From Brevundimonas vitisensis (lineage in GTDB: Bacteria; Pseudomonadota; Alphaproteobacteria; Caulobacterales; Caulobacteraceae): 64,000 bases of DNA. The stretch is taken from positions 1,574,501 to 1,638,500 of the forward strand of contig NZ_CP067977.1 in assembly GCF_016656965.1 (NCBI RefSeq). Reading direction: 5' to 3'. Every line of letters starts with the position of its first letter. Positions within the stretch are counted from its first letter, which is position 1. Positions 1 to 64,000 of the stretch are shown in pieces. A program made the position numbers and the translations under genes. The notes beneath the pieces are model-generated. The model had not been told where the DNA came from. It worked only from the letters and a program-made list of their open reading frames with translations, and did no database searches.

Positions 1-335
1 GACAGGAAGTAAATCGACTGTCCGTCGGCCGCCCAGCGCCCGGTCCCGGCCCCGCCATCCGAGATGGCCAGACGACGTGGTGCCTGCCCCTCCGTCGCCA
101 GCCACAGGGACGACACCCCGCGGTTGGCCTCCCATTCGGTGGTGCGAACCGAATACAGCACGGATCGGCCATCGGGCGACAGACGCGGATCGGACACCCG
201 CTCCATCATGGCCAGGGTGCGCAGGCCCAGCCGCGCCGGGTCCTCGGCGGTCGCTGCGGGGGCCTGGGCAAGCGACGGCCCTGCCAGCAGCAGCGCCAGG
301 ACACACGCCATCATGCCCGCTCTGAGATGCCCCAT
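1..335 (-). CDS. S9-family (prolyl oligopeptidase-like) peptidase, N-terminal part only
   Basis: The gene runs off the left edge, so only the first ~111 residues are visible. They begin with a signal peptide (a hydrophobic run followed by an Ala-Gln-Ala cleavage-like site near residue 25). Next comes a segment reading MERVSDPRLSPDGRSVLY, typical of the first beta-propeller blade of secreted alpha/beta-hydrolase peptidases of the DPP/acylaminoacyl-peptidase type. The catalytic domain would lie outside the window, so substrate and activity cannot be judged. The start is the ATG at 335; a second in-frame Met pair lies seven codons later. The gene is divergent from the acyltransferase at 448, with a 112-base gap for both promoters. 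Confidence 0.75.
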   Translation of the reverse strand, partial: MGHLRAGMMACVLALLLAGPSLAQAPAATAEDPARLGLRTLAMMERVSDPRLSPDGRSVLYSVRTTEWEANRGVSSLWLATEGQAPRRLAISDGGAGTGRWAADGQSIYFL

Positions 336-447
336 GGTCTGCCCCCGCCTGCTCAATCAGGCCTGAGACCTAACACGGCGACCGCGCGTCCTGCGAGGCC
401 GGCATCGCGCTTGCCTCGCCCGGCGCGAGCGGCGACAACCAGAGCGC

Positions 448-1317
448 ATGAATTCCTCTGTCCCCGCCCCGCCCCCTTCGTCCCGGCGTCAGGCCCATAT
501 CTGTGACGTCCTGATTGCCGAGAGAGCACCGCGCCTGACGGGCTCAATCGCCTGGCCGGTCGTGCGTCCCCTGCTTTACGGTCTGCTGGGCTATCGCCAG
601 GCGCGGGCCATGGCCGATGCGGTCAAGCCTTTGTCCGGCGCCGAGGCACTCGACTATATGTCCGGACTGCTCGACCTGAAGGTGTCGGTGATGAACCTGG
701 ACCGCCTGCCGGCCACTGGTCGCTGCATCGTCGTCGCCAATCACCCGACCGGCATCGCCGACGGAATCGCTGTCTATGACGCCGTGCGCAAACGCCGGTC
801 CGATGCGATCTTTTTTGCCAATGCCGATGCCCTGCGCGTTTCGCCGCGTCTGGGCGAGGCGGTCATTCCTGTGGAATGGGTGGTCGACAAGCGCACACGC
901 GACAAGACCCGCGCCACTCTGCAGGCCGCCAAGGAGGCGTTCGAGGCCGAGCGCTGTGTCGTCCTGTTTCCCGCCGGACGGCTGGCGCGCACCGGGCCGG
1001 GCGGTCAGCTGACCGACCCCGAATGGGCCCCCACCGCCGCCTCCATGGCCCGCAAATATGCCGCCCCCGTCGTGCCGATCCACGTCACCGGACCGTACTC
1101 GCGGCTGTTCCACCTGTTCGACCGGTTTTCGCAGGAGCTGCGGGACATCACCCTGTTCCACGAGTTGTTGAACAAGAAGCGCAAACCCTTCCGTCTCAGC
1201 GTCGGCAAGCCGATCCCGCCCCATCGCATCGACATTGATTCGGCGCGTGCCACCTATGCGCTGAAGGCCTTTACCGAGCGGGTTCTGCCCAGTCAGCCGG
1301 ACGCGGATTTCGCATGA
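448..1317 (+). CDS. Lysophospholipid acyltransferase (PlsC-like) family protein
   Basis: 289 residues. An acyl-acceptor motif NHPTGIADG lies at residues ~98-106, in the H-x5-D spacing seen in the hemolysin-like branch of the PlsC fold. A later block (VVLFPAGRLAR, ~residue 170) matches the family's FPEGxR-like motif. It probably transfers an acyl chain from acyl-ACP or acyl-CoA to a lysolipid at the inner membrane; the acceptor (glycerolipid or ornithine lipid) cannot be read from sequence. Its stop overlaps the tsaE start by four bases (ATGA), so it heads a translationally coupled series. No strong ribosome binding site precedes the ATG. Confidence 0.75.
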   Translation: MNSSVPAPPPSSRRQAHICDVLIAERAPRLTGSIAWPVVRPLLYGLLGYRQARAMADAVKPLSGAEALDYMSGLLDLKVSVMNLDRLPATGRCIVVANHPTGIADGIAVYDAVRKRRSDAIFFANADALRVSPRLGEAVIPVEWVVDKRTRDKTRATLQAAKEAFEAERCVVLFPAGRLARTGPGGQLTDPEWAPTAASMARKYAAPVVPIHVTGPYSRLFHLFDRFSQELRDITLFHELLNKKRKPFRLSVGKPIPPHRIDIDSARATYALKAFTERVLPSQPDADFA

Positions 1318-1772
1318 AGATCGTATTGGCCGATGCCGAGGCCACGACCCGCCTGGGCGCAGCCATCGCCCCCCTGCTGGCCCCTGGCGAGGCCGTGCTG
1401 CTTTACGGGCCGCTGGGCATGGGCAAGTCGACCCTGGCGCGCGGCCTGATCCGAGCCCTGACCCGGCCGGACGAGGACGTCCCCTCGCCCACCTTTACCC
1501 TGGTTCAGTTCTATGAGGCCGATCCGCCGCTGGCCCATTTCGACCTCTATCGGCTGACACGACCGGACGAGGCCTATGAGATCGGTCTGGACGAAGCGCT
1601 GGAGGATGGGTGCGCCCTGATCGAATGGCCCGAACGCCTGGGGCCGGATGGTGCCGCAGCCCTGACGCCGCACCGGCTGGAGATCACGCTGTCACCGGAC
1701 GGCGAAGGCCGCTATGCGACCGTTTCAGGCGTAGGCCTGTGGGAGACGAAGATCACGCATGTCCGACCTTGA
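1314..1772 (+). CDS. tsaE: tRNA threonylcarbamoyladenosine biosynthesis ATPase TsaE
   Basis: 152 residues, normal size for TsaE. The P-loop GPLGMGKST lies near residue 38, followed by the family segment SPTFTLVQFYE and LAHFDLYRL, then LIEWPERL. TsaE works with TsaB and TsaD to place the threonylcarbamoyl group on A37 of ANN-decoding tRNAs. The start overlaps the upstream gene by ATGA, and the last codons overlap the start of amgK at 1759. This order, tsaE then amgK then murU, is to my knowledge recurrent in alphaproteobacteria. Confidence 0.93.
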   Translation: MKIVLADAEATTRLGAAIAPLLAPGEAVLLYGPLGMGKSTLARGLIRALTRPDEDVPSPTFTLVQFYEADPPLAHFDLYRLTRPDEAYEIGLDEALEDGCALIEWPERLGPDGAAALTPHRLEITLSPDGEGRYATVSGVGLWETKITHVRP

Positions 1773-2853
1773 TCGCGAAACCCTCCGCCTCGATTTCCTG
1801 AAGGCCGCCGGCCTCTCGGACGCCTTGCGCGCGCCCCTGCCGGGCGATGCCTCGACCCGCCGTTATGAGCGGCTGACGACGCCCGCGGGATCGACCCTGA
1901 TGCTGATGGATCAGGCCCCCTCTGCCGAGAGCCAGCCGTGCGATCCGTCCTGGAGCCCCGAGCAGCGCCACGCCAAGGGCTGGAACGCGGTGGCCCGCCT
2001 GTCCGCCGGGCGGATCGAGGCGTTTGCCGCTGTGGCCACTCACCTTCGCCGGGTCGGCCTGTCCGCCCCCGAGATCGTCGCCATCGACGCCCCCCTGGGC
2101 CTGGCCGTGATCGAGGATTTCGGCGACGACCTGTTCGCTCACGCCATTCTGGCCGGTCAGGACGAACGCCCCCTGTATCGGGCCGCGATCGAGGCCCTGG
2201 CGCGGCTTCACGGCGATCCGGTGCCGGACGTTCTGTCTGGACCTGCCGGAGACTGGCCGCTGCTGGCCTATGACGAAACCGCGCTCCAGGGCGGGGCGGA
2301 CCTGTTCGTGGAATGGATGCCCCGGCTCGTGCCGTCGCTGAATCTGGGTGCCAAGGCGGTCGCCGACTGGCAGGCGGCCTGGGCGCCCATCGTCCGGACC
2401 GGGGCCGAAGGAGCCAGTGTCATCGCCCACCGCGACTATCATGCCGAGAACCTGATCTGGCTGGCCGATCGCGACGGCCCGGCCCGCGTCGGCATGATCG
2501 ACTTCCAGGATGCGGTGCGGGCCCATCCCAGCTGGGATCTGCATTCCCTGCTTCAGGACGCCCGCCGCGACGTCCCGCCCGAGGTCGAGGCGATGGCGCT
2601 GGATCACTATTTCGCCCTGCGGCCCAAGGTCGATCGCGCTGCCTTCATGGCCCAGTATGCGGCTCTGGCGGCCCTGAACCAGGCGCGCATCCTGGGCATT
2701 TTCGCCCGGTTGATCGCCCGGGACGGAAAGCCGCGATACCGGGAATTCATGCCTCGGATGTGGGCCCATCTGGAGAGCAATCTGAAGGCCCCCGGCATGG
2801 AAGCGGTCGCCGACTGGTTCGCCCGCCATGTTCCGGCGGAGGCCCGGAAATGA
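1759..2853 (+). CDS. amgK: N-acetylmuramate/N-acetylglucosamine anomeric kinase AmgK
   Basis: 364 residues with an aminoglycoside-phosphotransferase-like kinase fold. The catalytic loop HRDYHAENLIW and the metal-binding IDFQDAVRAHPSWDLHSL segment are intact (around residues 223-260). The neighbour murU makes AmgK the specific call: the pair phosphorylates MurNAc at C1 and converts it to UDP-MurNAc, a peptidoglycan recycling route that bypasses de novo synthesis and so the fosfomycin target MurA. It overlaps tsaE by 14 bases and murU by an ATGA, indicating coupled translation. Without the neighbour it would only be called a phosphotransferase. Confidence 0.9.
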   Translation: MSDLDRETLRLDFLKAAGLSDALRAPLPGDASTRRYERLTTPAGSTLMLMDQAPSAESQPCDPSWSPEQRHAKGWNAVARLSAGRIEAFAAVATHLRRVGLSAPEIVAIDAPLGLAVIEDFGDDLFAHAILAGQDERPLYRAAIEALARLHGDPVPDVLSGPAGDWPLLAYDETALQGGADLFVEWMPRLVPSLNLGAKAVADWQAAWAPIVRTGAEGASVIAHRDYHAENLIWLADRDGPARVGMIDFQDAVRAHPSWDLHSLLQDARRDVPPEVEAMALDHYFALRPKVDRAAFMAQYAALAALNQARILGIFARLIARDGKPRYREFMPRMWAHLESNLKAPGMEAVADWFARHVPAEARK

Positions 2854-3560
2854 GCGCCCCCCGAACGGCCATGGTCCTGGCCGCCGGTCTGGGCACCCGG
2901 ATGCGGCCCCTGACCAACGACCGCCCCAAGGCTCTGGTCGAGGTCGGCGGACGGGCTCTGATCGACCATGTCCTGGACCGGCTGGCCGAGGCGGGCGTCG
3001 GCCGCGCCGTGGTCAATGTCCACTGGTTCGCCGACCGGCTGGAGACGCATCTGGCCGGACGGACGTCGCCGACGGTGGTCATTTCCGACGAGCGGGCGGA
3101 ACTGCTGGAAACCGGCGGGGGCCTGAAGAAGGCCGCGCCCCTGCTGGGTCCTGACCCGGTGTTCGTGGCCAATATCGACAGCGTCTGGATCGACCGGGGC
3201 GATGCCCTGGCCGACCTCGTGCGCCTGTGGGACCCGGACCGCATGGACGCCGCCCTGCTGCTGGCCCGGCGCGAGGGATCGATCGGCTTCGAGGGCGACG
3301 GCGATTTCTTTCTGGAGCCGGACGGCGCGCTGAGATTCCGCGGTGAGGCCGCCTCGGCCCCCTATGCCTATATGGGGGTGCACATTACCCGGCCCGATTA
3401 TGCCGCGGCCGGTCCCGAGGGTCCCTTCTCGCTCAGTCCCCTGTGGCGCGCCTCGGCAGCGGCCGGGCGTCTGTTCGGCTGCGTCATGGACGGCGACTGG
3501 ATGCACGTCGGCGATCCCGTGGCCCGCGATCAGGCCGAAGCCCGGCTCAAGGGCGGATGA
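2850..3560 (+). CDS. murU: N-acetylmuramate alpha-1-phosphate uridylyltransferase MurU
   Basis: 236 residues. The nucleotidyltransferase signature LAAGLGTRMRPLT lies near residue 10, followed by PKALVEVGG, then ETGGGLKKA and the metal-binding VANIDS. It makes UDP-MurNAc from MurNAc-1-phosphate and UTP in the cytoplasm, directly after AmgK in the recycling route. I chose the ATG at 2850 because it forms an ATGA overlap with amgK and gives the canonical N-terminus; the frame is open further upstream, but that part is antisense-like shadow of amgK. Its stop overlaps the addB start by another ATGA. Confidence 0.9.
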   Translation: MSAPRTAMVLAAGLGTRMRPLTNDRPKALVEVGGRALIDHVLDRLAEAGVGRAVVNVHWFADRLETHLAGRTSPTVVISDERAELLETGGGLKKAAPLLGPDPVFVANIDSVWIDRGDALADLVRLWDPDRMDAALLLARREGSIGFEGDGDFFLEPDGALRFRGEAASAPYAYMGVHITRPDYAAAGPEGPFSLSPLWRASAAAGRLFGCVMDGDWMHVGDPVARDQAEARLKGG

Positions 3561-6500
3561 CCTCCCGCTTCGATCCCTTCCATGGCGATGCGCCCCGCTG
3601 GTGGACGATCGCGGCGCATCGGCCGTTCCTGGTCGATCTGGCGGCTGGGGTTCTGGACTGGCTGGGAGACGCCGCACCCGAAACCCTGTCCGATGCGGTG
3701 ATCCTTTTGCCGAACCGCCGCGCGGCGCGGGCCTTTACCGCCGCCCTGGCCCAGCAGGCAGGCGATCGCCCGGTGCTGTTGCCCCAGGTCCGGCCCCTGG
3801 GGGATCTGGAAGAGGACGAGCCGCCCTTCGCTCCCGGCGAACTGGGTCTGGACCTGCCGCCCGCCATCGCGCCGCTGACCCGCCGGTTCGAGATGGCGCG
3901 GATGATCGTCGAGGAATTCGAGCCCGGCCTGAAGCCCCTGCGCGCGCTGGAAATGGCCGACGCCCTGGGCGGATTTCTGGATTCCTGCCAGTTGGAGGAG
4001 ATCGAGGACCCGAGCCGGGTCGCCACCCTGGTCGAGGGTGACCTGGCCCAGCATTGGCAGGAATCGGCCCGGTTCCTCGGCCTGGCGATCGAGGCCTGGC
4101 CCCGGCGACTGGCGGCGCTCGGCCTGGTCGATCCGGCCTGGCGCAAGGCCTCGCTGCTGCGGTTGCTGGCCACGCGCTGGGGCGATGATCCACCGACCGG
4201 TCCGGTCATTGCCGCCGGATCGACCGGCTCGGTGCCGGCCGCCGCCGATGTGCTGCATGCCGTGGCGCGGGCACCCCAGGGGTGTGTCGTCCTGCCGGGA
4301 CTGGACCTTGGTCTGGATGCCCGCGTCTGGGCCGGGCTGGGAGACGAGGATCAGCACCCTCAGAATGCCCTCTACCGCCTGCTCGACCGGCATCAGGTTC
4401 CGCGTGACGCCGGGCGGCCCTGGTTTGCCCCTGCCGTTCCCAGTGCGCGCGGTCTGGCCCGAGAACGCCTGATCAACGAGGCCCTGCGCCCGGCACGCGC
4501 CACCAGCGACTGGCGAGCCGAGATTGCGCGCCTTCGCGCCGAGGCCGCGCCGCACCAGGCTGCCGATCCGATTGCCCTGGGCCTGGAGGGGCTGTCGGTC
4601 CTGACCCTGCGCCATGAAGAGGACGCCGCCGCCACCCTGGCGCTGATGATGCGCGAGACGCTGGAGAGGGTTCAGCCGGACGGGCGACCCAGCACCTGTG
4701 CCCTCGTGACGCCGGACCTGGCCCTGGGCCGCCGGGTGGCTGCGCGGCTGGAGCGGTGGGGCATCGTGGCCGATTCCTCGTCGGGCACACCGCTGTCGCG
4801 GATGCCTGCCGGCGTCTTTATCGACTTGGCGGCCAGATTCATGGCTCCGCCGACGGGCCAGAAGTCGCTGAAGCCCCAGACCCTGCTGGCCCTTCTGAAG
4901 TCACCTCTGATCCGGCTGGAGGGGTTGGACGCCGCCCCGGTGCTGGAGGCCGACGCCCTGCGCGGCCCGGCCCCCCGCGACTGGGCCGAAATCCGAAAGC
5001 GCCTGTTGAGGGCCACCCAGCCCAAGCGCGACGGCGACATCGTCTCGGACGCCCGCAAGGCCCGTCTGGCCGAGGCGCAGAGTCTGGCCGACCGTCTGGA
5101 AGCCTTGTGGGCCCAGGCACGCCTGCCGTTCGACGACGACGGTCATGCCCCGCTGGATCAAGCCGCCCGTACCCTGACCGAACTCGTCGAGGCCCTGGCC
5201 GGTCAGGCCGTCTGGTCCGGACCAGACGGAGAGGCCGCGTCCGGCCTGCTGTCCGCATTAATCGAGGGCGGGGCGTCGCTGGGGACCATCCGCAGCATCG
5301 ATTTCGCAGAACTGGTGCAGGGCCTGCTTGGCGATCAGACGGTTCGCACCGGGGGGGCCACCCATCCTTCGCTTCGGATCCTGGGGGCCATCGAAGCGCG
5401 GCTGGTCCGGGCCGACCGCATGATCCTGGCCGGGCTGGAGGAAGGCGTCTGGCCCAATGCCGCACCGGTCGATCCGTTTCTGTCGCGACCGATGCGCGGC
5501 GCGCTGGACCTGCCGCCGCCTGAGCGTCGTCTGGGTCAGACGGCACAGGACTTCGTCCAGGCGGCCTGCGCGGACGAGGCGATCCTAGTGCACTGCGAGC
5601 GCCGGGGAGGGCAGCCTGCCGTCAAGTCCCGCTGGCTCTGGCGGCTGGAGATGATGACGCGCGGGGCCGACAGCCCGTCAACCCCGGTCACCCTGTCGCG
5701 GCCCGGAGAAGTGGCCGAACTGGCGCGCGCCCTGGATGCTCCGGCGCCGGGCCCGCCTCGCTATGCGCAGCGGCCGATGCCCCGCCCGCCCGTCGACCGG
5801 CGCCCGCGCGAAATGCCGGTGACCGGGATAGAGCGCTGGGTCCGCGACCCCTATGCCGTCTATGCCCAGCGCATCCTGGGCCTGAAGGTCATGGACCGTC
5901 CCGGAGCCTCGGCCGAGGCCATGGCGCGTGGCAATGCCATTCACGCCGCCATCGAGCGCATCGTCACCACCTGGCCCGATACCCTGCCCGAAGACTGTGC
6001 GCCCCAGATCGAAGACTTCATCCATCAGGCCCTGCGCGAGGCCGGGTTCGAGGACGCGGCCATGGCGCGGGAGGTGCCGCTGGCCCGCCACTGCGCCCGC
6101 TGGCTGGACCGTTTCGAGCGCGAACGCCGCGCGCGAGGGGCCACCCTGCTGATCGAACAGACCGGTCAGATGACCTTCGATGCGCCGGTCGGGCCCTTCA
6201 CTCTGACGGCCAAGGCCGACCGGATCGAGCTGGATGCCGATGGCGCCGCCGTGATCGACTTCAAGACCGGGCGCACCCCGTCCCAGAAGGAGGTGTTGGC
6301 CGGTTTCGCGCCGCAGTTGACCCTGACCGCCGCGATCATGGCCGCGGGCGGCTTTGCCCCCACTGCCCCCGCGACCGAGGCGACGGAACTGCTCTATGTG
6401 AAGATCACCGGACGCGGCGAAGTCGGCTCCGTCGCCGACGTGGCCAAGATGACCGGGAAGCAGACCTTGAACGCGGCCCAGCTGGCCGAGCGAGAGCTGA

Positions 6501-6661
6501 ACCGCCTGCGTGACGGTGTCGCCGCCTTCGACGACGTGGCGACGCCCTACGCCTCCTGGGTCGCGCCGCAGTTCATGGGCAATTTCGGCGGCAACTACGA
6601 CCATCTGGCCCGCGTCTGGGAATGGCATGTGGTCGGCGGCGAAGACGAGGCCGTGGAATGA
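3557..6661 (+). CDS. addB: Double-strand break repair protein AddB
   Basis: 1034 residues. The N-terminal half has helicase-like architecture (VILLPNRRAARAF near residue 50) without a usable Walker A motif. The C-terminal third carries a RecB-type nuclease domain with GNAIHAAIERI and the catalytic VIDFKTGR block (~residues 895-905). AddB partners with AddA to resect double-strand breaks and load RecA, the alphaproteobacterial counterpart of RecBCD. The ATG at 3557 overlaps the murU stop and gives the expected start; an upstream extension to 3443 would overlap murU deeply. Its stop overlaps addA by ATGA. Confidence 0.93.
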   Translation: MTSRFDPFHGDAPRWWTIAAHRPFLVDLAAGVLDWLGDAAPETLSDAVILLPNRRAARAFTAALAQQAGDRPVLLPQVRPLGDLEEDEPPFAPGELGLDLPPAIAPLTRRFEMARMIVEEFEPGLKPLRALEMADALGGFLDSCQLEEIEDPSRVATLVEGDLAQHWQESARFLGLAIEAWPRRLAALGLVDPAWRKASLLRLLATRWGDDPPTGPVIAAGSTGSVPAAADVLHAVARAPQGCVVLPGLDLGLDARVWAGLGDEDQHPQNALYRLLDRHQVPRDAGRPWFAPAVPSARGLARERLINEALRPARATSDWRAEIARLRAEAAPHQAADPIALGLEGLSVLTLRHEEDAAATLALMMRETLERVQPDGRPSTCALVTPDLALGRRVAARLERWGIVADSSSGTPLSRMPAGVFIDLAARFMAPPTGQKSLKPQTLLALLKSPLIRLEGLDAAPVLEADALRGPAPRDWAEIRKRLLRATQPKRDGDIVSDARKARLAEAQSLADRLEALWAQARLPFDDDGHAPLDQAARTLTELVEALAGQAVWSGPDGEAASGLLSALIEGGASLGTIRSIDFAELVQGLLGDQTVRTGGATHPSLRILGAIEARLVRADRMILAGLEEGVWPNAAPVDPFLSRPMRGALDLPPPERRLGQTAQDFVQAACADEAILVHCERRGGQPAVKSRWLWRLEMMTRGADSPSTPVTLSRPGEVAELARALDAPAPGPPRYAQRPMPRPPVDRRPREMPVTGIERWVRDPYAVYAQRILGLKVMDRPGASAEAMARGNAIHAAIERIVTTWPDTLPEDCAPQIEDFIHQALREAGFEDAAMAREVPLARHCARWLDRFERERRARGATLLIEQTGQMTFDAPVGPFTLTAKADRIELDADGAAVIDFKTGRTPSQKEVLAGFAPQLTLTAAIMAAGGFAPTAPATEATELLYVKITGRGEVGSVADVAKMTGKQTLNAAQLAERELNRLRDGVAAFDDVATPYASWVAPQFMGNFGGNYDHLARVWEWHVVGGEDEAVE

Positions 6662-9600
6662 CCGCACCGTCACCCGTCGAACAGGCGCGCGCCCATCAGG
6701 TCACCGCCGCCGATCCCGCCCGCTCGGTTTTCGTCACCGCCAATGCCGGATCGGGCAAGACCACCACACTGGTGGACCGGGTGGCGCGACTGCTGCTGGC
6801 CCGGGTGCGCCCCGGCGAGATTCTGTGCGTGACCTATACCAAGGCCGCCGCCGCCGAGATGCAGGCCCGACTGTTCGAAAAGCTGGGCCACTGGGCGGTG
6901 GCCGACAACGATACGCTGAGCAAATCCCTCGCTCAGTTGGACAACCGCGACCCCAAGACGTTCTCTGATGCCGACCTGTCCGAGGCCCGTCGTCTGTTCG
7001 CTGACGCCCTGGAAACGCCGGGCGGTCTGAAGATCCAGACCATCCATGCCTTCTGCGAGAAGCTGCTGCGCCGCTTTCCCCTGGAGGCGGGGGTTTCGCC
7101 CCGATTCACCGTCCTGGAGGACGCGGCCGCCACCGCCCTGTCCCACGGCGCACGCGAGAGTCTGGCTCAGGCCGCCTTTGCCGATCCCGAGGGGCCGCTG
7201 GGCCAGGCCTATGCTCATTTTGCGGTCAGCCTGGCGTGGAACAATTTCAACGACCTGCTTGGCACCCTGGAGGCCCGCCGCGATGCCCTGGCCGACTATG
7301 TCGCCCGCGTCGAAGCGGGCGAGGCCCCCGATCCCCATACCCTGGTCGGGGTCAGCCCGGATGATACCGCCCAAGCTATAGAAGCGGACTTCCTGGCCTG
7401 GCTGAACCCGGCCGACTGGTCCGCCGCCGCCGACGGCTTCGCGACCAGTTCCGCCAACGACATCAAGATCGCCACCCTGATGCGCGCCACCCTGCCGCCG
7501 CAGGGGTCGGTCGAGGCGATGCTGCCGCTGTTCATCGACTCCAAGGGCATTGCGCGCGAGACGTTCGGCACAAAGAAGGCCCCGCCCGCTGCCGCCGACT
7601 ATCTGGCGCGGGTCCAGTTGAAATATCTCGCCGTCCTGGATCGTCTGCGGTCGCTGCGCGTGGCCGAGGACACCGTCAGGGTCCTGACCCTGGCCCGCGC
7701 CCATGCCGCCCTGTACGAAGCGGCCAAGGCGGCACGCGGCGCTCTCGATTTCGGCGATATGGTCCGCCACACGGTCGATCTTCTGACCCGGCACGCGACC
7801 GCCGCCTGGGTTCTGTACAAGCTGGACGGCGGCATCGAACACGTCCTGATCGACGAGGCCCAGGACACCGCGCCCGAGCAATGGGCGATCTTCCGCGCCC
7901 TGACCGAGGAGTTCTTTTCCGGGGCGGGGGCCGGTCGCCGGGGTACCGAGCCCCGCATTTCCCGCACGGTCTTTGCCGTTGGTGACGAGAAGCAGTCGAT
8001 CTATTCCTTCCAGGGAGCCCGCCCGGAGCGGCTGCGTCAGGAGGCTCAGCTCTATGACACCCTGGTGCGTGGGGCCGGGGCCGTGTTCCAGCAGGTGCCG
8101 CTGGACACCTCCTTCCGATCGACGGAGGACGTGCTGGCCTTTGTCGATGCCACCTTCGCCGGGCCAGAGCGCAGCTGCGCCCTGGTCGGAGAAGTGGGCG
8201 ACATCACCGTCCACCAGCCCGCCCGCATGGGCGAGCGCGGCACCGTGGACCTGTGGCCCCTGTTCCTCGATCCCGAGATCCCGGCGCGCGAGGCGTGGAA
8301 CGCGCCCGTCGACAAGGAAAGCACCGCCAGCGCGCGCAAACAGCTGGCCCAGGCCTTGGCCCGCAGCATCCGGCGCGAGGTCGAGAGCGGCATCGCCATC
8401 CATGATCCGAAATCGCGCGAGGGGGCCCGGCGCCCCGTCGGCTATGGCGACTATCTGGTCCTGGTCCGCCGCCGCGATGCCACCTTCGAAGAGATCATCC
8501 GCGCCCTGAAGGGCGAAGGCGTGCCCGTGGCCGGGGCCGACCGGCTGAAGCTGAACGCCCATATCGTCTTTGACGATCTGATGGCTCTGGCGCGCTTTGC
8601 CCTCTATCCCGGTGACGATCTCAGCCTGGCTGAGGTGCTGCGCAGCCCCCTGTGCGACGTCTCTGACTTTGGTGACGCTGACAGCCTCTATCCCCTGGCC
8701 GACAAGATCGACCGCGACGGACGCAGTCTGTGGCGGACGCTTCAGGCCCGCGCGGGCGAGCACCCCGCCTGGACCGAGGCGCGCGACCTGATGCAGGCCG
8801 CCATCGGTGCCCGCGACCGCGATCCGTTTGCCTTTTTCTCCGGCATCCTGAACCGGGTGGGGGCCGATGGCCGCTCGGGCCGGGCACGCATCCTGGCCCG
8901 GCTGGGCCGCGAGGCCGAAGAAGCCATCGACGAGACCCTGGCCCAGGTCTTGGCGGCCGAGGGGCGCGGCGGTACCGATCTGGAAACCTGCCTCTTCCTG
9001 CTGGAGGCCGCCGACGTCGAGGTGAAGCGCGAGATGGAGGGTGCGCGCGGCGAGGTGCGCGTCATGACCGTGCATGGGGCCAAGGGGCTGGAGGCCCCCA
9101 TCGTCATCCTGCCGGACACCACCGCGCGCGCCAAACCGATGGGCCCGACCCTGATGCCCGTCGCCCTGGACGATGACAGCGAAGCCTGGCTGATGTGCCC
9201 TGGGTCAAAGGACGACGACTGCACCCGCTCGGCCGAGGTGCGTCAGGCGCGGGTTGACCGGACGGACGCAGAATCTCTGCGCCTGCTCTATGTCGCGCTG
9301 ACGCGGGCCCGCGACCGGATCATCATCCTGGGCAAGGGCACCAAAAAGCAGAAGCAAGGCTTCGAGGAAGGCAGTTGGTGGTCGGTCCTGACCGAAACCT
9401 TCCAGCGCCTGGGCGAGACGCAGCCCGGTGCCATTCGCGATCTGGGCGAAGGACGGCTGCGCTATGGGGTCGATCCTGTGGTCATGGCGGTGCGGCAGGA
9501 CGCGGCAACAGCGGCCGCAGTGCGTGTGCCGGATTGGGTTCGGCAACGGCCAGCCGCCGACCCCACCGCGCGTTTCCTGTCTCCGTCACAGATGGACGAG

Positions 9601-10161
9601 GCGATCCGTATCGCCGCCCCCTCGCCCCTGGCCGTGGCGGGCGGATTGGGCCGGTTCCGGCGCGGTGATCTGATCCACCGACTGCTGGAGCGTCTGCCCG
9701 ATCTGCCGACGGCGTCGCGGCACGAAGCGGCTGTGCGGATGCTGTCGCGCGAACGCGGCCTATCGGACGAGCAGCGCGCCGAAATGATCGCGGCCGCCTT
9801 TGGCGTGCTGGATGATGTCCGTTTCGCCCCCGTCTTCGGGCCCGGCTCGCGGGCCGAGGTGGCGGTCACCGGGTCGGCCCCCGGCCTGCCGCCCGGCGTC
9901 ACCATATCGGGCCGGATGGACCGGCTGGTCGTGACGCCCGACCGGGTCCTGGTCGTGGATTACAAGACCAACCGACCGGCACCGGGCCGCATCGAGGACG
10001 CGGACCCTGCCTACGTCCGTCAGTTGGCCGCCTATGTCGCGGTCTTGAAACGGCTCTATCCAGGGCGTGCGGTCGAGGCGGCCCTGGTCTGGACCGACGG
10101 CCCGGACCTGATGGCGGTGCCGCCCGAACTGATGGAGCGCGCCCTGACGCCCGTCCGTTGA
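6658..10161 (+). CDS. addA: Double-strand break repair helicase-nuclease AddA
   Basis: 1167 residues, a UvrD/RecB-family helicase fused to a nuclease. Walker A NAGSGKTTTLVDR lies near residues 27-39, Walker B is LIDEAQDTAPEQW, motif III is FAVGDEKQSIYSFQGA, and motifs V-VI include VMTVHGAKGLEAPIV and LLYVALTRARDR. The C-terminal RecB nuclease motif is VLVVDYKTNRP. It is the motor and second nuclease of the AddAB complex. The ATG at 6658 overlaps the addB TGA, so subunit synthesis is probably coupled. The nuclease signature at the C terminus separates it from plain UvrD. Confidence 0.95.
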   Translation: MTAPSPVEQARAHQVTAADPARSVFVTANAGSGKTTTLVDRVARLLLARVRPGEILCVTYTKAAAAEMQARLFEKLGHWAVADNDTLSKSLAQLDNRDPKTFSDADLSEARRLFADALETPGGLKIQTIHAFCEKLLRRFPLEAGVSPRFTVLEDAAATALSHGARESLAQAAFADPEGPLGQAYAHFAVSLAWNNFNDLLGTLEARRDALADYVARVEAGEAPDPHTLVGVSPDDTAQAIEADFLAWLNPADWSAAADGFATSSANDIKIATLMRATLPPQGSVEAMLPLFIDSKGIARETFGTKKAPPAAADYLARVQLKYLAVLDRLRSLRVAEDTVRVLTLARAHAALYEAAKAARGALDFGDMVRHTVDLLTRHATAAWVLYKLDGGIEHVLIDEAQDTAPEQWAIFRALTEEFFSGAGAGRRGTEPRISRTVFAVGDEKQSIYSFQGARPERLRQEAQLYDTLVRGAGAVFQQVPLDTSFRSTEDVLAFVDATFAGPERSCALVGEVGDITVHQPARMGERGTVDLWPLFLDPEIPAREAWNAPVDKESTASARKQLAQALARSIRREVESGIAIHDPKSREGARRPVGYGDYLVLVRRRDATFEEIIRALKGEGVPVAGADRLKLNAHIVFDDLMALARFALYPGDDLSLAEVLRSPLCDVSDFGDADSLYPLADKIDRDGRSLWRTLQARAGEHPAWTEARDLMQAAIGARDRDPFAFFSGILNRVGADGRSGRARILARLGREAEEAIDETLAQVLAAEGRGGTDLETCLFLLEAADVEVKREMEGARGEVRVMTVHGAKGLEAPIVILPDTTARAKPMGPTLMPVALDDDSEAWLMCPGSKDDDCTRSAEVRQARVDRTDAESLRLLYVALTRARDRIIILGKGTKKQKQGFEEGSWWSVLTETFQRLGETQPGAIRDLGEGRLRYGVDPVVMAVRQDAATAAAVRVPDWVRQRPAADPTARFLSPSQMDEAIRIAAPSPLAVAGGLGRFRRGDLIHRLLERLPDLPTASRHEAAVRMLSRERGLSDEQRAEMIAAAFGVLDDVRFAPVFGPGSRAEVAVTGSAPGLPPGVTISGRMDRLVVTPDRVLVVDYKTNRPAPGRIEDADPAYVRQLAAYVAVLKRLYPGRAVEAALVWTDGPDLMAVPPELMERALTPVR

Positions 10162-10238
10162 TTTCCGGCGGAAACACCCCCACATCGGGCCTCGACACCG
10201 CGCGGGCCCGACGGCCCCCACAGACGAAAGAGAATCCC

Positions 10239-10574
10239 ATGGCCACGCTGAAGGTCACCGACGACAGCTTTGAAACCGACGTCCTGAAATCCTCCCAGCC
10301 CGTGCTGGTCGATTTCTGGGCCGAGTGGTGCGGCCCCTGCAAGCAGATCGGCCCGGCCCTGGAACAGATCGCCGACGAACTGGCCGGTCAGGTGACGATC
10401 GCCAAGGTCAATATCGACGATTCCCCCATGGTCCCGTCCAAGCTGGGCGTGAAGGGCATCCCCACCCTGATGTTGTTCCGCGACGGAGCCATGGCCTCGA
10501 TGAAGGTCGGCGCCATGCCCAAGGGCAAGATCGTCGAATGGCTGGCCGAACAGGGCGTCGGCCCCGCAGCCTGA
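10239..10574 (+). CDS. trxA: Thioredoxin
   Basis: 111 residues with the redox site WCGPC (C31, C34), the upstream Asp in VDFWAEW, and the cis-Pro in GIPTLML. It is a cytosolic disulfide reductase for ribonucleotide reductase and other targets; it could also recycle the glutaredoxin- or thioredoxin-dependent enzymes seen in this window. I chose the ATG at 10239 because it matches the family start; a longer frame to 10158 would add 27 non-conserved residues. It lies 77 bases after addA and ends at a strong terminator shared with ahpD. Confidence 0.95.
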   Translation: MATLKVTDDSFETDVLKSSQPVLVDFWAEWCGPCKQIGPALEQIADELAGQVTIAKVNIDDSPMVPSKLGVKGIPTLMLFRDGAMASMKVGAMPKGKIVEWLAEQGVGPAA

Positions 10575-10600
10575 TCGTCCGATCCCATCGGCTGAAATTG

Positions 10601-10636
10601 AAAACGCCCTGTGGTCCTCGGACCGCAGGGCGTTTT
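10601..10636. terminator. Bidirectional rho-independent terminator between trxA and ahpD
   Basis: A near-perfect stem of about 17 bp (AAAACGCCCTGTGGTCC against GGACCGCAGGGCGTTTT, one mismatch, loop TC). It has A-rich and T-rich flanks, so it works in both directions: trxA on plus and ahpD on minus. Confidence 0.85.
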
Positions 10637-10660
10637 GCTGTGCGCTGGATAGCCGTGGCC

Positions 10661-11194
10661 TTACGCGGCCAGGGCGGTCTCCGAGGCGATGATACGGCTG
10701 GCGGCGTGGACGACCGCGCCGATCCGCAGGGCGGCCTGGACCTGGGTGTTGGCGATGCCGTGCTTGCGCAGTTCGCCCTCATGGGCGTCCAGGCAGGCAC
10801 CGCAGCCGTTGATGGCGCTGACCGCCGTCGACCACAGTTCGAAGTCCATCTTTTCCACGCCCGGATTGGCCAGGACGTTCATCCGCAGACGGGCCAGAAG
10901 GGTGGTGTATTCGTGGTTCTTCATCAGGTGCAGCGAACGATAGTAGATGTTGTTCATGCCCATGATGGCCGCCGCCGCCTTGGCCGCGTTCATGGCTTCC
11001 GGGCTCAGGACAGTCGCGGCCTGGGCCTCGATCGCGCGAACCACCGGGGCCACGCCGATGGCATGGGCCGAAGCCAGGAAGGTGCCCCACTTCTGCTGGT
11101 CGCTCAGAATGGTTTCCGAGGCCAGCGAGGACAGGTTCAGCGAAATGTCCTTCGCATAGGCCGGCAGCAGGTCGCGCAGGGTGTCGATCGACAT
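10661..11194 (-). CDS. ahpD: Alkyl hydroperoxide reductase AhpD (carboxymuconolactone decarboxylase-like)
   Basis: 177 residues. The active-site motif CGACLDAHE places the redox Cys pair at C131/C134 and the proton-relay His at H138, as in mycobacterial AhpD. It probably reduces AhpC, standing in for AhpF. The N-terminal helix-rich half resembles the duplicated AhpD fold. It lies downstream of ahpC on the same strand with a 189-base gap holding a strong hairpin, so its level may be set lower than ahpC. A ribosome binding site (GGAGAACA) lies just before the ATG. Confidence 0.9.
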   Translation of the reverse strand: MSIDTLRDLLPAYAKDISLNLSSLASETILSDQQKWGTFLASAHAIGVAPVVRAIEAQAATVLSPEAMNAAKAAAAIMGMNNIYYRSLHLMKNHEYTTLLARLRMNVLANPGVEKMDFELWSTAVSAINGCGACLDAHEGELRKHGIANTQVQAALRIGAVVHAASRIIASETALAA

Positions 11195-11287
11195 TGTTGT
11201 TCTCCTTCGGAGAGGTCGGCTACCGCTCGACGCACGGCGTCTCGCTACTTGAGCCGAAGGGCATCACGGGGACCTGCACGCGTCCTC

Positions 11288-11329
11288 GCTCAAGCAGCGA
11301 GCGACCGCGTCGTGAGCGATAGCGCCCCT
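11288..11329 (+). repeat. Dispersed 42-base repeat, copy 1
   Basis: The segment from GCTCAAGCAGCGAGC to the C-rich end is repeated with a few changes at 29670-29711. Both copies lie in non-coding DNA next to a stress gene. They share GCTCAAGCAGCGAGC, CCGCG and AGCGATAG blocks. Confidence 0.6.
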
Positions 11330-11346
11330 AAATGAAACGAGCGAGC

Positions 11347-11370
11347 GGCGGCAGCATAACTGCTGCCGCC
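11347..11370. other. Perfect 10-bp hairpin between ahpC and ahpD
   Basis: GGCGGCAGCA / TGCTGCCGCC around the loop TAAC, 14 bases after the ahpC stop. No T-tract follows on the minus strand, so it looks like an mRNA 3-prime stabiliser or partial terminator for ahpC rather than a full terminator. Confidence 0.6.
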
Positions 11371-11383
11371 CTCACATTCTGCC

Positions 11384-11938
11384 TTAAGCCGCGAGCGTCT
11401 CGCCGCCCAGCGGACGGTTGCAGGCGCACAGTTCGTCGGTCTGCAGAGCATCGACGACCCGCAGGGTGTCGGCGGGGGCGCGGCCAACGTTCAGGTTGGT
11501 CACATAGACGTGCTGAACGACGTTGTGCGGATCGACCACGAAGGTGGCGCGCAGGGCAACGCCCTCGGCTTCGTCAAGCACGCCCAGGGCCCGGGCGAAC
11601 TTGCCGCCGTTGTCGGCGAACGACCAGATCGGCAGCTTGTCCAGGTCGGCGTGGTCGCGGCGCCAGGCCAGCTTCACGAACTCATTGTCCGTCGAGCCAC
11701 CCAGGACGACCGTGTCACGGTCGGCGAAGTCGCGGCCCAGCTTGGCGAACTCGGCGATTTCGGTCGGGCAGACGAAGGTGAAGTCCTTCGGATAGAAGAA
11801 GATGACCTTCCACTTGCCTTCAAAGGATTCGTTGGTGATCGGCTCGAAGGCCGAGACGCCGTTTTCTTCGTGGGTGTTGAAGCCCGGCTTGACGCCGACG
11901 ACTTTGAACTCAGGCAGGGTCTGACCGACGCCCAGCAT
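11384..11938 (-). CDS. ahpC: Alkyl hydroperoxide reductase, peroxiredoxin AhpC
   Basis: 184 residues. The peroxidatic Cys is in DFTFVCPTE (C57) and the resolving Cys is in the C-terminal ELCACNRP block, which marks a typical two-Cys peroxiredoxin. It reduces H2O2, organic peroxides and peroxynitrite in the cytosol and is recycled here most likely by AhpD. The ATG at 11938 has GGAGAT seven bases upstream and gives the family start; the frame stays open far upstream but only as shadow of the MFS gene. The 125-base gap above it must hold the peroxide-responsive promoter, but I could not identify an OxyR site with confidence. Confidence 0.93.
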   Translation of the reverse strand: MLGVGQTLPEFKVVGVKPGFNTHEENGVSAFEPITNESFEGKWKVIFFYPKDFTFVCPTEIAEFAKLGRDFADRDTVVLGGSTDNEFVKLAWRRDHADLDKLPIWSFADNGGKFARALGVLDEAEGVALRATFVVDPHNVVQHVYVTNLNVGRAPADTLRVVDALQTDELCACNRPLGGETLAA

Positions 11939-12063
11939 ATGCGTATCTCCATTTTTCGTTGGTTTGCACACCGGCAAGGGGAGGCGGCGCGCTGCATCCG
12001 CGAAATGGGATGTTGCGGCGCACAAGTCAAGCAAGTTAAACCTGCGATCTTGATAGATTTTGC

Positions 12064-13305
12064 TTATGCCAACGTCGCCGTCTTCCGCACGAAGGCGCGC
12101 CCGGCGTTGATCGCCATCACAGCCGCAGGAACGGTCAGCATCGCCCCGATCAGGAAGGGCCAGTCGTGGCCGACACCAGAGAAGATCGCGCCGGCCACGA
12201 TCGGCCCGAAGATGCGTGCGATCGAACTGGTGGCCATGTTCAGGCCCAGCATCGCGCCTTGCCGGTCCGGTTCCACCGAGCGCGAAATCAGGGCCGAGAC
12301 ATTGGGCATGGTCAGCGCCATCCCCAGCGCGCCGAACGCCATGATGACAGGGACCAGGGTTTGGGATGGCGACAGCACCTGGCCCACCAGACCGGCGCCG
12401 AACAACAGACAGCCGAACGCCAGCACCCGCGCCTCTCCGAACCGCCGGGCCAGCCGTCCGGCGATCAGCGCCTGGCCGATCACCGACACCACGCCCACAG
12501 CCATAAAGGCCAGGCCGACCTCGCGCGCGCCCCATCCGTATCGGGCCTCCGCCCACAGGCCGAAGGTGGACTCCATGCCCGAGAAACCGGCCATATAGAT
12601 CAGGGTCACCAGCAGGACCCGCGACACCACCGGGTCGGCAAAGGCCTGATGCAGACCGGCCAGGAACCGTTGCGGCGGCGGGGTCTCGGCCGTCGCACGG
12701 ACGCGGCTTTCCTTCAGGAAGACAATCACCCCCACAGCGGCCAGAGCCGCCAGGGCCGCGGCCACGAAGATGGGCAGCTGATATCCCAGTCGCCCCAACT
12801 CCTCGTGCACCAGCACCCCGCCCAGACCCGGCCCGACGATGAAGCCCAGGCCGAAGGCCGCACCGATCAGCCCCATCCGGCCCGCGCGCTTGTCCGGCGG
12901 GGTGACGTCGGCGACATAGCCCTGAACCGTAGAGATGTTGCCCGCGCCCAGGCCGGTGAACAGTCGGATGGCGATCGCGGCCCATATGTTCGGTGCAAAG
13001 GCCAGCATCAGATAGCCGACCGCATTGGCGGCCACGGTGATCAGCAGCACGGGCCTGCGCCCGATCCGGTCCGACAGACGCCCCCAGAAGGGCTCGGCGA
13101 AAAACTGACCGAGGGAATAGGCCGAGAACATCAAGGCGATCTGCCAGGCCTGTGCGTCCAGGCTCTGGCCGAAGAACGGCAGCAGCGGCACGACCAGGCC
13201 GAAGCCCACCAGATTGATGAAGACCACTGCGAACAGAACGGCCAGCGCCGCCCTCTCGTCTCGCACAGGCGCAGGGGCGGGAGTCGTCGTTTCGGTGCGC
13301 GTCAT
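12064..13305 (-). CDS. MFS transporter, Tet/multidrug efflux type
   Basis: 413 residues with about twelve hydrophobic segments. The loop 2-3 signature GRLSDRIGRRPVLL and motif C-like GLGFIVGPGLGGVL (TM5) mark a drug:H+ antiporter of the TCR/Tet group in the inner membrane. The first TM reads FINLVGFGLVVPLLPFF, typical of TetA-like exporters. Substrate is unknown; no regulator sits beside it. It lies between infC and ahpC on the same strand with gaps on both sides, so it is probably a separate unit. Confidence 0.82.
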   Translation of the reverse strand: MTRTETTTPAPAPVRDERAALAVLFAVVFINLVGFGLVVPLLPFFGQSLDAQAWQIALMFSAYSLGQFFAEPFWGRLSDRIGRRPVLLITVAANAVGYLMLAFAPNIWAAIAIRLFTGLGAGNISTVQGYVADVTPPDKRAGRMGLIGAAFGLGFIVGPGLGGVLVHEELGRLGYQLPIFVAAALAALAAVGVIVFLKESRVRATAETPPPQRFLAGLHQAFADPVVSRVLLVTLIYMAGFSGMESTFGLWAEARYGWGAREVGLAFMAVGVVSVIGQALIAGRLARRFGEARVLAFGCLLFGAGLVGQVLSPSQTLVPVIMAFGALGMALTMPNVSALISRSVEPDRQGAMLGLNMATSSIARIFGPIVAGAIFSGVGHDWPFLIGAMLTVPAAVMAINAGRAFVRKTATLA

Positions 13306-13365
13306 GGGACGCCAGATAGCGCGGATCTACCGATCACGCGATGCGCATTTCGGCGCAAGAATGGC

Positions 13366-13395
13366 CGCTCTCCACACCGCATGGTGCGGAGAGCG
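13366..13395. terminator. Hairpin downstream of infC
   Basis: CGCTCTCC-CACC-GCAT-GGTG-GGAGAGCG, one internal mismatch, within the 96 bases between infC (minus) and the MFS gene start. There is no clear T-tract on the minus strand, so its terminator role is likely but not certain. Confidence 0.5.
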
Positions 13396-13401
13396 TAAGG
13401 C

Positions 13402-13923
13402 TTATCTCGGGGCCAGGATCATGATCATCTGGCGGCCTTCCATGCGCGGTGCAAACTCGACCTTTGCGACCTCGTCGAAATCGGCCTGGACCTTGTTCAA
13501 CAGCTTCATGCCCAGTTCGGGGTGGGCCATCTCACGGCCACGGAAACGCAGCGTCACCTTGACCTTGTCGCCCTCCTCGAAGAAGCGATGCATGGCCTTG
13601 GCCTTCACGTCATAGTCGTGAGTGTCGATATTGGGCCGAAGCTTGATCTCTTTCAGCTCGACGACCTTCTGGCGCTTGCGCGCCTCGGCCTTTTTCTTCT
13701 GCTCCTGGAAGCGGAATTTGCCGTAATCGAGAATCTTGCAAACGGGCGGATCAGCCGTGGCAACGATCTCGACCAGATCCATCCCGGCCTCCTCTGCGGC
13801 TTCGAGCGCGGACGAGGTCGGCATGACGCCCTGCTTCTCGCCGTTCTGATCGATGAGCAGAACGCGGGGGGCGCGGATTTCCTGGTTCATACGCGGCCCA
13901 TCCTTGACGGGCGGCGTTTGCAT
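13402..13923 (-). CDS. infC: Translation initiation factor IF-3
   Basis: 173 residues with both IF-3 domains: [13 protein letters not shown] at the N-terminal domain, the basic linker [14 protein letters not shown], and the C-terminal [18 protein letters not shown]. It binds the 30S subunit and checks start-codon pairing. I chose the ATG at 13923 ([11 protein letters not shown]) because that N-terminal tail is, to my knowledge, conserved in Caulobacterales; a second ATG 11 codons on would remove it. The partner genes rpmI and rplT are not adjacent, so infC is transcribed alone here. Confidence 0.93.
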
Positions 13924-13986
13924 GGGACGGCGAATGGGCGTCGTTTCCTTATGTGGGCGAAGAGTTCATCAAGTCATGAAAGGACG

Positions 13987-14003
13987 CGCGACCGCCGGTC
14001 GCG
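13987..14003. other. Hairpin in the infC leader
   Basis: CGCGACC-GCC-GGTCGCG, a perfect 7-bp stem 64 bases upstream of infC, between the putative promoter and the start codon. It may affect infC leader folding or autoregulation. Confidence 0.4.
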
Positions 14004-14017
14004 TTCCCTCCTGCCCC

Positions 14018-14046
14018 TATATGACCGCGAAAGGCCCATGGTTCAA
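14018..14046 (-). promoter_or_regulatory. Putative sigma-70 promoter of infC
   Basis: On the minus strand TTGAAC is followed after 17 bases by CATATA(G). The -35 box overlaps the last codons of the glycosyltransferase at 14043, and the -10 lies about 95 bases before infC. Confidence 0.45.
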
Positions 14047-15002
14047 GGCTCGGTCACCGGAGGATAGGCGTCATACAGATCGAGCACGGCTTGAAAGACA
14101 CGATCGACGTCCAAATCCTCGATCGGCGCAAACTGTCCTTGGTTGGGGTTGGAGGCGACCGTGCGGGCATGCGGACCCCACGCCCCGTAAAGCCACCACT
14201 CAGTGGGCCCGAACAGGCCCAGCGTCGGGCGGCCGACCGCGGCGGCCACGTGCATCAGGCCGGAATCGTTGCCGACGAACAGCGTGGCCCGCTCCATTGC
14301 CGCCGCCGAGGCCAGAATGTCCCCTCGCCCGACGAAATCCATGCCTCGGGGCCCGGCAGCCTCAAGGGTCTGGGCTGCAAACCGCTCGTCGCCGGGCCCG
14401 CCCATCGGCATGAAGCGCCAGCCCTCGAAGCGTGGCTCAGCCATCAGTCGTGCCGTCAGTTCGCCCCACCGTTCGGGTGACCAGCTCTTGCCGGGCTGAT
14501 TGGCGATCGGAGCCAGGGCCAGGATCGGGCCCGGCCCGGCCCCGGACGCCAGTTGCGGTGCGATCACGGCCTCGGCGTCCCGCCGCGCCTTGTCGTCCAG
14601 AAAGATCTCCGGCTCCAGATCGGTGGCGGCACCCATCATCCGCGACACGGTCTGCACCTTTCGACCGCCCTCATAGCTGCGGTTGTAGATTTTCCGGACC
14701 TTGGCCCGCAGTTGCCAGGCCAGCAGCGATCCCCGGATGTCGATCACCATGGCCCAGCGCGTGGCAAAGGTCTGTCGCCACAGGGCGATCCAGTGCCCGG
14801 CCATCTTCTTCTTGTGCAGGACGATCACCCGCACCACGCCCGGTGCCGATCGGAACAGGGCCGCCGCCGGCGGTCCGCAGGCGACGGTGATCGCCGCCCC
14901 CGGCACCTGCCGGTCGATCTCGCGGATCACGCCCGAGGCGATGACGCAGTCGCCGATCCGGTCGGGAGCCACAAACAGGACCTGGGGCCGCTCTGCCTTC
15001 AT
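14043..15002 (-). CDS. Glycosyltransferase family 9 (heptosyltransferase-like), second copy
   Basis: 319 residues. The N-terminal Rossmann segment VLFVAPDRIGDCVIASGVIRE and the C-terminal donor-site block FVGNDSGLMHVAAAVGRPTLGLFGP are typical of LPS heptosyltransferases that use ADP-heptose. It probably adds a sugar to the lipopolysaccharide core at the inner face of the inner membrane. Its start ATG at 15002 overlaps the stop of the upstream paralogue by ATGA; the frame is also open upstream across the paralogue, but only as shadow. By eye about 60% of residues match the neighbour, so the two are a tandem duplication. Confidence 0.85.
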   Translation of the reverse strand: MKAERPQVLFVAPDRIGDCVIASGVIREIDRQVPGAAITVACGPPAAALFRSAPGVVRVIVLHKKKMAGHWIALWRQTFATRWAMVIDIRGSLLAWQLRAKVRKIYNRSYEGGRKVQTVSRMMGAATDLEPEIFLDDKARRDAEAVIAPQLASGAGPGPILALAPIANQPGKSWSPERWGELTARLMAEPRFEGWRFMPMGGPGDERFAAQTLEAAGPRGMDFVGRGDILASAAAMERATLFVGNDSGLMHVAAAVGRPTLGLFGPTEWWLYGAWGPHARTVASNPNQGQFAPIEDLDVDRVFQAVLDLYDAYPPVTEP

Positions 15003-15970
15003 GCGCGGGATGACCCGGCCGGATAGCGCGCCTGAAGCGCCAGCACGGCGTCCAGCACCTGATCGACGCTCAAGTCCTCGATGGGGGCGAACTGTCCCTG
15101 GACCGGGTTGCTGGCCACCGTTGCCGTGCGCGGTCCGCGCGGGCCGTACAGCCACCACTGGGTCGGGCCGAACAGGCCGAGCGTCGGCGTACCCGCCGCT
15201 GCCGCCGTGTGCATCAGTCCGGAATCGTTGCCGACGAACAGATCCACCTGTGTCAGGGCCGCCGCCGAAGCCAGGATGTCGCCCTTGCCCACGAAATCGA
15301 TGCCCCGCTCGCCCGCCGCCGCCAGCATGGGCACGGCAAAGGGCTGGTCGCCGGGCCCGCCGATGGCCATGAAGCGCCAGCCGTCGAACCGGGGCTCGGC
15401 CTTCAGACGCTCGACCAACTGCCCCCAGCGCTCGGCGGGCCAGCTCTTGCCCGGCTGAACCGCAATCGGGGCCAGGGCGATGGTCGGGCCGGGTCCGGCC
15501 CCGCCCGCCAACTGGGGCTCCAGCACGGCCCGGGCCCTTTCCCGCGCCGCATCGTCGATGAACAGCTCCGGCTCCAGTGGCCGATCCAGCCCCATCAGGG
15601 CCCCGATCATCTCGACCTTGGGCTGGCCCTTTTCCAGCCTGCGGCCATAGACGTACCGCTCTCTGGCTCGCACCAGCCAGGCGGTGATCGAACCGCGCGT
15701 GTCGATCACGACGTCCCAGCGCGAGCCCGCCACCTGCCGCCACAGGGTGCGCCAGTGTCCGGCGCGCGGGGCCTTGTCGATGACGATGGTCCGCACCACC
15801 CCCGGCGCCGACCGGAAAAAGGCCGAGGACGGCCCGCTGGCCACCACGGTGATGGCCGCCCCCGGCCAGCGCCGCCCGATCTCGCGCATGATGCCGGACG
15901 CGATCACATGCTCGCCGATCCGGTTGGGGCTGATGAAAAGGACCTTGGGTCGGGCATCGGCTTGGGGCAA
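14999..15970 (-). CDS. Glycosyltransferase family 9 (heptosyltransferase-like), first copy
   Basis: 323 residues, same architecture as the downstream copy: VLFISPNRIGEHVIASGIMRE at the start, IALAPIAVQPGKSWPAERWG in the middle, and LFVGNDSGLMHTAAAAGTPTLGLFGP near residue 255. The adjacent paralogue suggests two successive or alternative glycosyl additions in core oligosaccharide synthesis. The two genes are translationally coupled. It is divergent from the alpha/beta hydrolase at 16069, leaving under 100 bases for promoters. WaaC/WaaF-like assignment is by family only; acceptor specificity is not readable. Confidence 0.85.
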   Translation of the reverse strand: MPQADARPKVLFISPNRIGEHVIASGIMREIGRRWPGAAITVVASGPSSAFFRSAPGVVRTIVIDKAPRAGHWRTLWRQVAGSRWDVVIDTRGSITAWLVRARERYVYGRRLEKGQPKVEMIGALMGLDRPLEPELFIDDAARERARAVLEPQLAGGAGPGPTIALAPIAVQPGKSWPAERWGQLVERLKAEPRFDGWRFMAIGGPGDQPFAVPMLAAAGERGIDFVGKGDILASAAALTQVDLFVGNDSGLMHTAAAAGTPTLGLFGPTQWWLYGPRGPRTATVASNPVQGQFAPIEDLSVDQVLDAVLALQARYPAGSSRA

Positions 15971-16068
15971 GGAAACCGCCTTGGTGTCGTTCAGGGCGGT
16001 TGGCTATCAGGCCTTGGCGATTTGGGCGAGAGGCAGGCCGTGAAACTGGAGGCCTGAAAGAGGGCGTC

Positions 16069-16812
16069 ATGGAAGACAGCGACCGGATTCTTCACCGCCC
16101 CGACGGGGAAACCCTGGCCTGGCGGTCGGTGGCGGGCAGTGGCCCCACCGTCCTGTGGATCGGGGGTTTCCGTTCGGACATGGAGGGGACCAAGGCTCTG
16201 GCCCTGGAGGCGGCGGCCCGCGAGCGCGGCTGGTCCTATGTGCGGTATGACCATTTCGCCCATGGCCGCTCGTCCGGCGACTGGCGCGCGGCCACGGTCG
16301 GCCGCTGGCGGGCCGATGCCATTGCCATGATCGACCATCTGGACGGGCCGGTGATCCCTGTCGGCTCCTCCATGGGCGGCTGGGTCGCCCTGCTGGCCGC
16401 CCTGGCCCGGCCCGAGCGGATGACGGGGCTGGTTCTGGTCAATCCGGCCCAGGACTTTACCGAGCGGCTGATGTGGCCCGGCCTGGACGATCACATCCGC
16501 CAGACCATTCTGCGCGACGGCGAGGCGACCATCACCGAAGAGGGCCTCGGATCGTACGTCCTGACCCGCGCCATGTTCGAGGAGGCACGCGACTGGCTTC
16601 TGCTGGACGCCCCGATCCCGGTGTCCGCGCCGGTGCATATTCTGCAGGGCCGGGCCGACGATGTCGTGCCGTGGACACACCAGTCCGCCCTGCTGGATCG
16701 GCTGACCGGCGGCGACGTCCGGCTGGACCTGATCTCAGGCGGCGACCACCGCCTGTCGTCCGCGTCAGACCTCGCCCGGCTGGTCTCAGCGGTCGAGGCG
16801 CTGCGAGAATAA
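16069..16812 (+). CDS. Alpha/beta hydrolase
   Basis: 247 residues with a complete triad: nucleophile in VGSSMGGW, acid in GRADDVVPW, and His in SGGDHRL near the C terminus. The oxyanion-region segment is LWIGGFRSDM. No signal peptide, so cytosolic. The fold resembles small serine esterases of the ABHD10/acyl-thioesterase sort; substrate is unknown. The ATG at 16069 has GAGGG six bases upstream, better than the frame opening at 16000, which would run towards the divergent glycosyltransferase promoter. A 45-base gap with a small hairpin (GGTTCC/GGAACC) separates it from the helicase. Confidence 0.78.
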   Translation: MEDSDRILHRPDGETLAWRSVAGSGPTVLWIGGFRSDMEGTKALALEAAARERGWSYVRYDHFAHGRSSGDWRAATVGRWRADAIAMIDHLDGPVIPVGSSMGGWVALLAALARPERMTGLVLVNPAQDFTERLMWPGLDDHIRQTILRDGEATITEEGLGSYVLTRAMFEEARDWLLLDAPIPVSAPVHILQGRADDVVPWTHQSALLDRLTGGDVRLDLISGGDHRLSSASDLARLVSAVEALRE

Positions 16813-16857
16813 GGTTCCGCTTGAGGAACCGGTCCGGACACGCCACCTTCCTCCATT

Positions 16858-19386
16858 ATGTCCGACCGATCCGCAGGTCTGGCCCCCTCGCGCGTCGTCG
16901 CGGTCCTGGGGCCCACCAACACCGGCAAGACCCATCTGGCGGTCGAGCGGATGCTGGGCCACGCCTCGGGCATGATCGGCCTGCCGCTGCGTCTGCTGGC
17001 CCGCGAGATCTATGAGCGGATCGTCACCCGGCGCGGGGCCAATGCCGTCGCCCTGATCACGGGCGAGGAAAAGATCGTCCCTCCGCGCGCCCACTATTTC
17101 GTCTGCACGGTCGAAGCCATGCCGCTGGAGCGGTCGGTCGAGTTCCTGGCGGTGGACGAGATACAGCTGGTCGCCGACCCTGCGCGTGGTCATGTCTTCA
17201 CCCAGCGGATGCTGCATGCCCGGGGCCGGTCCGAAACCATGTTCCTGGGGGCCGGAACCATGGCCCCGCTGATGCGGTCCCTGATCCCTGATCTGGAGAT
17301 CGTCACCCGCGAGCGGCTGTCCACCCTGTCCTATGCCGGGTCCAAGAAGCTGACCCGCCTGCCCCGGCGCAGCGCCATCGTCGCCTTCAGCACCGACCAG
17401 GTCTATGCCATCGCCGAGCTGATCCGCCGCCAGAGGGGCGGGGCCGCCGTCGTCATGGGCAGCCTGTCCCCCCGGACCCGCAATGCTCAGGTCGCCCTGT
17501 TCCAGTCGGGCGAGGTCGACTTCCTGGTGGCCACCGACGCCATCGGCATGGGGCTGAACATGGACGTCGACCATGTCGCCTTCGCGGGCCTGCGAAAGTT
17601 CGACGGTCGCCGCACGCGCTGGCTGCATGCCCATGAGATTGGCCAGATCGCCGGACGGGCGGGCCGCCACCTGCGCGACGGCACCTTCGGCGTCACCGGC
17701 GAGACCGAGGAACTGGACCCGGACCTGGTCGAACAGGTAGTCGAGCATCGCTTCGATCCCGTCGAGGCCGCCGAGTGGCGCAACGGCCGGCTGGATTTCG
17801 ACAGCCTGCCCGACCTGTTGCGATCCCTGGTCGCCCTGCCTCAGCGGCGCGGCCTCAGCCTGTCGGAACAGGCCCTGGACGAGACCCTGCTGCGCCGCCT
17901 GATGACCGACGAGGACATCCAGAAGGTCGGCCGCTCGCGCGGTGGCCTGATGCGTCTGTGGGAGGCTTGCCAGTTGCCCGATTTCGAAAAGACCACGCTG
18001 GACGAGCATGCCCGCCTGGCCAAGTCGATCTTTCAGGCCCTGACCGGCCCGACCGGTCGGCTGGAGGAGGACTGGATCGCTCCCCGGTTCCAGGCCCTGG
18101 ACCGCGAGGACGGTCAGATCGACCAGTTGTCGGCCCGTCTGTCGGGTGTCCGCACCCTGTCCTATGTCGCCAACCGCCCCGACTGGCTGCGCGGTGCCAA
18201 GGAATGGCGTGAACGGACGCGCGTTCTGGAGGATCGGCTGTCCGACGTCCTGCACGAACGGTTGACCGCCCGCTTCGTCGATCGCCGCACCACCGCTCTG
18301 TTGCGGTCGCTGAACGATAGCGTCGGACCCCTGGCCGATGTGTCCGCAGACGGGGCCGTGCATGTGGACGGCGAGGCGGTCGGCCGCCTGGACGGCGTCC
18401 ACTTCCGGCCCGAGACGGGCGGCAGCGCCTTGGCAGATCGCACGCTGAAAACCGCCGCCCTGCGTGCCGTGGGGCCCGAGATCACCCGCCGTCTGGGCCG
18501 TCTGGCCGCCGACGACGACAGCCAGTTTTCCGTCACCCCGACCGGCGACGTGCTGTGGCGCGGCGACCTGGCCGCCCGCATCACCGGGCCCGAGCCCTTC
18601 GCGCCCCGCGTCCGGCTGATCGGAGACCTGGGCCCGCAGGCCGCGCGCGAGCGGGCCCAGCGCCGGATCGAGGCCTGGCTGGCGGCGGAGGCGGGCCGGG
18701 CCCTGCGCGACCTGCGGCGGCTGAAGCAGGCGGTCGAAACCGGCAGTCTGAAGGGTCTGCCGCGCGGTATCGCCTTTCGCCTGATCGAGGCCGGCGGGCT
18801 GATCGATCGGCGGGACGTCGCCCGCGATCTGGCCGCCCTCAGCCAGGTCGAGCGCCGCACCCTGCGCACCTTTGCCATCCGGGTCGGCACCCATTCGGTC
18901 TGGCTGCCCGGCCTGATGAAGCCCCGCGCCCGCGCCTTCGCCCTGGCGTTCACCGGCACCGCGCCGCTGGTGCCGTCATCCGCCGGCACCCTGATACCGA
19001 CGCCACCGGTCGTGCCCTCTGCGCGCGCTTTGTCGGCCATGGGCCTGCGTCACCTCGGCCCCTGGCTGGCCCCTGTCGAGGCGCTGGAAACCCTGGCCGA
19101 TCGCCGCACCGCCGCTGCCGCCGCCGAGCCCGGCCGCCCGCCCCGCCTGACGCCCGAAGACCTGGCTGCTCTCGGCTGGACCGAGGTTCAGGCTCGCCAG
19201 ATCACCCAGGCGCTGAAGACCGACCGCGCGCGCCAACCCGACAAGCCCGGCACCGCCCCCCGCCCCGTCAAGGACAGCCCCTTCGCCGCCCTTGCCGCCC
19301 TGACCGCCGAGGCCCCGGCCCGCAAGACCCAGCCTCGCAAACCCCCGCGGCGGCGCGCCAGACCCTCGTCCCGGCCCCCGGCCTAG
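16858..19386 (+). CDS. SUV3-like superfamily 2 RNA helicase
   Basis: 842 residues. Walker A is LGPTNTGKTHLA (residues ~17-28), Walker B-like VDEIQLV, motif V DAIGMGLNMD and motif VI QIAGRAGRH. This set matches the SUV3/MgpS group, the bacterial relatives of the mitochondrial degradosome helicase. The C-terminal ~200 residues are low in conserved motifs and end in a strongly basic tail (KPPRRRARPSSRP), probably RNA binding. In many alphaproteobacteria this gene directly precedes the S4-domain/fdxA/carD genes; here those begin at 29377. Its stop overlaps the convergent esterase by three bases. Confidence 0.85.
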   Translation: MSDRSAGLAPSRVVAVLGPTNTGKTHLAVERMLGHASGMIGLPLRLLAREIYERIVTRRGANAVALITGEEKIVPPRAHYFVCTVEAMPLERSVEFLAVDEIQLVADPARGHVFTQRMLHARGRSETMFLGAGTMAPLMRSLIPDLEIVTRERLSTLSYAGSKKLTRLPRRSAIVAFSTDQVYAIAELIRRQRGGAAVVMGSLSPRTRNAQVALFQSGEVDFLVATDAIGMGLNMDVDHVAFAGLRKFDGRRTRWLHAHEIGQIAGRAGRHLRDGTFGVTGETEELDPDLVEQVVEHRFDPVEAAEWRNGRLDFDSLPDLLRSLVALPQRRGLSLSEQALDETLLRRLMTDEDIQKVGRSRGGLMRLWEACQLPDFEKTTLDEHARLAKSIFQALTGPTGRLEEDWIAPRFQALDREDGQIDQLSARLSGVRTLSYVANRPDWLRGAKEWRERTRVLEDRLSDVLHERLTARFVDRRTTALLRSLNDSVGPLADVSADGAVHVDGEAVGRLDGVHFRPETGGSALADRTLKTAALRAVGPEITRRLGRLAADDDSQFSVTPTGDVLWRGDLAARITGPEPFAPRVRLIGDLGPQAARERAQRRIEAWLAAEAGRALRDLRRLKQAVETGSLKGLPRGIAFRLIEAGGLIDRRDVARDLAALSQVERRTLRTFAIRVGTHSVWLPGLMKPRARAFALAFTGTAPLVPSSAGTLIPTPPVVPSARALSAMGLRHLGPWLAPVEALETLADRRTAAAAAEPGRPPRLTPEDLAALGWTEVQARQITQALKTDRARQPDKPGTAPRPVKDSPFAALAALTAEAPARKTQPRKPPRRRARPSSRPPA

Positions 19387-20291
19387 CGAACCAGGAAATC
19401 GGCCAGCGAGGCCACATCCGTCGCGCAATGCCCGCCATACAGGGGCCGCCACTCAGTCCTTACTCCGCGTGTCGTCGCCCTCTGCGCAAGCAAGTGCGTC
19501 CCCTCATAGTTGCCATAGGCGTCATAAAGCCCGTTCGACAGATAGAGCTCGGGAGAGTCCGCCCCCGCCCGCTCGATCAGGGCCAGCGGCGAGATTCTGC
19601 GCCATTCCGCCTCGTCGGCCACATATCGGCGCGCCAGCATCCTGATGCCGAAGGCCGCTTTCGGATTGGCCCCCGTCCGCTCCACCGCCGCCCTCATGCT
19701 GGCCAGCGAGCCGAAGGGCGAGTCGGCATAGACCCCTGGGCACAGGGCGGCGACCTTCTGAAACGCCGCCGGTTCCGACAGGCCCGCGATCAGGACGTTC
19801 AGTCCGCCCATGGATTCGCCCATCAACAGGCGGCGGCGCGGCGCACCGGTTCGGGCCTCGATCTCAGACAGGCGACCCATCAGGTCTTCCAGCAGACCAC
19901 TCTCGGCCCGCTGACCCTTCGGCGTCAGCAGCCAGATCGGCCCATAGGACAGGGTCACCACCGTCGGCGGCACGGCTCCGCGCGCCTGCCACTGCGCCTG
20001 AACCATGGCCGTCAGATAGGTGTCGTCGTTCCAGATCGTCTCCTCAAGACCGCGCCCATGCAGGTGATACAGGACGTCGCCATTGGTTCCCTGACGGGCC
20101 CGATAGATGCAGTAGCGAAGCGCCCCCGACGTGCCACAGGTCTGACCGGCCGGATCGAACCGGACCGCCTGACTGCCCCAAGGCCGCGTCAGTTCCGTCC
20201 AGCCCCAGTTGACCAGACCCAGCAGAACCAGCCCCGCAATCCCCCAGGCCACCACCGGCCTGCGCAACAGGCGGATCAAACGTGCGGACAT
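19383..20291 (-). CDS. Membrane-anchored or exported esterase-like alpha/beta hydrolase
   Basis: 302 residues. An N-terminal TM or uncleaved signal (VVAWGIAGLVLLGLVNWGW, residues ~13-31) is followed by an esterase D/feruloyl-esterase-like fold. The nucleophile motif GESMGGLN is intact and a late YGGHCATD supplies the His. Two Cys pairs (TCGTSGALRYC early) suggest a periplasmic disulfide-bonded enzyme. It is divergent from padR and shares a symmetrical promoter-operator region with it, so it is a likely PadR target. Substrate unknown. It ends inside the helicase stop codon. Confidence 0.7.
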   Translation of the reverse strand: MSARLIRLLRRPVVAWGIAGLVLLGLVNWGWTELTRPWGSQAVRFDPAGQTCGTSGALRYCIYRARQGTNGDVLYHLHGRGLEETIWNDDTYLTAMVQAQWQARGAVPPTVVTLSYGPIWLLTPKGQRAESGLLEDLMGRLSEIEARTGAPRRRLLMGESMGGLNVLIAGLSEPAAFQKVAALCPGVYADSPFGSLASMRAAVERTGANPKAAFGIRMLARRYVADEAEWRRISPLALIERAGADSPELYLSNGLYDAYGNYEGTHLLAQRATTRGVRTEWRPLYGGHCATDVASLADFLVR

Positions 20292-20348
20292 CGGTCGGCT
20301 CCCTCAGGTCCAGCGGCCGACGCCTCGACCCTTGAAGGATAACTCTAC

Positions 20349-20401
20349 CTATATAGATTTTACGTCAAGGCCGGCGCTTGACTTTAAATCGATCTATATA
20401 G
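20349..20401. promoter_or_regulatory. Symmetrical divergent promoter/operator of the esterase and padR genes
   Basis: Two copies of the palindrome CTATATAG (20349-20356 and 20394-20401) sit in the outer arms of a 53-base imperfect inverted repeat. Each arm holds an outward-facing TTGAC -35 box: TTGACT at 20378 on plus and TTGACG ending at 20363 on minus. Both are followed after 15 bases by TAGAAT (plus) or TAGAGT (minus). The plus -10 box ends 8 bases before the padR ATG, implying a leaderless or nearly leaderless padR transcript. It is a natural binding site for the PadR dimer. Confidence 0.55.
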
Positions 20402-20411
20402 AATTAAGTGC

Positions 20412-20714
20412 ATGACCCGCGCCCGCGCCCTGTCGCCCGCTGCCCGGTCCGTCCTGTCCCTGCTGGCAGAGGCGGGGGCCGAATGGTCGCACGGCTATGA
20501 CCTGTGCCGCCGGGCAGGGGTGAAGTCCGGTACTCTCTATCCCCTACTCATCCGCCTGGAGCAGCAGAAGCATCTGGAGGCCCAGTGGCTGCCGCCAGAG
20601 CCTGGCCGCCCGCCGCGCCATGTCTATCGGCTGACCGCCCTGGGGCACCGCCTGGCAGCGGACAATCCGCCTCTCGCCGCGCCCTCGACCCGGCCCGTCG
20701 CGCGGCCCGCATGA
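20412..20714 (+). CDS. PadR-family transcriptional regulator
   Basis: 100 residues. The winged-helix segment has the PadR hallmark GYDLCRRAGVKSGTLYPLLIRLEQQKHLEAQW and the wing GRPPRHVYRLTALG. It is a short PadR without the C-terminal dimerisation helix domain of the longer group. PadR proteins commonly repress their own operon, often paired with a membrane protein gene, as here: the next gene overlaps by ATGA. The inverted repeat immediately upstream is the likely operator. No SD is visible, consistent with a leaderless message. Confidence 0.85.
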   Translation: MTRARALSPAARSVLSLLAEAGAEWSHGYDLCRRAGVKSGTLYPLLIRLEQQKHLEAQWLPPEPGRPPRHVYRLTALGHRLAADNPPLAAPSTRPVARPA

Positions 20715-21982
20715 CGACCGCCGAGCGGATCGTCCGGTTCGCCTGCCGCCTCCTGCCCCCCGATCTGCACGACTGGGGCGAGGCCATGGCCCAGGAGGCT
20801 GCCGCCATCGACCGGCCTGTCCCCCGCCTCGCCTTTGCCCTCGGTTGCGTCACCTGGGTCCTGCGCCACAGCCTGGGCTACAGCCTGGGCCAGGCTCTCA
20901 GCTCGGCCCTCACGCCAACCGGCATCGACCCCGCCCCGTCTGCCACGCGGAGAGCCATCTGGGGGGTTCGAGGGGCAGCCCTGACCTGCGCCATCGCCGC
21001 GACGGGCCTGGGACTGGTCTTCCTGGCCCAGGCCGGGGCCCCACCCCCCTATCTGATCTTCAACCTCGCCGCCCTGATCGCCGGACTGATCGTCGTCCTG
21101 CCCTTCCGGGCGCGAGACCCTGTCACCCGCCCCTTCGTCGGCGTCATCGCCGTGGCGGTGGGCCTGATCCTGATCCTGACAGCCCTGCTGGGTCCGGAGG
21201 TATCGGGTGCCCGCCGCTGGTTATTTCTGGGTGGCGTGGGCGTACAGCCCGCCCTGATCGGCCTGCCCTTCCTGCTGGTCGCCTTCGCGCGATCCAGAGA
21301 CCTGCTGACGACCGCCGGCCTTATCCTTGCGGCGACGGCCCTGGCCCTCCAGCCGGATCGCACCATGGCGGGCACGATGGTCGTGGGCGTCGCCACCGTG
21401 ACGGCACTCCAGCGCGACCGCCCGTCCTGGCTGCTGCTGGCCGCCGCCCTGGCGGCGTTTGCAGCAACCCTGACCCAGCCGGCCGCCTTCACCGCCACCC
21501 CCTTCGTGGACGATGTGTTCCGCACCGCCGCCGCCACCGCTCCGATCGCAGCACTGGCCGTCTGGGGCGGCACCGCGGTTCTGCTGCTCCCCGCCCTGAT
21601 GGGTCTGAGACAGCGGCCCGGCAACGCCACCGCCCACGCCGTCTTCGGCACGACTTGGCTGGCCCTCATCACAGCGGCCCTGCTGGGCGACCACCCCGCC
21701 CCCGTCGTCGCCTATGGCGGCAGCGCCATCGTCGGCTACCTCTGGTCCACCTTGGCCCTCCCGGTGCCTATGCTGGCAGGGCAGACGGCACCCGCAGAAC
21801 CGGGCCGTGACACCGCCACATCGGACACGGATCAGAAGCTGGCGAAGACGCTCGCGACGACCGCTCCCTTGTCGGCGTCGCTGTCGACCCATTCGACGCC
21901 GACAGTCGCCGCGCCCAAGGGCAGAAAGCCGCCCAGTCGCCAGTCGGTCTTGCCATCCGGTGCCCAGGCCCCGTCCTCATAG
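20711..21982 (+). CDS. Polytopic membrane protein with SEDS (FtsW/RodA)-like segment, PadR-coupled
   Basis: 423 residues. Residues 1-70 form a small soluble prefix domain (RLLPPDLHDWGEAMAQE and FALGCVTWVL) seen in several PadR-linked membrane proteins. Then come about nine hydrophobic helices. Inside these, GARRWLFLGGVGVQP followed ~45 residues later by ALQPDRTMAGT resembles the GARRW.xLG..QP and QPDxGT signatures of FtsW/RodA glycosyltransferases. It is much shorter than a true SEDS protein and I see no full extracellular catalytic loop, so function is unknown. The ATG overlaps the padR stop. The last ~50 residues are hydrophilic and overlap the convergent porin gene by 151 bases. Confidence 0.6.
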   Translation: MTTAERIVRFACRLLPPDLHDWGEAMAQEAAAIDRPVPRLAFALGCVTWVLRHSLGYSLGQALSSALTPTGIDPAPSATRRAIWGVRGAALTCAIAATGLGLVFLAQAGAPPPYLIFNLAALIAGLIVVLPFRARDPVTRPFVGVIAVAVGLILILTALLGPEVSGARRWLFLGGVGVQPALIGLPFLLVAFARSRDLLTTAGLILAATALALQPDRTMAGTMVVGVATVTALQRDRPSWLLLAAALAAFAATLTQPAAFTATPFVDDVFRTAAATAPIAALAVWGGTAVLLLPALMGLRQRPGNATAHAVFGTTWLALITAALLGDHPAPVVAYGGSAIVGYLWSTLALPVPMLAGQTAPAEPGRDTATSDTDQKLAKTLATTAPLSASLSTHSTPTVAAPKGRKPPSRQSVLPSGAQAPSS

Positions 21983-22521
21983 CCGACCGCGGCCGTCAGG
22001 CTGATGGGCCAGTCCTCTGGCGCATAATCCAGGCCGGTCCAGACATAGCGATTGTCCTCGTGCCCAAGGGCCCCCTGCTCTGGCGCATAGGACACGCCCA
22101 GGGTCGCCGTCGCCGCGCCGAACGTCCGGCTGGTCTGGATCGGCACCTCGACATAGTCGACGTCCTCGCCCCCCGGATAGCGATAGGCGGCCAGACCTGC
22201 GTCCCAGTCCAGCCCCAACCAGGCCCCCGCCCAGCCCAGCATCAGCGTCGTTTCCAGCGTCGAGCCCTCACCGTCGTCGCCGATGCCGTATTCTTCGATG
22301 CTCGACACATAGACGTCCGCATAGAAGCCGGACCCATGAGACAGGGTCGCCCCGGCCTGCACGGCCGGATCTCCGCCGGACAGGCTCAGACCGCGATAGC
22401 GGTAGTCGCTGACCACGCCCGCCGTCACCTCGACGCTCCAGTCGCCGCCTCCGTCCTGCGCCAATGCGACACCTGGCCCGAACAGGGCCATGGCCGCCAA
22501 CGTGAATGCAGAAGTTTTCAT
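21832..22521 (-). CDS. TorF-family putative porin
   Basis: 229 residues. The signal peptide (MKTSAFTLAAMALFGPGVALAQ) is followed by alternating beta-strand pattern with the family's VVSDYRYRGLSLSGGDPAVQAG start and repeated aromatic-ended strands (YVWTGLDY, WRLGGFLPL), ending in a terminal Phe as outer-membrane beta-barrels do. It is the Gcw_chp/TorF group, a putative outer-membrane channel of unknown substrate. The ATG at 22521 has a textbook AGGAGGA eight bases upstream; a longer reading to 22551 lacks one. It is divergent from the histidine kinase at 22634. Confidence 0.8.
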   Translation of the reverse strand: MKTSAFTLAAMALFGPGVALAQDGGGDWSVEVTAGVVSDYRYRGLSLSGGDPAVQAGATLSHGSGFYADVYVSSIEEYGIGDDGEGSTLETTLMLGWAGAWLGLDWDAGLAAYRYPGGEDVDYVEVPIQTSRTFGAATATLGVSYAPEQGALGHEDNRYVWTGLDYAPEDWPISLTAAVGYEDGAWAPDGKTDWRLGGFLPLGAATVGVEWVDSDADKGAVVASVFASF

Positions 22522-22633
22522 GAAGTCCTCCTCCTGGCACAGATGAAGCAATCAGGGTTAAGTTTTTCCGTCAGTATTCATCTATTAATCGTCGTGATGG
22601 ACGCTCGCTCGATAAGAGCCTTGGACGATTTAG

Positions 22634-24265
22634 ATGAACCCGGCAGGCCCAGCGCAAGAGCACGAGATGCGCCTGATGAAGGCGGGCGCTGCCGCTGTGT
22701 TGGCGGTCGTCTGCCTCGGCATGGCCATCGCCCTGTTGCTGGTCAGCCGCGCGATTGACGAAAGTGCGTTGAAGGACGAGCAGGCCCTGGTCGAACGCCG
22801 GATCGTCCGCAGCCTGGGGGCGATCAGCGAGGACATCACCTCGGCCAGTATCTGGAACGATGCCGTCATCGCCATCGAGGGCGGCGACATGGAATGGTTG
22901 CAGGTCAATTTCGGCGACTACTACGCCGACTATATGGACCACTCCGTCACCCTGGTTTTCGATGCGGACGACCGGCTGCTGCTCGCGTCGCGCGACAGCG
23001 AGCGAGTCGGGGCCGACAGCGAGGCCGCCCTGATCGCGGCAACCCAGTCCATGCGGGCCGAGGTGTTCCGGCAGTCCCGTGATCCCCGGCGCCGACAGGC
23101 CATCGGCTTTGAGGCCGTCGCCACCCGATCGGGCATCGTGCGCGCCGATGACACCCTCTATCTGGTCGCAGTCGCCACGATCGTCCCGGAACAGGAAGAT
23201 CCGGTCGCCCGGCCGTCGCGGGACGCCCTGGTCGTCTCGACCAAACCGATCCAGGCCCTGACCACATCCATGGCCGACGACCTGGGCCTGCGTGACGCCC
23301 GCCTTACCGCCCCCGAGGCCCCCCATCTGTCGCTGCTGCGTGCCAATGACGGCACGCCCATCGCCGGCCTGTCCTGGACACCGGCCCGGCCGGGACAGCA
23401 TGTGCTGATGACGCTGGTGCCGGTTTTTGCGGGCCTGCTGCTGGCCTTCCTGATCGCAGGGGCCCTGATGTGGCGGCGCATTGCCGCCAACGTCCAGCGA
23501 CTGAGCGCCAGCGAGCAGGCGCTCAGCGAGGCGCTGAAGGCGGCCGACACGGCCAATGTCGTCAAGTCACGCTTCCTGGCCAATATGAGCCACGAACTGC
23601 GCACCCCGCTGAACGGCGTGCTGGGCATGTCGGAAATCGTGCTGATGAGTGACCTGACCGAGCCGCAACGCGCCCAGGTCGGCGTTATCAAACAGTCCGG
23701 CGAACATTTGCTCGGCATGATCGAACGCCTTCTGGAAATGGCCCATATCGACAGCGCCCTGTCGGAGGCGGAGACTAAGCCCTTCGATCCTGCTGCGGTT
23801 CTGTCCCAGGTGGCGGCGGGTCTGCGGGACAAGGCCGTCGCCAAGAAGCTGTCCGTGGTCGAGGCGTATCAGCCGATCGGCCTGTTCCTCGGGGACGAAA
23901 GGCGGCTGTCAAAGGTGCTGCACGCCGTGATCGACAATGCGATCCAGTTCACGCGCCGCGGCTCGGTCCGCCTGGACCTGGCCAGTTCCGCCGAAGGACT
24001 GGTCTTTACCGTGACCGATACCGGGGTGGGGATGACGCCCGAAACCCGGTCGCGCCTGTTCACGCCGTTCAGCCAGGGCGACGATTCCGCAACCCGATCG
24101 GTGGATGGCGTAGGCCTGAGCCTGGCCCTGGCCGATCGCCTGGTGGCCTCCATGGGCGGCACGATCGAATACGACACCCGCGAGGGCCTGGGCACGACCT
24201 TCCGGATCACAGTCCCCGCGCGCGTCGCTCGGGCAGAGACTGCGGACACCCCTCCCTCGGCCTGA
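22634..24265 (+). CDS. Membrane sensor histidine kinase with CHASE4-like periplasmic domain
   Basis: 543 residues. TM1 at ~17-38, then a ~215-residue periplasmic part containing SIWNDAVIAIEGGDMEWLQVNF, characteristic of CHASE4. TM2 is at ~258-280, a short coiled linker follows, and the H-box FLANMSHELRTPLNGVLGMSE places the phosphorylated His at H320. The ATPase domain has VIDNAIQFT (N), DTGVGM (G1) and DGVGLSLALA (G2). No receiver domain and no response-regulator gene lie nearby, so its partner is elsewhere. It sits divergent to the TorF porin, which may be its target. Confidence 0.87.
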   Translation: MNPAGPAQEHEMRLMKAGAAAVLAVVCLGMAIALLLVSRAIDESALKDEQALVERRIVRSLGAISEDITSASIWNDAVIAIEGGDMEWLQVNFGDYYADYMDHSVTLVFDADDRLLLASRDSERVGADSEAALIAATQSMRAEVFRQSRDPRRRQAIGFEAVATRSGIVRADDTLYLVAVATIVPEQEDPVARPSRDALVVSTKPIQALTTSMADDLGLRDARLTAPEAPHLSLLRANDGTPIAGLSWTPARPGQHVLMTLVPVFAGLLLAFLIAGALMWRRIAANVQRLSASEQALSEALKAADTANVVKSRFLANMSHELRTPLNGVLGMSEIVLMSDLTEPQRAQVGVIKQSGEHLLGMIERLLEMAHIDSALSEAETKPFDPAAVLSQVAAGLRDKAVAKKLSVVEAYQPIGLFLGDERRLSKVLHAVIDNAIQFTRRGSVRLDLASSAEGLVFTVTDTGVGMTPETRSRLFTPFSQGDDSATRSVDGVGLSLALADRLVASMGGTIEYDTREGLGTTFRITVPARVARAETADTPPSA

Positions 24266-24316
24266 CCCGAAGCGCACAGATCCGCGGGCGTCAGCCCCGC
24301 CCTTGCATCAGCCTAT

Positions 24317-24338
24317 TATTTCTGTTTTTCTGGAAATA
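24317..24338. promoter_or_regulatory. Candidate ArsR operator overlapping the arsR start
   Basis: The inverted repeat TATTTC-N10-GAAATA ends on the A of the arsR ATG, in an AT-rich stretch unlike the rest of the window. Position and symmetry fit an autoregulatory ArsR site, but it does not match a fixed consensus. Confidence 0.4.
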
Positions 24339-24673
24339 TGGAAACCGAGTCCGCTCTCCGCGCTTTGAGCGCGATGTCACAGGCGACGCGACTGGCCGCC
24401 TTGCGGGCCCTGATCTCGGCAGAGCCGGAGGGGTTGGCCGCAGGCGCATTGGCCCGGGACCTGGACGTTCCGGACAATACCATGTCTGCGCACCTGGCCC
24501 TGCTGTCCCGCGCGGGGCTGGTCACGTCGGAACGACGGGGCCGCTCCATCGTCTATCGCGCCAACATGGATCAGTTGCGGGCCCTGGTGCTGTTCATCGT
24601 GGCCGACTGCTGTGGCGGTCGGGCGGACCAATGCGCGCCCATCCTGGCCGAAATTCTGCCCTGCTGCCCCTGA
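24338..24673 (+). CDS. arsR: ArsR/SmtB-family arsenic-responsive repressor
   Basis: 111 residues with a winged helix (GALARDLDVPDNTMSAHLALLSRAGLVTSERRGRSIVYRAN). The usual alpha-3 metal site ELCVCDL is absent. The C-terminal tail instead carries a Cys pair and further Cys residues (DCCGGRADQC and PCCP), resembling ArsR proteins that bind As(III) through C-terminal cysteines. It heads a four-gene arsenic operon and should repress it until As(III) binds. An imperfect palindrome lies on its start codon. No clear ribosome binding site is visible. Confidence 0.88.
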   Translation: METESALRALSAMSQATRLAALRALISAEPEGLAAGALARDLDVPDNTMSAHLALLSRAGLVTSERRGRSIVYRANMDQLRALVLFIVADCCGGRADQCAPILAEILPCCP

Positions 24674-24680
24674 GGATCCC

Positions 24681-25103
24681 ATGGACATCGTCATCTACCA
24701 CAACCCGGCGTGCGGCACGTCGCGCAACACCCTGGCGCTGATCCGCCACCTTGGGATCGAGCCCCACGTCATCGAATATCTGAAGACCCCGCCGACGCGC
24801 GCCATGGTCGCCGAACTGGCCGCCCGAACCGGCCAGCCCTTGCGCGATCTTCTGCGCGAAAAGGGCACGCCCTATGCCGAACTCGGTCTGGATGACCCGG
24901 CCCTGAGCGACGATCAGCTTCTGGACGCCATTGCGGCCCATCCGATCCTGCTGAACCGTCCGCTGGTGGTTTCGCCGCTGGGGGTCCGGCTGTGCCGCCC
25001 ATCCGAAGCCGTTCTGGATCTGTTGCCGACCGAAGGCCTCAAGCCCTTCGTCAAGGAGGACGGTGAGGTCGTGGTCGACGAGACCGGTCGGCGGGTCCGC
25101 TGA
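24681..25103 (+). CDS. arsC: Arsenate reductase, glutaredoxin-linked ArsC
   Basis: 140 residues, the plasmid-R773 type. [12 protein letters not shown] at the N terminus gives the catalytic C11, and [17 protein letters not shown] carries the Arg that binds arsenate. It reduces As(V) to As(III) using glutathione and glutaredoxin, and gshA is present in this window. I chose the ATG at 24681 (seven bases after the arsR stop, TGAGGA upstream) rather than the frame opening at 24612, which overlaps arsR. Its stop shares a base with acr3 (TGATG). Confidence 0.93.
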
Positions 25104-26191
25104 TGGTCGATACATCGGTTGCCCCTGCGGCCCCGCCGCGCCGGCTGTCGTTTCTCGACCGCTGGCTGACATTGTGGATTTTCGCGGCCATGGCGCTGGG
25201 GGTGCTGCTCGGCACGATCATTCCAGGACTGCTGGCCTGGCTCGACAGCCTGTCTGTCGGGTCGACCAACATCCCGATCGCCATCGGCCTGATCCTGATG
25301 ATGTATCCCCCCTTGGCAAAAGTGAACTACGAAGCCCTGCCTCGCGTCTTCGCCGACCGGCGGGTGCTGGCCCTGTCGCTGTTTCAGAACTGGGTGCTGG
25401 GCCCGGTGTTGATGTTCGTTCTGGCGGTGATCTTCCTGCGCGATCAGCCGGAATACATGACCGGCGTCATCCTGATCGGCCTCGCTCGCTGCATCGCCAT
25501 GGTGCTGGTCTGGAACCAGCTGGCGCGCGGCGACAACCAGTATGTGGCCGGATTGGTCGCCTTCAACTCGGTCTTCCAGATCGTTTTCTTCAGCGCCTAC
25601 GCCTGGTTCTTCCTGTCCTTCCTGCCGCCGCTGCTGGGGCTGGAGGGCAGCGTGGTCGACGTCGGCTTCTGGACCATCGCAGGCGCGGTCCTGATCTATC
25701 TCGGCCTGCCGTTTCTGGGTGGCTTTCTGACGCGCCGAACTCTAATCGCCCGCAAGGGTGCCGACTGGTATGAGCGCCGGTTCCTGCCCCGCATCGGCCC
25801 CATCACCCTGATCGCTCTGCTCTTCACCATTCTGGCGATGTTCAGCCTGAAGGGCGCAGACGTCGTCGCCCTGCCGCTGGATGCGCTGCGCATCGCCATC
25901 CCGCTGACGATCTATTTCCTGGTGATGTTCGTGGTCAGCTTTCTGATGGGGCGTCTGATCGAGTCCGACTATCCGCGCACCACAGCCCTGGCCTTTACAG
26001 CCGCCTCCAACAATTTCGAGCTGGCCATCGCCGTCGCCATCGCCGCCTTCGGCCTGGCCAGCCCGGTCGCCTTCGCCGCTGTGATCGGGCCGCTGGTCGA
26101 GGTGCCGGTACTGATCCTTCTGGTCTCGGTCGCCCTGTGGCTCGGCCGCCGCTTTTTCCCGGCCACCGCACCGGCCAAGGACGCCTGCTGA
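25103..26191 (+). CDS. acr3: Arsenite efflux permease of the ACR3 family
   Basis: 362 residues with ten hydrophobic segments. [19 protein letters not shown] in TM4 contains the conserved Cys needed for arsenite transport, and [19 protein letters not shown] in TM9 is a family signature. It exports As(III) across the inner membrane, driven by the proton gradient. It overlaps arsC by one base and arsH by one base, showing a tightly coupled operon. In some genomes this gene is named arsB, but it is not homologous to the E. coli ArsB family. Confidence 0.93.
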
Positions 26192-26934
26192 TGGAGCGAC
26201 TTCGCCCCCTGCCGGACCCCGACCATTTGCCGGCGCTGGCTCCCGCCTTCCTGTCCTCGAGCCCTGCCACCGGGCTCGGGCCCAATGATTACCCGCCGCG
26301 CATTCTGCTGCTCTATGGGTCGCTGCGGGAACGCTCATACTCGCGCCTGTGCGTGGAGGAGGCGGCGCGGCTGCTGCGCTTCATGGGCTGCGAGACGCGC
26401 ATCTTCGATCCGTCCGACCTGCCCCTGACCGATCAGGTCCCAGGCGACGACCATCCCGCCGTCCACGAACTGCGCCAGCACGCGATGTGGTCCGAGGGCA
26501 TGGTCTGGTGCAGCCCAGAGCGTCACGGCCAGGTCTCCGGCATCATGAAGCTTCAGATCGACCACCTGCCGCTGAACATGGGCGGGATGCGACCGACCCA
26601 GGGCCGGACCCTGGCGGTTATGCAGGTGTCCGGCGGCTCCCAGAGCTTCAACGCCGTCAACACCCTGCGCCTGCTCGGCCGCTGGATGCGGATGATCACC
26701 ATCCCCAACCAGTCCAGCGTCGCCAAGGCCTATCAGGAGTTTGACGACGCAGGTCGGATGAAGCCTTCCGCCTATTACGACCGCATCGTCGATGTGATGG
26801 AGGAACTGGTCCGGTTCACCCTCCTGACCCGACCCCATGCGCCCCAACTGGTGGACCGGTATTCAGAGCGGAAAGAGGCGGGAAAGACGGTTGACGCCAA
26901 CCGGGATTTGTCGGCCATCGCCCTCCGGTCCTGA
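26191..26934 (+). CDS. arsH: Organoarsenical oxidase ArsH (NADPH-dependent FMN reductase)
   Basis: 247 residues, normal for ArsH. The flavodoxin-like FMN site is [14 protein letters not shown], and [15 protein letters not shown] followed by [27 protein letters not shown] is diagnostic. ArsH oxidises trivalent methyl- and aromatic arsenicals and can reduce other acceptors such as chromate or quinones. Its start overlaps the acr3 stop (TGATG). With arsR, arsC and acr3 it completes a resistance set for arsenate, arsenite and organoarsenicals. Confidence 0.92.
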
Positions 26935-26973
26935 GGCCCGACGGAGTCTGAGGCACGTCGAACCAGGGGCACG

Positions 26974-27006
26974 AAAAAGGGGCCCGGCACATATGCACCG
27001 AGCCCC
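26974..27006 (-). terminator. Rho-independent terminator of katG
   Basis: On the minus strand GGGGCTCGG-loop-CCGGGCCCC (one mismatch) is followed by TTTTTCG. It lies in the 95 bases between the convergent arsH and katG stops. Confidence 0.75.
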
Positions 27007-27029
27007 GTCTTCACGACTGGCCTGAAGGA

Positions 27030-29315
<2,286 letters not shown>

Positions 29316-29376
29316 CTAACCCAGCTTGGCCATCAAATTAAGTTTATTGTTTTGATGCTGTCGATAAGCCCACCCT

Positions 29377-29655
29377 ATGCTTGAGGCCTGCCGTATCGAC
29401 GTTTGGCTGTGGCGGGCGCGGTTCGCCAAGACGCGGTCCCTGGCGGCCAGCATGGTCGAGGCCGGGCGGGTCCGGCTGACCCACCACGGCACTCAGGTGC
29501 GGCTGGACAAGGCCAGCCGCTCGGTTCACCCGGGCGACGATCTGGTGTTCGCAGTGGGCGAGCGGGTCGTCGCGATCCGGGTCGTCGCCCTGGGCGAGCG
29601 GCGCGGCCCTCCGGCAGAGGCCCGCGCCCTGTATGCGCCACTGGACGAGGCTTAA
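29377..29655 (+). CDS. RNA-binding S4-domain protein (Hsp15-like)
   Basis: 92 residues. CRIDVWLWRARFAKTRSLAASMVEAGRVRL is the S4 helix-turn with its basic face, and VHPGDDLVFAVG follows as the beta part. Hsp15-type proteins bind stalled 50S subunits carrying peptidyl-tRNA after heat stress. In other alphaproteobacteria it lies between the SUV3-like helicase and fdxA. Here the helicase is 10 kb upstream. No SD is visible before the ATG. Confidence 0.85.
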   Translation: MLEACRIDVWLWRARFAKTRSLAASMVEAGRVRLTHHGTQVRLDKASRSVHPGDDLVFAVGERVVAIRVVALGERRGPPAEARALYAPLDEA

Positions 29656-29669
29656 CCCACGAGAACGAG

Positions 29670-29711
29670 GCTCAAGCAGCGAGCCGCCGCGCGGCGAGCG
29701 ATAGGCCCCCT
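29670..29711 (+). repeat. Dispersed 42-base repeat, copy 2
   Basis: Matches the copy at 11288-11329 over GCTCAAGCAGCGAGC, CCGCG and AGCGATAG blocks with a handful of substitutions. It fills most of the gap between the convergent S4 and yceI genes. Confidence 0.6.
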
Positions 29712-29717
29712 GTTCAC

Positions 29718-30338
29718 CTACTGAGCCGCGACGAACTCACCCTCGATGTGCAGTTCGACCTCGTCACCGATGGCAGGCAGACCATAGGTCATGCCGAAGT
29801 CGGAGCGCTTGATCGTGGTCTCGCCGTCGAAGCCGACGCGGTACTGGCCGCGCTGCTCGCCCGCCTGGTTGAACTCGACCTCCAGGGTCACCGGGCGAGT
29901 GACGTCCTTGATGGTGAGGTTGCCGACCACATCGGCTTCGGTCGGGTCGTCGCTGTCGACGGTGATCGAGGTCGCCACGAAGGTGATGGTCGGGAACTGG
30001 GCCGCGTCGAAGAAGTCGGCCGATTGCAGGTGGGTCTTCAGACCCTCGGACGTATTGTCATGGCCGGCGACGGGCACGGTCGCGGTCAGGGTCGAAGCCG
30101 AGGGATTGGCCGGATCGAGCGTCAGGTTCGCCTCGACGCCTGCGAACTGGCCGATGTAGGTCGAAAAGCCCAGATGATTGATTTTATAGGTGATCTTTCC
30201 GTGCGCCGAATCCAGCGTGTAGTTGCCGGCGCGAACCTCGGCGGGATTCTGCGTAAAGGCGGACTGGGCGATGACGCCTCCGGCCACGAGCGACAGGGCA
30301 ATTCCCCCCATGAGGGCGGATCGGGCGATGAGACGCAT
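29718..30338 (-). CDS. YceI-family periplasmic lipid-binding protein
   Basis: 206 residues. A signal peptide (MRLIARSALMGGIALSLVAGGVIAQ) precedes a lipocalin-like YceI barrel with the conserved YTLDSAHGKITYKINHLGFS start and the FVATSITV and DVTRPVTLEVEF strands. Family members bind polyisoprenoid-like lipids in the periplasm; the physiological role is unclear. The ATG at 30338 has GGAG eight bases upstream; the longer frame to 30407 would place a Cys-rich basic stretch before the signal and is unlikely. It is divergent from fdxA. Confidence 0.88.
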   Translation of the reverse strand: MRLIARSALMGGIALSLVAGGVIAQSAFTQNPAEVRAGNYTLDSAHGKITYKINHLGFSTYIGQFAGVEANLTLDPANPSASTLTATVPVAGHDNTSEGLKTHLQSADFFDAAQFPTITFVATSITVDSDDPTEADVVGNLTIKDVTRPVTLEVEFNQAGEQRGQYRVGFDGETTIKRSDFGMTYGLPAIGDEVELHIEGEFVAAQ

Positions 30339-30452
30339 GAGAAAGCTCCATTGAACGGTAGGGCAGACGCGCGATCTGCAATCGCACATGCGACAGATAG
30401 GGCGCAATCACGTCCGGCCAAGCCCACAAGGGGCGATATCTGCCGCGTTTGG

Positions 30453-30481
30453 TTGACAGCGGGGCGACGGAAGGCCATTTC
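30453..30481 (+). promoter_or_regulatory. Putative promoter of fdxA
   Basis: A perfect TTGACA -35 box is followed after 17 bases by a weak CATTTC -10, 36 bases before the fdxA ATG. Confidence 0.4.
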
Positions 30482-30516
30482 CGCCACCCGTCCTCCCCAA
30501 TGCGCGAAGCCCGCCC

Positions 30517-30858
30517 ATGACCTACATCGTCACCGACGCCTGCGTGAAATGTAAGTTTATGGACTGCGTCGAGGTCTGCCCCGTCGACTGCTTCTATGAG
30601 GGCGAGAACTTCCTGGTCATCGCACCGGACGAATGCATCGACTGCGGCGTGTGCGAGCCCGAGTGCCCGGTCGACGCCATCAAGCCCGACACCGAAGACG
30701 AGCCGGACGGCAAATGGCTCCGGGTCAATGCCGACTATGCGAAGGTATGGCCCAACATCACGGTCAAGGGCACACCGCCCGCCGACGCCGAGGCCTTCGA
30801 GCGCGAGACCGGAAAATTCGAGAAATACTTCTCGGAGAAGCCCGGCAAGGGTTCCTGA
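30517..30858 (+). CDS. fdxA: 7Fe ferredoxin FdxA
   Basis: 113 residues. The first cluster ligands are in [14 protein letters not shown] and the second in [12 protein letters not shown], the pattern of a [3Fe-4S][4Fe-4S] ferredoxin. The C-terminal extension ([17 protein letters not shown]) is typical of the alphaproteobacterial group. It is a small soluble electron carrier; its partners are not shown here. It precedes carD by 297 bases, an order conserved in related genomes. Confidence 0.93.
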
Positions 30859-31155
30859 CGCAGCACCCCCCGTCGGGTAGGCGTTCGCGCGGGATCGACG
30901 GTCCGGCATCGGACGTTTTGAAATTCTGCGATTTTGTGATAGGTTCCTTCCATTGGGTCGGGCGGTCCGCGATTTCTTCGCGCCGCCCGCGTTTGCGACA
31001 GAACTCCGGCCACGAAGCCGGGGTCGGCCAGAGGTTCGGTGATCCGTTTCCCTTTTTGACGACTGATCCTGTTCCACCGACGCGAGAGCGGCGGCGGGCA
31101 AGGCAATTTCGTCACGGGTCTCGGGTGCTTCCTTTCGCCGGGAAAAGGATGACAC
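30859..31155. other. Non-coding fdxA-carD gap with leader hairpin
   Basis: I see no gene in these 297 bases. A candidate promoter lies at 30918-30945 and a GC-rich bulged hairpin (GGGCGG.CCGCG / CGCG.CCGCCC) at 30960-30988, which would fall in the carD 5-prime leader. Confidence 0.5.
30918..30945 (+). promoter_or_regulatory. Putative promoter of carD
   Basis: TTGAAA, 16 bases, TAGGTT, with TG one base off an extended -10. It would give a leader of about 200 bases to carD. Confidence 0.35.
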
Positions 31156-31716
31156 ATGACGACGAAGACGGGTCTGGAATTCAAGGTCGGCGACGCGGTC
31201 GTCTATCCGGCGCACGGTGTCGGCAAGGTCGCGGCCGTTGAGACGCAGGAAGTCGCGGGCATGTCCCTTGAGGTCTATGTCGTGACCTTCGACCATGAAA
31301 AGATGACGCTGCGCGTCCCCACCAAAAAGGCCAAGACGGCCGGTCTGCGTTCCCTGGCCGCCGATGACGTGGTCACCAAGGCTCTGACGACGCTCAAGGG
31401 CCGCGCCCGCATCAAGCGCACCATGTGGTCGCGCCGGGCCCAGGAATACGAAGCCAAGATCAATTCCGGCGACCTGATCTCGATCGCCGAAGTTGTGCGC
31501 GACCTGCACCGTGCCGACAGCCAGCCGGAACAGTCCTATTCGGAGCGCCAGCTGTATGAATCGGCCCTGGACCGTATGGCCCGCGAAGTCGCTGCCGCCA
31601 ACCGGATCGACAAGACGGCTGCGGTCGAACTGCTGGCCAAATCGCTGAGCGCCAAAAAGGCCGTCGCGCCGGCGGCCCCTGAAGCCGACGCCGAAGCCGA
31701 GGCCGAAGCGGCCTGA
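31156..31716 (+). CDS. carD: CarD/CdnL-family RNA polymerase-binding regulator
   Basis: 186 residues. The RNAP-interaction domain starts FKVGDAVVYPAHGVGKVAAVE, and the helical DNA-binding part contains RARIKRTMWSRRAQEYEAKI. The protein stabilises the open complex at housekeeping and rRNA promoters; in Caulobacter CdnL links growth to nutrient state. The C terminus is acidic and ends Glu-Ala-Ala, matching the Ala-Ala tail that marks Caulobacter CdnL for ClpXP. The gene stands alone with a strong terminator. Confidence 0.93.
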   Translation: MTTKTGLEFKVGDAVVYPAHGVGKVAAVETQEVAGMSLEVYVVTFDHEKMTLRVPTKKAKTAGLRSLAADDVVTKALTTLKGRARIKRTMWSRRAQEYEAKINSGDLISIAEVVRDLHRADSQPEQSYSERQLYESALDRMAREVAAANRIDKTAAVELLAKSLSAKKAVAPAAPEADAEAEAEAA

Positions 31717-31737
31717 GCCATCGGCCCGAGAAACGAC

Positions 31738-31769
31738 AAAAGGCCCCGGATCGCTCCGGGGCCTTTTTT
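31738..31769 (+). terminator. Rho-independent terminator of carD
   Basis: AGGCCCCGGA-TCGC-TCCGGGGCCT followed by six T; an A-run on the left makes it usable in reverse, where it would serve the opposite strand. Confidence 0.9.
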
Positions 31770-31806
31770 CTTTCGCGCTCCCCTCCATGAGGAGGAAGAG
31801 GAGACC

Positions 31807-32289
31807 TCAGAAATACTCGGCGTTGGCAGGACACACCGCGTTCAATCGCCGCGCCGTGATGCTGGCCGGCAGATAGGGCGTGCCGCGCGCGAGCTGGGCC
31901 CCGCCGGTGAAGCGGAAGCTCTCGGGCTGATAGGTGCCGTTCAGACGGACACGCACCTGGCGACCCCGCCGGTCGGTGCAGACGCCCTCGAACCGGGCAT
32001 TGCCCCCACCGACGACCCGCGTCGGATAGGTGCAGGACCACCGCCGCGTCGACAGCCCACCGAAGAAGCGGTTGATCTCGCTGGGGCGCACACATTTCTG
32101 TTCGGTGTCGCGCACGCCGACGGCGCTGGTCGTATATTCCCAGTATCCAGGCAGGACCTCGGTCCGGGACGCCTGCGCCTGGGGCGAGGCGGCGGGTGCC
32201 GCCAGCATCATCGCCCCGGCCAGAAGCGGAGCGCCGAACGCCAGCAGGCGCGGCAGTCGGTCAGGAATGACAGAAGCAATCTTGGACAT
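31807..32289 (-). CDS. DUF3617 secreted protein
   Basis: 160 residues. A signal peptide with hydrophobic core LLAFGAPLLAGAMMLAAP is followed by LPGYWEYTTSAVGVRDTEQKC, the usual start of DUF3617, and paired Cys residues (KCVRP, WSCTY, GVCTD, NAVCP) suited to periplasmic disulfides. No function is known. It lies between carD and rpmB on the opposite strand. Its start shares a 239-base gap with the rpmB promoter. Confidence 0.75.
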   Translation of the reverse strand: MSKIASVIPDRLPRLLAFGAPLLAGAMMLAAPAASPQAQASRTEVLPGYWEYTTSAVGVRDTEQKCVRPSEINRFFGGLSTRRWSCTYPTRVVGGGNARFEGVCTDRRGRQVRVRLNGTYQPESFRFTGGAQLARGTPYLPASITARRLNAVCPANAEYF

Positions 32290-32404
32290 GGCAGCCCCTT
32301 TGTTCGTCTCGTCGTCAGAGATACAGTCGATATATGGCGGGATTTGAACAGGGGCTGAACGGCACCACGCCTATTGCCACTTGTCGGTCCCAACAGGATC
32401 GGCC

Positions 32405-32434
32405 TTGACGCCGGAACCCCGGTTCCTCTATACG
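32405..32434 (+). promoter_or_regulatory. Putative promoter of rpmB
   Basis: TTGACG and TATACG spaced by 18 bases (17 if CTATAC is the -10), about 95 bases before rpmB; one of the best sigma-70 matches in the window. Confidence 0.6.
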
Positions 32435-32528
32435 GCCCCCTCTCGCGCGGGACCCCGTCCTGCACGAACCCGTTTCATGCTTCCGCTGCACCGTTTGCGC
32501 GGGGGCCAAAGACCTTAAGGATCTGACG

Positions 32529-32828
32529 ATGTCGCGTCGCTGCGAACTCACCGGGATCGGCCCCATGGTCGGCCACAGCGTGAGCCACTCGAACATCAAG
32601 ACCAAGCGCCGCTTCCTGCCGTCGCTGAAGACGGTCAAGGTGGCGTCTGAGGCCCTGGGCCAGACCTATTCGCTGCGGATTTCCAACGCCGCGCTGCGCA
32701 CCCTCGACTACAAGGGCGGCCTGGACGCCTTTATCGTCAAGGCTCGTGACGAGCAGCTGTCGGTCGCCGCCCAGCGCATCAAGCGTCAGGTCAAGGCCAA
32801 GCTGGCCGAACAGGCCGCTGCCGCCTGA
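32529..32828 (+). CDS. rpmB: 50S ribosomal protein L28
   Basis: 99 residues, the alphaproteobacterial length. It starts MSRRCELTGIGPMVGHSVSHSN and continues KTKRRFLPSLKTVKV, the rRNA-binding core of bL28. AAGGATC lies a few bases before the ATG. It is transcribed alone from a clear promoter and ends at a strong terminator. The second Cys of the zinc form is missing, as in many bL28 proteins. Confidence 0.96.
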   Translation: MSRRCELTGIGPMVGHSVSHSNIKTKRRFLPSLKTVKVASEALGQTYSLRISNAALRTLDYKGGLDAFIVKARDEQLSVAAQRIKRQVKAKLAEQAAAA

Positions 32829-32857
32829 TTGGTCGATCCGACCGATGAAAAGACATG

Positions 32858-32885
32858 AGGCCGGTGGCAACACCGGCCTTTTTCT
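32858..32885 (+). terminator. Rho-independent terminator of rpmB
   Basis: AGGCCGGTG-GCAA-CACCGGCCT with a GNRA loop, followed by TTTTCT. Confidence 0.9.
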
Positions 32886-32946
32886 TTGCCTGAGGGGTCG
32901 CAGTCTTTAGGGTCTGTCCGTAGTCCGTCTTTTCGAGGTTTCCGGC

Positions 32947-34689
32947 ATGGCGTCTCCCCTTCGTCTCGTCCTGATGGCGGCCAGCGCCATGACGGTTGCC
33001 CTGACGGCGGCCGAGGCGACGCAGGCCCAGACGACCGGTGGACGGACCTCTACCGAATGGACCCTGGACACCGGCCATCCGCGCACGCCCGAGCAGCTGG
33101 CCATGCGGTTCGATGTGGCGGATCTGTCGATCAAGGTCATGCCGCAGACCCGCACGATCGAAGGTGTGGCGACCCTGACCTTCACCGCCGAGGCTCCTTT
33201 GGACCGGCTGGTGGTCGAGCTGGACACCGTCTTCGACGTGGCCTCCGTGTCGGTCGATGGCGTCGAAGTGCCCGCCGGGACCTGGACCAATCCCGAGGGC
33301 CGGATGACCATCCCCCTGGCCCGGCCGCTGGCAGCAGAAGAAACGACCCGGCTGCGCATCGCCTATTCGGGGGCCCCGCGCGTCGCCGTGAACGCCCCGT
33401 GGGACGGCGGCTTCGTCTGGTCCCGCGCGCCAGGAGGAAAGCCCTGGATCGCCACGGCGGTCCAGGGCGATGGCTGCGACCTGTTCTGGCCCTGTATCGA
33501 CCATCCCATGTCCGAGCCTGGACGGGTCGATCTGCACATCACCGTGCCCTCGGACCTTTCGGCGCCGTCCAACGGCCGGTTCCTGGGCAAGCAGGATCAC
33601 GGCGACGGCTGGACGACCTGGAACTGGACCGCGCGCGATCCGAACAACTATGCCATCGCCCTGACCGTCGGCCCCTATGTCGAGCTGACCGGCACCTATG
33701 AGAGCCGGTTCGGCAACACCATCCCCCTGCATTTCTGGCATTTGGACAGCGCCGATCCGGCCCGTGCCGCCGGTCTGTTCGCCGAGTTCAGCCAGCAGCT
33801 GGAATTCTATGAGCGGGTCATCGGCCCCTTCCCCTTTGCCGACGAGAAGATGGGGGTCGTCGAGACGCCGCACCTGGGCATGGAGCACCAGACGATCAAC
33901 GCCTATGGCAACGGCTACAAGAAGGACGACACCGGCTACGACTGGCTGCTGCACCATGAGCTGGCGCACGAATGGTTCGGCAACCAGATGACCAATGTCT
34001 CCTGGGACGACATGTGGCTGCACGAAGGGTTCGGCACCTATATGCAGCCGCTCTACACGCGCTACCTGAACGGCGAGCGGAACTTTCAGGCGACGATGAA
34101 TGAACAGCGGACGGCCCTGGTCAACCGCTACCCCGTCGTCTCCGGTCGTCCCCTGACCGAGGAGCAGGTCTATGAAGGAGACGTCGGGCCCGGAAACGAC
34201 ATCTATTACAAGGGCTCGCAGATCCTGCACACGCTGCGGCTGCTGATCGGGGACGCCGCCTTCTATGAGGCGACGCGGCGGCTGGTCTATGGACGGCCCG
34301 ACCCCCAGCCGGGCAATTTCGAGCCGCGCTTTGCCACGACCCAGGATTTCGTCACCATCGTGGAGCAGGTGACGGGGCGGGAAATGAGCTGGTTCTTCGA
34401 CGCCTATCTATATCAGGCGGCCCTGCCGGACCTGAAGACGACGCGGCAAGGGGATGTGCTGGCGCTGGAATGGGTGACGGGCAATGGCGGTCCCTTCCCC
34501 ATGCCGATCGAGGTCGAAGTCGACGGCCAGGTCACGACGCTCGCCATGACCGATAACCGCGGCACCCTGTCCGTCCCGGCGGATGCGCATGTCCTGATCG
34601 ACCCGATGAACAAGGTGCTGCGCCGCCTGGACGCCGTTGACGCCTATAACGCCTGGGTCGAGGAACAGCGCGCCCGCGCGCGGCGCTGA
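32947..34689 (+). CDS. Secreted M1-family aminopeptidase
   Basis: 580 residues. A signal peptide (cleavage near TQAQ, ~residue 28) is followed by the M1 beta domain. The exopeptidase motif is HLGMEHQTINAYG and the zinc site is HELAHEW (H337, H341) with the third ligand in DMWLHEGFGTY. It is shorter than PepN and belongs to the group lacking the large C-terminal helical domain. It removes N-terminal residues from peptides in the periplasm or outside. It stands alone, convergent with the transglutaminase-like gene. Confidence 0.9.
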   Translation: MASPLRLVLMAASAMTVALTAAEATQAQTTGGRTSTEWTLDTGHPRTPEQLAMRFDVADLSIKVMPQTRTIEGVATLTFTAEAPLDRLVVELDTVFDVASVSVDGVEVPAGTWTNPEGRMTIPLARPLAAEETTRLRIAYSGAPRVAVNAPWDGGFVWSRAPGGKPWIATAVQGDGCDLFWPCIDHPMSEPGRVDLHITVPSDLSAPSNGRFLGKQDHGDGWTTWNWTARDPNNYAIALTVGPYVELTGTYESRFGNTIPLHFWHLDSADPARAAGLFAEFSQQLEFYERVIGPFPFADEKMGVVETPHLGMEHQTINAYGNGYKKDDTGYDWLLHHELAHEWFGNQMTNVSWDDMWLHEGFGTYMQPLYTRYLNGERNFQATMNEQRTALVNRYPVVSGRPLTEEQVYEGDVGPGNDIYYKGSQILHTLRLLIGDAAFYEATRRLVYGRPDPQPGNFEPRFATTQDFVTIVEQVTGREMSWFFDAYLYQAALPDLKTTRQGDVLALEWVTGNGGPFPMPIEVEVDGQVTTLAMTDNRGTLSVPADAHVLIDPMNKVLRRLDAVDAYNAWVEEQRARARR

Positions 34690-34697
34690 GGCTGACG

Positions 34698-35471
34698 TCA
34701 GACCTCGGCGACCGTCACCTTCTGGCGCACCATCTGGCAGGCTCCGCCCGTCGACAGGAAGGCGATGTCGGCTGCGTCGCGTCCACAGGCAATGCGGACC
34801 AGTCCCTGGATTTTTGCCAGCCGGGTCGGATCGACCAGCCACCAGCCGTCGGACAGGAAGACCTCGAACACGGCGTGGAAATCCGGCGGATTGAGGCCGA
34901 AGGAATAGGCGCTCACCGCACGGGCAGGGATTCCTGAGGCCCGGCAGAGGGTGACGCCCAGATGCGTGAAATCGCGGCAGACACCGGCCCGGTCGATGAA
35001 GGTATGAACAGCGGTCGTCCCGGCATTCGACACGCCGTGGGTATAGTCGATGTGCTCGCTGATCCAGTCCAGGATGGCCAGGACCCGCTCTCCCCCGCGG
35101 CTGGCGCCGAACTGGCGCTCGACGAACCGGCCGAACTGATCCGAGGGGCAATAGCGGCTGGGCCACAGGAAGGTCAGGGCCTCGGCCGGCAGGTCGGTCC
35201 AGTCATGTTGAGAGGCCCCCGGCGGCAGGCCGATCAAGGTGCCGTTGTCGACCGTCGCCTCATAGGTCAGGGCTACCTCTCCCGTCAGACGCGCGCGCAA
35301 GGTGCGATAGCCGAACGGGCTGACGTCTTCCTTGAAGACCACCGGCGGGGTGGTGACGATCCGCTCGTCCAGCATCGACTGTCCCGGCCAGTGCGCGGCC
35401 TGGATCTGGAAGATGGCATCGGTCTCGGGACCGAATTGATAGACGAGGTCGCTGCGGACGCGGAGTTTCAA
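34698..35471 (-). CDS. Transglutaminase-like cysteine protease-fold protein (distal gene of the Anbu cluster)
   Basis: 257 residues. A ~130-residue N-terminal beta-rich part precedes a transglutaminase core with Cys in RAGVCRDFTH (C165), His in PPDFHAVFEV (H199) and Asp in LVDPTR (D214). Enzymes of this fold in bacteria mostly act as peptidases or amidases. It is cytosolic by sequence. No ATG fits; the start appears to be TTG at 35471 with a weak SD. It lies in the same orientation as the Anbu genes but is separated from anbu by an acyltransferase gene. Its substrate is unknown. Confidence 0.78.
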   Translation of the reverse strand: MKLRVRSDLVYQFGPETDAIFQIQAAHWPGQSMLDERIVTTPPVVFKEDVSPFGYRTLRARLTGEVALTYEATVDNGTLIGLPPGASQHDWTDLPAEALTFLWPSRYCPSDQFGRFVERQFGASRGGERVLAILDWISEHIDYTHGVSNAGTTAVHTFIDRAGVCRDFTHLGVTLCRASGIPARAVSAYSFGLNPPDFHAVFEVFLSDGWWLVDPTRLAKIQGLVRIACGRDAADIAFLSTGGACQMVRQKVTVAEV

Positions 35472-35623
35472 TCGGCACCAGAGGGCGTGAGGGACAGGAA
35501 GAAGATCAAGTCGGAATGCGATGAACCGGCTGCGCGATGGGCAACGCCCCGCGACCCTTTCGGCTCCCGCCTCGCGCGCTTAGGCCAGCGTCGCGTCCGA
35601 AATGAGACGCACCAAATCTGTTG

Positions 35624-36808
35624 CTACCCTGCGGGCGGCACCAGAAACCGGTCCGTTCGGCGAAACATCGCCGGCGAAAGGCCCTGAATTCTGGCTCCCA
35701 ACAGGTCGACCAGCCGTCGAAATGCTTTTTGGAGACTCTTCTCAGGAGCCAGACAGATCGCAAAGGAGAGCAGGGTGACACCGATCATGCCGGCCATGAG
35801 CGCCGCAACGGGCCAGGGAGCCAAGGCCTGCATCAGCAAGGCTCCGACGACCGAATGCAGCAGATAAAGCGGATAGGTCGCCAGCCCGATGGCCCGGCTC
35901 AGATCAGCACGCCGAGGTGTCCAGATCAGATCATTATAACGCAGGGACCCGATCATCAGGGTGATCGAGACAAGCCAGACGGCCATGGCGACGAAGGGCG
36001 GAGACGCCATTTCATACACCTGACGCTCCAGGCCGACCCTGTAGATTTCGATCAGCCCTGCCAGTACCGCCACGACCAACATGGCGGCATGAACCGGTGT
36101 CAGGACACCGCGACGGACCCACATCCACATCATCCCGCCGATCGCGAAGAACACGCCGTGCTCGAAAAGACCAAGCCGGCTGATCAGCGTGGGCACGCCC
36201 TCGACGGCCTGCGGCCAGACCAGCCACGCGACCCAGTACGCAGCGCTGATAGCGGCTAGAGCATAGAAGAGCCGGTGCGCCGATCGAAACCCGTTGGCAC
36301 AGAGCGTCACGAGAACTACGGCGTAAAACGCCATCTCGACCCCGAGCGTCCAGTAGACGCCATCCACCCACGGTCCCGTCGGTATCAAGATCATCGTCCG
36401 AACATAGCGGACCACCAGCTCGTTCAACCCATAGAGGCCCGCAACAGCAAGGGCACAGGCGCTGATGGAGGCGCAGATCCAAGCGCCCGGATAAAGGCGC
36501 ACCAACCGTGATCTTGCAAAGGAGAATGGGCTCGATCCGTCCGCCGAATAGGCGATGACGAGACCAGAGAGCACAAAGAAAATCTCGACGCCGACCCAGC
36601 CGAATGCCGTTACCGGCGCTGCGGCCTCGAACCGGAGCCCGTCAATCAGGAGGCCGGACGTGGAATCGGACTTGGCCCAGCTGAGATAGGCCAGGTGATA
36701 GACCATGACCATGAAGGCGGCGGCGAAACGGATAATATCCAGGCCCACCACGCCTCTGCGATGGCTGCCGTCGGCATCCGCGTTCGCACCCACCTGCGTC
36801 TCAGCCAT
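35624..36808 (-). CDS. Acyltransferase-3 (OafA/NodX-like) membrane protein
   Basis: 394 residues with about ten TM segments. The N-terminal block GLDIIRFAAAFMVMVYHLAYL has the conserved acyl-donor His, and GVEIFFVLSGLVIAYS follows; both are hallmarks of acyltransferase 3. These enzymes O-acetylate or succinylate exported polysaccharides or lipids at the inner membrane. The ATG at 36808 is preceded by a G-rich SD; a TTG start 11 codons earlier is less likely. It splits the Anbu cluster and has visibly lower GC in places (58-65% in three sampled lines), so it may be a later insertion. Confidence 0.82.
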   Translation of the reverse strand: MAETQVGANADADGSHRRGVVGLDIIRFAAAFMVMVYHLAYLSWAKSDSTSGLLIDGLRFEAAAPVTAFGWVGVEIFFVLSGLVIAYSADGSSPFSFARSRLVRLYPGAWICASISACALAVAGLYGLNELVVRYVRTMILIPTGPWVDGVYWTLGVEMAFYAVVLVTLCANGFRSAHRLFYALAAISAAYWVAWLVWPQAVEGVPTLISRLGLFEHGVFFAIGGMMWMWVRRGVLTPVHAAMLVVAVLAGLIEIYRVGLERQVYEMASPPFVAMAVWLVSITLMIGSLRYNDLIWTPRRADLSRAIGLATYPLYLLHSVVGALLMQALAPWPVAALMAGMIGVTLLSFAICLAPEKSLQKAFRRLVDLLGARIQGLSPAMFRRTDRFLVPPAG

Positions 36809-36878
36809 GTCGCTTGTCCCCCGTCTCCGCGATAGCGCCAAGGCTGGTCCGGGCGCAAGCGCCTACCAAGCGGTGGAA

Positions 36879-37643
36879 TCAGGCGACAGCCGTCACCGGG
36901 CTTCGGCCTTGCAGCCAGGGCGGGGGTGGCATGGCGCGGTGGGCTTCGGCCAGAGCCTCGGACCAGCGGCGTCCCAGCTCGCGGAAATAGGGGTCGTCGG
37001 CCTCGATCCGGCGCTGCTGACCGCAAAGGCCGTCGCGCGGGATGACGATCATGTCGAACGGGGGCCCGACCGCGATATTGGACCGGATGGTTGAATCGAA
37101 CGAGATCAGGCCCAGCTTGACGGCCTCGGCCATGGGCGTTTCGGGCCGCAGGGCGCGGTCCAGGATGGGCTTGCCGTATTTCAGCTCACCGATCTGAAGA
37201 TACGGCGTATCCGCCCCGCATTCGATGAAATTGCCCTGGGCGTAGATCAGGTACAGCCGCAGCTTGCCGCCCTGGACCTGGCCTCCCATCAGCATGCTGG
37301 CGCTGAGTTTCAGGCTGTCGGCTTCCAGTGAGGGCAGCAGGTCGTGGCGCACCTGGGCCAGCGCATGACCGACCAGTTGCGCCGCGCGGAACATGGTGGG
37401 GGCGGTATGCAGCGTTTCGACGGTGTCGCTGCCCGGCATCTGCACGCCCTTGGCCACCATCGACAGCGCCATCTGGGTGACCGACAGGTTCCCGGCCGTA
37501 GCGATGGCAATGACCCGGTCGCCCGGCACCTCGGTCACATGCAGCTTTTTGTAGGACGAGATGTTGTCCACGCCCGCATTGGTGCGCGTGTCGGCAATCA
37601 TCGCCAGACCGTCATTCACCAGCATGCCTACGCAATAGGTCAA
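36879..37643 (-). CDS. Anbu, proteasome beta-subunit homologue (bacterial proteasome-like peptidase)
   Basis: 254 residues. Translation from TTG at 37643 gives MTYCVGML; after Met removal Thr is residue 1, Asp of SDTRT-like ADTRTNAG is exactly residue 17, and Lys 31/32 matches the proteasome Lys. All three catalytic parts of an Ntn hydrolase are thus present without a propeptide. GGAGG lies nine bases before the TTG. A GTG ten codons upstream would bury the Thr. Anbu proteins form open-ring or helical oligomers; their substrate is unknown. The gene follows transglutaminase, alpha-E and ATP-grasp genes on the same strand. Confidence 0.9.
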   Translation of the reverse strand: MTYCVGMLVNDGLAMIADTRTNAGVDNISSYKKLHVTEVPGDRVIAIATAGNLSVTQMALSMVAKGVQMPGSDTVETLHTAPTMFRAAQLVGHALAQVRHDLLPSLEADSLKLSASMLMGGQVQGGKLRLYLIYAQGNFIECGADTPYLQIGELKYGKPILDRALRPETPMAEAVKLGLISFDSTIRSNIAVGPPFDMIVIPRDGLCGQQRRIEADDPYFRELGRRWSEALAEAHRAMPPPPWLQGRSPVTAVA

Positions 37644-37704
37644 GTCACCCGACCTCCGTCCCCCAGACGACACGCGACGCTAGCAGATTCGAGCGTCATG
37701 GCGA

Positions 37705-38547
37705 TCACGACCATCCCATTCTCTGCTGTTGCTGCTGAGTCTGTTGCATTCGGCGCACGACAAGCCGGACCGACAGACTCTCGCGGCCGCCGCCATAGCT
37801 GGTGCCCCTGATCGGAGCGGCACCCAGATAGTCCGGCCCCGTCGCGATACGGACATAGGCCTCGGTCGGAGAGACGCCATTGGCCGGATCGAAGCCGACC
37901 CAACCCAGATTCTCGACATAGGCTTCGGCCCAGGCATGTCCGGCGTCCTGGTTTTCCTGACCGTCCGATCGCCACAGGTGCCCCGAGACATAGCGCGCCG
38001 GGACGCCGATCAGACGGGCGCAGGCGATGAAGATCTGGGCATGGTCCTGGCAGACGCCCCGTCCCAGGGCAAAGGCCCTGGCCGCCGTGTGGCTGGAATC
38101 GGTGGCACCGATCTCGAACATGACCCGCTCGCCGATCGCGCCCATCAACCGGTGCAGCCGGTCCAGAGATGTCCCCTGGCCCGCTGCGGCGACGGCAAAG
38201 TCACGCAGGGCCTCGTCGGCCTGGGTCAGGGGCGTTTCGCGCAGGAAGACCAGAGGCGAAAGCCGCTCTCGAACCCCGCGCAGGACCCCGCCCGTATCGG
38301 CGGTGACGACCTCGCCCGTCACCCGAATGGTCAGGGCAGCGGCGGGCGATTCCGTATAAAGATTATGGACGATATTGCCGAAGCCGTCCTCGGATCGACG
38401 CAGCCGGGCGTCCACATCGGTCTCTATGCGCCAGTCGCGGACCTGTTGTCCGTCGGTCGAGCGCGGCGTCAGCCGCAGCGACTGAATGATGAACCGTGCC
38501 GGATGGGCATAGTCGTATCGCGTGGCGTGATCGATCCGGATGCGCAC
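37705..38547 (-). CDS. Transglutaminase-like protein of the Anbu/alpha-E operon
   Basis: 280 residues. The N-terminal Bact_transglu_N-type domain starts MRIRIDHATRYDYAHPARF. The core has Cys in GRGVCQDHAQ (C166), His in DAGHAWAEAY (H204) and Asp in WVGFDPANG (D220). The tail is Gln-rich (MQQTQQQQQRM). It starts at GTG (38547), one base after the alpha-E stop, so translation is coupled. It is probably a cytosolic peptidase or amide-bond enzyme acting on the product of the ATP-grasp partner; that link is inference from gene order. Confidence 0.88.
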   Translation of the reverse strand: MRIRIDHATRYDYAHPARFIIQSLRLTPRSTDGQQVRDWRIETDVDARLRRSEDGFGNIVHNLYTESPAAALTIRVTGEVVTADTGGVLRGVRERLSPLVFLRETPLTQADEALRDFAVAAAGQGTSLDRLHRLMGAIGERVMFEIGATDSSHTAARAFALGRGVCQDHAQIFIACARLIGVPARYVSGHLWRSDGQENQDAGHAWAEAYVENLGWVGFDPANGVSPTEAYVRIATGPDYLGAAPIRGTSYGGGRESLSVRLVVRRMQQTQQQQQRMGWS

Positions 38548-38548
38548 G

Positions 38549-39490
38549 CTACACCAGATACTGGTCGTGGACGGCGGCAGCCAGGGCGTTGTTTTCCTTT
38601 AGGAATTTCTGGATGTACTCGTGCAGACCCGATTGGAAGATGTCTTCGATCCGCGCCTCGTTGAACTCGGTCAGGCGGCTCGATGCCAATCGCTGAGCCG
38701 GTCCGCGCCGGTTGTAGTCGGCCGCCAGCCGTTCCAGATAGCTGACGATCATCCCCTGACAGCTGGCCAGTGAGCGCGGCATCTGCCGGTTCAGCACCAG
38801 CAGATCGGCCACCAGCCAGGGCCGCACCGATTCCCGATACACCCAGCGATAGGCCGTCAGCGCCGACACCTCGCGCAGCAGGGTGGTCCACTGGAAATAG
38901 TCCAGCTGGCCGCCCACCCGTTCGCCGGGCGGCAGCAGCAGGTGATATTTCACGTCCAGCAGCCGCGCCGTATTGTCGGCCCGCTCGATCGCCGCCCCCA
39001 GGCGCAGGAACCAGTAGGCGTCGTTACGCAGCATGGTCCGCGACGAGGCCCCCTCGACGGCCAGGGAGACCCCCTTGACCCACTCCAGGAAGCGCACGAA
39101 GTCGTCGCGCTTGCCCGGCTTGCCGAAGTCGGCCAGGCCGTTCCAGGCCCCGTTGATGGCTTCCCACAACTCGACCGTGAGAGCGGTGCGGACAGACCGC
39201 GCATTGGTCCGCGCCTTGATCAGGCAGGCCTGAATCGACGATCCGTTGTCGGGCGAGAACGCCAGATACTCCCGCACCGACGCCTCGGTCGGTCGGCCCC
39301 GCCCGGATGCGGCAAAGGCACCGCCCGCCCCGGCAGAGGCCAGGGCACCGGCCCAGGCGGAAGCCGCCGCGTCCTCGCCCGCTGGCAAGGTCGCCAGACG
39401 CAGGGCTGCCTCCAGGATGCGCGCGACAAAGTCGGCACGCTCCATATAGCGACCCGTCCAGTACAGGCTGTCGGCGGTACGCGAGAGCAT
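38549..39490 (-). CDS. Alpha-E domain protein
   Basis: 313 residues, almost all predicted helix. It opens MLSRTADSLYWTGRYMERADFVARILE, the signature of the alpha-E domain, and ends with QKFLKENNALAAAVHDQYLV. The family is always found beside circularly permuted ATP-grasp and transglutaminase genes and has been proposed as part of a peptide-synthesising or peptide-tagging system; its biochemical role is unproven. It starts at ATG (39490), 12 bases after the ATP-grasp stop, and is one base from the next gene. Confidence 0.9.
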   Translation of the reverse strand: MLSRTADSLYWTGRYMERADFVARILEAALRLATLPAGEDAAASAWAGALASAGAGGAFAASGRGRPTEASVREYLAFSPDNGSSIQACLIKARTNARSVRTALTVELWEAINGAWNGLADFGKPGKRDDFVRFLEWVKGVSLAVEGASSRTMLRNDAYWFLRLGAAIERADNTARLLDVKYHLLLPPGERVGGQLDYFQWTTLLREVSALTAYRWVYRESVRPWLVADLLVLNRQMPRSLASCQGMIVSYLERLAADYNRRGPAQRLASSRLTEFNEARIEDIFQSGLHEYIQKFLKENNALAAAVHDQYLV

Positions 39491-39502
39491 CAGACAGCCA
39501 CC

Positions 39503-40924
39503 TCAGTCATCCAGCACCCAGGTGTCCTTCGTGCCCCCGCCCTGGCTGGAGTTGACCACCAGGGACCCAGCCTTCAAGGCGACGCGCGTCAGGCCGCCGG
39601 GCGTCACCCGCACGCCTGCCGGGCTTGTCAGAACGAACGGGCGCAGATCGACATGCCGGGGCTGCAGAGTGCCGCCGTCCAGCGTGGGGGCGGTCGACAG
39701 GCTGAGCGTCGGCTGGGCGATGAACTCCTCGGGGTGCGCGATCAGCTTGGCGCGGAAGGTCTCGATCTCGGCCTTGGTCGCCGCCGGTCCCACCAGCATG
39801 CCATAGCCGCCCGATCCCCCGACCTCCTTGACCACCAGTTGGTCCAGTTGCCCCAGAACCTCCTTCAACGCTTCCGGCTCGCGACAGCGCCAGGTCGGGA
39901 TGTTCTTCAGGATCGGCTCCTCGCCGGTGAAGAAACGCACGATCTCGGGCATGTAGGTGTAGACGCATTTGTCGTCCGCGACCCCTGTGCCCACCGCATT
40001 GGCCAGGGTGACATTGCCCGCCAGATAGGCCGCCATCAGTCCAGGGACCCCCACCGCCGAATCCGGGCGGAAGGTCAGGGGATCGATGAAATCGTCGTCG
40101 ATGCGGCGATAGATGACATCGACCTTCTGGGGACCTTCGGTCGTGCGCATGAAGACGGTGTCGTCATTGACGAACAGATCCGTCCCCTCGACCAGTTCCA
40201 CACCCAGTTTGTCCGCCAGGAAGGAATGCTCGTAATAGGCAGAGTTGAACGGACCGGGGGTCAGAACCACGATCCGGGGATCGTCACCGGCACTGCCCGG
40301 CGCGCCCGACTGCAGCGTCCGCAGAAGGGTGTCGGTATAGGTATCGACCGGGTGGATGCGATGCTCGGCGAACAGGTCGGGGAACAGCCGCATCATCATC
40401 TCGCGGTTCTCCAGCATGTAGGAGACGCCGGAGGGCGTGCGCGCATTGTCTTCCAGGACCTGAAAACCATCCTCGCCCGTGCGGACCAGATCGATGCCGG
40501 CGATGTGGCACCAGACATCCCCCGGGGGACGGCGACCCTGCATCTCGGGGCGGTATTGCGGATTGGTCAGGACGATGTCGGCCGGGATGACGCCGGCGCG
40601 GATACATTCCTGAGGTCCATAGATATCCTTCAGAAAGGCATTCAGCGCCCCGACCCGCTGCTTCAGGCCGCGTTCCAGAAGACGCCACTCATTGGCCGCG
40701 ATGATGCGGGGCACGACATCGAACGGGATCAGCCGCTCGTTGGATTCCGCATCGCCATAGACGGCAAAGGTGACACCCATCCGCCGAAAGAACAGCTCGG
40801 CCTGGCGAGAGCGCGATGACAGCAGATCCGCAGGCGCAGCCTTCAGCCATCGGTCCAGCGTCCGATAGCTTTCGCGGACCTCGCCCGCGCCCATTCCTGA
40901 CATCTCGTCGAACGTGATGTGCAA
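39503..40924 (-). CDS. Circularly permuted type-2 ATP-grasp protein
   Basis: 473 residues. Conserved blocks are MGVTFAVYGDAESNERLIPFDVVPR, the DNARTPSGVSYMLENR motif, and the permuted nucleotide-binding VVKEVGGSGGYGMLVGP near residue 365. ATP-grasp enzymes join a carboxylate to an amine or thiol through an acyl-phosphate, so this is the likely ligase of the cluster. No ATG precedes the conserved start; TTG at 40924 fits, with ATG at 40903 as a shorter option. It is the first gene of the operon and divergent from the his operon. Confidence 0.88.
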   Translation of the reverse strand: MHITFDEMSGMGAGEVRESYRTLDRWLKAAPADLLSSRSRQAELFFRRMGVTFAVYGDAESNERLIPFDVVPRIIAANEWRLLERGLKQRVGALNAFLKDIYGPQECIRAGVIPADIVLTNPQYRPEMQGRRPPGDVWCHIAGIDLVRTGEDGFQVLEDNARTPSGVSYMLENREMMMRLFPDLFAEHRIHPVDTYTDTLLRTLQSGAPGSAGDDPRIVVLTPGPFNSAYYEHSFLADKLGVELVEGTDLFVNDDTVFMRTTEGPQKVDVIYRRIDDDFIDPLTFRPDSAVGVPGLMAAYLAGNVTLANAVGTGVADDKCVYTYMPEIVRFFTGEEPILKNIPTWRCREPEALKEVLGQLDQLVVKEVGGSGGYGMLVGPAATKAEIETFRAKLIAHPEEFIAQPTLSLSTAPTLDGGTLQPRHVDLRPFVLTSPAGVRVTPGGLTRVALKAGSLVVNSSQGGGTKDTWVLDD

Positions 40925-41016
40925 ACCCCAGTCGTGCCCTGTGTCGTTCGGGCAGCTTGAAACGACGGGTGACGATCAGGCAACAGAAATGTTGCGGTGC
41001 CGAACGATCTCTTCGC

Positions 41017-41045
41017 TTGACCGTTCCAGCGTTACAGCATAGTGG
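41017..41045 (+). promoter_or_regulatory. Putative promoter of the yerC-his operon
   Basis: TTGACC, 17 bases, TAGTGG, ending 9 bases before the yerC ATG; a CATAGT box at 15-base spacing is the alternative -10. Confidence 0.4.
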
Positions 41046-41054
41046 AACACCGCG

Positions 41055-41375
41055 ATGACCGATCCCCTCCCCCGCCAGACGACCCGTCAGGTCTCCGACG
41101 ACAGGCAAGCCCTGTACGACGCCCTGCTGTGCCTGGAGACACCTCAGGAGGCGGAGGCCTTTCTGGCTGATCTGTGCACCCCGGCCGAGCTGCGTGCCTT
41201 TGCCGAACGATGGGCCGTGGCCCGACTGCTGGACCAGCGCCAGCACTCCTATCGCGAGATCGCTCTGGAGGCCGGGGCCAGCCCCACCACGGTCGTCCGC
41301 GTCGCCCGCTTCCTCAAGGACATGGACAACAATGGCTATCGCCTCGTCCTGGACCGCCTGAAAACGAAAGCCTGA
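41055..41375 (+). CDS. YerC/YecD-family TrpR-like regulator
   Basis: 106 residues. The TrpR-like helix-turn-helix is LCTPAELRAFAERWAVARLLDQRQHSYREIALEAGASPTTVVRVARFL. The family is widespread and its gene often heads histidine operons, as here, six bases before hisG. It probably controls the his operon, though the effector is unknown. Confidence 0.85.
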   Translation: MTDPLPRQTTRQVSDDRQALYDALLCLETPQEAEAFLADLCTPAELRAFAERWAVARLLDQRQHSYREIALEAGASPTTVVRVARFLKDMDNNGYRLVLDRLKTKA

Positions 41376-41381
41376 TTTTCC

Positions 41382-42263
41382 ATGAGTACCGTTCAGGGGC
41401 GACTGCGTATCGCCGTCCAGAAATCCGGCCGCCTGGCCGACCGCAGCCTCGATCTGGTCCGCGATGCGGGCCTGCGGGTCATCAAGGGCAACAACGACCT
41501 GCTGTATCGGGTCGAGAACTATCCGATCGACCTGCTGCGCGTCCGCGATGACGACATTCCCACCTTTGTCGCCGATGGAGTCTGCGACCTGGGCATCGTC
41601 GGCGAGAATGTACTGGAGGAAGGCAAGAACGGCGGTACCAACGCCGAGGTGGTCATGCCGCTGGGCTTTGGGCGCTGCACGCTGAAACTGGCTGTGCCGC
41701 CGACGCTGGACTATGCTGGCCCTGCCTCCCTGGACGGCAAGCGGATCGCCACTTCCTATCCGCGGATCCTTCGCCGCTACCTGGACCAGCAGGGCGTGGC
41801 CGCCGACATCGTAGTCATGCGCGGTGCGGTCGAGGTGGCCCCCCGGCTGAAGCTCGCTTCCGCCATCTGTGACCTGGTCTCGACCGGGGCCACGCTGGAG
41901 GCCAACGGCCTGGATGCCAAGGAGACGGTGTTCGAAAGCCAAGCGGTGCTGATCCGTTCGCCGTCCGGGCCCGAGCCCGCCCTGGCGCACCTGCTGGAAA
42001 GCATTGTCGAGCGGATCAGCGGCGTGGTGTCCTCCCAGGGGGCCAAATACGTGATGCTGAATGCGCCCCGAAGCGCCCTGGACCAGATCACCGCCATCCT
42101 GCCCGGCGCCGGATCGCCCACCGTCATGCCGCTGATGGGCCGCGACGACGCCGTGGCCGTCCACGCGGTCTGTCAGGAGGCGGTTTTCTGGGAAACTCTG
42201 GAAAAACTGAAGGCGGCGGGCGCTTCGGCCATCCTCGTCCTCCCAATCGAGAAGATGATGTGA
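41382..42263 (+). CDS. hisG: ATP phosphoribosyltransferase (long form)
   Basis: 293 residues, the long HisG with a C-terminal ACT-like regulatory domain. Key blocks are VQKSGRL, LGIVGENVL, and DLVSTGATLEANGL, the PRPP-binding loop. The C-terminal part (GRDDAVAVHAVCQEAVFWETLEKLKAAGASAILVLPIEKMM) is the feedback domain, so no HisZ is needed. It catalyses the first step, joining ATP and PRPP. It overlaps hisD by one base (TGATG). Confidence 0.95.
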   Translation: MSTVQGRLRIAVQKSGRLADRSLDLVRDAGLRVIKGNNDLLYRVENYPIDLLRVRDDDIPTFVADGVCDLGIVGENVLEEGKNGGTNAEVVMPLGFGRCTLKLAVPPTLDYAGPASLDGKRIATSYPRILRRYLDQQGVAADIVVMRGAVEVAPRLKLASAICDLVSTGATLEANGLDAKETVFESQAVLIRSPSGPEPALAHLLESIVERISGVVSSQGAKYVMLNAPRSALDQITAILPGAGSPTVMPLMGRDDAVAVHAVCQEAVFWETLEKLKAAGASAILVLPIEKMM

Positions 42264-43585
42264 TGGCCGATCTGAACTGGAACCGCATCGACTGGTCCGC
42301 CCTGTACGAGGCGGGACGCAGAGCCGCCCTGGCCCGCCCCACCCGGCGCAGCGACGACAGCGTCAGCAGCGTCGTGCGCGAAATCTTCGATGACGTCCGC
42401 ACGCGCGGTGGACAGGCCGTCACCGACTGGGCTGTCCGGCTGGACAAGGCCCCGCCCCGCCGTGTCGCCGTCACCGAAGAGGCCGTGGCCAAGGCGCGGG
42501 ACACCCTTCCTCCCGCCGATACCCGCGCCATCCGCATCGCCGCCGAAAACGTTCGGGTGTTCCACCAGGCCACGCGCCCCGAGGATTCGCCCTTCATCGA
42601 GACGACGCCCGGCGTGCTCTCGCGCCTGGTCTGGCGTCCGATCGGGGCGGCCGGACTCTATGTCCCGGGCGGAACCGCGCCGCTGTTCTCGTCCCTGCTG
42701 ATGCTGGCCATCCCGGCAGAGGTCGCCGGCGTGGGCCGAAGGGTGGCGGTCACCCCGCCCCGGCCTGACGGCAGTGTCCACCCGGCCATGATCCTGGCCG
42801 CAGCCGAGGCCGGACTGGAGGAAATCTGGCTGCTGGGTGGGGCCCAGGCGATCGCTGCCCTGACCTTCGGAGCGGTGCTGGAGGACGGCGAGATTGCGCC
42901 GTGCGACAAACTGTTCGGCCCCGGCAATGCCTATGTCGCCGAGGCCAAGCGCCAGGCTTCGGCCCTGCCCGGCGGCCCGGCGCAGGACATGCCGGCGGGA
43001 CCGTCCGAACTGCTGGTCATCGCCGACCGCGACACGGATTTCGAGATCGCTGCCGCCGACCTGCTGAGTCAGGCCGAGCACGACGCCGATGCCCAGGTCA
43101 TCCTGGTCAGCGACAGTCGCACGGCGGTGGCCGGCATTCTCGAGGAGGTGGAGCGCCAGCTGCCCAGCCTGCCTCGCGCCGAGGTCGCCCGCGCCTCTCT
43201 GTCCGAAGCGAGGATCGTGCTGGTCCGCGACCGGGAAGAGGCCTGCGCCGTCTCCAATCTGTATGGCCCCGAGCACCTGTCGATCCAGACCCGCGACCCG
43301 GAGGAAATGGTCGAGCAGATCACCGCCGCCGGTGCGGTCTTCGTCGGCGGATGGGCGGCCGAGACCCTGGGCGACTATGCCGCCGGGCCCAGCCACGTCC
43401 TGCCGACCGACGGCGGGGCACGCACCCTGGGGGGCATCACGACGGCCAGTTTCATGACCTCCATGTCGGTCCAGACGGTGACCCAGGCCGGAGCCGCCGC
43501 CCTGGCCCCCGTCGCCGCCCGCCTGGCCCGGCTGGAAGGCCTGGAAGCGCATGCGCGGTCTGCGGACTTGAGGAGTGGATCGTGA
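42263..43585 (+). CDS. hisD: Histidinol dehydrogenase
   Basis: 440 residues. GAAGLYVPGGTAPLFSSLLM, the LFGPGNAYVAEAKR signature, and the zinc-ligand Gln/His in SQAEHDADAQ are all present, as are the catalytic residues in PEHLSIQTRD. It oxidises histidinol to histidine in two NAD-dependent steps. The ATG at 42263 overlaps the hisG stop. A 55-base gap separates it from the unusual HisC-like::HisB gene. Confidence 0.95.
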   Translation: MADLNWNRIDWSALYEAGRRAALARPTRRSDDSVSSVVREIFDDVRTRGGQAVTDWAVRLDKAPPRRVAVTEEAVAKARDTLPPADTRAIRIAAENVRVFHQATRPEDSPFIETTPGVLSRLVWRPIGAAGLYVPGGTAPLFSSLLMLAIPAEVAGVGRRVAVTPPRPDGSVHPAMILAAAEAGLEEIWLLGGAQAIAALTFGAVLEDGEIAPCDKLFGPGNAYVAEAKRQASALPGGPAQDMPAGPSELLVIADRDTDFEIAAADLLSQAEHDADAQVILVSDSRTAVAGILEEVERQLPSLPRAEVARASLSEARIVLVRDREEACAVSNLYGPEHLSIQTRDPEEMVEQITAAGAVFVGGWAAETLGDYAAGPSHVLPTDGGARTLGGITTASFMTSMSVQTVTQAGAAALAPVAARLARLEGLEAHARSADLRSGS

Positions 43586-43640
43586 TGGAGGTGCAGCAAA
43601 TCCTGCCCCGTTTCGCTTCGCGCCGTGGCGGAGGATCACA

Positions 43641-45074
43641 GTGACTCTTCCCGCCCCCTTTGCGCCCCTGGTCTCGGGTGGCGACGGCCTTGATCGTTAC
43701 CCCGTCGCCTCGACCGTCCTGGCCGCCCGCCTGGCCGACCTCTATGGCGTTTCGGCGGACGCAGTCCTTCCGGTTCGCGGGCTGACCCATGGGCTTGAAC
43801 TGGTCTGGCGCCTGGCCGCCCGCGACGGCGGCGCGGTCCAGGCCCCGGAGGCCGAGCCCTTTCTGACCCTGGCAAGCCTCTATCCTCGCGCGCCCAGGGG
43901 AACCGAGCCGACCGCCGTCATCGTCCGGGCCCTCGGCTCGGCAGAGGCGGTCGCCGAGATGGCCGAACGCCTGGGCACAGCCCTGCTGGTCGTGGACGAA
44001 GGCCTGATCGAATTCGCCGATGGAGCCTCTGCCGCCGCCCTGACGACGACCCACGCCAATCTGGTCGTTCTGCGCAGCCTGTCCCTGGCCTATGGACTGG
44101 CCGGAGCCCGGGTCGGGGCGGCGATCGCCGCGCCCGCCACCCTGGCCCGTCTGGCCTCCGTGCTCGAACCCTATGCCCTGCCCGAGCCCTCGGTACGGCT
44201 GGCCCTGCAGGCCCTGGACCCCTCCCGGCTGATGGAGACGCGCACCCGGATCACAGGGGTTCGCAGCGAGCGCGAGCGGGTGGCCAGCGCCCTGTCGCGG
44301 CGCATGATGGTCGATCCCGGCGTCGGACCGATCCTGATTGCCCGTCCGCTGGACCTTGCGGCGGCCCTGACGGCCCTGCGTGCCATGAGCGTGCCGGCCG
44401 ATGCGTCCGGCGAGCGGCTGCGCCTGCCAATCTCGGCCCGGCCGGAGGTCAACGACAGGCTGCTGACCGCCCTGGACGCCGCCCCGGCCCGCAGCCGCCC
44501 CTCCCGGCTGGGCCAGTCGGTGCGCGACACCAAGGAGACCCGCATCGTCTGCGCCGTCCATCTGGACGCCACGGGCCCCATCGCCATCCACACCGGCGTC
44601 GGCTTCTTTGACCATATGCTGGAGCAGGTGGCCGCCCACGGCGGCTTTTCCCTGCGGCTGTCCTGCGAAGGCGACCTGCACACCGATCCCCACCACACCA
44701 TAGAGGACAGCGCCATCGCCTTGGGTCAGGCCCTGAAGCAGGCGCTGGGCGAGCGGCGCGGCATTGCCCGCTATGGCTTCGTTCTGCCGATGGACGAGGC
44801 CAACGCAACCGTGTCGATCGATCTGTCCGGCCGCCCCTATCCGGTGTTCGAGGGGACCTTCGACACCCCCTATATCGGCGACTATCGCACCGATCTGACG
44901 GCCCATGTCTTCCGCTCTCTGGCTGAGCATCTGGGTGCCGCCATCCACATCGCCGTGACCGGCCAGGACGACCACCACAAGACCGAAGCCGTCTACAAGG
45001 CGTTCGGCCGGGCCCTGCGCCAGGCCATCCGCATCGAGGGCGAAGCGGTGCCCAGCACCAAGGGGGTATTGTGA
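43641..45074 (+). CDS. hisB: Fusion of a degenerate HisC-like domain to imidazoleglycerol-phosphate dehydratase HisB
   Basis: 477 residues from GTG at 43641 (GGAGG six bases upstream). Residues ~1-285 resemble a shortened histidinol-phosphate aminotransferase: RYP near 20, LLVVDEGLIEF at 116-125 and LRSLSLAYGLAGARVG at 144-159. The canonical motif is S-K-A; here residue 149 is Leu (CTG), so the PLP Schiff-base Lys is gone, and the NPNNPTG segment is missing. Residues ~294-477 are a complete HisB with GFFDHMLEQVAAHGG, DPHHTIED and GQDDHHKTEA metal sites. The aminotransferase activity must come from another gene. The HisC-like part may be structural or regulatory. Confidence 0.85.
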   Translation: MTLPAPFAPLVSGGDGLDRYPVASTVLAARLADLYGVSADAVLPVRGLTHGLELVWRLAARDGGAVQAPEAEPFLTLASLYPRAPRGTEPTAVIVRALGSAEAVAEMAERLGTALLVVDEGLIEFADGASAAALTTTHANLVVLRSLSLAYGLAGARVGAAIAAPATLARLASVLEPYALPEPSVRLALQALDPSRLMETRTRITGVRSERERVASALSRRMMVDPGVGPILIARPLDLAAALTALRAMSVPADASGERLRLPISARPEVNDRLLTALDAAPARSRPSRLGQSVRDTKETRIVCAVHLDATGPIAIHTGVGFFDHMLEQVAAHGGFSLRLSCEGDLHTDPHHTIEDSAIALGQALKQALGERRGIARYGFVLPMDEANATVSIDLSGRPYPVFEGTFDTPYIGDYRTDLTAHVFRSLAEHLGAAIHIAVTGQDDHHKTEAVYKAFGRALRQAIRIEGEAVPSTKGVL

Positions 45075-45673
45075 CGGTCGCCATCGTTCACCTGGGAGCG
45101 GGCAATACCGCCTCTGTGCAATTTGCCCTGGAGCGGCTGGGCGCCGATGTCCTGATCACCGCCGACCCTGCCGCCATCGCCGCAGCCGACCGGGTGATCC
45201 TGCCCGGCGTCGGGGCGGCTGCCTTTGCCATGGGCCGGATGAACGATCTGGGCCTGACCCAGGTGCTGCGCGACTTTTCCCGGCCGCTGCTGGGTGTCTG
45301 CCTGGGCCAGCAGTTGCTGTTCGAGACCAGCGAGGAAGGCGACCCCGTCCCTCTCCTGGGCTTCATTCCCGGCACCGTCTGTCGCCTGAACGTCCGCCCC
45401 GACCTGCCGGTGCCGCACATGGGATGGTCCCGGCTGAACATCACCCGCCCCGACCCGCTGCTGGCCGGGGTCGGTGACGGTGCCTATGCCTATTTCGTGC
45501 ACAGCTACGTCTGTCCGGACACGGACGCCACCCTGGCCTGCGCCGACTATGGCACCGAGGTGCCGGCGGTGGTCCGCACCGGCAACCGGTGGGGCTGCCA
45601 GTTCCACCCCGAGCGCTCGGCCGAGGCCGGAGCCCGGATATTGAAGAACTTTCTGGAGCTGAGCGTCGCATGA
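45071..45673 (+). CDS. hisH: Imidazole glycerol phosphate synthase, glutamine amidotransferase subunit
   Basis: 200 residues. The class I glutaminase triad is in GVCLGQQLLFE (C77), with His and Glu in QFHPERS. It supplies ammonia to HisF through a tunnel. The start is GTG, overlapping the previous stop (GTGA). PGVGAAAFAMG is the oxyanion strand region. Confidence 0.94.
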   Translation: MTVAIVHLGAGNTASVQFALERLGADVLITADPAAIAAADRVILPGVGAAAFAMGRMNDLGLTQVLRDFSRPLLGVCLGQQLLFETSEEGDPVPLLGFIPGTVCRLNVRPDLPVPHMGWSRLNITRPDPLLAGVGDGAYAYFVHSYVCPDTDATLACADYGTEVPAVVRTGNRWGCQFHPERSAEAGARILKNFLELSVA

Positions 45674-46401
45674 TCCTGTATCCCGCAATCGACCTTCGGG
45701 CCGGGGTCTGCGTGCGGCTGATGCATGGCCGCTTCGACCAGGTGACCGAATATGACACTGATCCGGTGGCCCGACTGGCGACGTTCGCCGAGGCCGGGGC
45801 CGACTGGGCCCACATCGTCGATCTGGACGGTGCCGAGGCCGGACGGGCCGCCCAGCATGCCCTGATCGGAACACTGGCCCGCGCCGGAACCGTCTCGATC
45901 CAGTCCGGCGGCGGTGTCCGCTCGGCCGAGGATGTCGCAGCCCTGCTGGACGCAGGCGTCAGCCGCGTCGTGATTGGCTCGCTGGCCGTGTCGCAGCCCG
46001 ATACCGTTCTGAACTGGCTCGACCGCTTCGGGGCCGATCGCATCACCCTGGCCATCGACGTCAAGGCGGACGGCGACCGCTATGTCCCGGCGCTGAAGGG
46101 CTGGACCGAGGCGGCGAGCGTGGACCTGTGGGCGGCCCTGGATCGCTATCCGGCAGGCAGCACCCGTCATCTGCTGGTCACCGACGTCGGGCGTGACGGG
46201 GCCCTGACCGGGCCGAACCTGGACCTGCTGCGGTCCATCGTCGAGCGTCGGCCGGACCTGAAGGTCCAGGCCTCGGGCGGGGTGTCCAGCGTGGCGGACC
46301 TGACGGCGGCCAAGGCCATCGGTTGCGACGGGGCCATCGTCGGGCGGGCCCTGTATGAGGGGCGGTTCACCGTCGCCGAAGCCATCACGGCGGTCCGATG
46401 A
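45670..46401 (+). CDS. hisA: Phosphoribosylformimino-AICAR-phosphate isomerase
   Basis: 243 residues, a TIM barrel starting MILYPAIDLRAGVCVRL with the catalytic Asp at residue 8. VTDVGRDGALTGPN holds the second Asp, and phosphate-binding loops are SGGGVRS and SGGVSS. ATGA overlaps join it to hisH and hisF. The frame opening further upstream lies within hisH and was not used. Confidence 0.95.
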   Translation: MILYPAIDLRAGVCVRLMHGRFDQVTEYDTDPVARLATFAEAGADWAHIVDLDGAEAGRAAQHALIGTLARAGTVSIQSGGGVRSAEDVAALLDAGVSRVVIGSLAVSQPDTVLNWLDRFGADRITLAIDVKADGDRYVPALKGWTEAASVDLWAALDRYPAGSTRHLLVTDVGRDGALTGPNLDLLRSIVERRPDLKVQASGGVSSVADLTAAKAIGCDGAIVGRALYEGRFTVAEAITAVR

Positions 46402-47165
46402 CGGCGCGGCGCATCATCCCCTGCCTGGACGTCAAGGACGGCCGGGTGGTCAAGGGCGTGCGGTTCGAGGGTCACCGCGACATGGGCGATGCCGTCGAAC
46501 TGGCGGCGCGCTATCGCGATCAGGGCGCGGACGAGCTGGTGTTCTATGACATCACCGCCAGTCCGCAGGGGCGTACTCTCGACTATGGCTGGGTGCGCGA
46601 CATCGCCCGGACCCTGGACATCCCTTTCTGCGTCGCGGGCGGCATTCGCACGGTGGATCAGGCGGCCCGCTGCCTGGACAATGGGGCGGACAAGGTCTCG
46701 ATCAACTCCCCGGCTCTGGAGCGCCCCGATTTGATCGGCGAGATGGCCGCACGTCTGGGCCGCCAGTGCGTGGTGGTCGGCGTGGACTCCAAGCGGTCGG
46801 GCGACGACTGGGTGGTTCATCAGTATACGGGTGATCCGTCCGCCAGCCGTGGCGCAGGCCGCAGGACCATGGACTGGATCCTTGAGGTCCAGGCCCTGGG
46901 TGCGGGCGAGATCGTGCTGAACTGCATGGATGAGGACGGTGTTCGGCGCGGCTATGACATCGCCCAGCTGGCCGCCGCGCGGGGCCGCCTGACCATTCCC
47001 CTGGTCGCCTCGGGCGGCGCGGGCACGGCCTCCCACTTCCTCGACGTGTTCGAAAGCGCCAATGTTTCCGGGGCCCTGGCCGCCAGTGTCTTTCACACCG
47101 GCACCCTGGCGATCCCCGAGCTGAAGGCCTTCCTGGGCGGGGCCGGCGTGGAGGTACGACAGTGA
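46398..47165 (+). CDS. hisF: Imidazole glycerol phosphate synthase, cyclase subunit
   Basis: 255 residues. RRIIPCLDVKDGRVVKGVRFEGHRD is the canonical start with catalytic Asp in CLDV; LNCMDEDGVRRGYD carries the second catalytic Asp. The phosphate loops are AGGIRT and SGGAGTASHF. It makes IGP and AICAR with HisH. It overlaps hisA (ATGA) and hisIE (GTGA). Confidence 0.95.
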   Translation: MTARRIIPCLDVKDGRVVKGVRFEGHRDMGDAVELAARYRDQGADELVFYDITASPQGRTLDYGWVRDIARTLDIPFCVAGGIRTVDQAARCLDNGADKVSINSPALERPDLIGEMAARLGRQCVVVGVDSKRSGDDWVVHQYTGDPSASRGAGRRTMDWILEVQALGAGEIVLNCMDEDGVRRGYDIAQLAAARGRLTIPLVASGGAGTASHFLDVFESANVSGALAASVFHTGTLAIPELKAFLGGAGVEVRQ

Positions 47166-47785
47166 TCGATCCGAACACCCTCGACTTCGCCAAGGGCGAC
47201 GGCCTGATCCCGGTCGTGGTCCAGGACGCGGCGACCCTGCAAGTCCTGACCCTGGCCTATATGGACCGCGCGGCACTGGAAGAGACCGTGGCCAGCGGCG
47301 AAGCCACCTTCTTCTCGCGCTCGCGCGGCGGGCGGTGGCGCAAGGGAGAAACCTCGGGCGACCGGCTGCATGTGGTCTCGATCACGCCGGACTGCGATGC
47401 GGACGCCCTGGTGCTGAAGGTCCGGCCCGTCGGCAATGCCTGTCACCTGAACCGCGTCAGCTGTTTTGGCGAGGAAGATGCCCCCGGCCTCGGCCGCATC
47501 GCCCGGCTGGAAGCCACCATCGCGGAACGCGCCGCCGCTGACCCGGCCCACAGCTGGACGGCCCGCCTTCTGGCCGAGGGGCCCAAGCGCGCGGCGCAGA
47601 AGGTCGGCGAGGAGGGCGTCGAGACCGCCCTGGCCGGTGCCGCTGGTCCCGATACGGAACTGGCATCGGAGGCCGCGGATTTGATCTATCATCTGCTGGT
47701 GCTGCTGCGTTCGCGTCACATGGTGTTTCAAGACGTGCTGGATGTGTTGGCCAAGCGCGCGCAACCGGCCAAAGACGCAGACTGA
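47162..47785 (+). CDS. hisIE: Bifunctional phosphoribosyl-AMP cyclohydrolase / phosphoribosyl-ATP pyrophosphatase
   Basis: 207 residues. The HisI part (1-~115) has FFSRSRGGRWRKGETSG and the zinc Cys residues in ITPDCDADALVLKV and GNACHLNRVSCF. The HisE part follows with RLLAEGPKRAAQKVGEEGVETALAG. The fusion covers steps 2 and 3 of the pathway. The start is GTG, overlapping the hisF stop. A hairpin follows within two bases of the stop. Confidence 0.94.
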   Translation: MIDPNTLDFAKGDGLIPVVVQDAATLQVLTLAYMDRAALEETVASGEATFFSRSRGGRWRKGETSGDRLHVVSITPDCDADALVLKVRPVGNACHLNRVSCFGEEDAPGLGRIARLEATIAERAAADPAHSWTARLLAEGPKRAAQKVGEEGVETALAGAAGPDTELASEAADLIYHLLVLLRSRHMVFQDVLDVLAKRAQPAKDAD

Positions 47786-47786
47786 A

Positions 47787-47803
47787 CCGGACATTCTGTC
47801 CGG
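47787..47803. other. Hairpin between hisIE and zwf
   Basis: CCGGACA-TTC-TGTCCGG, perfect 7-bp stem right after the hisIE stop and 23 bases before zwf, with no T-tract. It may mark an RNA processing or weak termination point between the his and ED gene sets. Confidence 0.5.
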
Positions 47804-47825
47804 GCGACAGAGGGAAGGAGCGGGC

Positions 47826-49286
47826 ATGGCAGCTCTGGTGCTGTTCGGCGGTGGTGGCGATCTGGCCATGCGCATGCTGCTGCCCTCGCTTTATTTCCTG
47901 GAGCATGACCGCCTTCTGCCCGACGATCTGAAGATCATCGGGGCCGCCCGGTCCGAAGAAACCCCGGCTGAATACATCGCCAAGGTTCGCGCCTCGGTCG
48001 AGGCCAAGGCTCGCGCCGACCAGGCCTGGGACGAGGCCGCCTGGGCCCGGATGGAGGCCCGCCTGGACTATCTGGCCGTCGATGCGACCAGCGCCGAGAG
48101 CCTGCGCCCCCTGCGTGACAAGGTCGGCCAGGGGTCGGTGACGTCCTTCCTGGCGGTGTCGCCTTCGCTCTATGCCCGCATCGTGACGGCCATGCGGGCC
48201 GCCGGCCTGGCCGAGCCCGAGGACCGGGTGGTGCTGGAAAAGCCTGTCGGACGGGACCTGGAAACCTTCCTGGCCATCGACGACGCCGTTGCCGACGCCT
48301 TCTCCGAACAGCAGGTGTTCCGCATCGACCACTATCTGGGCAAGGAGACGGTCCAGAACCTGATCGCCCTGCGCTTCGGCAACACCATCTTCGAGCCGCT
48401 GTGGAACAATCTGTCGATCGACCACGTCCAGATCACCATCGGCGAGACGGTAGGGGTCGGCGACCGCTGGCCCTATTACGACGAGTACGGAGCATTGCGC
48501 GACATGCTCCAGAACCACATGCTCCAGCTGCTCTGCCTGGTCGCCATGGAGCCGCCCAGCGACCTGGACCCGGACTCGGTCCGCAACGAAAAGGTCAAGG
48601 TCCTGCGGTCCCTTCGCCCCATAACGCCTGAGGATGCCGAGCGGGTCACCGTGCGGGGCCAGTATGCGGCCGGAACCTCGGGCGGCAAGCCGGTCGCCAG
48701 CTATGACGAGGAACGCGGTCTGGATTCAGACACCGAAACCTTTGTCGCCATCCGCGCCGACATCGACAACTGGCGCTGGGCCGGCGTCCCCTTCTTCATG
48801 CGGACCGGCAAACGCCTGCCCGAGAAGCGCACCGAGATCGTCATCCAGTTCAAGCCGGTGCCACATTCCATCTTCGACCGCGACGACCGTGGCGAGGTCC
48901 AGGCCAACCGCATGATCATCGAGCTGCAGCCCGAGGAGGACATCAGCCTGACGGTCATGAACAAGCGTCCTGGACTGGATCAGCGGATGCAGCTGCAGCC
49001 GATCAAGATGAGCCTGTCCTGGGGTGTCGGCGGCAAGGGCGATGCCCCACCCCGCCGCCGCATCGCCTATGAGCGGCTGCTTCTGGATGCGCTGAACGGC
49101 GACTCCACCCTGTTCGTGCGCCGTGACGAGGCGGAAAAGGCCTGGGAATGGGTCGACGGCGTGTCCCAGGCCTGGGCTGATGCCGGCACCAAGCCCCATG
49201 ACTATGTCGCTGGCACCTGGGGCCCCGAGGCCGCGGACTATCTGCTGGACCGCACTGGCCGCGCCTGGAACACGACCGATGCCTGA
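47826..49286 (+). CDS. zwf: Glucose-6-phosphate 1-dehydrogenase
   Basis: 486 residues. The NADP-binding loop GGGGDLAMRMLLPSLY replaces the usual GATGDL; the substrate motif RIDHYLGKE and the VVLEKPVGRD block are intact. It makes 6-phosphogluconolactone and feeds the Entner-Doudoroff route encoded next. AAGGAG lies six bases before the ATG at 47826; the frame is open to 47742 inside hisIE, but that is not a likely start. Confidence 0.95.
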   Translation: MAALVLFGGGGDLAMRMLLPSLYFLEHDRLLPDDLKIIGAARSEETPAEYIAKVRASVEAKARADQAWDEAAWARMEARLDYLAVDATSAESLRPLRDKVGQGSVTSFLAVSPSLYARIVTAMRAAGLAEPEDRVVLEKPVGRDLETFLAIDDAVADAFSEQQVFRIDHYLGKETVQNLIALRFGNTIFEPLWNNLSIDHVQITIGETVGVGDRWPYYDEYGALRDMLQNHMLQLLCLVAMEPPSDLDPDSVRNEKVKVLRSLRPITPEDAERVTVRGQYAAGTSGGKPVASYDEERGLDSDTETFVAIRADIDNWRWAGVPFFMRTGKRLPEKRTEIVIQFKPVPHSIFDRDDRGEVQANRMIIELQPEEDISLTVMNKRPGLDQRMQLQPIKMSLSWGVGGKGDAPPRRRIAYERLLLDALNGDSTLFVRRDEAEKAWEWVDGVSQAWADAGTKPHDYVAGTWGPEAADYLLDRTGRAWNTTDA

Positions 49287-49985
49287 GATCGAAGTTTTCG
49301 CCACGACTGACGACTGGGCCGAAGCCTGCGCGTCCCGCCTTGCGTCGGACTTGTCCGCCGCCATTACCGCCAACGGGCGGGCCCTGTTCGCCGGGCCGGG
49401 CGGATCGACGCCCGCCCCCATCTATGCCCGACTGGCCGAGGCCCGGCTGGAATGGTCCAGCGTCGCCGTGACCCTGATCGACGAACGCTATGTCCCGGAG
49501 ACTTCGCCGGAGTCGAACGCCCGCCTTATCCGCGACGTCCTGCTGACCGGACCGGCGGCCGCCGCTCGTTTCGTGCCGCTGTACAGCCCCGCCGTGACGG
49601 TGGACCGGGCCGCTGCCGTGGCTGCCGCCGCCCTGCGTGCCGAGGGCGGGCGCTTCGACACGGTCCTTCTGGGCATGGGCGAAGATGGCCATATCTGTTC
49701 CATGTTCCCGGACAGCCCGACCCTGAAGACCCTGCTCACGCCGACCCTGGCCCCCACCGTCCTGGGCGTGCCGCCCGGGCGCGACGGGGCCGCCCCGACG
49801 ATCGAGCGGCTCAGCGTGAACCTGGCCTATCTGGCTCAGGCCGGCCGGGTCATCCTGGCGCTGAAAGGCGCCGCCAAGCGAACGGTCTATGAACGCGAGG
49901 CCTTGGGCGATCCCAAGGTCCAGCCGATCGCCGCCCTGATCGCCGCCGGGGTGCCCCTCGAAGTTCTGTGGACGGAAGGCTCCTG

Positions 49986-49986
<1 letters not shown>
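49279..49986 (+). CDS. pgl: 6-phosphogluconolactonase
   Basis: 235 residues. [38 protein letters not shown] and [18 protein letters not shown] are diagnostic. It hydrolyses the lactone to 6-phosphogluconate. It overlaps zwf by 8 bases and its last base is the first of edd. Confidence 0.95.
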
Positions 49987-51812
<1,826 letters not shown>

Positions 51813-51814
51813 AT

Positions 51815-52792
51815 ATGACCATCGCCTGGGACAAGACACTGCTGGTCGGTGACGTTGGCGGCACCAACGCCCGTTTCGCCATTGCCCACATGATCCAGGG
51901 CAAGCCGGTACTGGAGCATCACCAGAGCTTTCCGGCCTCGGAACATCCCACATTCCTGGGTGGGGTGAAGGCCTTCATCGACGGCTGCGAGGTCAAGCCG
52001 ACGGGTGGCGTCATTGCCGTCGCCGGGCCGGTGACGGACGGCGAGATCGACCTGACCAACTCGCCCTGGCGGGTGTCTGAGGCCGAGCTAGAAACCCTGG
52101 GCATGAAGCCCGTCCGCCTGATCAATGATTTCGAGGCCCTGGCCTGGGGTGCCCCCGTCGTCCCGGCCGACCAACTGGCTTCGCTGGGCGGCCCCGATGA
52201 GGGAGACCCCGAATCGGCGATCGCGGTCCTGGGCCCGGGCACCGGTTTTGGCGTGTCGGCGCTGGTGCGTGACGGGCGCGGCGGGGAAATGGCCATGCCG
52301 TCCGAAGGTGGCCATGCCTGCTTCCCGCCGGGCGATGCGGTTGAAGACGAAATCCTGCGCATCCTGCGTCGCCGCTATGACCGCGTGTCCATCGAGCGGC
52401 TGATCTGCGGGCCGGGCCTTTTGAACATGCACCGGGCCTTGGCCGAGATTGATGGTCGCGAGACCCATATCGAGGACCCGGCCGAAATCACCGAGACCGC
52501 CCTGGCCAATCCGAACAGCCCGTGCGGGGCGACCCTGGCCCGCTTCTGCGCCATTCTGGGGGCCGTGGCCGGGGACATTGCCCTGACCACCGGGGCCCGC
52601 GGCGGGGTCTATATCGCCGGCGGAATTGCGCCGCGCATCCTGCCCTTCCTGAAGGCCAGTCCTTTCCGTGAGCGGTTCGAGCGCAAGGGCCGGTTCGCCG
52701 ACTATATGAAGGCGATCCCCACCAATGTGATCCTGCATAAACACGCGGCCCTGCTGGGCGCAGCACGGGTAGCGTTCGCCCAGGCGGAGTAA
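51815..52792 (+). CDS. glk: Glucokinase
   Basis: 325 residues of the proteobacterial Glk family. The ATP site is GDVGGTNARFA, the catalytic Asp is in RLINDFEALAWG, and GPGTGFGVSAL binds phosphate. It phosphorylates glucose with ATP. GGAGGAG lies eight to nine bases before the ATG and only two bases follow the edd stop. Placement with zwf, pgl and edd gives a complete glucose-to-KDPG set. Confidence 0.95.
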   Translation: MTIAWDKTLLVGDVGGTNARFAIAHMIQGKPVLEHHQSFPASEHPTFLGGVKAFIDGCEVKPTGGVIAVAGPVTDGEIDLTNSPWRVSEAELETLGMKPVRLINDFEALAWGAPVVPADQLASLGGPDEGDPESAIAVLGPGTGFGVSALVRDGRGGEMAMPSEGGHACFPPGDAVEDEILRILRRRYDRVSIERLICGPGLLNMHRALAEIDGRETHIEDPAEITETALANPNSPCGATLARFCAILGAVAGDIALTTGARGGVYIAGGIAPRILPFLKASPFRERFERKGRFADYMKAIPTNVILHKHAALLGAARVAFAQAE

Positions 52793-52876
52793 GGCGATCA
52801 CGGAAACCTCACGCCGCCGTGAACCTTTCCGCAGGCTCGGTGTTTTGGTCTTTCCAACTATGGAAGGGACTAAATC

Positions 52877-53182
52877 ATGCGTAAACTGATGATCGCCGCC
52901 GTCGCCACCTTCGCCGTTGCCGGCCTGGCCGCCTGCGGTGAAAGCGCCGCCGACAAGGCCGCCGAGCAGCAGGCCGACTCCATCGAGGCGCAAGGCGAAA
53001 TGCAGGCCGACGCCCTGGAGCGTCAGGCCGACGCCGCCACGACCGACGCTCAGGAAGATGCCCTGAACGCTCAGGCCGACCGCGTTGAAGAGAACGCCGA
53101 CCGTGCCGCCGACCGCGTCGAGCAGCAGGCTGGCAACGCCGACGGTGGCATGACCACTGCGAACACGCCGACCACCAACTAA
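52877..53182 (+). CDS. Small coiled-coil lipoprotein
   Basis: 101 residues. Signal peptide with lipobox LAAC (Cys20), then ~60 residues rich in Ala, Asp, Glu and Gln arranged in heptad-like repeats (QADALERQADAA, QADRVEENADRAADRVEQQ), predicting a long helix. It recalls Lpp-like or stress lipoproteins but no family is certain. GGAAGGG precedes the ATG. It stands alone with its own terminator. Confidence 0.7.
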   Translation: MRKLMIAAVATFAVAGLAACGESAADKAAEQQADSIEAQGEMQADALERQADAATTDAQEDALNAQADRVEENADRAADRVEQQAGNADGGMTTANTPTTN

Positions 53183-53208
53183 GCCTTCGATCCCGATCGA
53201 GGTTCAGA

Positions 53209-53238
53209 CCCCCGCCGGTTCGCCCGGCGGGGGTTTTT
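53209..53238 (+). terminator. Rho-independent terminator of the lipoprotein gene
   Basis: CCCCCGCCGG-TTCGC-CCGGCGGGGG followed by TTTTT, perfect 10-bp stem. Confidence 0.9.
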
Positions 53239-53249
53239 CGTGGTCGCGA

Positions 53250-54056
53250 TCAGGCCTTCTTGGGGGGCCAGGGGATGAAGGGGCTGGTGCGGGCGACATA
53301 GTCGGCATAGCCGGGCCGCGAGCTGTGAATGGCCTTTTCGGTGATGCCGATGCCGGACCATTTGGTCAGGGTGAAGGTCAGGAAGATCGGCCCCAGGATG
53401 GACGCCGCTCCGACCCAGCCGCTCTCGGCCGCGATCAGATAAAGCCCCCACCAGACACAGGCATCGCCGAAATAGTTCGGATGGCGGGTATAGCGCCACA
53501 GGCCGGTATCCAGCACCTTGCCCTTATTGGCCGGGTCCTTGCGGAAGGCCGACAGCTGGGCATCGCCTATGCTTTCGCAGGCGATGCCGACCACGGCGAG
53601 GCCGGCCCCGATCCAGCCAATCCAGCCGACCGTCGGGCTATAGGCGATTTGACCCAGCTGCACCGGCAGGGACGTCAGCCAGGCCAGCAGCCCCTGCGGC
53701 AGGAAGACGAACAGCAGGGCGGTCTTGCCGAAGCTCCAACCTTTGTTCTTTTCCTGGCTTTCGACGATGGCGACATAGCGCCCATCAGCGCCATGCAGAC
53801 GCCAGCGCCGCAGCAAATGGATGCCCAGGCGCAACGCCCACACCCCGACCAGCCAAAGCAACAGCAGGGTCCGTGTCGGATCGCCCTCGGTCCGGGGCCA
53901 GGTGATGAGGGCCAGCAGTAGCATGCCCAGCGGCCAGACGCCGTCGATGAAGCTGACGTCCTTCAGCCGCAGGGCCAGGAGCCAGAGGACCAGCATCACA
54001 CCAATGATGACGGCCAGATTCACGGCCAGGAGGGTCAGGATTTCAATCAGGGTCAT
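53250..54056 (-). CDS. DUF1295 / steroid 5-alpha-reductase-like membrane protein
   Basis: 268 residues with six to seven TM segments. The C-terminal signature GLWRYTRHPNYFGDACVWWG and the RPGYADYVARTSPFIPW end mark the DUF1295 branch of the steroid reductase/isoprenylcysteine methyltransferase fold. It probably binds NADPH or SAM, but reaction and substrate are unknown. It is transcribed alone, convergent with the lipoprotein gene. Confidence 0.83.
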   Translation of the reverse strand: MTLIEILTLLAVNLAVIIGVMLVLWLLALRLKDVSFIDGVWPLGMLLLALITWPRTEGDPTRTLLLLWLVGVWALRLGIHLLRRWRLHGADGRYVAIVESQEKNKGWSFGKTALLFVFLPQGLLAWLTSLPVQLGQIAYSPTVGWIGWIGAGLAVVGIACESIGDAQLSAFRKDPANKGKVLDTGLWRYTRHPNYFGDACVWWGLYLIAAESGWVGAASILGPIFLTFTLTKWSGIGITEKAIHSSRPGYADYVARTSPFIPWPPKKA

Positions 54057-54137
54057 GGCGCAGAAACGCTATGGCCAAGCTGAAGGATGCAGCGGCACGG
54101 CCGACGTGCAGCGAATTTCATGCGACGTGGGCCGATC

Positions 54138-54488
54138 CTAGTCGATGCAGAGGGTCGCTTCGGCCTTGCCGTCCTCGATCGTCGTGAAACAGCCGAAGCG
54201 GTTGCTGGTCGCCTGACAGACGCCGGTGACGGCCCGGCCTTCCGGCGGCAGGACGCTGCCTTCCACCCGGCAGTCGCCCAGGCAATCGTCGCCGTCGCTG
54301 CAGCGTTGCCCGGCGTCGGCATAACGGATCACGCATTGCAGGGACTGCAGCCGTCCGACCCGCTGCATGGTCCCGCCCTGGGCCGTGCATTCGGCGACAG
54401 CCATTTCCTCGGGTGTCAGAGCCTTGGGTGCGCACGCCCCCAGGCACAGCATCGACAGGGTCGCTATGGCGATGATCGGCAGTTTCAT
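54138..54488 (-). CDS. Cys-rich lipoprotein of unknown function
   Basis: 116 residues. Lipobox LGAC (Cys19) follows a short signal. The mature part has about eight further Cys residues (AECTAQGG, SLQCVIRY, QRCSDGDDCLGDCRVEG, GVCQATSNRFGCFT, TLCID), which suggests several disulfides in the periplasm. It is two bases from the hmgA stop on the same strand, so the two are probably cotranscribed. I recognise no function. Confidence 0.7.
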   Translation of the reverse strand: MKLPIIAIATLSMLCLGACAPKALTPEEMAVAECTAQGGTMQRVGRLQSLQCVIRYADAGQRCSDGDDCLGDCRVEGSVLPPEGRAVTGVCQATSNRFGCFTTIEDGKAEATLCID

Positions 54489-54490
54489 GG

Positions 54491-55792
54491 TCAGCTCTCC
54501 ACCCGGCCCTTGGCAAAGCCGGACCAGCAGTCGTCATAGTCGAGTTGCATCAGGGGCGTCTCATGCGCCCATTTTGTGACGCGAATAGGCATGCGCGTCT
54601 CGAACATGAAGGCCAGGGTGTTCTCGATCTTGTGGGGCACGAGGTCGGCCTGGGTCGCGGCCTCCCACGTCGCCTGGTCCGGACCGTGGCCGCTCATGCG
54701 GTTGTGCAGCGAGGCGCCACCAGGGGCGAACCCGCCCGCCTTGGCGTCATAGGCCCCGTACACCAGCCCCATGAACTCGCTCATCACATTGCGATGGAAC
54801 CAGGGCGGCCGGAAGGTATCCTCGCCCACCATCCAGCGGGGCGGGAAGATGACAAAGTCCATGTTGGCCGTGCCGTGAACTTCTGACGGACTGGTCAGGA
54901 CCGTAAAGATCGACGGATCGGGATGGTCATAGCTGACCGTATTGATCGTGTTGAACCGATGGGTGTCATAGCGGTAGGGCGCGTGATTGCCGTGCCAGGC
55001 GACCACATCCAGCGGACTGTGCTCAAAGGTCGTGGCCCACAGGCGGCCGCCGTATTTCTGGATGCACTGGACCGGCCGCGACACGTCCTCAAACGCGGCG
55101 ACCGGGGTCTCGAAATCCCGCGCATTGGCCAGCCCGTTCGACCCGATGGGCCCCAGATCCGGCAGTTGCAGCGGTGCTCCATAGTTTTCGCAGACGTATC
55201 CGCGCGAGGGCCCGAACAGCTCGACCCGGAACCGCACGCCTCGGGGGATCACCACGACATGGCCGGGAAGCGCCTCGATGATCCCCATCTCGGTCACGAA
55301 CCTGTGCGCGCCCTCCTGGGGCACGATCAGCAGTTCGCCATCGGCATCATAGAAGACGCGATCCACCATCGACCGGTCGGCGGCATACAGATGGATCCCC
55401 ACCCCGGTGCCGGCTTCGGCATCGCCGTTGCCCCCATAGGTCACCAGCCCCTCGACCCAGTCGGTCGGGACGGTCGGCAAGGGCAGAGGATCCCAGCGCA
55501 GCCGGTTGGGATTGGGCGGGGTCTCGTCGAACGGCCCGGATCGCAGCCGCCCCTGATCGAAGGGCTGATAGGCCGGGTGCTGGGCGCTGGGTCGCAGCCG
55601 ATACAGCCAGCTGCGCCGGTTCTGGTGCCGGGGGGCGGTAAAGGCCGTGCCCGAGAGCTGTTCGGCATAAAGCCCCAGCGGCGGCCGCTGGGGCGAGTTC
55701 CTTCCGATCGGCAGGGCCCCCACCACCGCTTCGGTGGCGAAGCTGTTGCCGAAGCCGGTCATATAGGCGACCGTGTCTGTGCCGGTTGTCAT
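54491..55792 (-). CDS. hmgA: Homogentisate 1,2-dioxygenase
   Basis: 433 residues. It starts with the family's [19 protein letters not shown] and carries the iron-binding region [19 protein letters not shown] with [15 protein letters not shown]. It opens the ring of homogentisate to maleylacetoacetate in tyrosine and phenylalanine breakdown. The next pathway genes are not adjacent. Its start at 55792 lies 47 bases from the DUF2256 stop. Confidence 0.95.
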
Positions 55793-55839
55793 GGCGTTGT
55801 TCTCCCTGACCCCGATTTAAGCCGGGGCCCGGCCGAGGG

Positions 55840-56013
55840 CTAGGGCTTGGCAACGCCCGTCGTGCGGCACCGATCCGAACAGAAACGCACCTGATCCCAG
55901 TCCCGCGCCCATTTCCGTCGCCAGGCGAACGGCCGCCCGCAGGCCACGCAGGTCTTCTGCGGCAGGTTGCCCTTGTCCGGGGCCGTGCCCTTGTTCACGT
56001 GTTTACGGGCCAT
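55840..56013 (-). CDS. DUF2256 small zinc-ribbon-like protein
   Basis: 57 residues, read directly: [15 protein letters not shown], then [20 protein letters not shown], then VRFCSDRCR. The two Cys pairs (CxxC and CxxxC) and the [10 protein letters not shown] block are the DUF2256 pattern; a zinc-binding role is likely but no function is known. It is too short for many gene callers. Same strand as hmgA, 47 bases upstream, and divergent from the MerR regulator. Confidence 0.85.
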
Positions 56014-56086
56014 GTCCGATCCTGGTCTTTCCAGGGCCCAAAGGCCAGGCGAAGGGTCGCATACCGATCCGCACGAAAAACCTTCC

Positions 56087-56104
56087 CTTTACGCGCACGT
56101 CAAG
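56087..56104. promoter_or_regulatory. Candidate LiuR-type MerR operator
   Basis: CTTTACG-CGCA-CGTCAAG, an 18-base palindrome with one mismatch, 15 bases before the regulator start. It resembles the CTTTACGT-type palindromes bound by MerR regulators of branched-chain and fatty acid catabolism. Confidence 0.5.
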
Positions 56105-56118
56105 TTATCACTTGGGGC

Positions 56119-56607
56119 ATGGCCACTGCCGACGACCATCGCACCTATTCCATCCGCCAGTTGTGCCGGGAATTCGGCGCGACGGCCCGCGCCCTTCGAT
56201 TCTATGAGGACAAGGGCCTGCTGACGCCCGCCCGCAAGGGGCAGACACGCGTCTATGGCGCGCGCGACCGGGCACGGCTGAAACTGATCCTGAGGGGGCG
56301 CCGCATCGGCTTCACCCTTCAAGAGATCCAGGAGATGCTGGATCTCTACGACCACGACGACCACAACGCCCATCAGATGGCGGTGGCCCTGCGCCGTCAC
56401 CGTGCCCAGATCGCTGCCCTGAAGCAGCAGCGCGAAGATCTGGACGCCGCCATCGAAACGGCCGAGGAAGCCTGTGCCGTCATGGAGCGTAAGCTGGGCG
56501 AACACCGCCCCGACCTGCTGCCCGGCGCCGAAGAATACGCGACGCTTCTTCGTGCGCGCATGAACCCCGAACAACCCGTCATCCAGCCCTTCAAAGCGAG
56601 AGCCTGA
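56119..56607 (+). CDS. MerR-family regulator of acyl-CoA catabolism (LiuR-like)
   Basis: 162 residues. The winged helix reads TYSIRQLCREFGATARALRFYEDKGLLTPARKGQTRVYGARDRARLKLILRGRRIGF, followed by a long dimerisation coiled coil with no Cys metal site. This fits MerR proteins controlling isovaleryl-CoA or fatty acid degradation genes. It lies six bases before the acyl-CoA dehydrogenase. I used the ATG at 56119; the open frame to 55999 crosses the operator and the DUF2256 gene start. Confidence 0.82.
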   Translation: MATADDHRTYSIRQLCREFGATARALRFYEDKGLLTPARKGQTRVYGARDRARLKLILRGRRIGFTLQEIQEMLDLYDHDDHNAHQMAVALRRHRAQIAALKQQREDLDAAIETAEEACAVMERKLGEHRPDLLPGAEEYATLLRARMNPEQPVIQPFKARA

Positions 56608-56613
56608 GCCCCC

Positions 56614-58398
56614 ATGGCCTATAAAGCCCCCGTCCGCGACCTGACCTTCGTGCTGAATGAAGTTCTGGACATCGACCGCTATGCCAACCAGCCCGGCTTT
56701 CAGGACGTGTCCTCGGATCTGGTTGCCCAGATCCTGGAGGAAGGCGCCAAGTTCGCCGAGGAGGTGATCGCGCCCCTGAACAAGGTCGGCGACACCGAAG
56801 GCTGCAAATGGGCGGACGGCAAGGTCACCGGCCCGACGGGCTGGAAGGAAGCCTATCAGGCCATGGTCGCCGCCGGATGGCCGGCCCTGTCGGCCCTGAC
56901 CGAGCATGGCGGCCAGGGCATGCCCTCGGTCGTGGCCATGGCCTTCGGCCAGTTCACCGCCGCCGCCAGCCCGGCCTTCTCCATGTATCCGGGCCTGACG
57001 GCCGGAGCCTATTGGGGCCTGAACGCCAACGGCTCCGATGAGCAGAAGGCCATGTACCTGCCCAAGATGGCGTCGGGTGAATGGGGCGGCACCATGAACC
57101 TGACCGAGCCGCAGTGCGGCACGGACCTGGGCCTGATCCGCACCAAGGCCGTCCCGAACGGCGACGGCAGCTACAACATCACCGGCCAGAAGATCTGGAT
57201 TTCGTCGGGCGAGCACGACTTCACCGACAACATCATTCACCTGGTCCTGGCCCGCATTGAGGGCGCACCGGCCGGCATCAAGGGCATCAGCCTGTTTGTC
57301 GTTCCCAAGGTCTTCGTCAACGAAGACGGCAGCCTGGGCGAGCGCAACGAAGGCGTCCAGTGCGCGGGCCTGGAGCACAAGATGGGCATCCACGGCAACG
57401 CCACCTGCGTCATGGCCTATGAAAACGCCAAGGGCTGGCTGGTCGGGACCGAGAACAAGGGCATGGCCGCCATGTTCGTGATGATGAACGAGGCGCGCCT
57501 GGGCACCGGGCTGCAAGGCCTGGCCATCGGCACCGCCGCCTATCAGGCCGCCGTCGAGTTTGCTCACGACCGCCTGCAGGGCCGCTCGCTGACCGGACCC
57601 AAGAACCCGGACGGTCCGGCCGATTCCATCATGGTCCATCCGGACGTGCGCCGCATGCTGCTGGAAGCCAAGGCCTTCGTCGAAGGCGGCCAGGCCTTCA
57701 CCCTGTGGACCGCGCTCCAGGCCGATCTTCAGCATTCGGACGATGAGGCGACCGCCCAGAAGGCCAAGGACTACATGGGTCTGATCACGCCCGTGCTGAA
57801 AGCCTATCTGACCGACAAGGGCTTCCACGTCGCCAGCCTGGCCATGCAGGTTCACGGCGGCTCGGGCTACACCGAACACTATCCGGCGTCTCAGTATCTG
57901 CGCGATGCCCGCATCACCATGATCTATGAGGGGGCCAACGGCATTCAGGCCCTGGATCTGGTGGGCCGCAAGCTGCCCGCCAACGGCGGCCGCGCCATCA
58001 TGAGCTGGTTCGCCGACATCGACGCCTTCGTCTCCGAGAACGGCGGCGACACCCCGATCAAGCCCTTCGTCGACGGCCTGGCCGACACCAAGAAGAAGCT
58101 GCAGGAGGCCACCATGTGGCTGATGCAGAACGGCATGCAGAACCCGGACAATGCGGGTGCGGCCTCGACCGACTATCTGAACGTCTTCGGCCTGACGGCC
58201 CTGGCCTATCTCTGGGCCCAGATGGCCAAGGCGGCGCAGAAGCAGATCGATGCCGGATCGACCGATCCCTATTACGCCAACAAGCTGATCACCGGCCGCT
58301 ATTTCGTCGAGCGCATTCTGCCCGACGCTTCGGGCCACATGGCCAAGCTGAAGACCGGTGCCGACGTCCTGATGGCCCTGCCGGCAGAGGCGTTCTGA
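56614..58398 (+). CDS. Acyl-CoA dehydrogenase, long DmdC-like form
   Basis: 594 residues, longer than ordinary acyl-CoA dehydrogenases because of a C-terminal Acyl-CoA_dh_C-type extension (from ~residue 460). FAD-site blocks are NLTEPQCGTDLG and KIWISSGEHD; QVHGGSGYTEHYPASQYLRDARITMIYEGANGIQALDL includes the catalytic-Glu region (YEGANG). Relatives include 3-methylmercaptopropionyl-CoA dehydrogenase and fatty-acid FadE-like enzymes; the true substrate is not readable. It is cotranscribed with the MerR gene. Confidence 0.88.
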   Translation: MAYKAPVRDLTFVLNEVLDIDRYANQPGFQDVSSDLVAQILEEGAKFAEEVIAPLNKVGDTEGCKWADGKVTGPTGWKEAYQAMVAAGWPALSALTEHGGQGMPSVVAMAFGQFTAAASPAFSMYPGLTAGAYWGLNANGSDEQKAMYLPKMASGEWGGTMNLTEPQCGTDLGLIRTKAVPNGDGSYNITGQKIWISSGEHDFTDNIIHLVLARIEGAPAGIKGISLFVVPKVFVNEDGSLGERNEGVQCAGLEHKMGIHGNATCVMAYENAKGWLVGTENKGMAAMFVMMNEARLGTGLQGLAIGTAAYQAAVEFAHDRLQGRSLTGPKNPDGPADSIMVHPDVRRMLLEAKAFVEGGQAFTLWTALQADLQHSDDEATAQKAKDYMGLITPVLKAYLTDKGFHVASLAMQVHGGSGYTEHYPASQYLRDARITMIYEGANGIQALDLVGRKLPANGGRAIMSWFADIDAFVSENGGDTPIKPFVDGLADTKKKLQEATMWLMQNGMQNPDNAGAASTDYLNVFGLTALAYLWAQMAKAAQKQIDAGSTDPYYANKLITGRYFVERILPDASGHMAKLKTGADVLMALPAEAF

Positions 58399-58414
58399 GC
58401 CAAACCAGAGTCCT

Positions 58415-58548
58415 CCCTCCCCCTTTCGGGGGAGGGGGGTCGTCGCGCAGCGGCGACCAGGCGGGAACGGCTCGGCGACGCCGAACCTGTCTCGCCCGGC
58501 CCCTCCCACCCGGCCGCTTCGCGGCCACCCTCCCTCGGCGAGGGAGGG
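58415..58548. repeat. Compound intergenic element of five consecutive hairpins
   Basis: Between the two dehydrogenase genes: CCCTCCCCC-TTTC-GGGGGAGGG; GGTCGTCGC-GCA-GCGGCGACC; TCGGC-GAC-GCCGA; GGCCGC-TTC-GCGGCC; and CCCTCCCTC-GGC-GAGGGAGGG. The first and last are also partly complementary to each other. It has the look of a genome-wide repetitive element, but only this copy is in the window. Confidence 0.65.
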
Positions 58549-58565
58549 AGAAGCTGAGCTAATCC

Positions 58566-59732
58566 ATGCTGAACGTCCTCGACACGCCCGACCCCGATTT
58601 CATGCAGGAAGAGGAGATCGCCCTCTTCTCCGACAGCGTCGGCAAATGGATCGACGAACATGCGCCGCCGGAGAAGGTCCAGGAATGGATCGCCAACTCC
58701 TCGGTGCCGCGCGAGCTGTGGACCCAGGCGGGCGAGGCCGGTCTGCTGGGGCTGTCGATGCCCGAGGAAGACGGCGGCATGGGCGGCGACTATCGCCACG
58801 AGGTCGTGCTGATGCGTCAGCTGGGATGGAAGGGTGCCGACCATTTCGGCATCTCGCTGCACAACGCGATCGTCGCCCCCTACATCTGGCACTATGGCAC
58901 CGCCGAACAGAAGGCGCGCTGGCTGCCCCGACTGGCCTCAGGCGAGCTGGTCGGCGCCATCGCCATGACCGAGCCGGGCGCGGGCTCGGACCTGCAGGGC
59001 GTCAAGACCACCGCCATCAAACAGGGCAACCAGTATGTGGTGAACGGGTCCAAGACCTTCATCACCAACGGACAGCTGGCCAACTTCATCATTGTCGTGG
59101 CCAAGACCGATCCGGCCGAGGGGGCCAAGGGCACCAGCCTGATCGTGGTCGAGACCGACGGTGCCGAGGGCTTCGAACGGGGCCGTAACCTGCACAAGAT
59201 CGGCATGGAGGGGAACGACACCTCCGAGCTGTTCTTCAACGACGTCAAGGTGCCGGGCGAGAACATCATCGGCGGCGGCGAGGGCCAGGGCTTCGTCCAG
59301 CTGATGCAGCAGCTGCCTCAGGAACGACTGAACATCGCCATCCAGGGCGTGGCTGCCGCCGAGCGCGGACTCAAGGAAACCCTCGACTACGTCAAACAGC
59401 GCAAGGCCTTCGGCAAGCGGATCATCGACTTCCAGAACACCCAGTTCAAACTGGCCGAGGTCAAGACCAAGCTGACCGTGGCCAAGGTGTTCGTCGACCA
59501 CTGCATGGGCCTGCACCTCAAGGGCCAGCTGGACGCCGCCACCGCCTCCATGGCCAAATACTGGGTCACCGACATCCAGGGCGAGGTGCTGGACGAGATG
59601 CTGCAGCTGCACGGCGGCTATGGCTATATGAACGAATATCCGATCGCCCAGCTCTACAAGGACGCCCGCGTCCAGCGGATCTATGGCGGCACCAACGAAA
59701 TCATGAAGGTGCTGATCGCACGGACGCTGTGA
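58566..59732 (+). CDS. Acyl-CoA dehydrogenase, LCAD/isovaleryl-type
   Basis: 388 residues. FAD and substrate blocks are AMTEPGAGSDLQGVKT, NGSKTFITNGQLAN and LQLHGGYGYMNEYPIAQLYKDARVQRIYGGTNEIMK. The usual Glu of YEGT is Gly here (YGGT), and the catalytic base is most likely Glu in LPQERLNIAI, as in long-chain and isovaleryl-CoA dehydrogenases. It oxidises an acyl-CoA to the enoyl-CoA and passes electrons to ETF. It follows the first dehydrogenase after the hairpin element. Confidence 0.9.
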   Translation: MLNVLDTPDPDFMQEEEIALFSDSVGKWIDEHAPPEKVQEWIANSSVPRELWTQAGEAGLLGLSMPEEDGGMGGDYRHEVVLMRQLGWKGADHFGISLHNAIVAPYIWHYGTAEQKARWLPRLASGELVGAIAMTEPGAGSDLQGVKTTAIKQGNQYVVNGSKTFITNGQLANFIIVVAKTDPAEGAKGTSLIVVETDGAEGFERGRNLHKIGMEGNDTSELFFNDVKVPGENIIGGGEGQGFVQLMQQLPQERLNIAIQGVAAAERGLKETLDYVKQRKAFGKRIIDFQNTQFKLAEVKTKLTVAKVFVDHCMGLHLKGQLDAATASMAKYWVTDIQGEVLDEMLQLHGGYGYMNEYPIAQLYKDARVQRIYGGTNEIMKVLIARTL

Positions 59733-59833
59733 TGCCCGCCGCCCCATCCTGGATCGCCGGGATGGGGCCTGGACCGGGTGGGTGGAAGCGTGACAACGCG
59801 GCGGTCATGGCCTGCTGATCAGGCCGGCAGCGG

Positions 59834-61195
59834 TCAGTAGGCGAAGTCGCGGTACATCCGGCTGACATCACCCTCCCATTCGCCGTGATAGAGGTCCAGC
59901 AGGCGCTCGGCCGGGGTCACGCCGCTGTCGGCAATGTCTTCCAGTTCCGACAGATAGCCGCGCTCGTCCACCATACCGCCGCTGAACCGCGCCCGGTTCT
60001 TCAGCCCGCGCTGGGCAATCGTGACCATGTCGACGGCGATGTCGCGCACCGAGCGACCGGCCACCTCGGCCCGCAGGCCCAGGCGGGTCACGTCGCGCCG
60101 CAGACGTTCGTGATCGGCGATGTCCCAATCCTTGACCAGATCCCAGGCGGCAGCCAGGGCGGCCCCGTCATAGAGGACCCCGGCCCACAGCGCCTGGAGC
60201 GCGCAGATCCGGCTCCACGGCCCGCCGTCGGCCCCGCGCATCTCCAGATAGTTCTTCAGCCGGACCTCGGGGAACAGGGTGGTCAGGTGATCGGCCCAGT
60301 CCTTCTTGGTGGCCCGTTCGCCTGGCAGATCGGGCAGACCCTCGGTCATGAAGGTGCGGAACGACTGGCCGGACAGATCGACATAGCGGTCGCCCCGCTT
60401 GGCGAAATACATCGGCGTATCCAAGGCATAGTCGGCATAGCGTTCAAAGCCGAAGCCATCCTGAAAGACGAAATCCAGCATGCCCGTGCGGTCGGGATCG
60501 GTATCGGTCCAGACATTGGCCCGAGCGGACAGGAAGCCGTTCGGACGACCTTCCGTGAACGGACTACAGGCAAAAAGGGCGGTAGCGATCGGCTGCAGCG
60601 CCAGGGCGGTGCGGAACTTCAGCACCATGTCCGCTTCGGATTCGAAGTCCAGGTTGGACTGGATGGTGCAGGTGCGCAGCATCATGTCCAGGCCCAGGCT
60701 GCCCTTCTTGGGCATATAGGCACGCATGATGACATAGCGGCCCTTGGGCATGACCGGCACATCCTCGCGCCGCCACATCGGGTCGAAGCCCGCGCCCAGA
60801 AAGCCCAGGTTCAGCTGATCGGCGACCTGTTTGACCTCCATCAGGTGCTGGCCGGTCTCGGAGCAAATGTCGTGCACATCCTTCAGCGGCGCGCCGGACA
60901 GTTCGAACTGGCCGCCGGGCTCCAGGCTGATCGAGGCGCTCATCCCCTCGCTGTTCCGGCGCTCCAGGGCGATGACGTGCCCCGCTTCCTCGAACGGAGA
61001 CCAGCCAAAGCGCTGCAGACCCGTCAGCATGGCCAGAATCCCGTTCGGGCCGTCATAGGTCGGACGCCGCAGGGTCGTGCGGTCGAAGCCGAATTTCTCG
61101 TGCTCGGCCCCGATGCGCCATTCGGCGCGAGGTTTGATGCCCTTCGACATCGCCGCGATCAGGTCTTCGCGGGAGAGCGGCGGCGCGTCGTTCAT
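59834..61195 (-). CDS. gshA: Glutamate-cysteine ligase, plant/alphaproteobacterial type
   Basis: 453 residues. RIGAEHEKFGF, SLEPGGQFELSGAPLKDVHDICSE and KNYLEMRGADGGPW are characteristic of the GCS2 class-3 ligase. It makes gamma-glutamylcysteine, the first step to glutathione, and so supports the ArsC seen here. The ATG at 61195 gives the usual length; an earlier start to 61243 would use a non-ATG codon. It lies 69 bases after rsmE on the same strand. Confidence 0.93.
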   Translation of the reverse strand: MNDAPPLSREDLIAAMSKGIKPRAEWRIGAEHEKFGFDRTTLRRPTYDGPNGILAMLTGLQRFGWSPFEEAGHVIALERRNSEGMSASISLEPGGQFELSGAPLKDVHDICSETGQHLMEVKQVADQLNLGFLGAGFDPMWRREDVPVMPKGRYVIMRAYMPKKGSLGLDMMLRTCTIQSNLDFESEADMVLKFRTALALQPIATALFACSPFTEGRPNGFLSARANVWTDTDPDRTGMLDFVFQDGFGFERYADYALDTPMYFAKRGDRYVDLSGQSFRTFMTEGLPDLPGERATKKDWADHLTTLFPEVRLKNYLEMRGADGGPWSRICALQALWAGVLYDGAALAAAWDLVKDWDIADHERLRRDVTRLGLRAEVAGRSVRDIAVDMVTIAQRGLKNRARFSGGMVDERGYLSELEDIADSGVTPAERLLDLYHGEWEGDVSRMYRDFAY

Positions 61196-61264
61196 GTTTT
61201 CAGCCCTGTTGTGGCGGCTAGATGGGAGAGAATTCGCCTGCACTCAAGGGGGAGGCCTGCTCCC

Positions 61265-61990
61265 CTATCGTTCCCAATCGCCGACCGCGGCCTGCCACAG
61301 GGTCAGGGCGGCAACCGCGGCGGTGTCGGCCCGCAGCACGCGCGGCCCCAGAGAGACGGCCGTCGTAAAGGGCAAGGCACGCAGGCGCTCGCGTTCTTGT
61401 GGCGAGAACCCACCCTCCGGCCCGATCAGTATGGCCCAAGGCCTACCGGAATCCTCCAGGGCCGACAGCGCCTTCACGACAGGCGCGCCTCCCGTCTCGT
61501 CGCAGAACATCAGCCGCCGGCCGGGGTCCCAGCCCTCCAGCACATCCGCCAGCTTGGCCGGATCGTCGATCACAGGCAGGTCCATGCGTCCGGTCTGTTC
61601 GGCCGATTCAATCGCGATGGCATCGAGGCGATCCAGACGCAGATGGTGGCCCTGAGTCCGCGCCGTCAGCATCGGGCGGATGTGCCGGACGCCCAGTTCC
61701 GTGGCCTTTTCGACGGCGAATTCCATCGCCGATTTCTTGACCACCGCCATCAGCAGATGAACGTCCGGGCCAATGGTCTGTGGCCGGACCTGTGCCTCGG
61801 CCTTCAGGACCACACCCTTCTTCAGAATATCGCTGAGGACGCAGCGCCACTCCCCGTCCTGGCCATTGAAGACCAGGACCGCATCGCCGAGCTTCAGCCG
61901 CATGACCTGGGTCAGATAGCGCGACTGGTCCAGCGACGGCACCAGGGCGGCACCGGCCGACAAAGGCTGAGGGAGATGAAGGCGGATCAT
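61265..61990 (-). CDS. rsmE: 16S rRNA (uracil-1498-N3)-methyltransferase
   Basis: 241 residues. N-terminal PUA-like part (YLTQVMRLKLGDAVLVFNGQDGEW) and a SPOUT knot with AVEKATELGVRHIRPMLTART and ILIGPEGGFSPQE, LGPRVLRADTAAVAAL. It methylates U1498 of 16S rRNA. It sits 12 bases after the TonB receptor stop, so it may be cotranscribed with that gene and gshA. Confidence 0.93.
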   Translation of the reverse strand: MIRLHLPQPLSAGAALVPSLDQSRYLTQVMRLKLGDAVLVFNGQDGEWRCVLSDILKKGVVLKAEAQVRPQTIGPDVHLLMAVVKKSAMEFAVEKATELGVRHIRPMLTARTQGHHLRLDRLDAIAIESAEQTGRMDLPVIDDPAKLADVLEGWDPGRRLMFCDETGGAPVVKALSALEDSGRPWAILIGPEGGFSPQERERLRALPFTTAVSLGPRVLRADTAAVAALTLWQAAVGDWER

Positions 61991-62002
61991 GACTCTGGCC
62001 CC

Positions 62003-64000
62003 CTAGAGCGACAGGCGCAGACCCACGCCCACGGTACGCGGCGTGCCCAGGCTTTCGACGCCCGTCGCGGTCGCGGCGACGGGTACATCCGCGTCGAACA
62101 CATTGTCCACGGCCAGCCAAAGGCCCGTCACGTCATTCACCCGCCATTCGGCACGCATATCCAGGGTTACCGCCGCTGCCAGCACCCGGCTGTTCAGGTC
62201 GTCGTCGAAGCGGCGGCTCTCATATCGGGCAGCGGTCGACAGGACCAGCCGGTCGCTCGCCTGCCAGTCGGCTCCGGCCGTCACGCTCCAGATCGGGGCC
62301 TGGGCCGGGCGCAGGCCGGTCAGTTGCGGGGCCGCCGTGCCGCCTTCCAGCCGCGCATCGGTTGCTGACAAGGCGCCGCGCAGCGTCAACCGATCCCCAG
62401 GCGTCCAGTCCCCGTTGAGCTCCAGCCCGACCGCCTCGATGGTTCCGGCATTGCGCCGCTGCCGCAGCACCCCGCCAGCGGGCACGAAGCCGGCCCGCGG
62501 AAAGGTGCCGGGTCCTTCGCCGATCGTGACATTCACCACTGCATCCTCGATGCGGTTGGCAAAGACCGTGGCTGTCACCCCGCCGCGCGAGCCGGTCCAG
62601 GCCAGCTCCGTCTCGATCCCCGTCAGCCGTTCCGGCTCCAGCGCCGCATTGGCCTCCGTCAGGTCATTGCCGACCCGGAACGGGCGATGCAGTTCGTTCA
62701 GCGTTGCGGGGCGGAAGGCCGAGTATGCGGCGGCCCGCAGGCTGAATCCTTCGGCCAGGTCGCGGCGCACGGCCAGTCGCGCGCTGGTGACTGTGCCCGA
62801 GCGTTCGGGATCGGTCTCGTCCAGGGTCGCGACACCCGTGGCGCGGTCGGTTTCCAGACGACGACCGTCGCGGTTCCGCCAGCCATCCAGGCGAAGCCCG
62901 CCTGCTACCAGCCACGGGCCCCGGCTCCATGATCCATCCGCATAGACCCCGGCCCCCTGCGTCGTGCCACCGGCGATCCGGTCGCGTGTGAAGTTGCCGG
63001 CGATGAAGCGAAAGCGCTCGCGGGTCTCACCTTCATTGATGCGGGCATCGGCCCCGACTTCCCACTCGATTCGGCCATCGCCCAACGGATGAGCCCGCCG
63101 CAGAGCGGCGTTCACCCCCCAGCCCTCGGCCGGTGTCTCGATCTGCTCATTGGCCGCAGTGGTGCCGGAACGGTCGGCCGCGACGGCGACCGAACTGTTG
63201 GCCAGATCGCTGCCGCGCCGCCACAACTGGACCCGCCATCCGGCCCGATCCGGCGACGGACGGGCGGCCAGGGTGGCGCTGATCACCGACCCCTTGGCGT
63301 TGGCTCGGGCACCCTGCAGGCCCGAGCCCCTGTCTTCCTCATAGACACCGGCCCGCAACGACAGCGTCGCCCCTTGCAGCGGAACGTCTGCCCGCACCGA
63401 AGCGGTGCTGGCCGTCAGGTCCAGAGGGGTATCCGCCGGTCCCGCCGCAGGCCCGCGCACCGGCACATGGCCATCCGTCGTCTCATGCCCCGCCGAAAGG
63501 ACCAGCTGGATCGGCCCCAGAGCGATCGCCGTCGATCCCGCCGCGCGGAAGGTGCCACGCTCAGCGAGCGACAGGTCCAGAACGCCGCCCGCATCGCGTT
63601 CTCGCAAGGCGACAGAGCCGGTCAGCGCCCCTGCGCCATACGGGCCGGTCCCGCCCCCGCGGACGACATCGACGCCATCCAGCGATTCGGGCGGGACCTG
63701 GGACCAGATGACCCATCCGCCGAACGGATCGTTCAACGGCACTCCGTCCAGGGTGATCAGCGCACGCCCGGCCCCGGATGGGGCGATGGCGCGCAGGGAC
63801 AGCCCCTGGGTCGTGGGATTGGCCGACAGGCTGGAGGTACGCCTGAACAGCGAGACTGCGGGCACGGCAGCCAGGGCTTCGTCCAGGCGGCGAGCACGGT
63901 TCAACGCTTCCGGATCCAGCCGGATCAGGGCAAACGCGCCCTGTCCTGCCGCATCGGGCAAGCGCGCCGCCGTGACGACAATCTCGGCGACGTCGGTGGC
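62003..64000 (-). CDS. TonB-dependent outer-membrane receptor, N-terminus outside the window
   Basis: About 665 residues are visible; the signal peptide and start lie beyond the right edge. The first residues contain a TonB-box-like EIVVTAARL, followed by a plug domain (GLSLRAIAPSGAGRALITLDGVPLNDPFGGWVIWSQVPPESLDGVDVVRGGG) and a beta-barrel ending in a C-terminal Leu after LGVGLRLSL. It transports a metal complex, cobalamin-like or carbohydrate ligand; the ligand is not readable. The BtuB/CirA-like plug is only a family resemblance. Confidence 0.88.
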   Translation of the reverse strand, partial: ATDVAEIVVTAARLPDAAGQGAFALIRLDPEALNRARRLDEALAAVPAVSLFRRTSSLSANPTTQGLSLRAIAPSGAGRALITLDGVPLNDPFGGWVIWSQVPPESLDGVDVVRGGGTGPYGAGALTGSVALRERDAGGVLDLSLAERGTFRAAGSTAIALGPIQLVLSAGHETTDGHVPVRGPAAGPADTPLDLTASTASVRADVPLQGATLSLRAGVYEEDRGSGLQGARANAKGSVISATLAARPSPDRAGWRVQLWRRGSDLANSSVAVAADRSGTTAANEQIETPAEGWGVNAALRRAHPLGDGRIEWEVGADARINEGETRERFRFIAGNFTRDRIAGGTTQGAGVYADGSWSRGPWLVAGGLRLDGWRNRDGRRLETDRATGVATLDETDPERSGTVTSARLAVRRDLAEGFSLRAAAYSAFRPATLNELHRPFRVGNDLTEANAALEPERLTGIETELAWTGSRGGVTATVFANRIEDAVVNVTIGEGPGTFPRAGFVPAGGVLRQRRNAGTIEAVGLELNGDWTPGDRLTLRGALSATDARLEGGTAAPQLTGLRPAQAPIWSVTAGADWQASDRLVLSTAARYESRRFDDDLNSRVLAAAVTLDMRAEWRVNDVTGLWLAVDNVFDADVPVAATATGVESLGTPRTVGVGLRLSL

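Follow-up and report, generated by a model that had tools for sequence, protein, structure and literature searches.

The window, a 64,000-nucleotide stretch of the 2.98-Mb genome of Brevundimonas vitisensis, contains an Anbu operon and its surroundings (Table 1). Four genes at 36879-40924, all on the minus strand, encode an ATP-grasp ligase, an alpha-E protein, a transglutaminase-fold protein (TG1) and the proteasome relative Anbu; this gene set, order and single strand are those of the canonical Anbu operon. From ATP-grasp to Anbu the genes are spaced by 12, 1 and 61 nt, in agreement with a preliminary description of this DNA that had placed them one to about 60 bases apart. That description had named five minus-strand genes, the fifth encoding a second transglutaminase-fold protein (TG2). 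The actual count is six, because an acyltransferase-3 gene, which had been overlooked, sits between Anbu (70 nt away) and TG2 (152 nt away). The family assignments of the five proteins and the known association of these families were right; all five proteins match Pfam profiles.

Table 1. Genes of the Anbu locus and its flanks, with positions in the window
Feature	Position	Strand	Matches and remarks
Circularly permuted type 2 ATP-grasp amidoligase, first core gene	39503..40924	(-)	PF14403 E 2.6e-168; 3n6x E 1.3e-187
Alpha-E, all-helical, two conserved Glu-Arg motifs	38549..39490	(-)	PF04168 E 1.7e-89
TG1, core transglutaminase-fold protein	37705..38547	(-)	PF08379 2e-21; PF01841 1.9e-20
Anbu	36879..37643	(-)	PF00227 9e-7; 5loy E 3.1e-82
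Acyltransferase-3, between Anbu and TG2	35624..36808	(-)	PF01757 1.6e-26
TG2, second transglutaminase-fold protein, 3isr-like	34698..35471	(-)	PF01841 2.4e-20; 3isr E 4.2e-58
M1 peptidase, in the genus usually next to TG2 and convergent with it	32947..34689	(+)	PF01433 6.8e-21
hisG, frequent neighbour of the Anbu operon	41382..42263	(+)	PF01634 1e-49

The order ATP-grasp, alpha-E, TG1 and Anbu was found in 68 of 80 related Anbu loci, a count that takes in one locus (L017) with a frameshifted TG1. The remaining 12 loci, some of which are truncated at contig ends, comprised seven without ATP-grasp, three without TG1, one with TG1 and Anbu, and one with Anbu alone. The clustering of the four core genes is far beyond chance. 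Anbu is present in 57 of the 91 genus genomes, and 15 of the 80 loci have hisG no more than ~5 kb away from the operon. As such, the operon is nothing unusual in this genus and has long been known, and its proteins have already been studied; the available text of PMC5666114 and PMC6376114 cites Valas and Bourne 2008 and Iyer 2009 for the Anbu operon, which occurs in Yersinia bercovieri and other bacteria. As far as these sources extend, our locus shares with the Y. bercovieri operon the four genes, their order, the catalytic residues and the lack of an AAA+ gene in the operon, and differs from it in the TTG-started Anbu and in the genus-unique acyltransferase and TG2 that follow.

The active sites are intact. 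Profile PF14403 covers the ATP-grasp protein, whose start codon (TTG at 40924) is uncertain, at profile positions 1-374 of 374, and R273, R274, D276, D277, K366, D426, R428 and N458 are present in 72 of 72 aligned sequences; K366, D276, D277 and D426 are presumably the ATP-site residues. The full-length match and the conserved Lys, Arg and Asp residues identify a circularly permuted type 2 ATP-grasp. The ATP-grasp protein of an Anbu operon frees phosphate from ATP, according to the available part of PMC6376114. The alpha-E protein is spanned by its profile, PF04168, at positions 1-294 of 294, and the Glu-Arg motif E169/R170 was found in 78 of 79 aligned sequences, with one gap. The AlphaFold2 model of alpha-E, based on an alignment that left out L039 (unknown residues) and L071 (partial), is all helical with a mean pLDDT of 90.3. 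No PDB sequence matched alpha-E at E up to 1, and the search for a fold relative yielded no match, which says nothing about novelty. The two domains encoded by separate genes in the window (PF14403 and PF04168) are fused in a single 810-aa protein of a relative (L248:1456-3888). In a survey of 144 Alphaproteobacteria, 22 alpha-E matches lay in open frames of 798-1018 aa, the fusion being checked in one, and in genomes with two alpha-E matches one often sits in a long frame.

TG1 carries the Cys-His-Asp triad of Transglut_core (Cys166-His204-Asp220), with Cys in 75 and His and Asp in 76 of 77 aligned sequences; these counts rest on the alignment, since a strict motif scan (39/76) was too narrow. 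The closest solved Anbu is 5loy, one of five matching solved sequences that bear the name Anbu or Peptidase. The Anbu gene starts with TTG at 37643, with GGAGG 9 nt upstream, and Thr (Thr1) therefore immediately follows the initiator Met. Relatives start with ATG (74/80) or GTG (6/80), TTG being found only in the window's Anbu. Thr1, Asp17, Arg19 and Lys32 are present in all 81 aligned sequences, the window's included. The window's Anbu, which thus has the catalytic Asp17 and Lys32(33) of the family, additionally has Lys31, confirming the Thr1, Asp17 and Lys31/32 listed in the preliminary description. Structures have been solved for Anbu, a widespread relative of the proteasome, and we know of no substrate, tag or product. 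Other Anbus form an open-ring particle in solution (PMC5666114, PMC6376114, available text), and the experiments covered by that part of PMC6376114 detected no specific complex between Anbu and the other proteins of the operon.

TG2 is, on its sequence, a transglutaminase-fold protein of another type than TG1. Its triad, Cys165-His199-Asp214, is invariant in 12 of 12 sequences, and a PF21295 match falls slightly under its cut-off. The only solved relative found, 3isr, matches over nearly the full length; it is a transglutaminase-like putative cysteine protease whose entry gives no function. All five genes had been taken for one complete system. Comparison of related loci bore out the four-gene core, which is the conserved unit, but not the adjacency of TG2, which comes from another conserved neighbourhood. 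A TG2 homologue adjoins Anbu in 2 of the 80 loci, some of which end soon after Anbu: L024 (same strand, 65% identical) and L078 (other strand, 34%). Three further genus genomes, which are not one clade on the rpoB tree, have TG2 immediately downstream of Anbu in the same orientation (L104-L106). The M1 peptidase gene stands beside TG2 in 12 of the 16 TG2 loci read; the home neighbourhood of TG2 consists of TG2, M1 peptidase and DUF3617, and TG2 was thus rejected as a conserved-operon member by position. At 3 of 15 Anbu-less M1 loci, the M1 peptidase gene lies 29-48 nt from the next gene, where TG2 stands in Anbu-bearing genomes. Decayed TG2 remnants, searched for with four TG2 queries at 17 M1 loci without TG2 (15 from Anbu-less genomes), were rejected, the best tblastn E among the matches listed being 0.12. 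Outside the genus, TG2 and Anbu are >180 kb apart or on separate contigs. A divergent form of Anbu adjoins clpS-clpA in some genomes, and TG2 does so once.

Although usually unlinked, TG2 looks from its distribution like a partner of the Anbu operon. Among the 91 genus genomes, 53 have both TG2 and Anbu and 31 have neither. The link is not absolute, since four genomes have Anbu only (G013, G024, G052 and G074) and three TG2 only (G025, 70% complete; G040, 77%; G078, 95%); a match in G052 (30% identity, at its own TG1) was not counted as TG2. The presence of TG2 depends on Anbu in a correlated-evolution test on 67 genomes (LR 31.0, p ~3e-6), which used an rpoB tree that is single-gene and midpoint-rooted and has weak nodes. 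The sample was obtained from the 91 genomes by removing 17 without usable rpoB (14 with no match, 3 with cut matches), which left 74 in the tree, G078 and G040 being absent from it, and then 7 below 90% completeness. The fitted loss rate of TG2 was 403 without Anbu and 0.3 with Anbu, one fitted rate being at its bound. In a null simulation, the observed concordance of 64 of 67 genomes compared with a maximum of 58 in 5000 runs. Five genomes whose Anbu is merely 44-45% identical have kept TG2 at 66-69% identity. This co-occurrence supports well the functional membership of TG2, the part of the preliminary description's claim that stands while the adjacency does not.

We lean slightly toward the reading that the alphaproteobacterial Anbu is a two-locus system, in which a usually unlinked 3isr-like TG2 acts only downstream of the operon and is lost with it. 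We would give an even chance to the proposal that the canonical operon and TG2 belong to the same pathway, taken together with a mechanism that makes and processes an amide. The gene identities and order, the intact active sites, the ATP-grasp/alpha-E fusion and the Anbu-dependent presence of TG2 are observed, whereas the chemistry and the sequence in which the proteins act are our inference. The ATP-grasp protein would pair physically with alpha-E and spend ATP on forming an amide linkage at a peptide or protein. TG1, plus TG2 where present, would hydrolyse or transfer that amide via the Cys-His-Asp triad, either activity being compatible with the sequences, and Anbu, as an N-terminal-threonine hydrolase, would remove or degrade the product. 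A tag-and-cleave cycle is a hypothesis of the preliminary description that we retain as such. TG2 would act downstream of the operon, which may do without it in some species, and under this mechanism TG2 would be lost along with Anbu because it would be useless without it. Several points speak against the proposal: 22 of 46 Anbu-bearing genomes of the class survey had no TG2 match at E 1e-25, seven genus genomes have one of the two genes without the other, and the work in the available part of PMC6376114 detected neither peptidase activity of Anbu nor the specific complex mentioned above. No statement on an unlinked Anbu-dependent transglutaminase was found among the literature matches listed, but Iyer 2009 may discuss one. 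A bolder extension is that the Anbu pathway touches N-degron/Clp proteolysis, by way of the clpS-clpA neighbourhoods mentioned above. If the two-locus reading is true, TG2 belongs to the system without being encoded in the operon and gives a hold on the missing product, and an Anbu-dependent gene encoded elsewhere offers a new genetic entry to Anbu function. Deletion of TG2 would be expected to act only with the operon present, and a compound that accumulates would be a direct way to the product.

The Pup-proteasome system (PafA/Dop) resembles this locus in its general idea, ATP-driven amide ligation next to a proteasome relative. In contrast, no Pup-like gene was seen and no AAA+ ring gene is present in the window's core, and the ligase is an ATP-grasp, whereas that of the Pup system is glutamine-synthetase-like. 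The Rlo and Rim systems of Pseudomonas also pair an ATP-grasp with a peptidase, and Rlo adds a transglutaminase-fold protein. They differ in having aspartic peptidases in place of Anbu and, in Rlo, a membrane-bound inactive transglutaminase, and the available text of PMC12239564, from which this comparison is taken, mentions neither alpha-E nor Anbu.

It is possible, though we hold it to be less probable, that what the operon produces and turns over is no protein tag but a small metabolite, either a non-ribosomal peptide or an amide, with TG1 and TG2 as amidases and Anbu as a salvage hydrolase. Glutathionylspermidine synthetase/amidase provides a model, and 3n6x, the nearest solved ATP-grasp, bears the name putative glutathionylspermidine synthase. 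An extra conserved gene, e.g. for a tag, hardly fits into the core: the median spacings between the four genes are ~0, 3 and 71 nt (67-68 loci), spacing exceeds 90 nt in 16 of 203 cases and mostly leaves little room, and these 203 gaps gave no lead to a tag gene within the core operon. In addition, Anbu cleaved no standard proteasome substrate in the work described in the available part of PMC6376114. However, a single metabolite would hardly seem to require two enzymes of the cysteine type as well as an Anbu particle of several subunits, the gene for a tag could lie elsewhere, and no metabolite is known.

We consider it unlikely that Anbu acts as a general peptidase when nitrogen is limiting and that the other genes serve amino-acid recycling with no dedicated conjugate. 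The available text of PMC5666114 and PMC6376114 reports second-hand that Anbu is upregulated in Pseudomonas putida under nitrogen limitation, which favors this explanation, but the explanation leaves the four-gene order, the ATP-grasp/alpha-E fusion and the Anbu-dependent loss of TG2 unexplained.

Equally improbable in our view is that the association of TG2 with Anbu is due to nothing more than common ancestry and genome size, TG2 having an unrelated function. TG2 is unlinked in most genomes, larger genomes are richer in everything, and the control family PF01757 was also enriched with Anbu in the class survey (31/68 vs 15/76, p 0.001). Against this stand the correlated-evolution and simulation tests and the rpoB tree, on which several separate groups without Anbu also lack TG2, with G025 as the one exception. 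Furthermore, all 24 TG2-bearing genomes of the class survey, spread over 19 families, have Anbu, compared with 46 of 144 genomes overall, and the association of TG2 with Anbu persisted when the count was restricted to genomes that carry alpha-E and measure 3.2 Mb or more (20/39 vs 0/6, p 0.027). These results argue for the two-locus reading.

Despite the shared strand and short distances, it is very improbable that all six minus-strand genes function as a single operon in which the acyltransferase acylates the same product, and the acyltransferase was rejected as a part of the system: it has a match at E 1e-40 in 1 of the 91 genus genomes, the window's own, and none in the 90 others, and its family is expanded in the window's genome, with 10 PF01757 matches. 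The acyltransferase-3 gene probably arrived recently and does not belong to the system.

On the minus strand of the window, a circularly permuted type 2 ATP-grasp (PF14403), an alpha-E protein (PF04168), the transglutaminase-fold protein TG1 and the proteasome beta relative Anbu follow one another in that order, with intergenic gaps of 12, 1 and 61 nt, as the preliminary description stated for these closely spaced genes. The Anbu gene starts with TTG, 9 nt downstream of GGAGG, and Thr is its second codon; 80 related genes fetched from named genome contigs start with ATG (74/80) or GTG (6/80), and in all 80 Thr directly follows the start codon. The Anbu catalytic residues were likewise said to be in place, and Thr1, Asp17, Arg19 and Lys32 were kept in 81/81 aligned sequences, the window's included. 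In alignments that also include the window, the TG1 nucleophile Cys was present in 75/77 and His and Asp in 76/77, while eight checked ATP-grasp residues were kept in 72/72 and E158 and N160 in 71/72, with one gap. The conserved gene set and active-site residues therefore uphold the core observation; the operon is an already known one, here in a new genome. By alignment only, the TG1 Cys position is Tyr in locus L055 and Ser in L078, and TG1 of these two operons may be inactive.

The alpha-E model was all helical, with a mean pLDDT of 90.3. No relative was found by sequence among solved structures, nor any significant fold match, which is not proof of a new fold.

Location of the features discussed
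Feature	Position	Strand	Remark
M1 peptidase	32947-34689	+	usual convergent neighbour of TG2
TG2	34698-35471	-	second transglutaminase, 3isr-like type
Acyltransferase-3 gene	35624-36808	-	PF01757; sixth minus-strand gene, between Anbu and TG2
Anbu	36879-37643	-	TTG start at 37643 (37641-37643)
TG1	37705-38547	-	core transglutaminase-fold protein
Four-gene core	40924 to 36879	-	ATP-grasp, alpha-E, TG1, Anbu
499-aa frame	43575-45074		HisB (IGPD) domain
TG2 divergent from clpS-clpA	L225:5518-9337		genome G227

The order ATP-grasp, alpha-E, TG1, Anbu was found in 68/80 Anbu loci, counting L017 despite its frameshifted TG1. Among the other 12, some truncated by contig ends, seven lacked ATP-grasp, three lacked TG1, one held TG1-Anbu and one Anbu alone; in L071, more than 8 kb separates Anbu from alpha-E and TG1. 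A TG2 homologue adjoined Anbu in only 2/80 Anbu loci, and TG2 lay directly behind Anbu in 3/16 genus TG2 loci. Its usual neighbour is the M1 peptidase, convergent and directly adjoining in 12/16 of these loci and separated by an intervening gene in one more. The window joins two neighbourhoods, hisG with the operon and TG2 with the M1 peptidase and DUF3617, and an operon of five genes is over-extended on position. The description of five minus-strand genes also overlooked a sixth, the acyltransferase-3 gene, which had a match (E 1e-40) in 1/91 genus genomes, the window's own, and is best interpreted as recently acquired. The same genome has at least 10 acyltransferase-3 matches (E 1e-20), the most among the matches listed for the 144 class-survey genomes.

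Although position speaks against TG2 as a member of the system, evolutionary dependence probably places it there, and this is the useful new piece. In the 91 genus genomes, Anbu was found in 57, alpha-E in 56 and TG2 in 56 (excluding a 30% match in G052); 53 had both TG2 and Anbu and 31 neither. Anbu occurred without TG2 in G013, G024, G052 and G074, and TG2 without Anbu in G025 (70% complete), G040 (77%) and G078 (95%). In most genomes the two lie tens of kb or more apart, or on separate contigs. When 74 genomes were placed on an rpoB tree, those lacking Anbu fell into several separate groups, and among them G025 alone had TG2. Our tests were restricted to the 67 genomes with a completeness of 90% or more (39 with both, three with Anbu only, none with TG2 only, 25 with neither). 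A four-state dependent model was favored over an independent one (LR 31.0, 4 degrees of freedom, p 3e-6). In the fit, the loss rate of TG2 was 403 without Anbu, at the allowed bound, versus 0.3 with it, while that of Anbu was nearly constant (3.5 and 3.8). The observed concordance was 64/67; when the evolution of TG2 on its own was simulated 5000 times, the maximum was 58. In five genomes Anbu is divergent (44-45% identical) but a TG2 of 66-69% identity is retained, which ties TG2 to the presence of an Anbu operon rather than to one Anbu lineage.

TG2 sits between the M1 peptidase and N1, an HNH-type frame, in 6/16 TG2 loci; in one of them, L097, N1 lies 2.1 kb from TG2. Among 15 M1 loci from Anbu-less genomes, the peptidase abuts N1 at 29-48 nt in three (G081, G073, G031); the gap is 663-678 nt in G077 and G010 and about 2-2.7 kb in G089 and G088, and in the other eight no N1 was found within the stretch. 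A search for TG2 remnants at 17 M1 loci without TG2, two of them from Anbu-bearing genomes (G024, G074), gave a best E of 0.12 among the matches listed.

The association extends beyond the genus. In a survey of 144 Alphaproteobacteria, with the search set to at least 90% completeness, profiles matched TG2 in 24 genomes (E 1e-25) spanning 19 families, Anbu in 46 (E 1e-20) and alpha-E in 58. Anbu was present in 24/24 TG2 genomes and alpha-E in 23/24 (not G216); outside the genus, Anbu accompanied TG2 in 22/22 (Fisher 6e-14, uncorrected for the tree). By the listed coordinates, TG2 in these 22 lies at least about 188 kb from any Anbu match or on another contig; because many genomes are drafts, linkage across contig ends is possible. 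The nearest alpha-E match lies 37 kb from TG2 (G229; a second TG2 match and an 829-aa frame). The control family PF01757 showed a weaker enrichment (Anbu in 31/68 genomes with it versus 15/76 without, p 0.001), so a background of genome size or lifestyle is real. However, it does not explain 24/24. Among alpha-E-bearing genomes, TG2 was found in 23/45 with Anbu versus 0/13 without (p 7e-4), and among those of at least 3.2 Mb in 20/39 versus 0/6 (p 0.027), both uncorrected for the tree. Since 22/46 Anbu genomes had no TG2 match at E 1e-25, TG2 is an optional partner.

PMC6376114 reports phosphate release from ATP by the Yersinia bercovieri ATP-grasp, no cleavage of standard proteasome substrates by Anbu and no specific complex detected among the operon proteins; according to PMC5666114, Anbu took no other form when co-expressed with the operon proteins. 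In a relative, ATP-grasp and alpha-E are fused in one 810-aa protein, which argues for the two acting as a pair. We infer that this pair would make an amide bond, that TG1 and TG2 would process it and that Anbu would perform the final hydrolysis; the product may be a conjugated protein or, alternatively, a small peptide. The median core gaps are about 0, 3 and 71 nt, exceeding 90 nt in 7/68, 2/68 and 7/67. The core mostly has no room for another gene; therefore a gene-encoded tag, if any, is probably elsewhere.

Other arrangements were observed in Alphaproteobacteria. A divergent Anbu form and clpS-clpA are divergently transcribed in six of nine such loci fetched (L230, L232, L234, L235, L236, L237); its profile E is about 1e-42 to 1e-48, and Thr1, Asp17 and Lys are retained in the alignment. 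A phasin-type gene lies between it and clpS-clpA in 5/6 loci, and a D,D-carboxypeptidase S11 on its other side in 5/6. In G227, it is TG2 that is transcribed divergently from clpS-clpA, in the place held by the divergent Anbu in G118 of the same family. In three genomes (L213, L221, L222), TG1-type and TG2-type transglutaminases stand in tandem, 15-31 nt apart and away from the Anbu operon, the TG1-type proteins being 24-26% identical to TG1. Finally, the 499-aa frame of the window carries an N-terminal aminotransferase class I/II stretch beside its HisB domain and is perhaps a HisC-HisB fusion.
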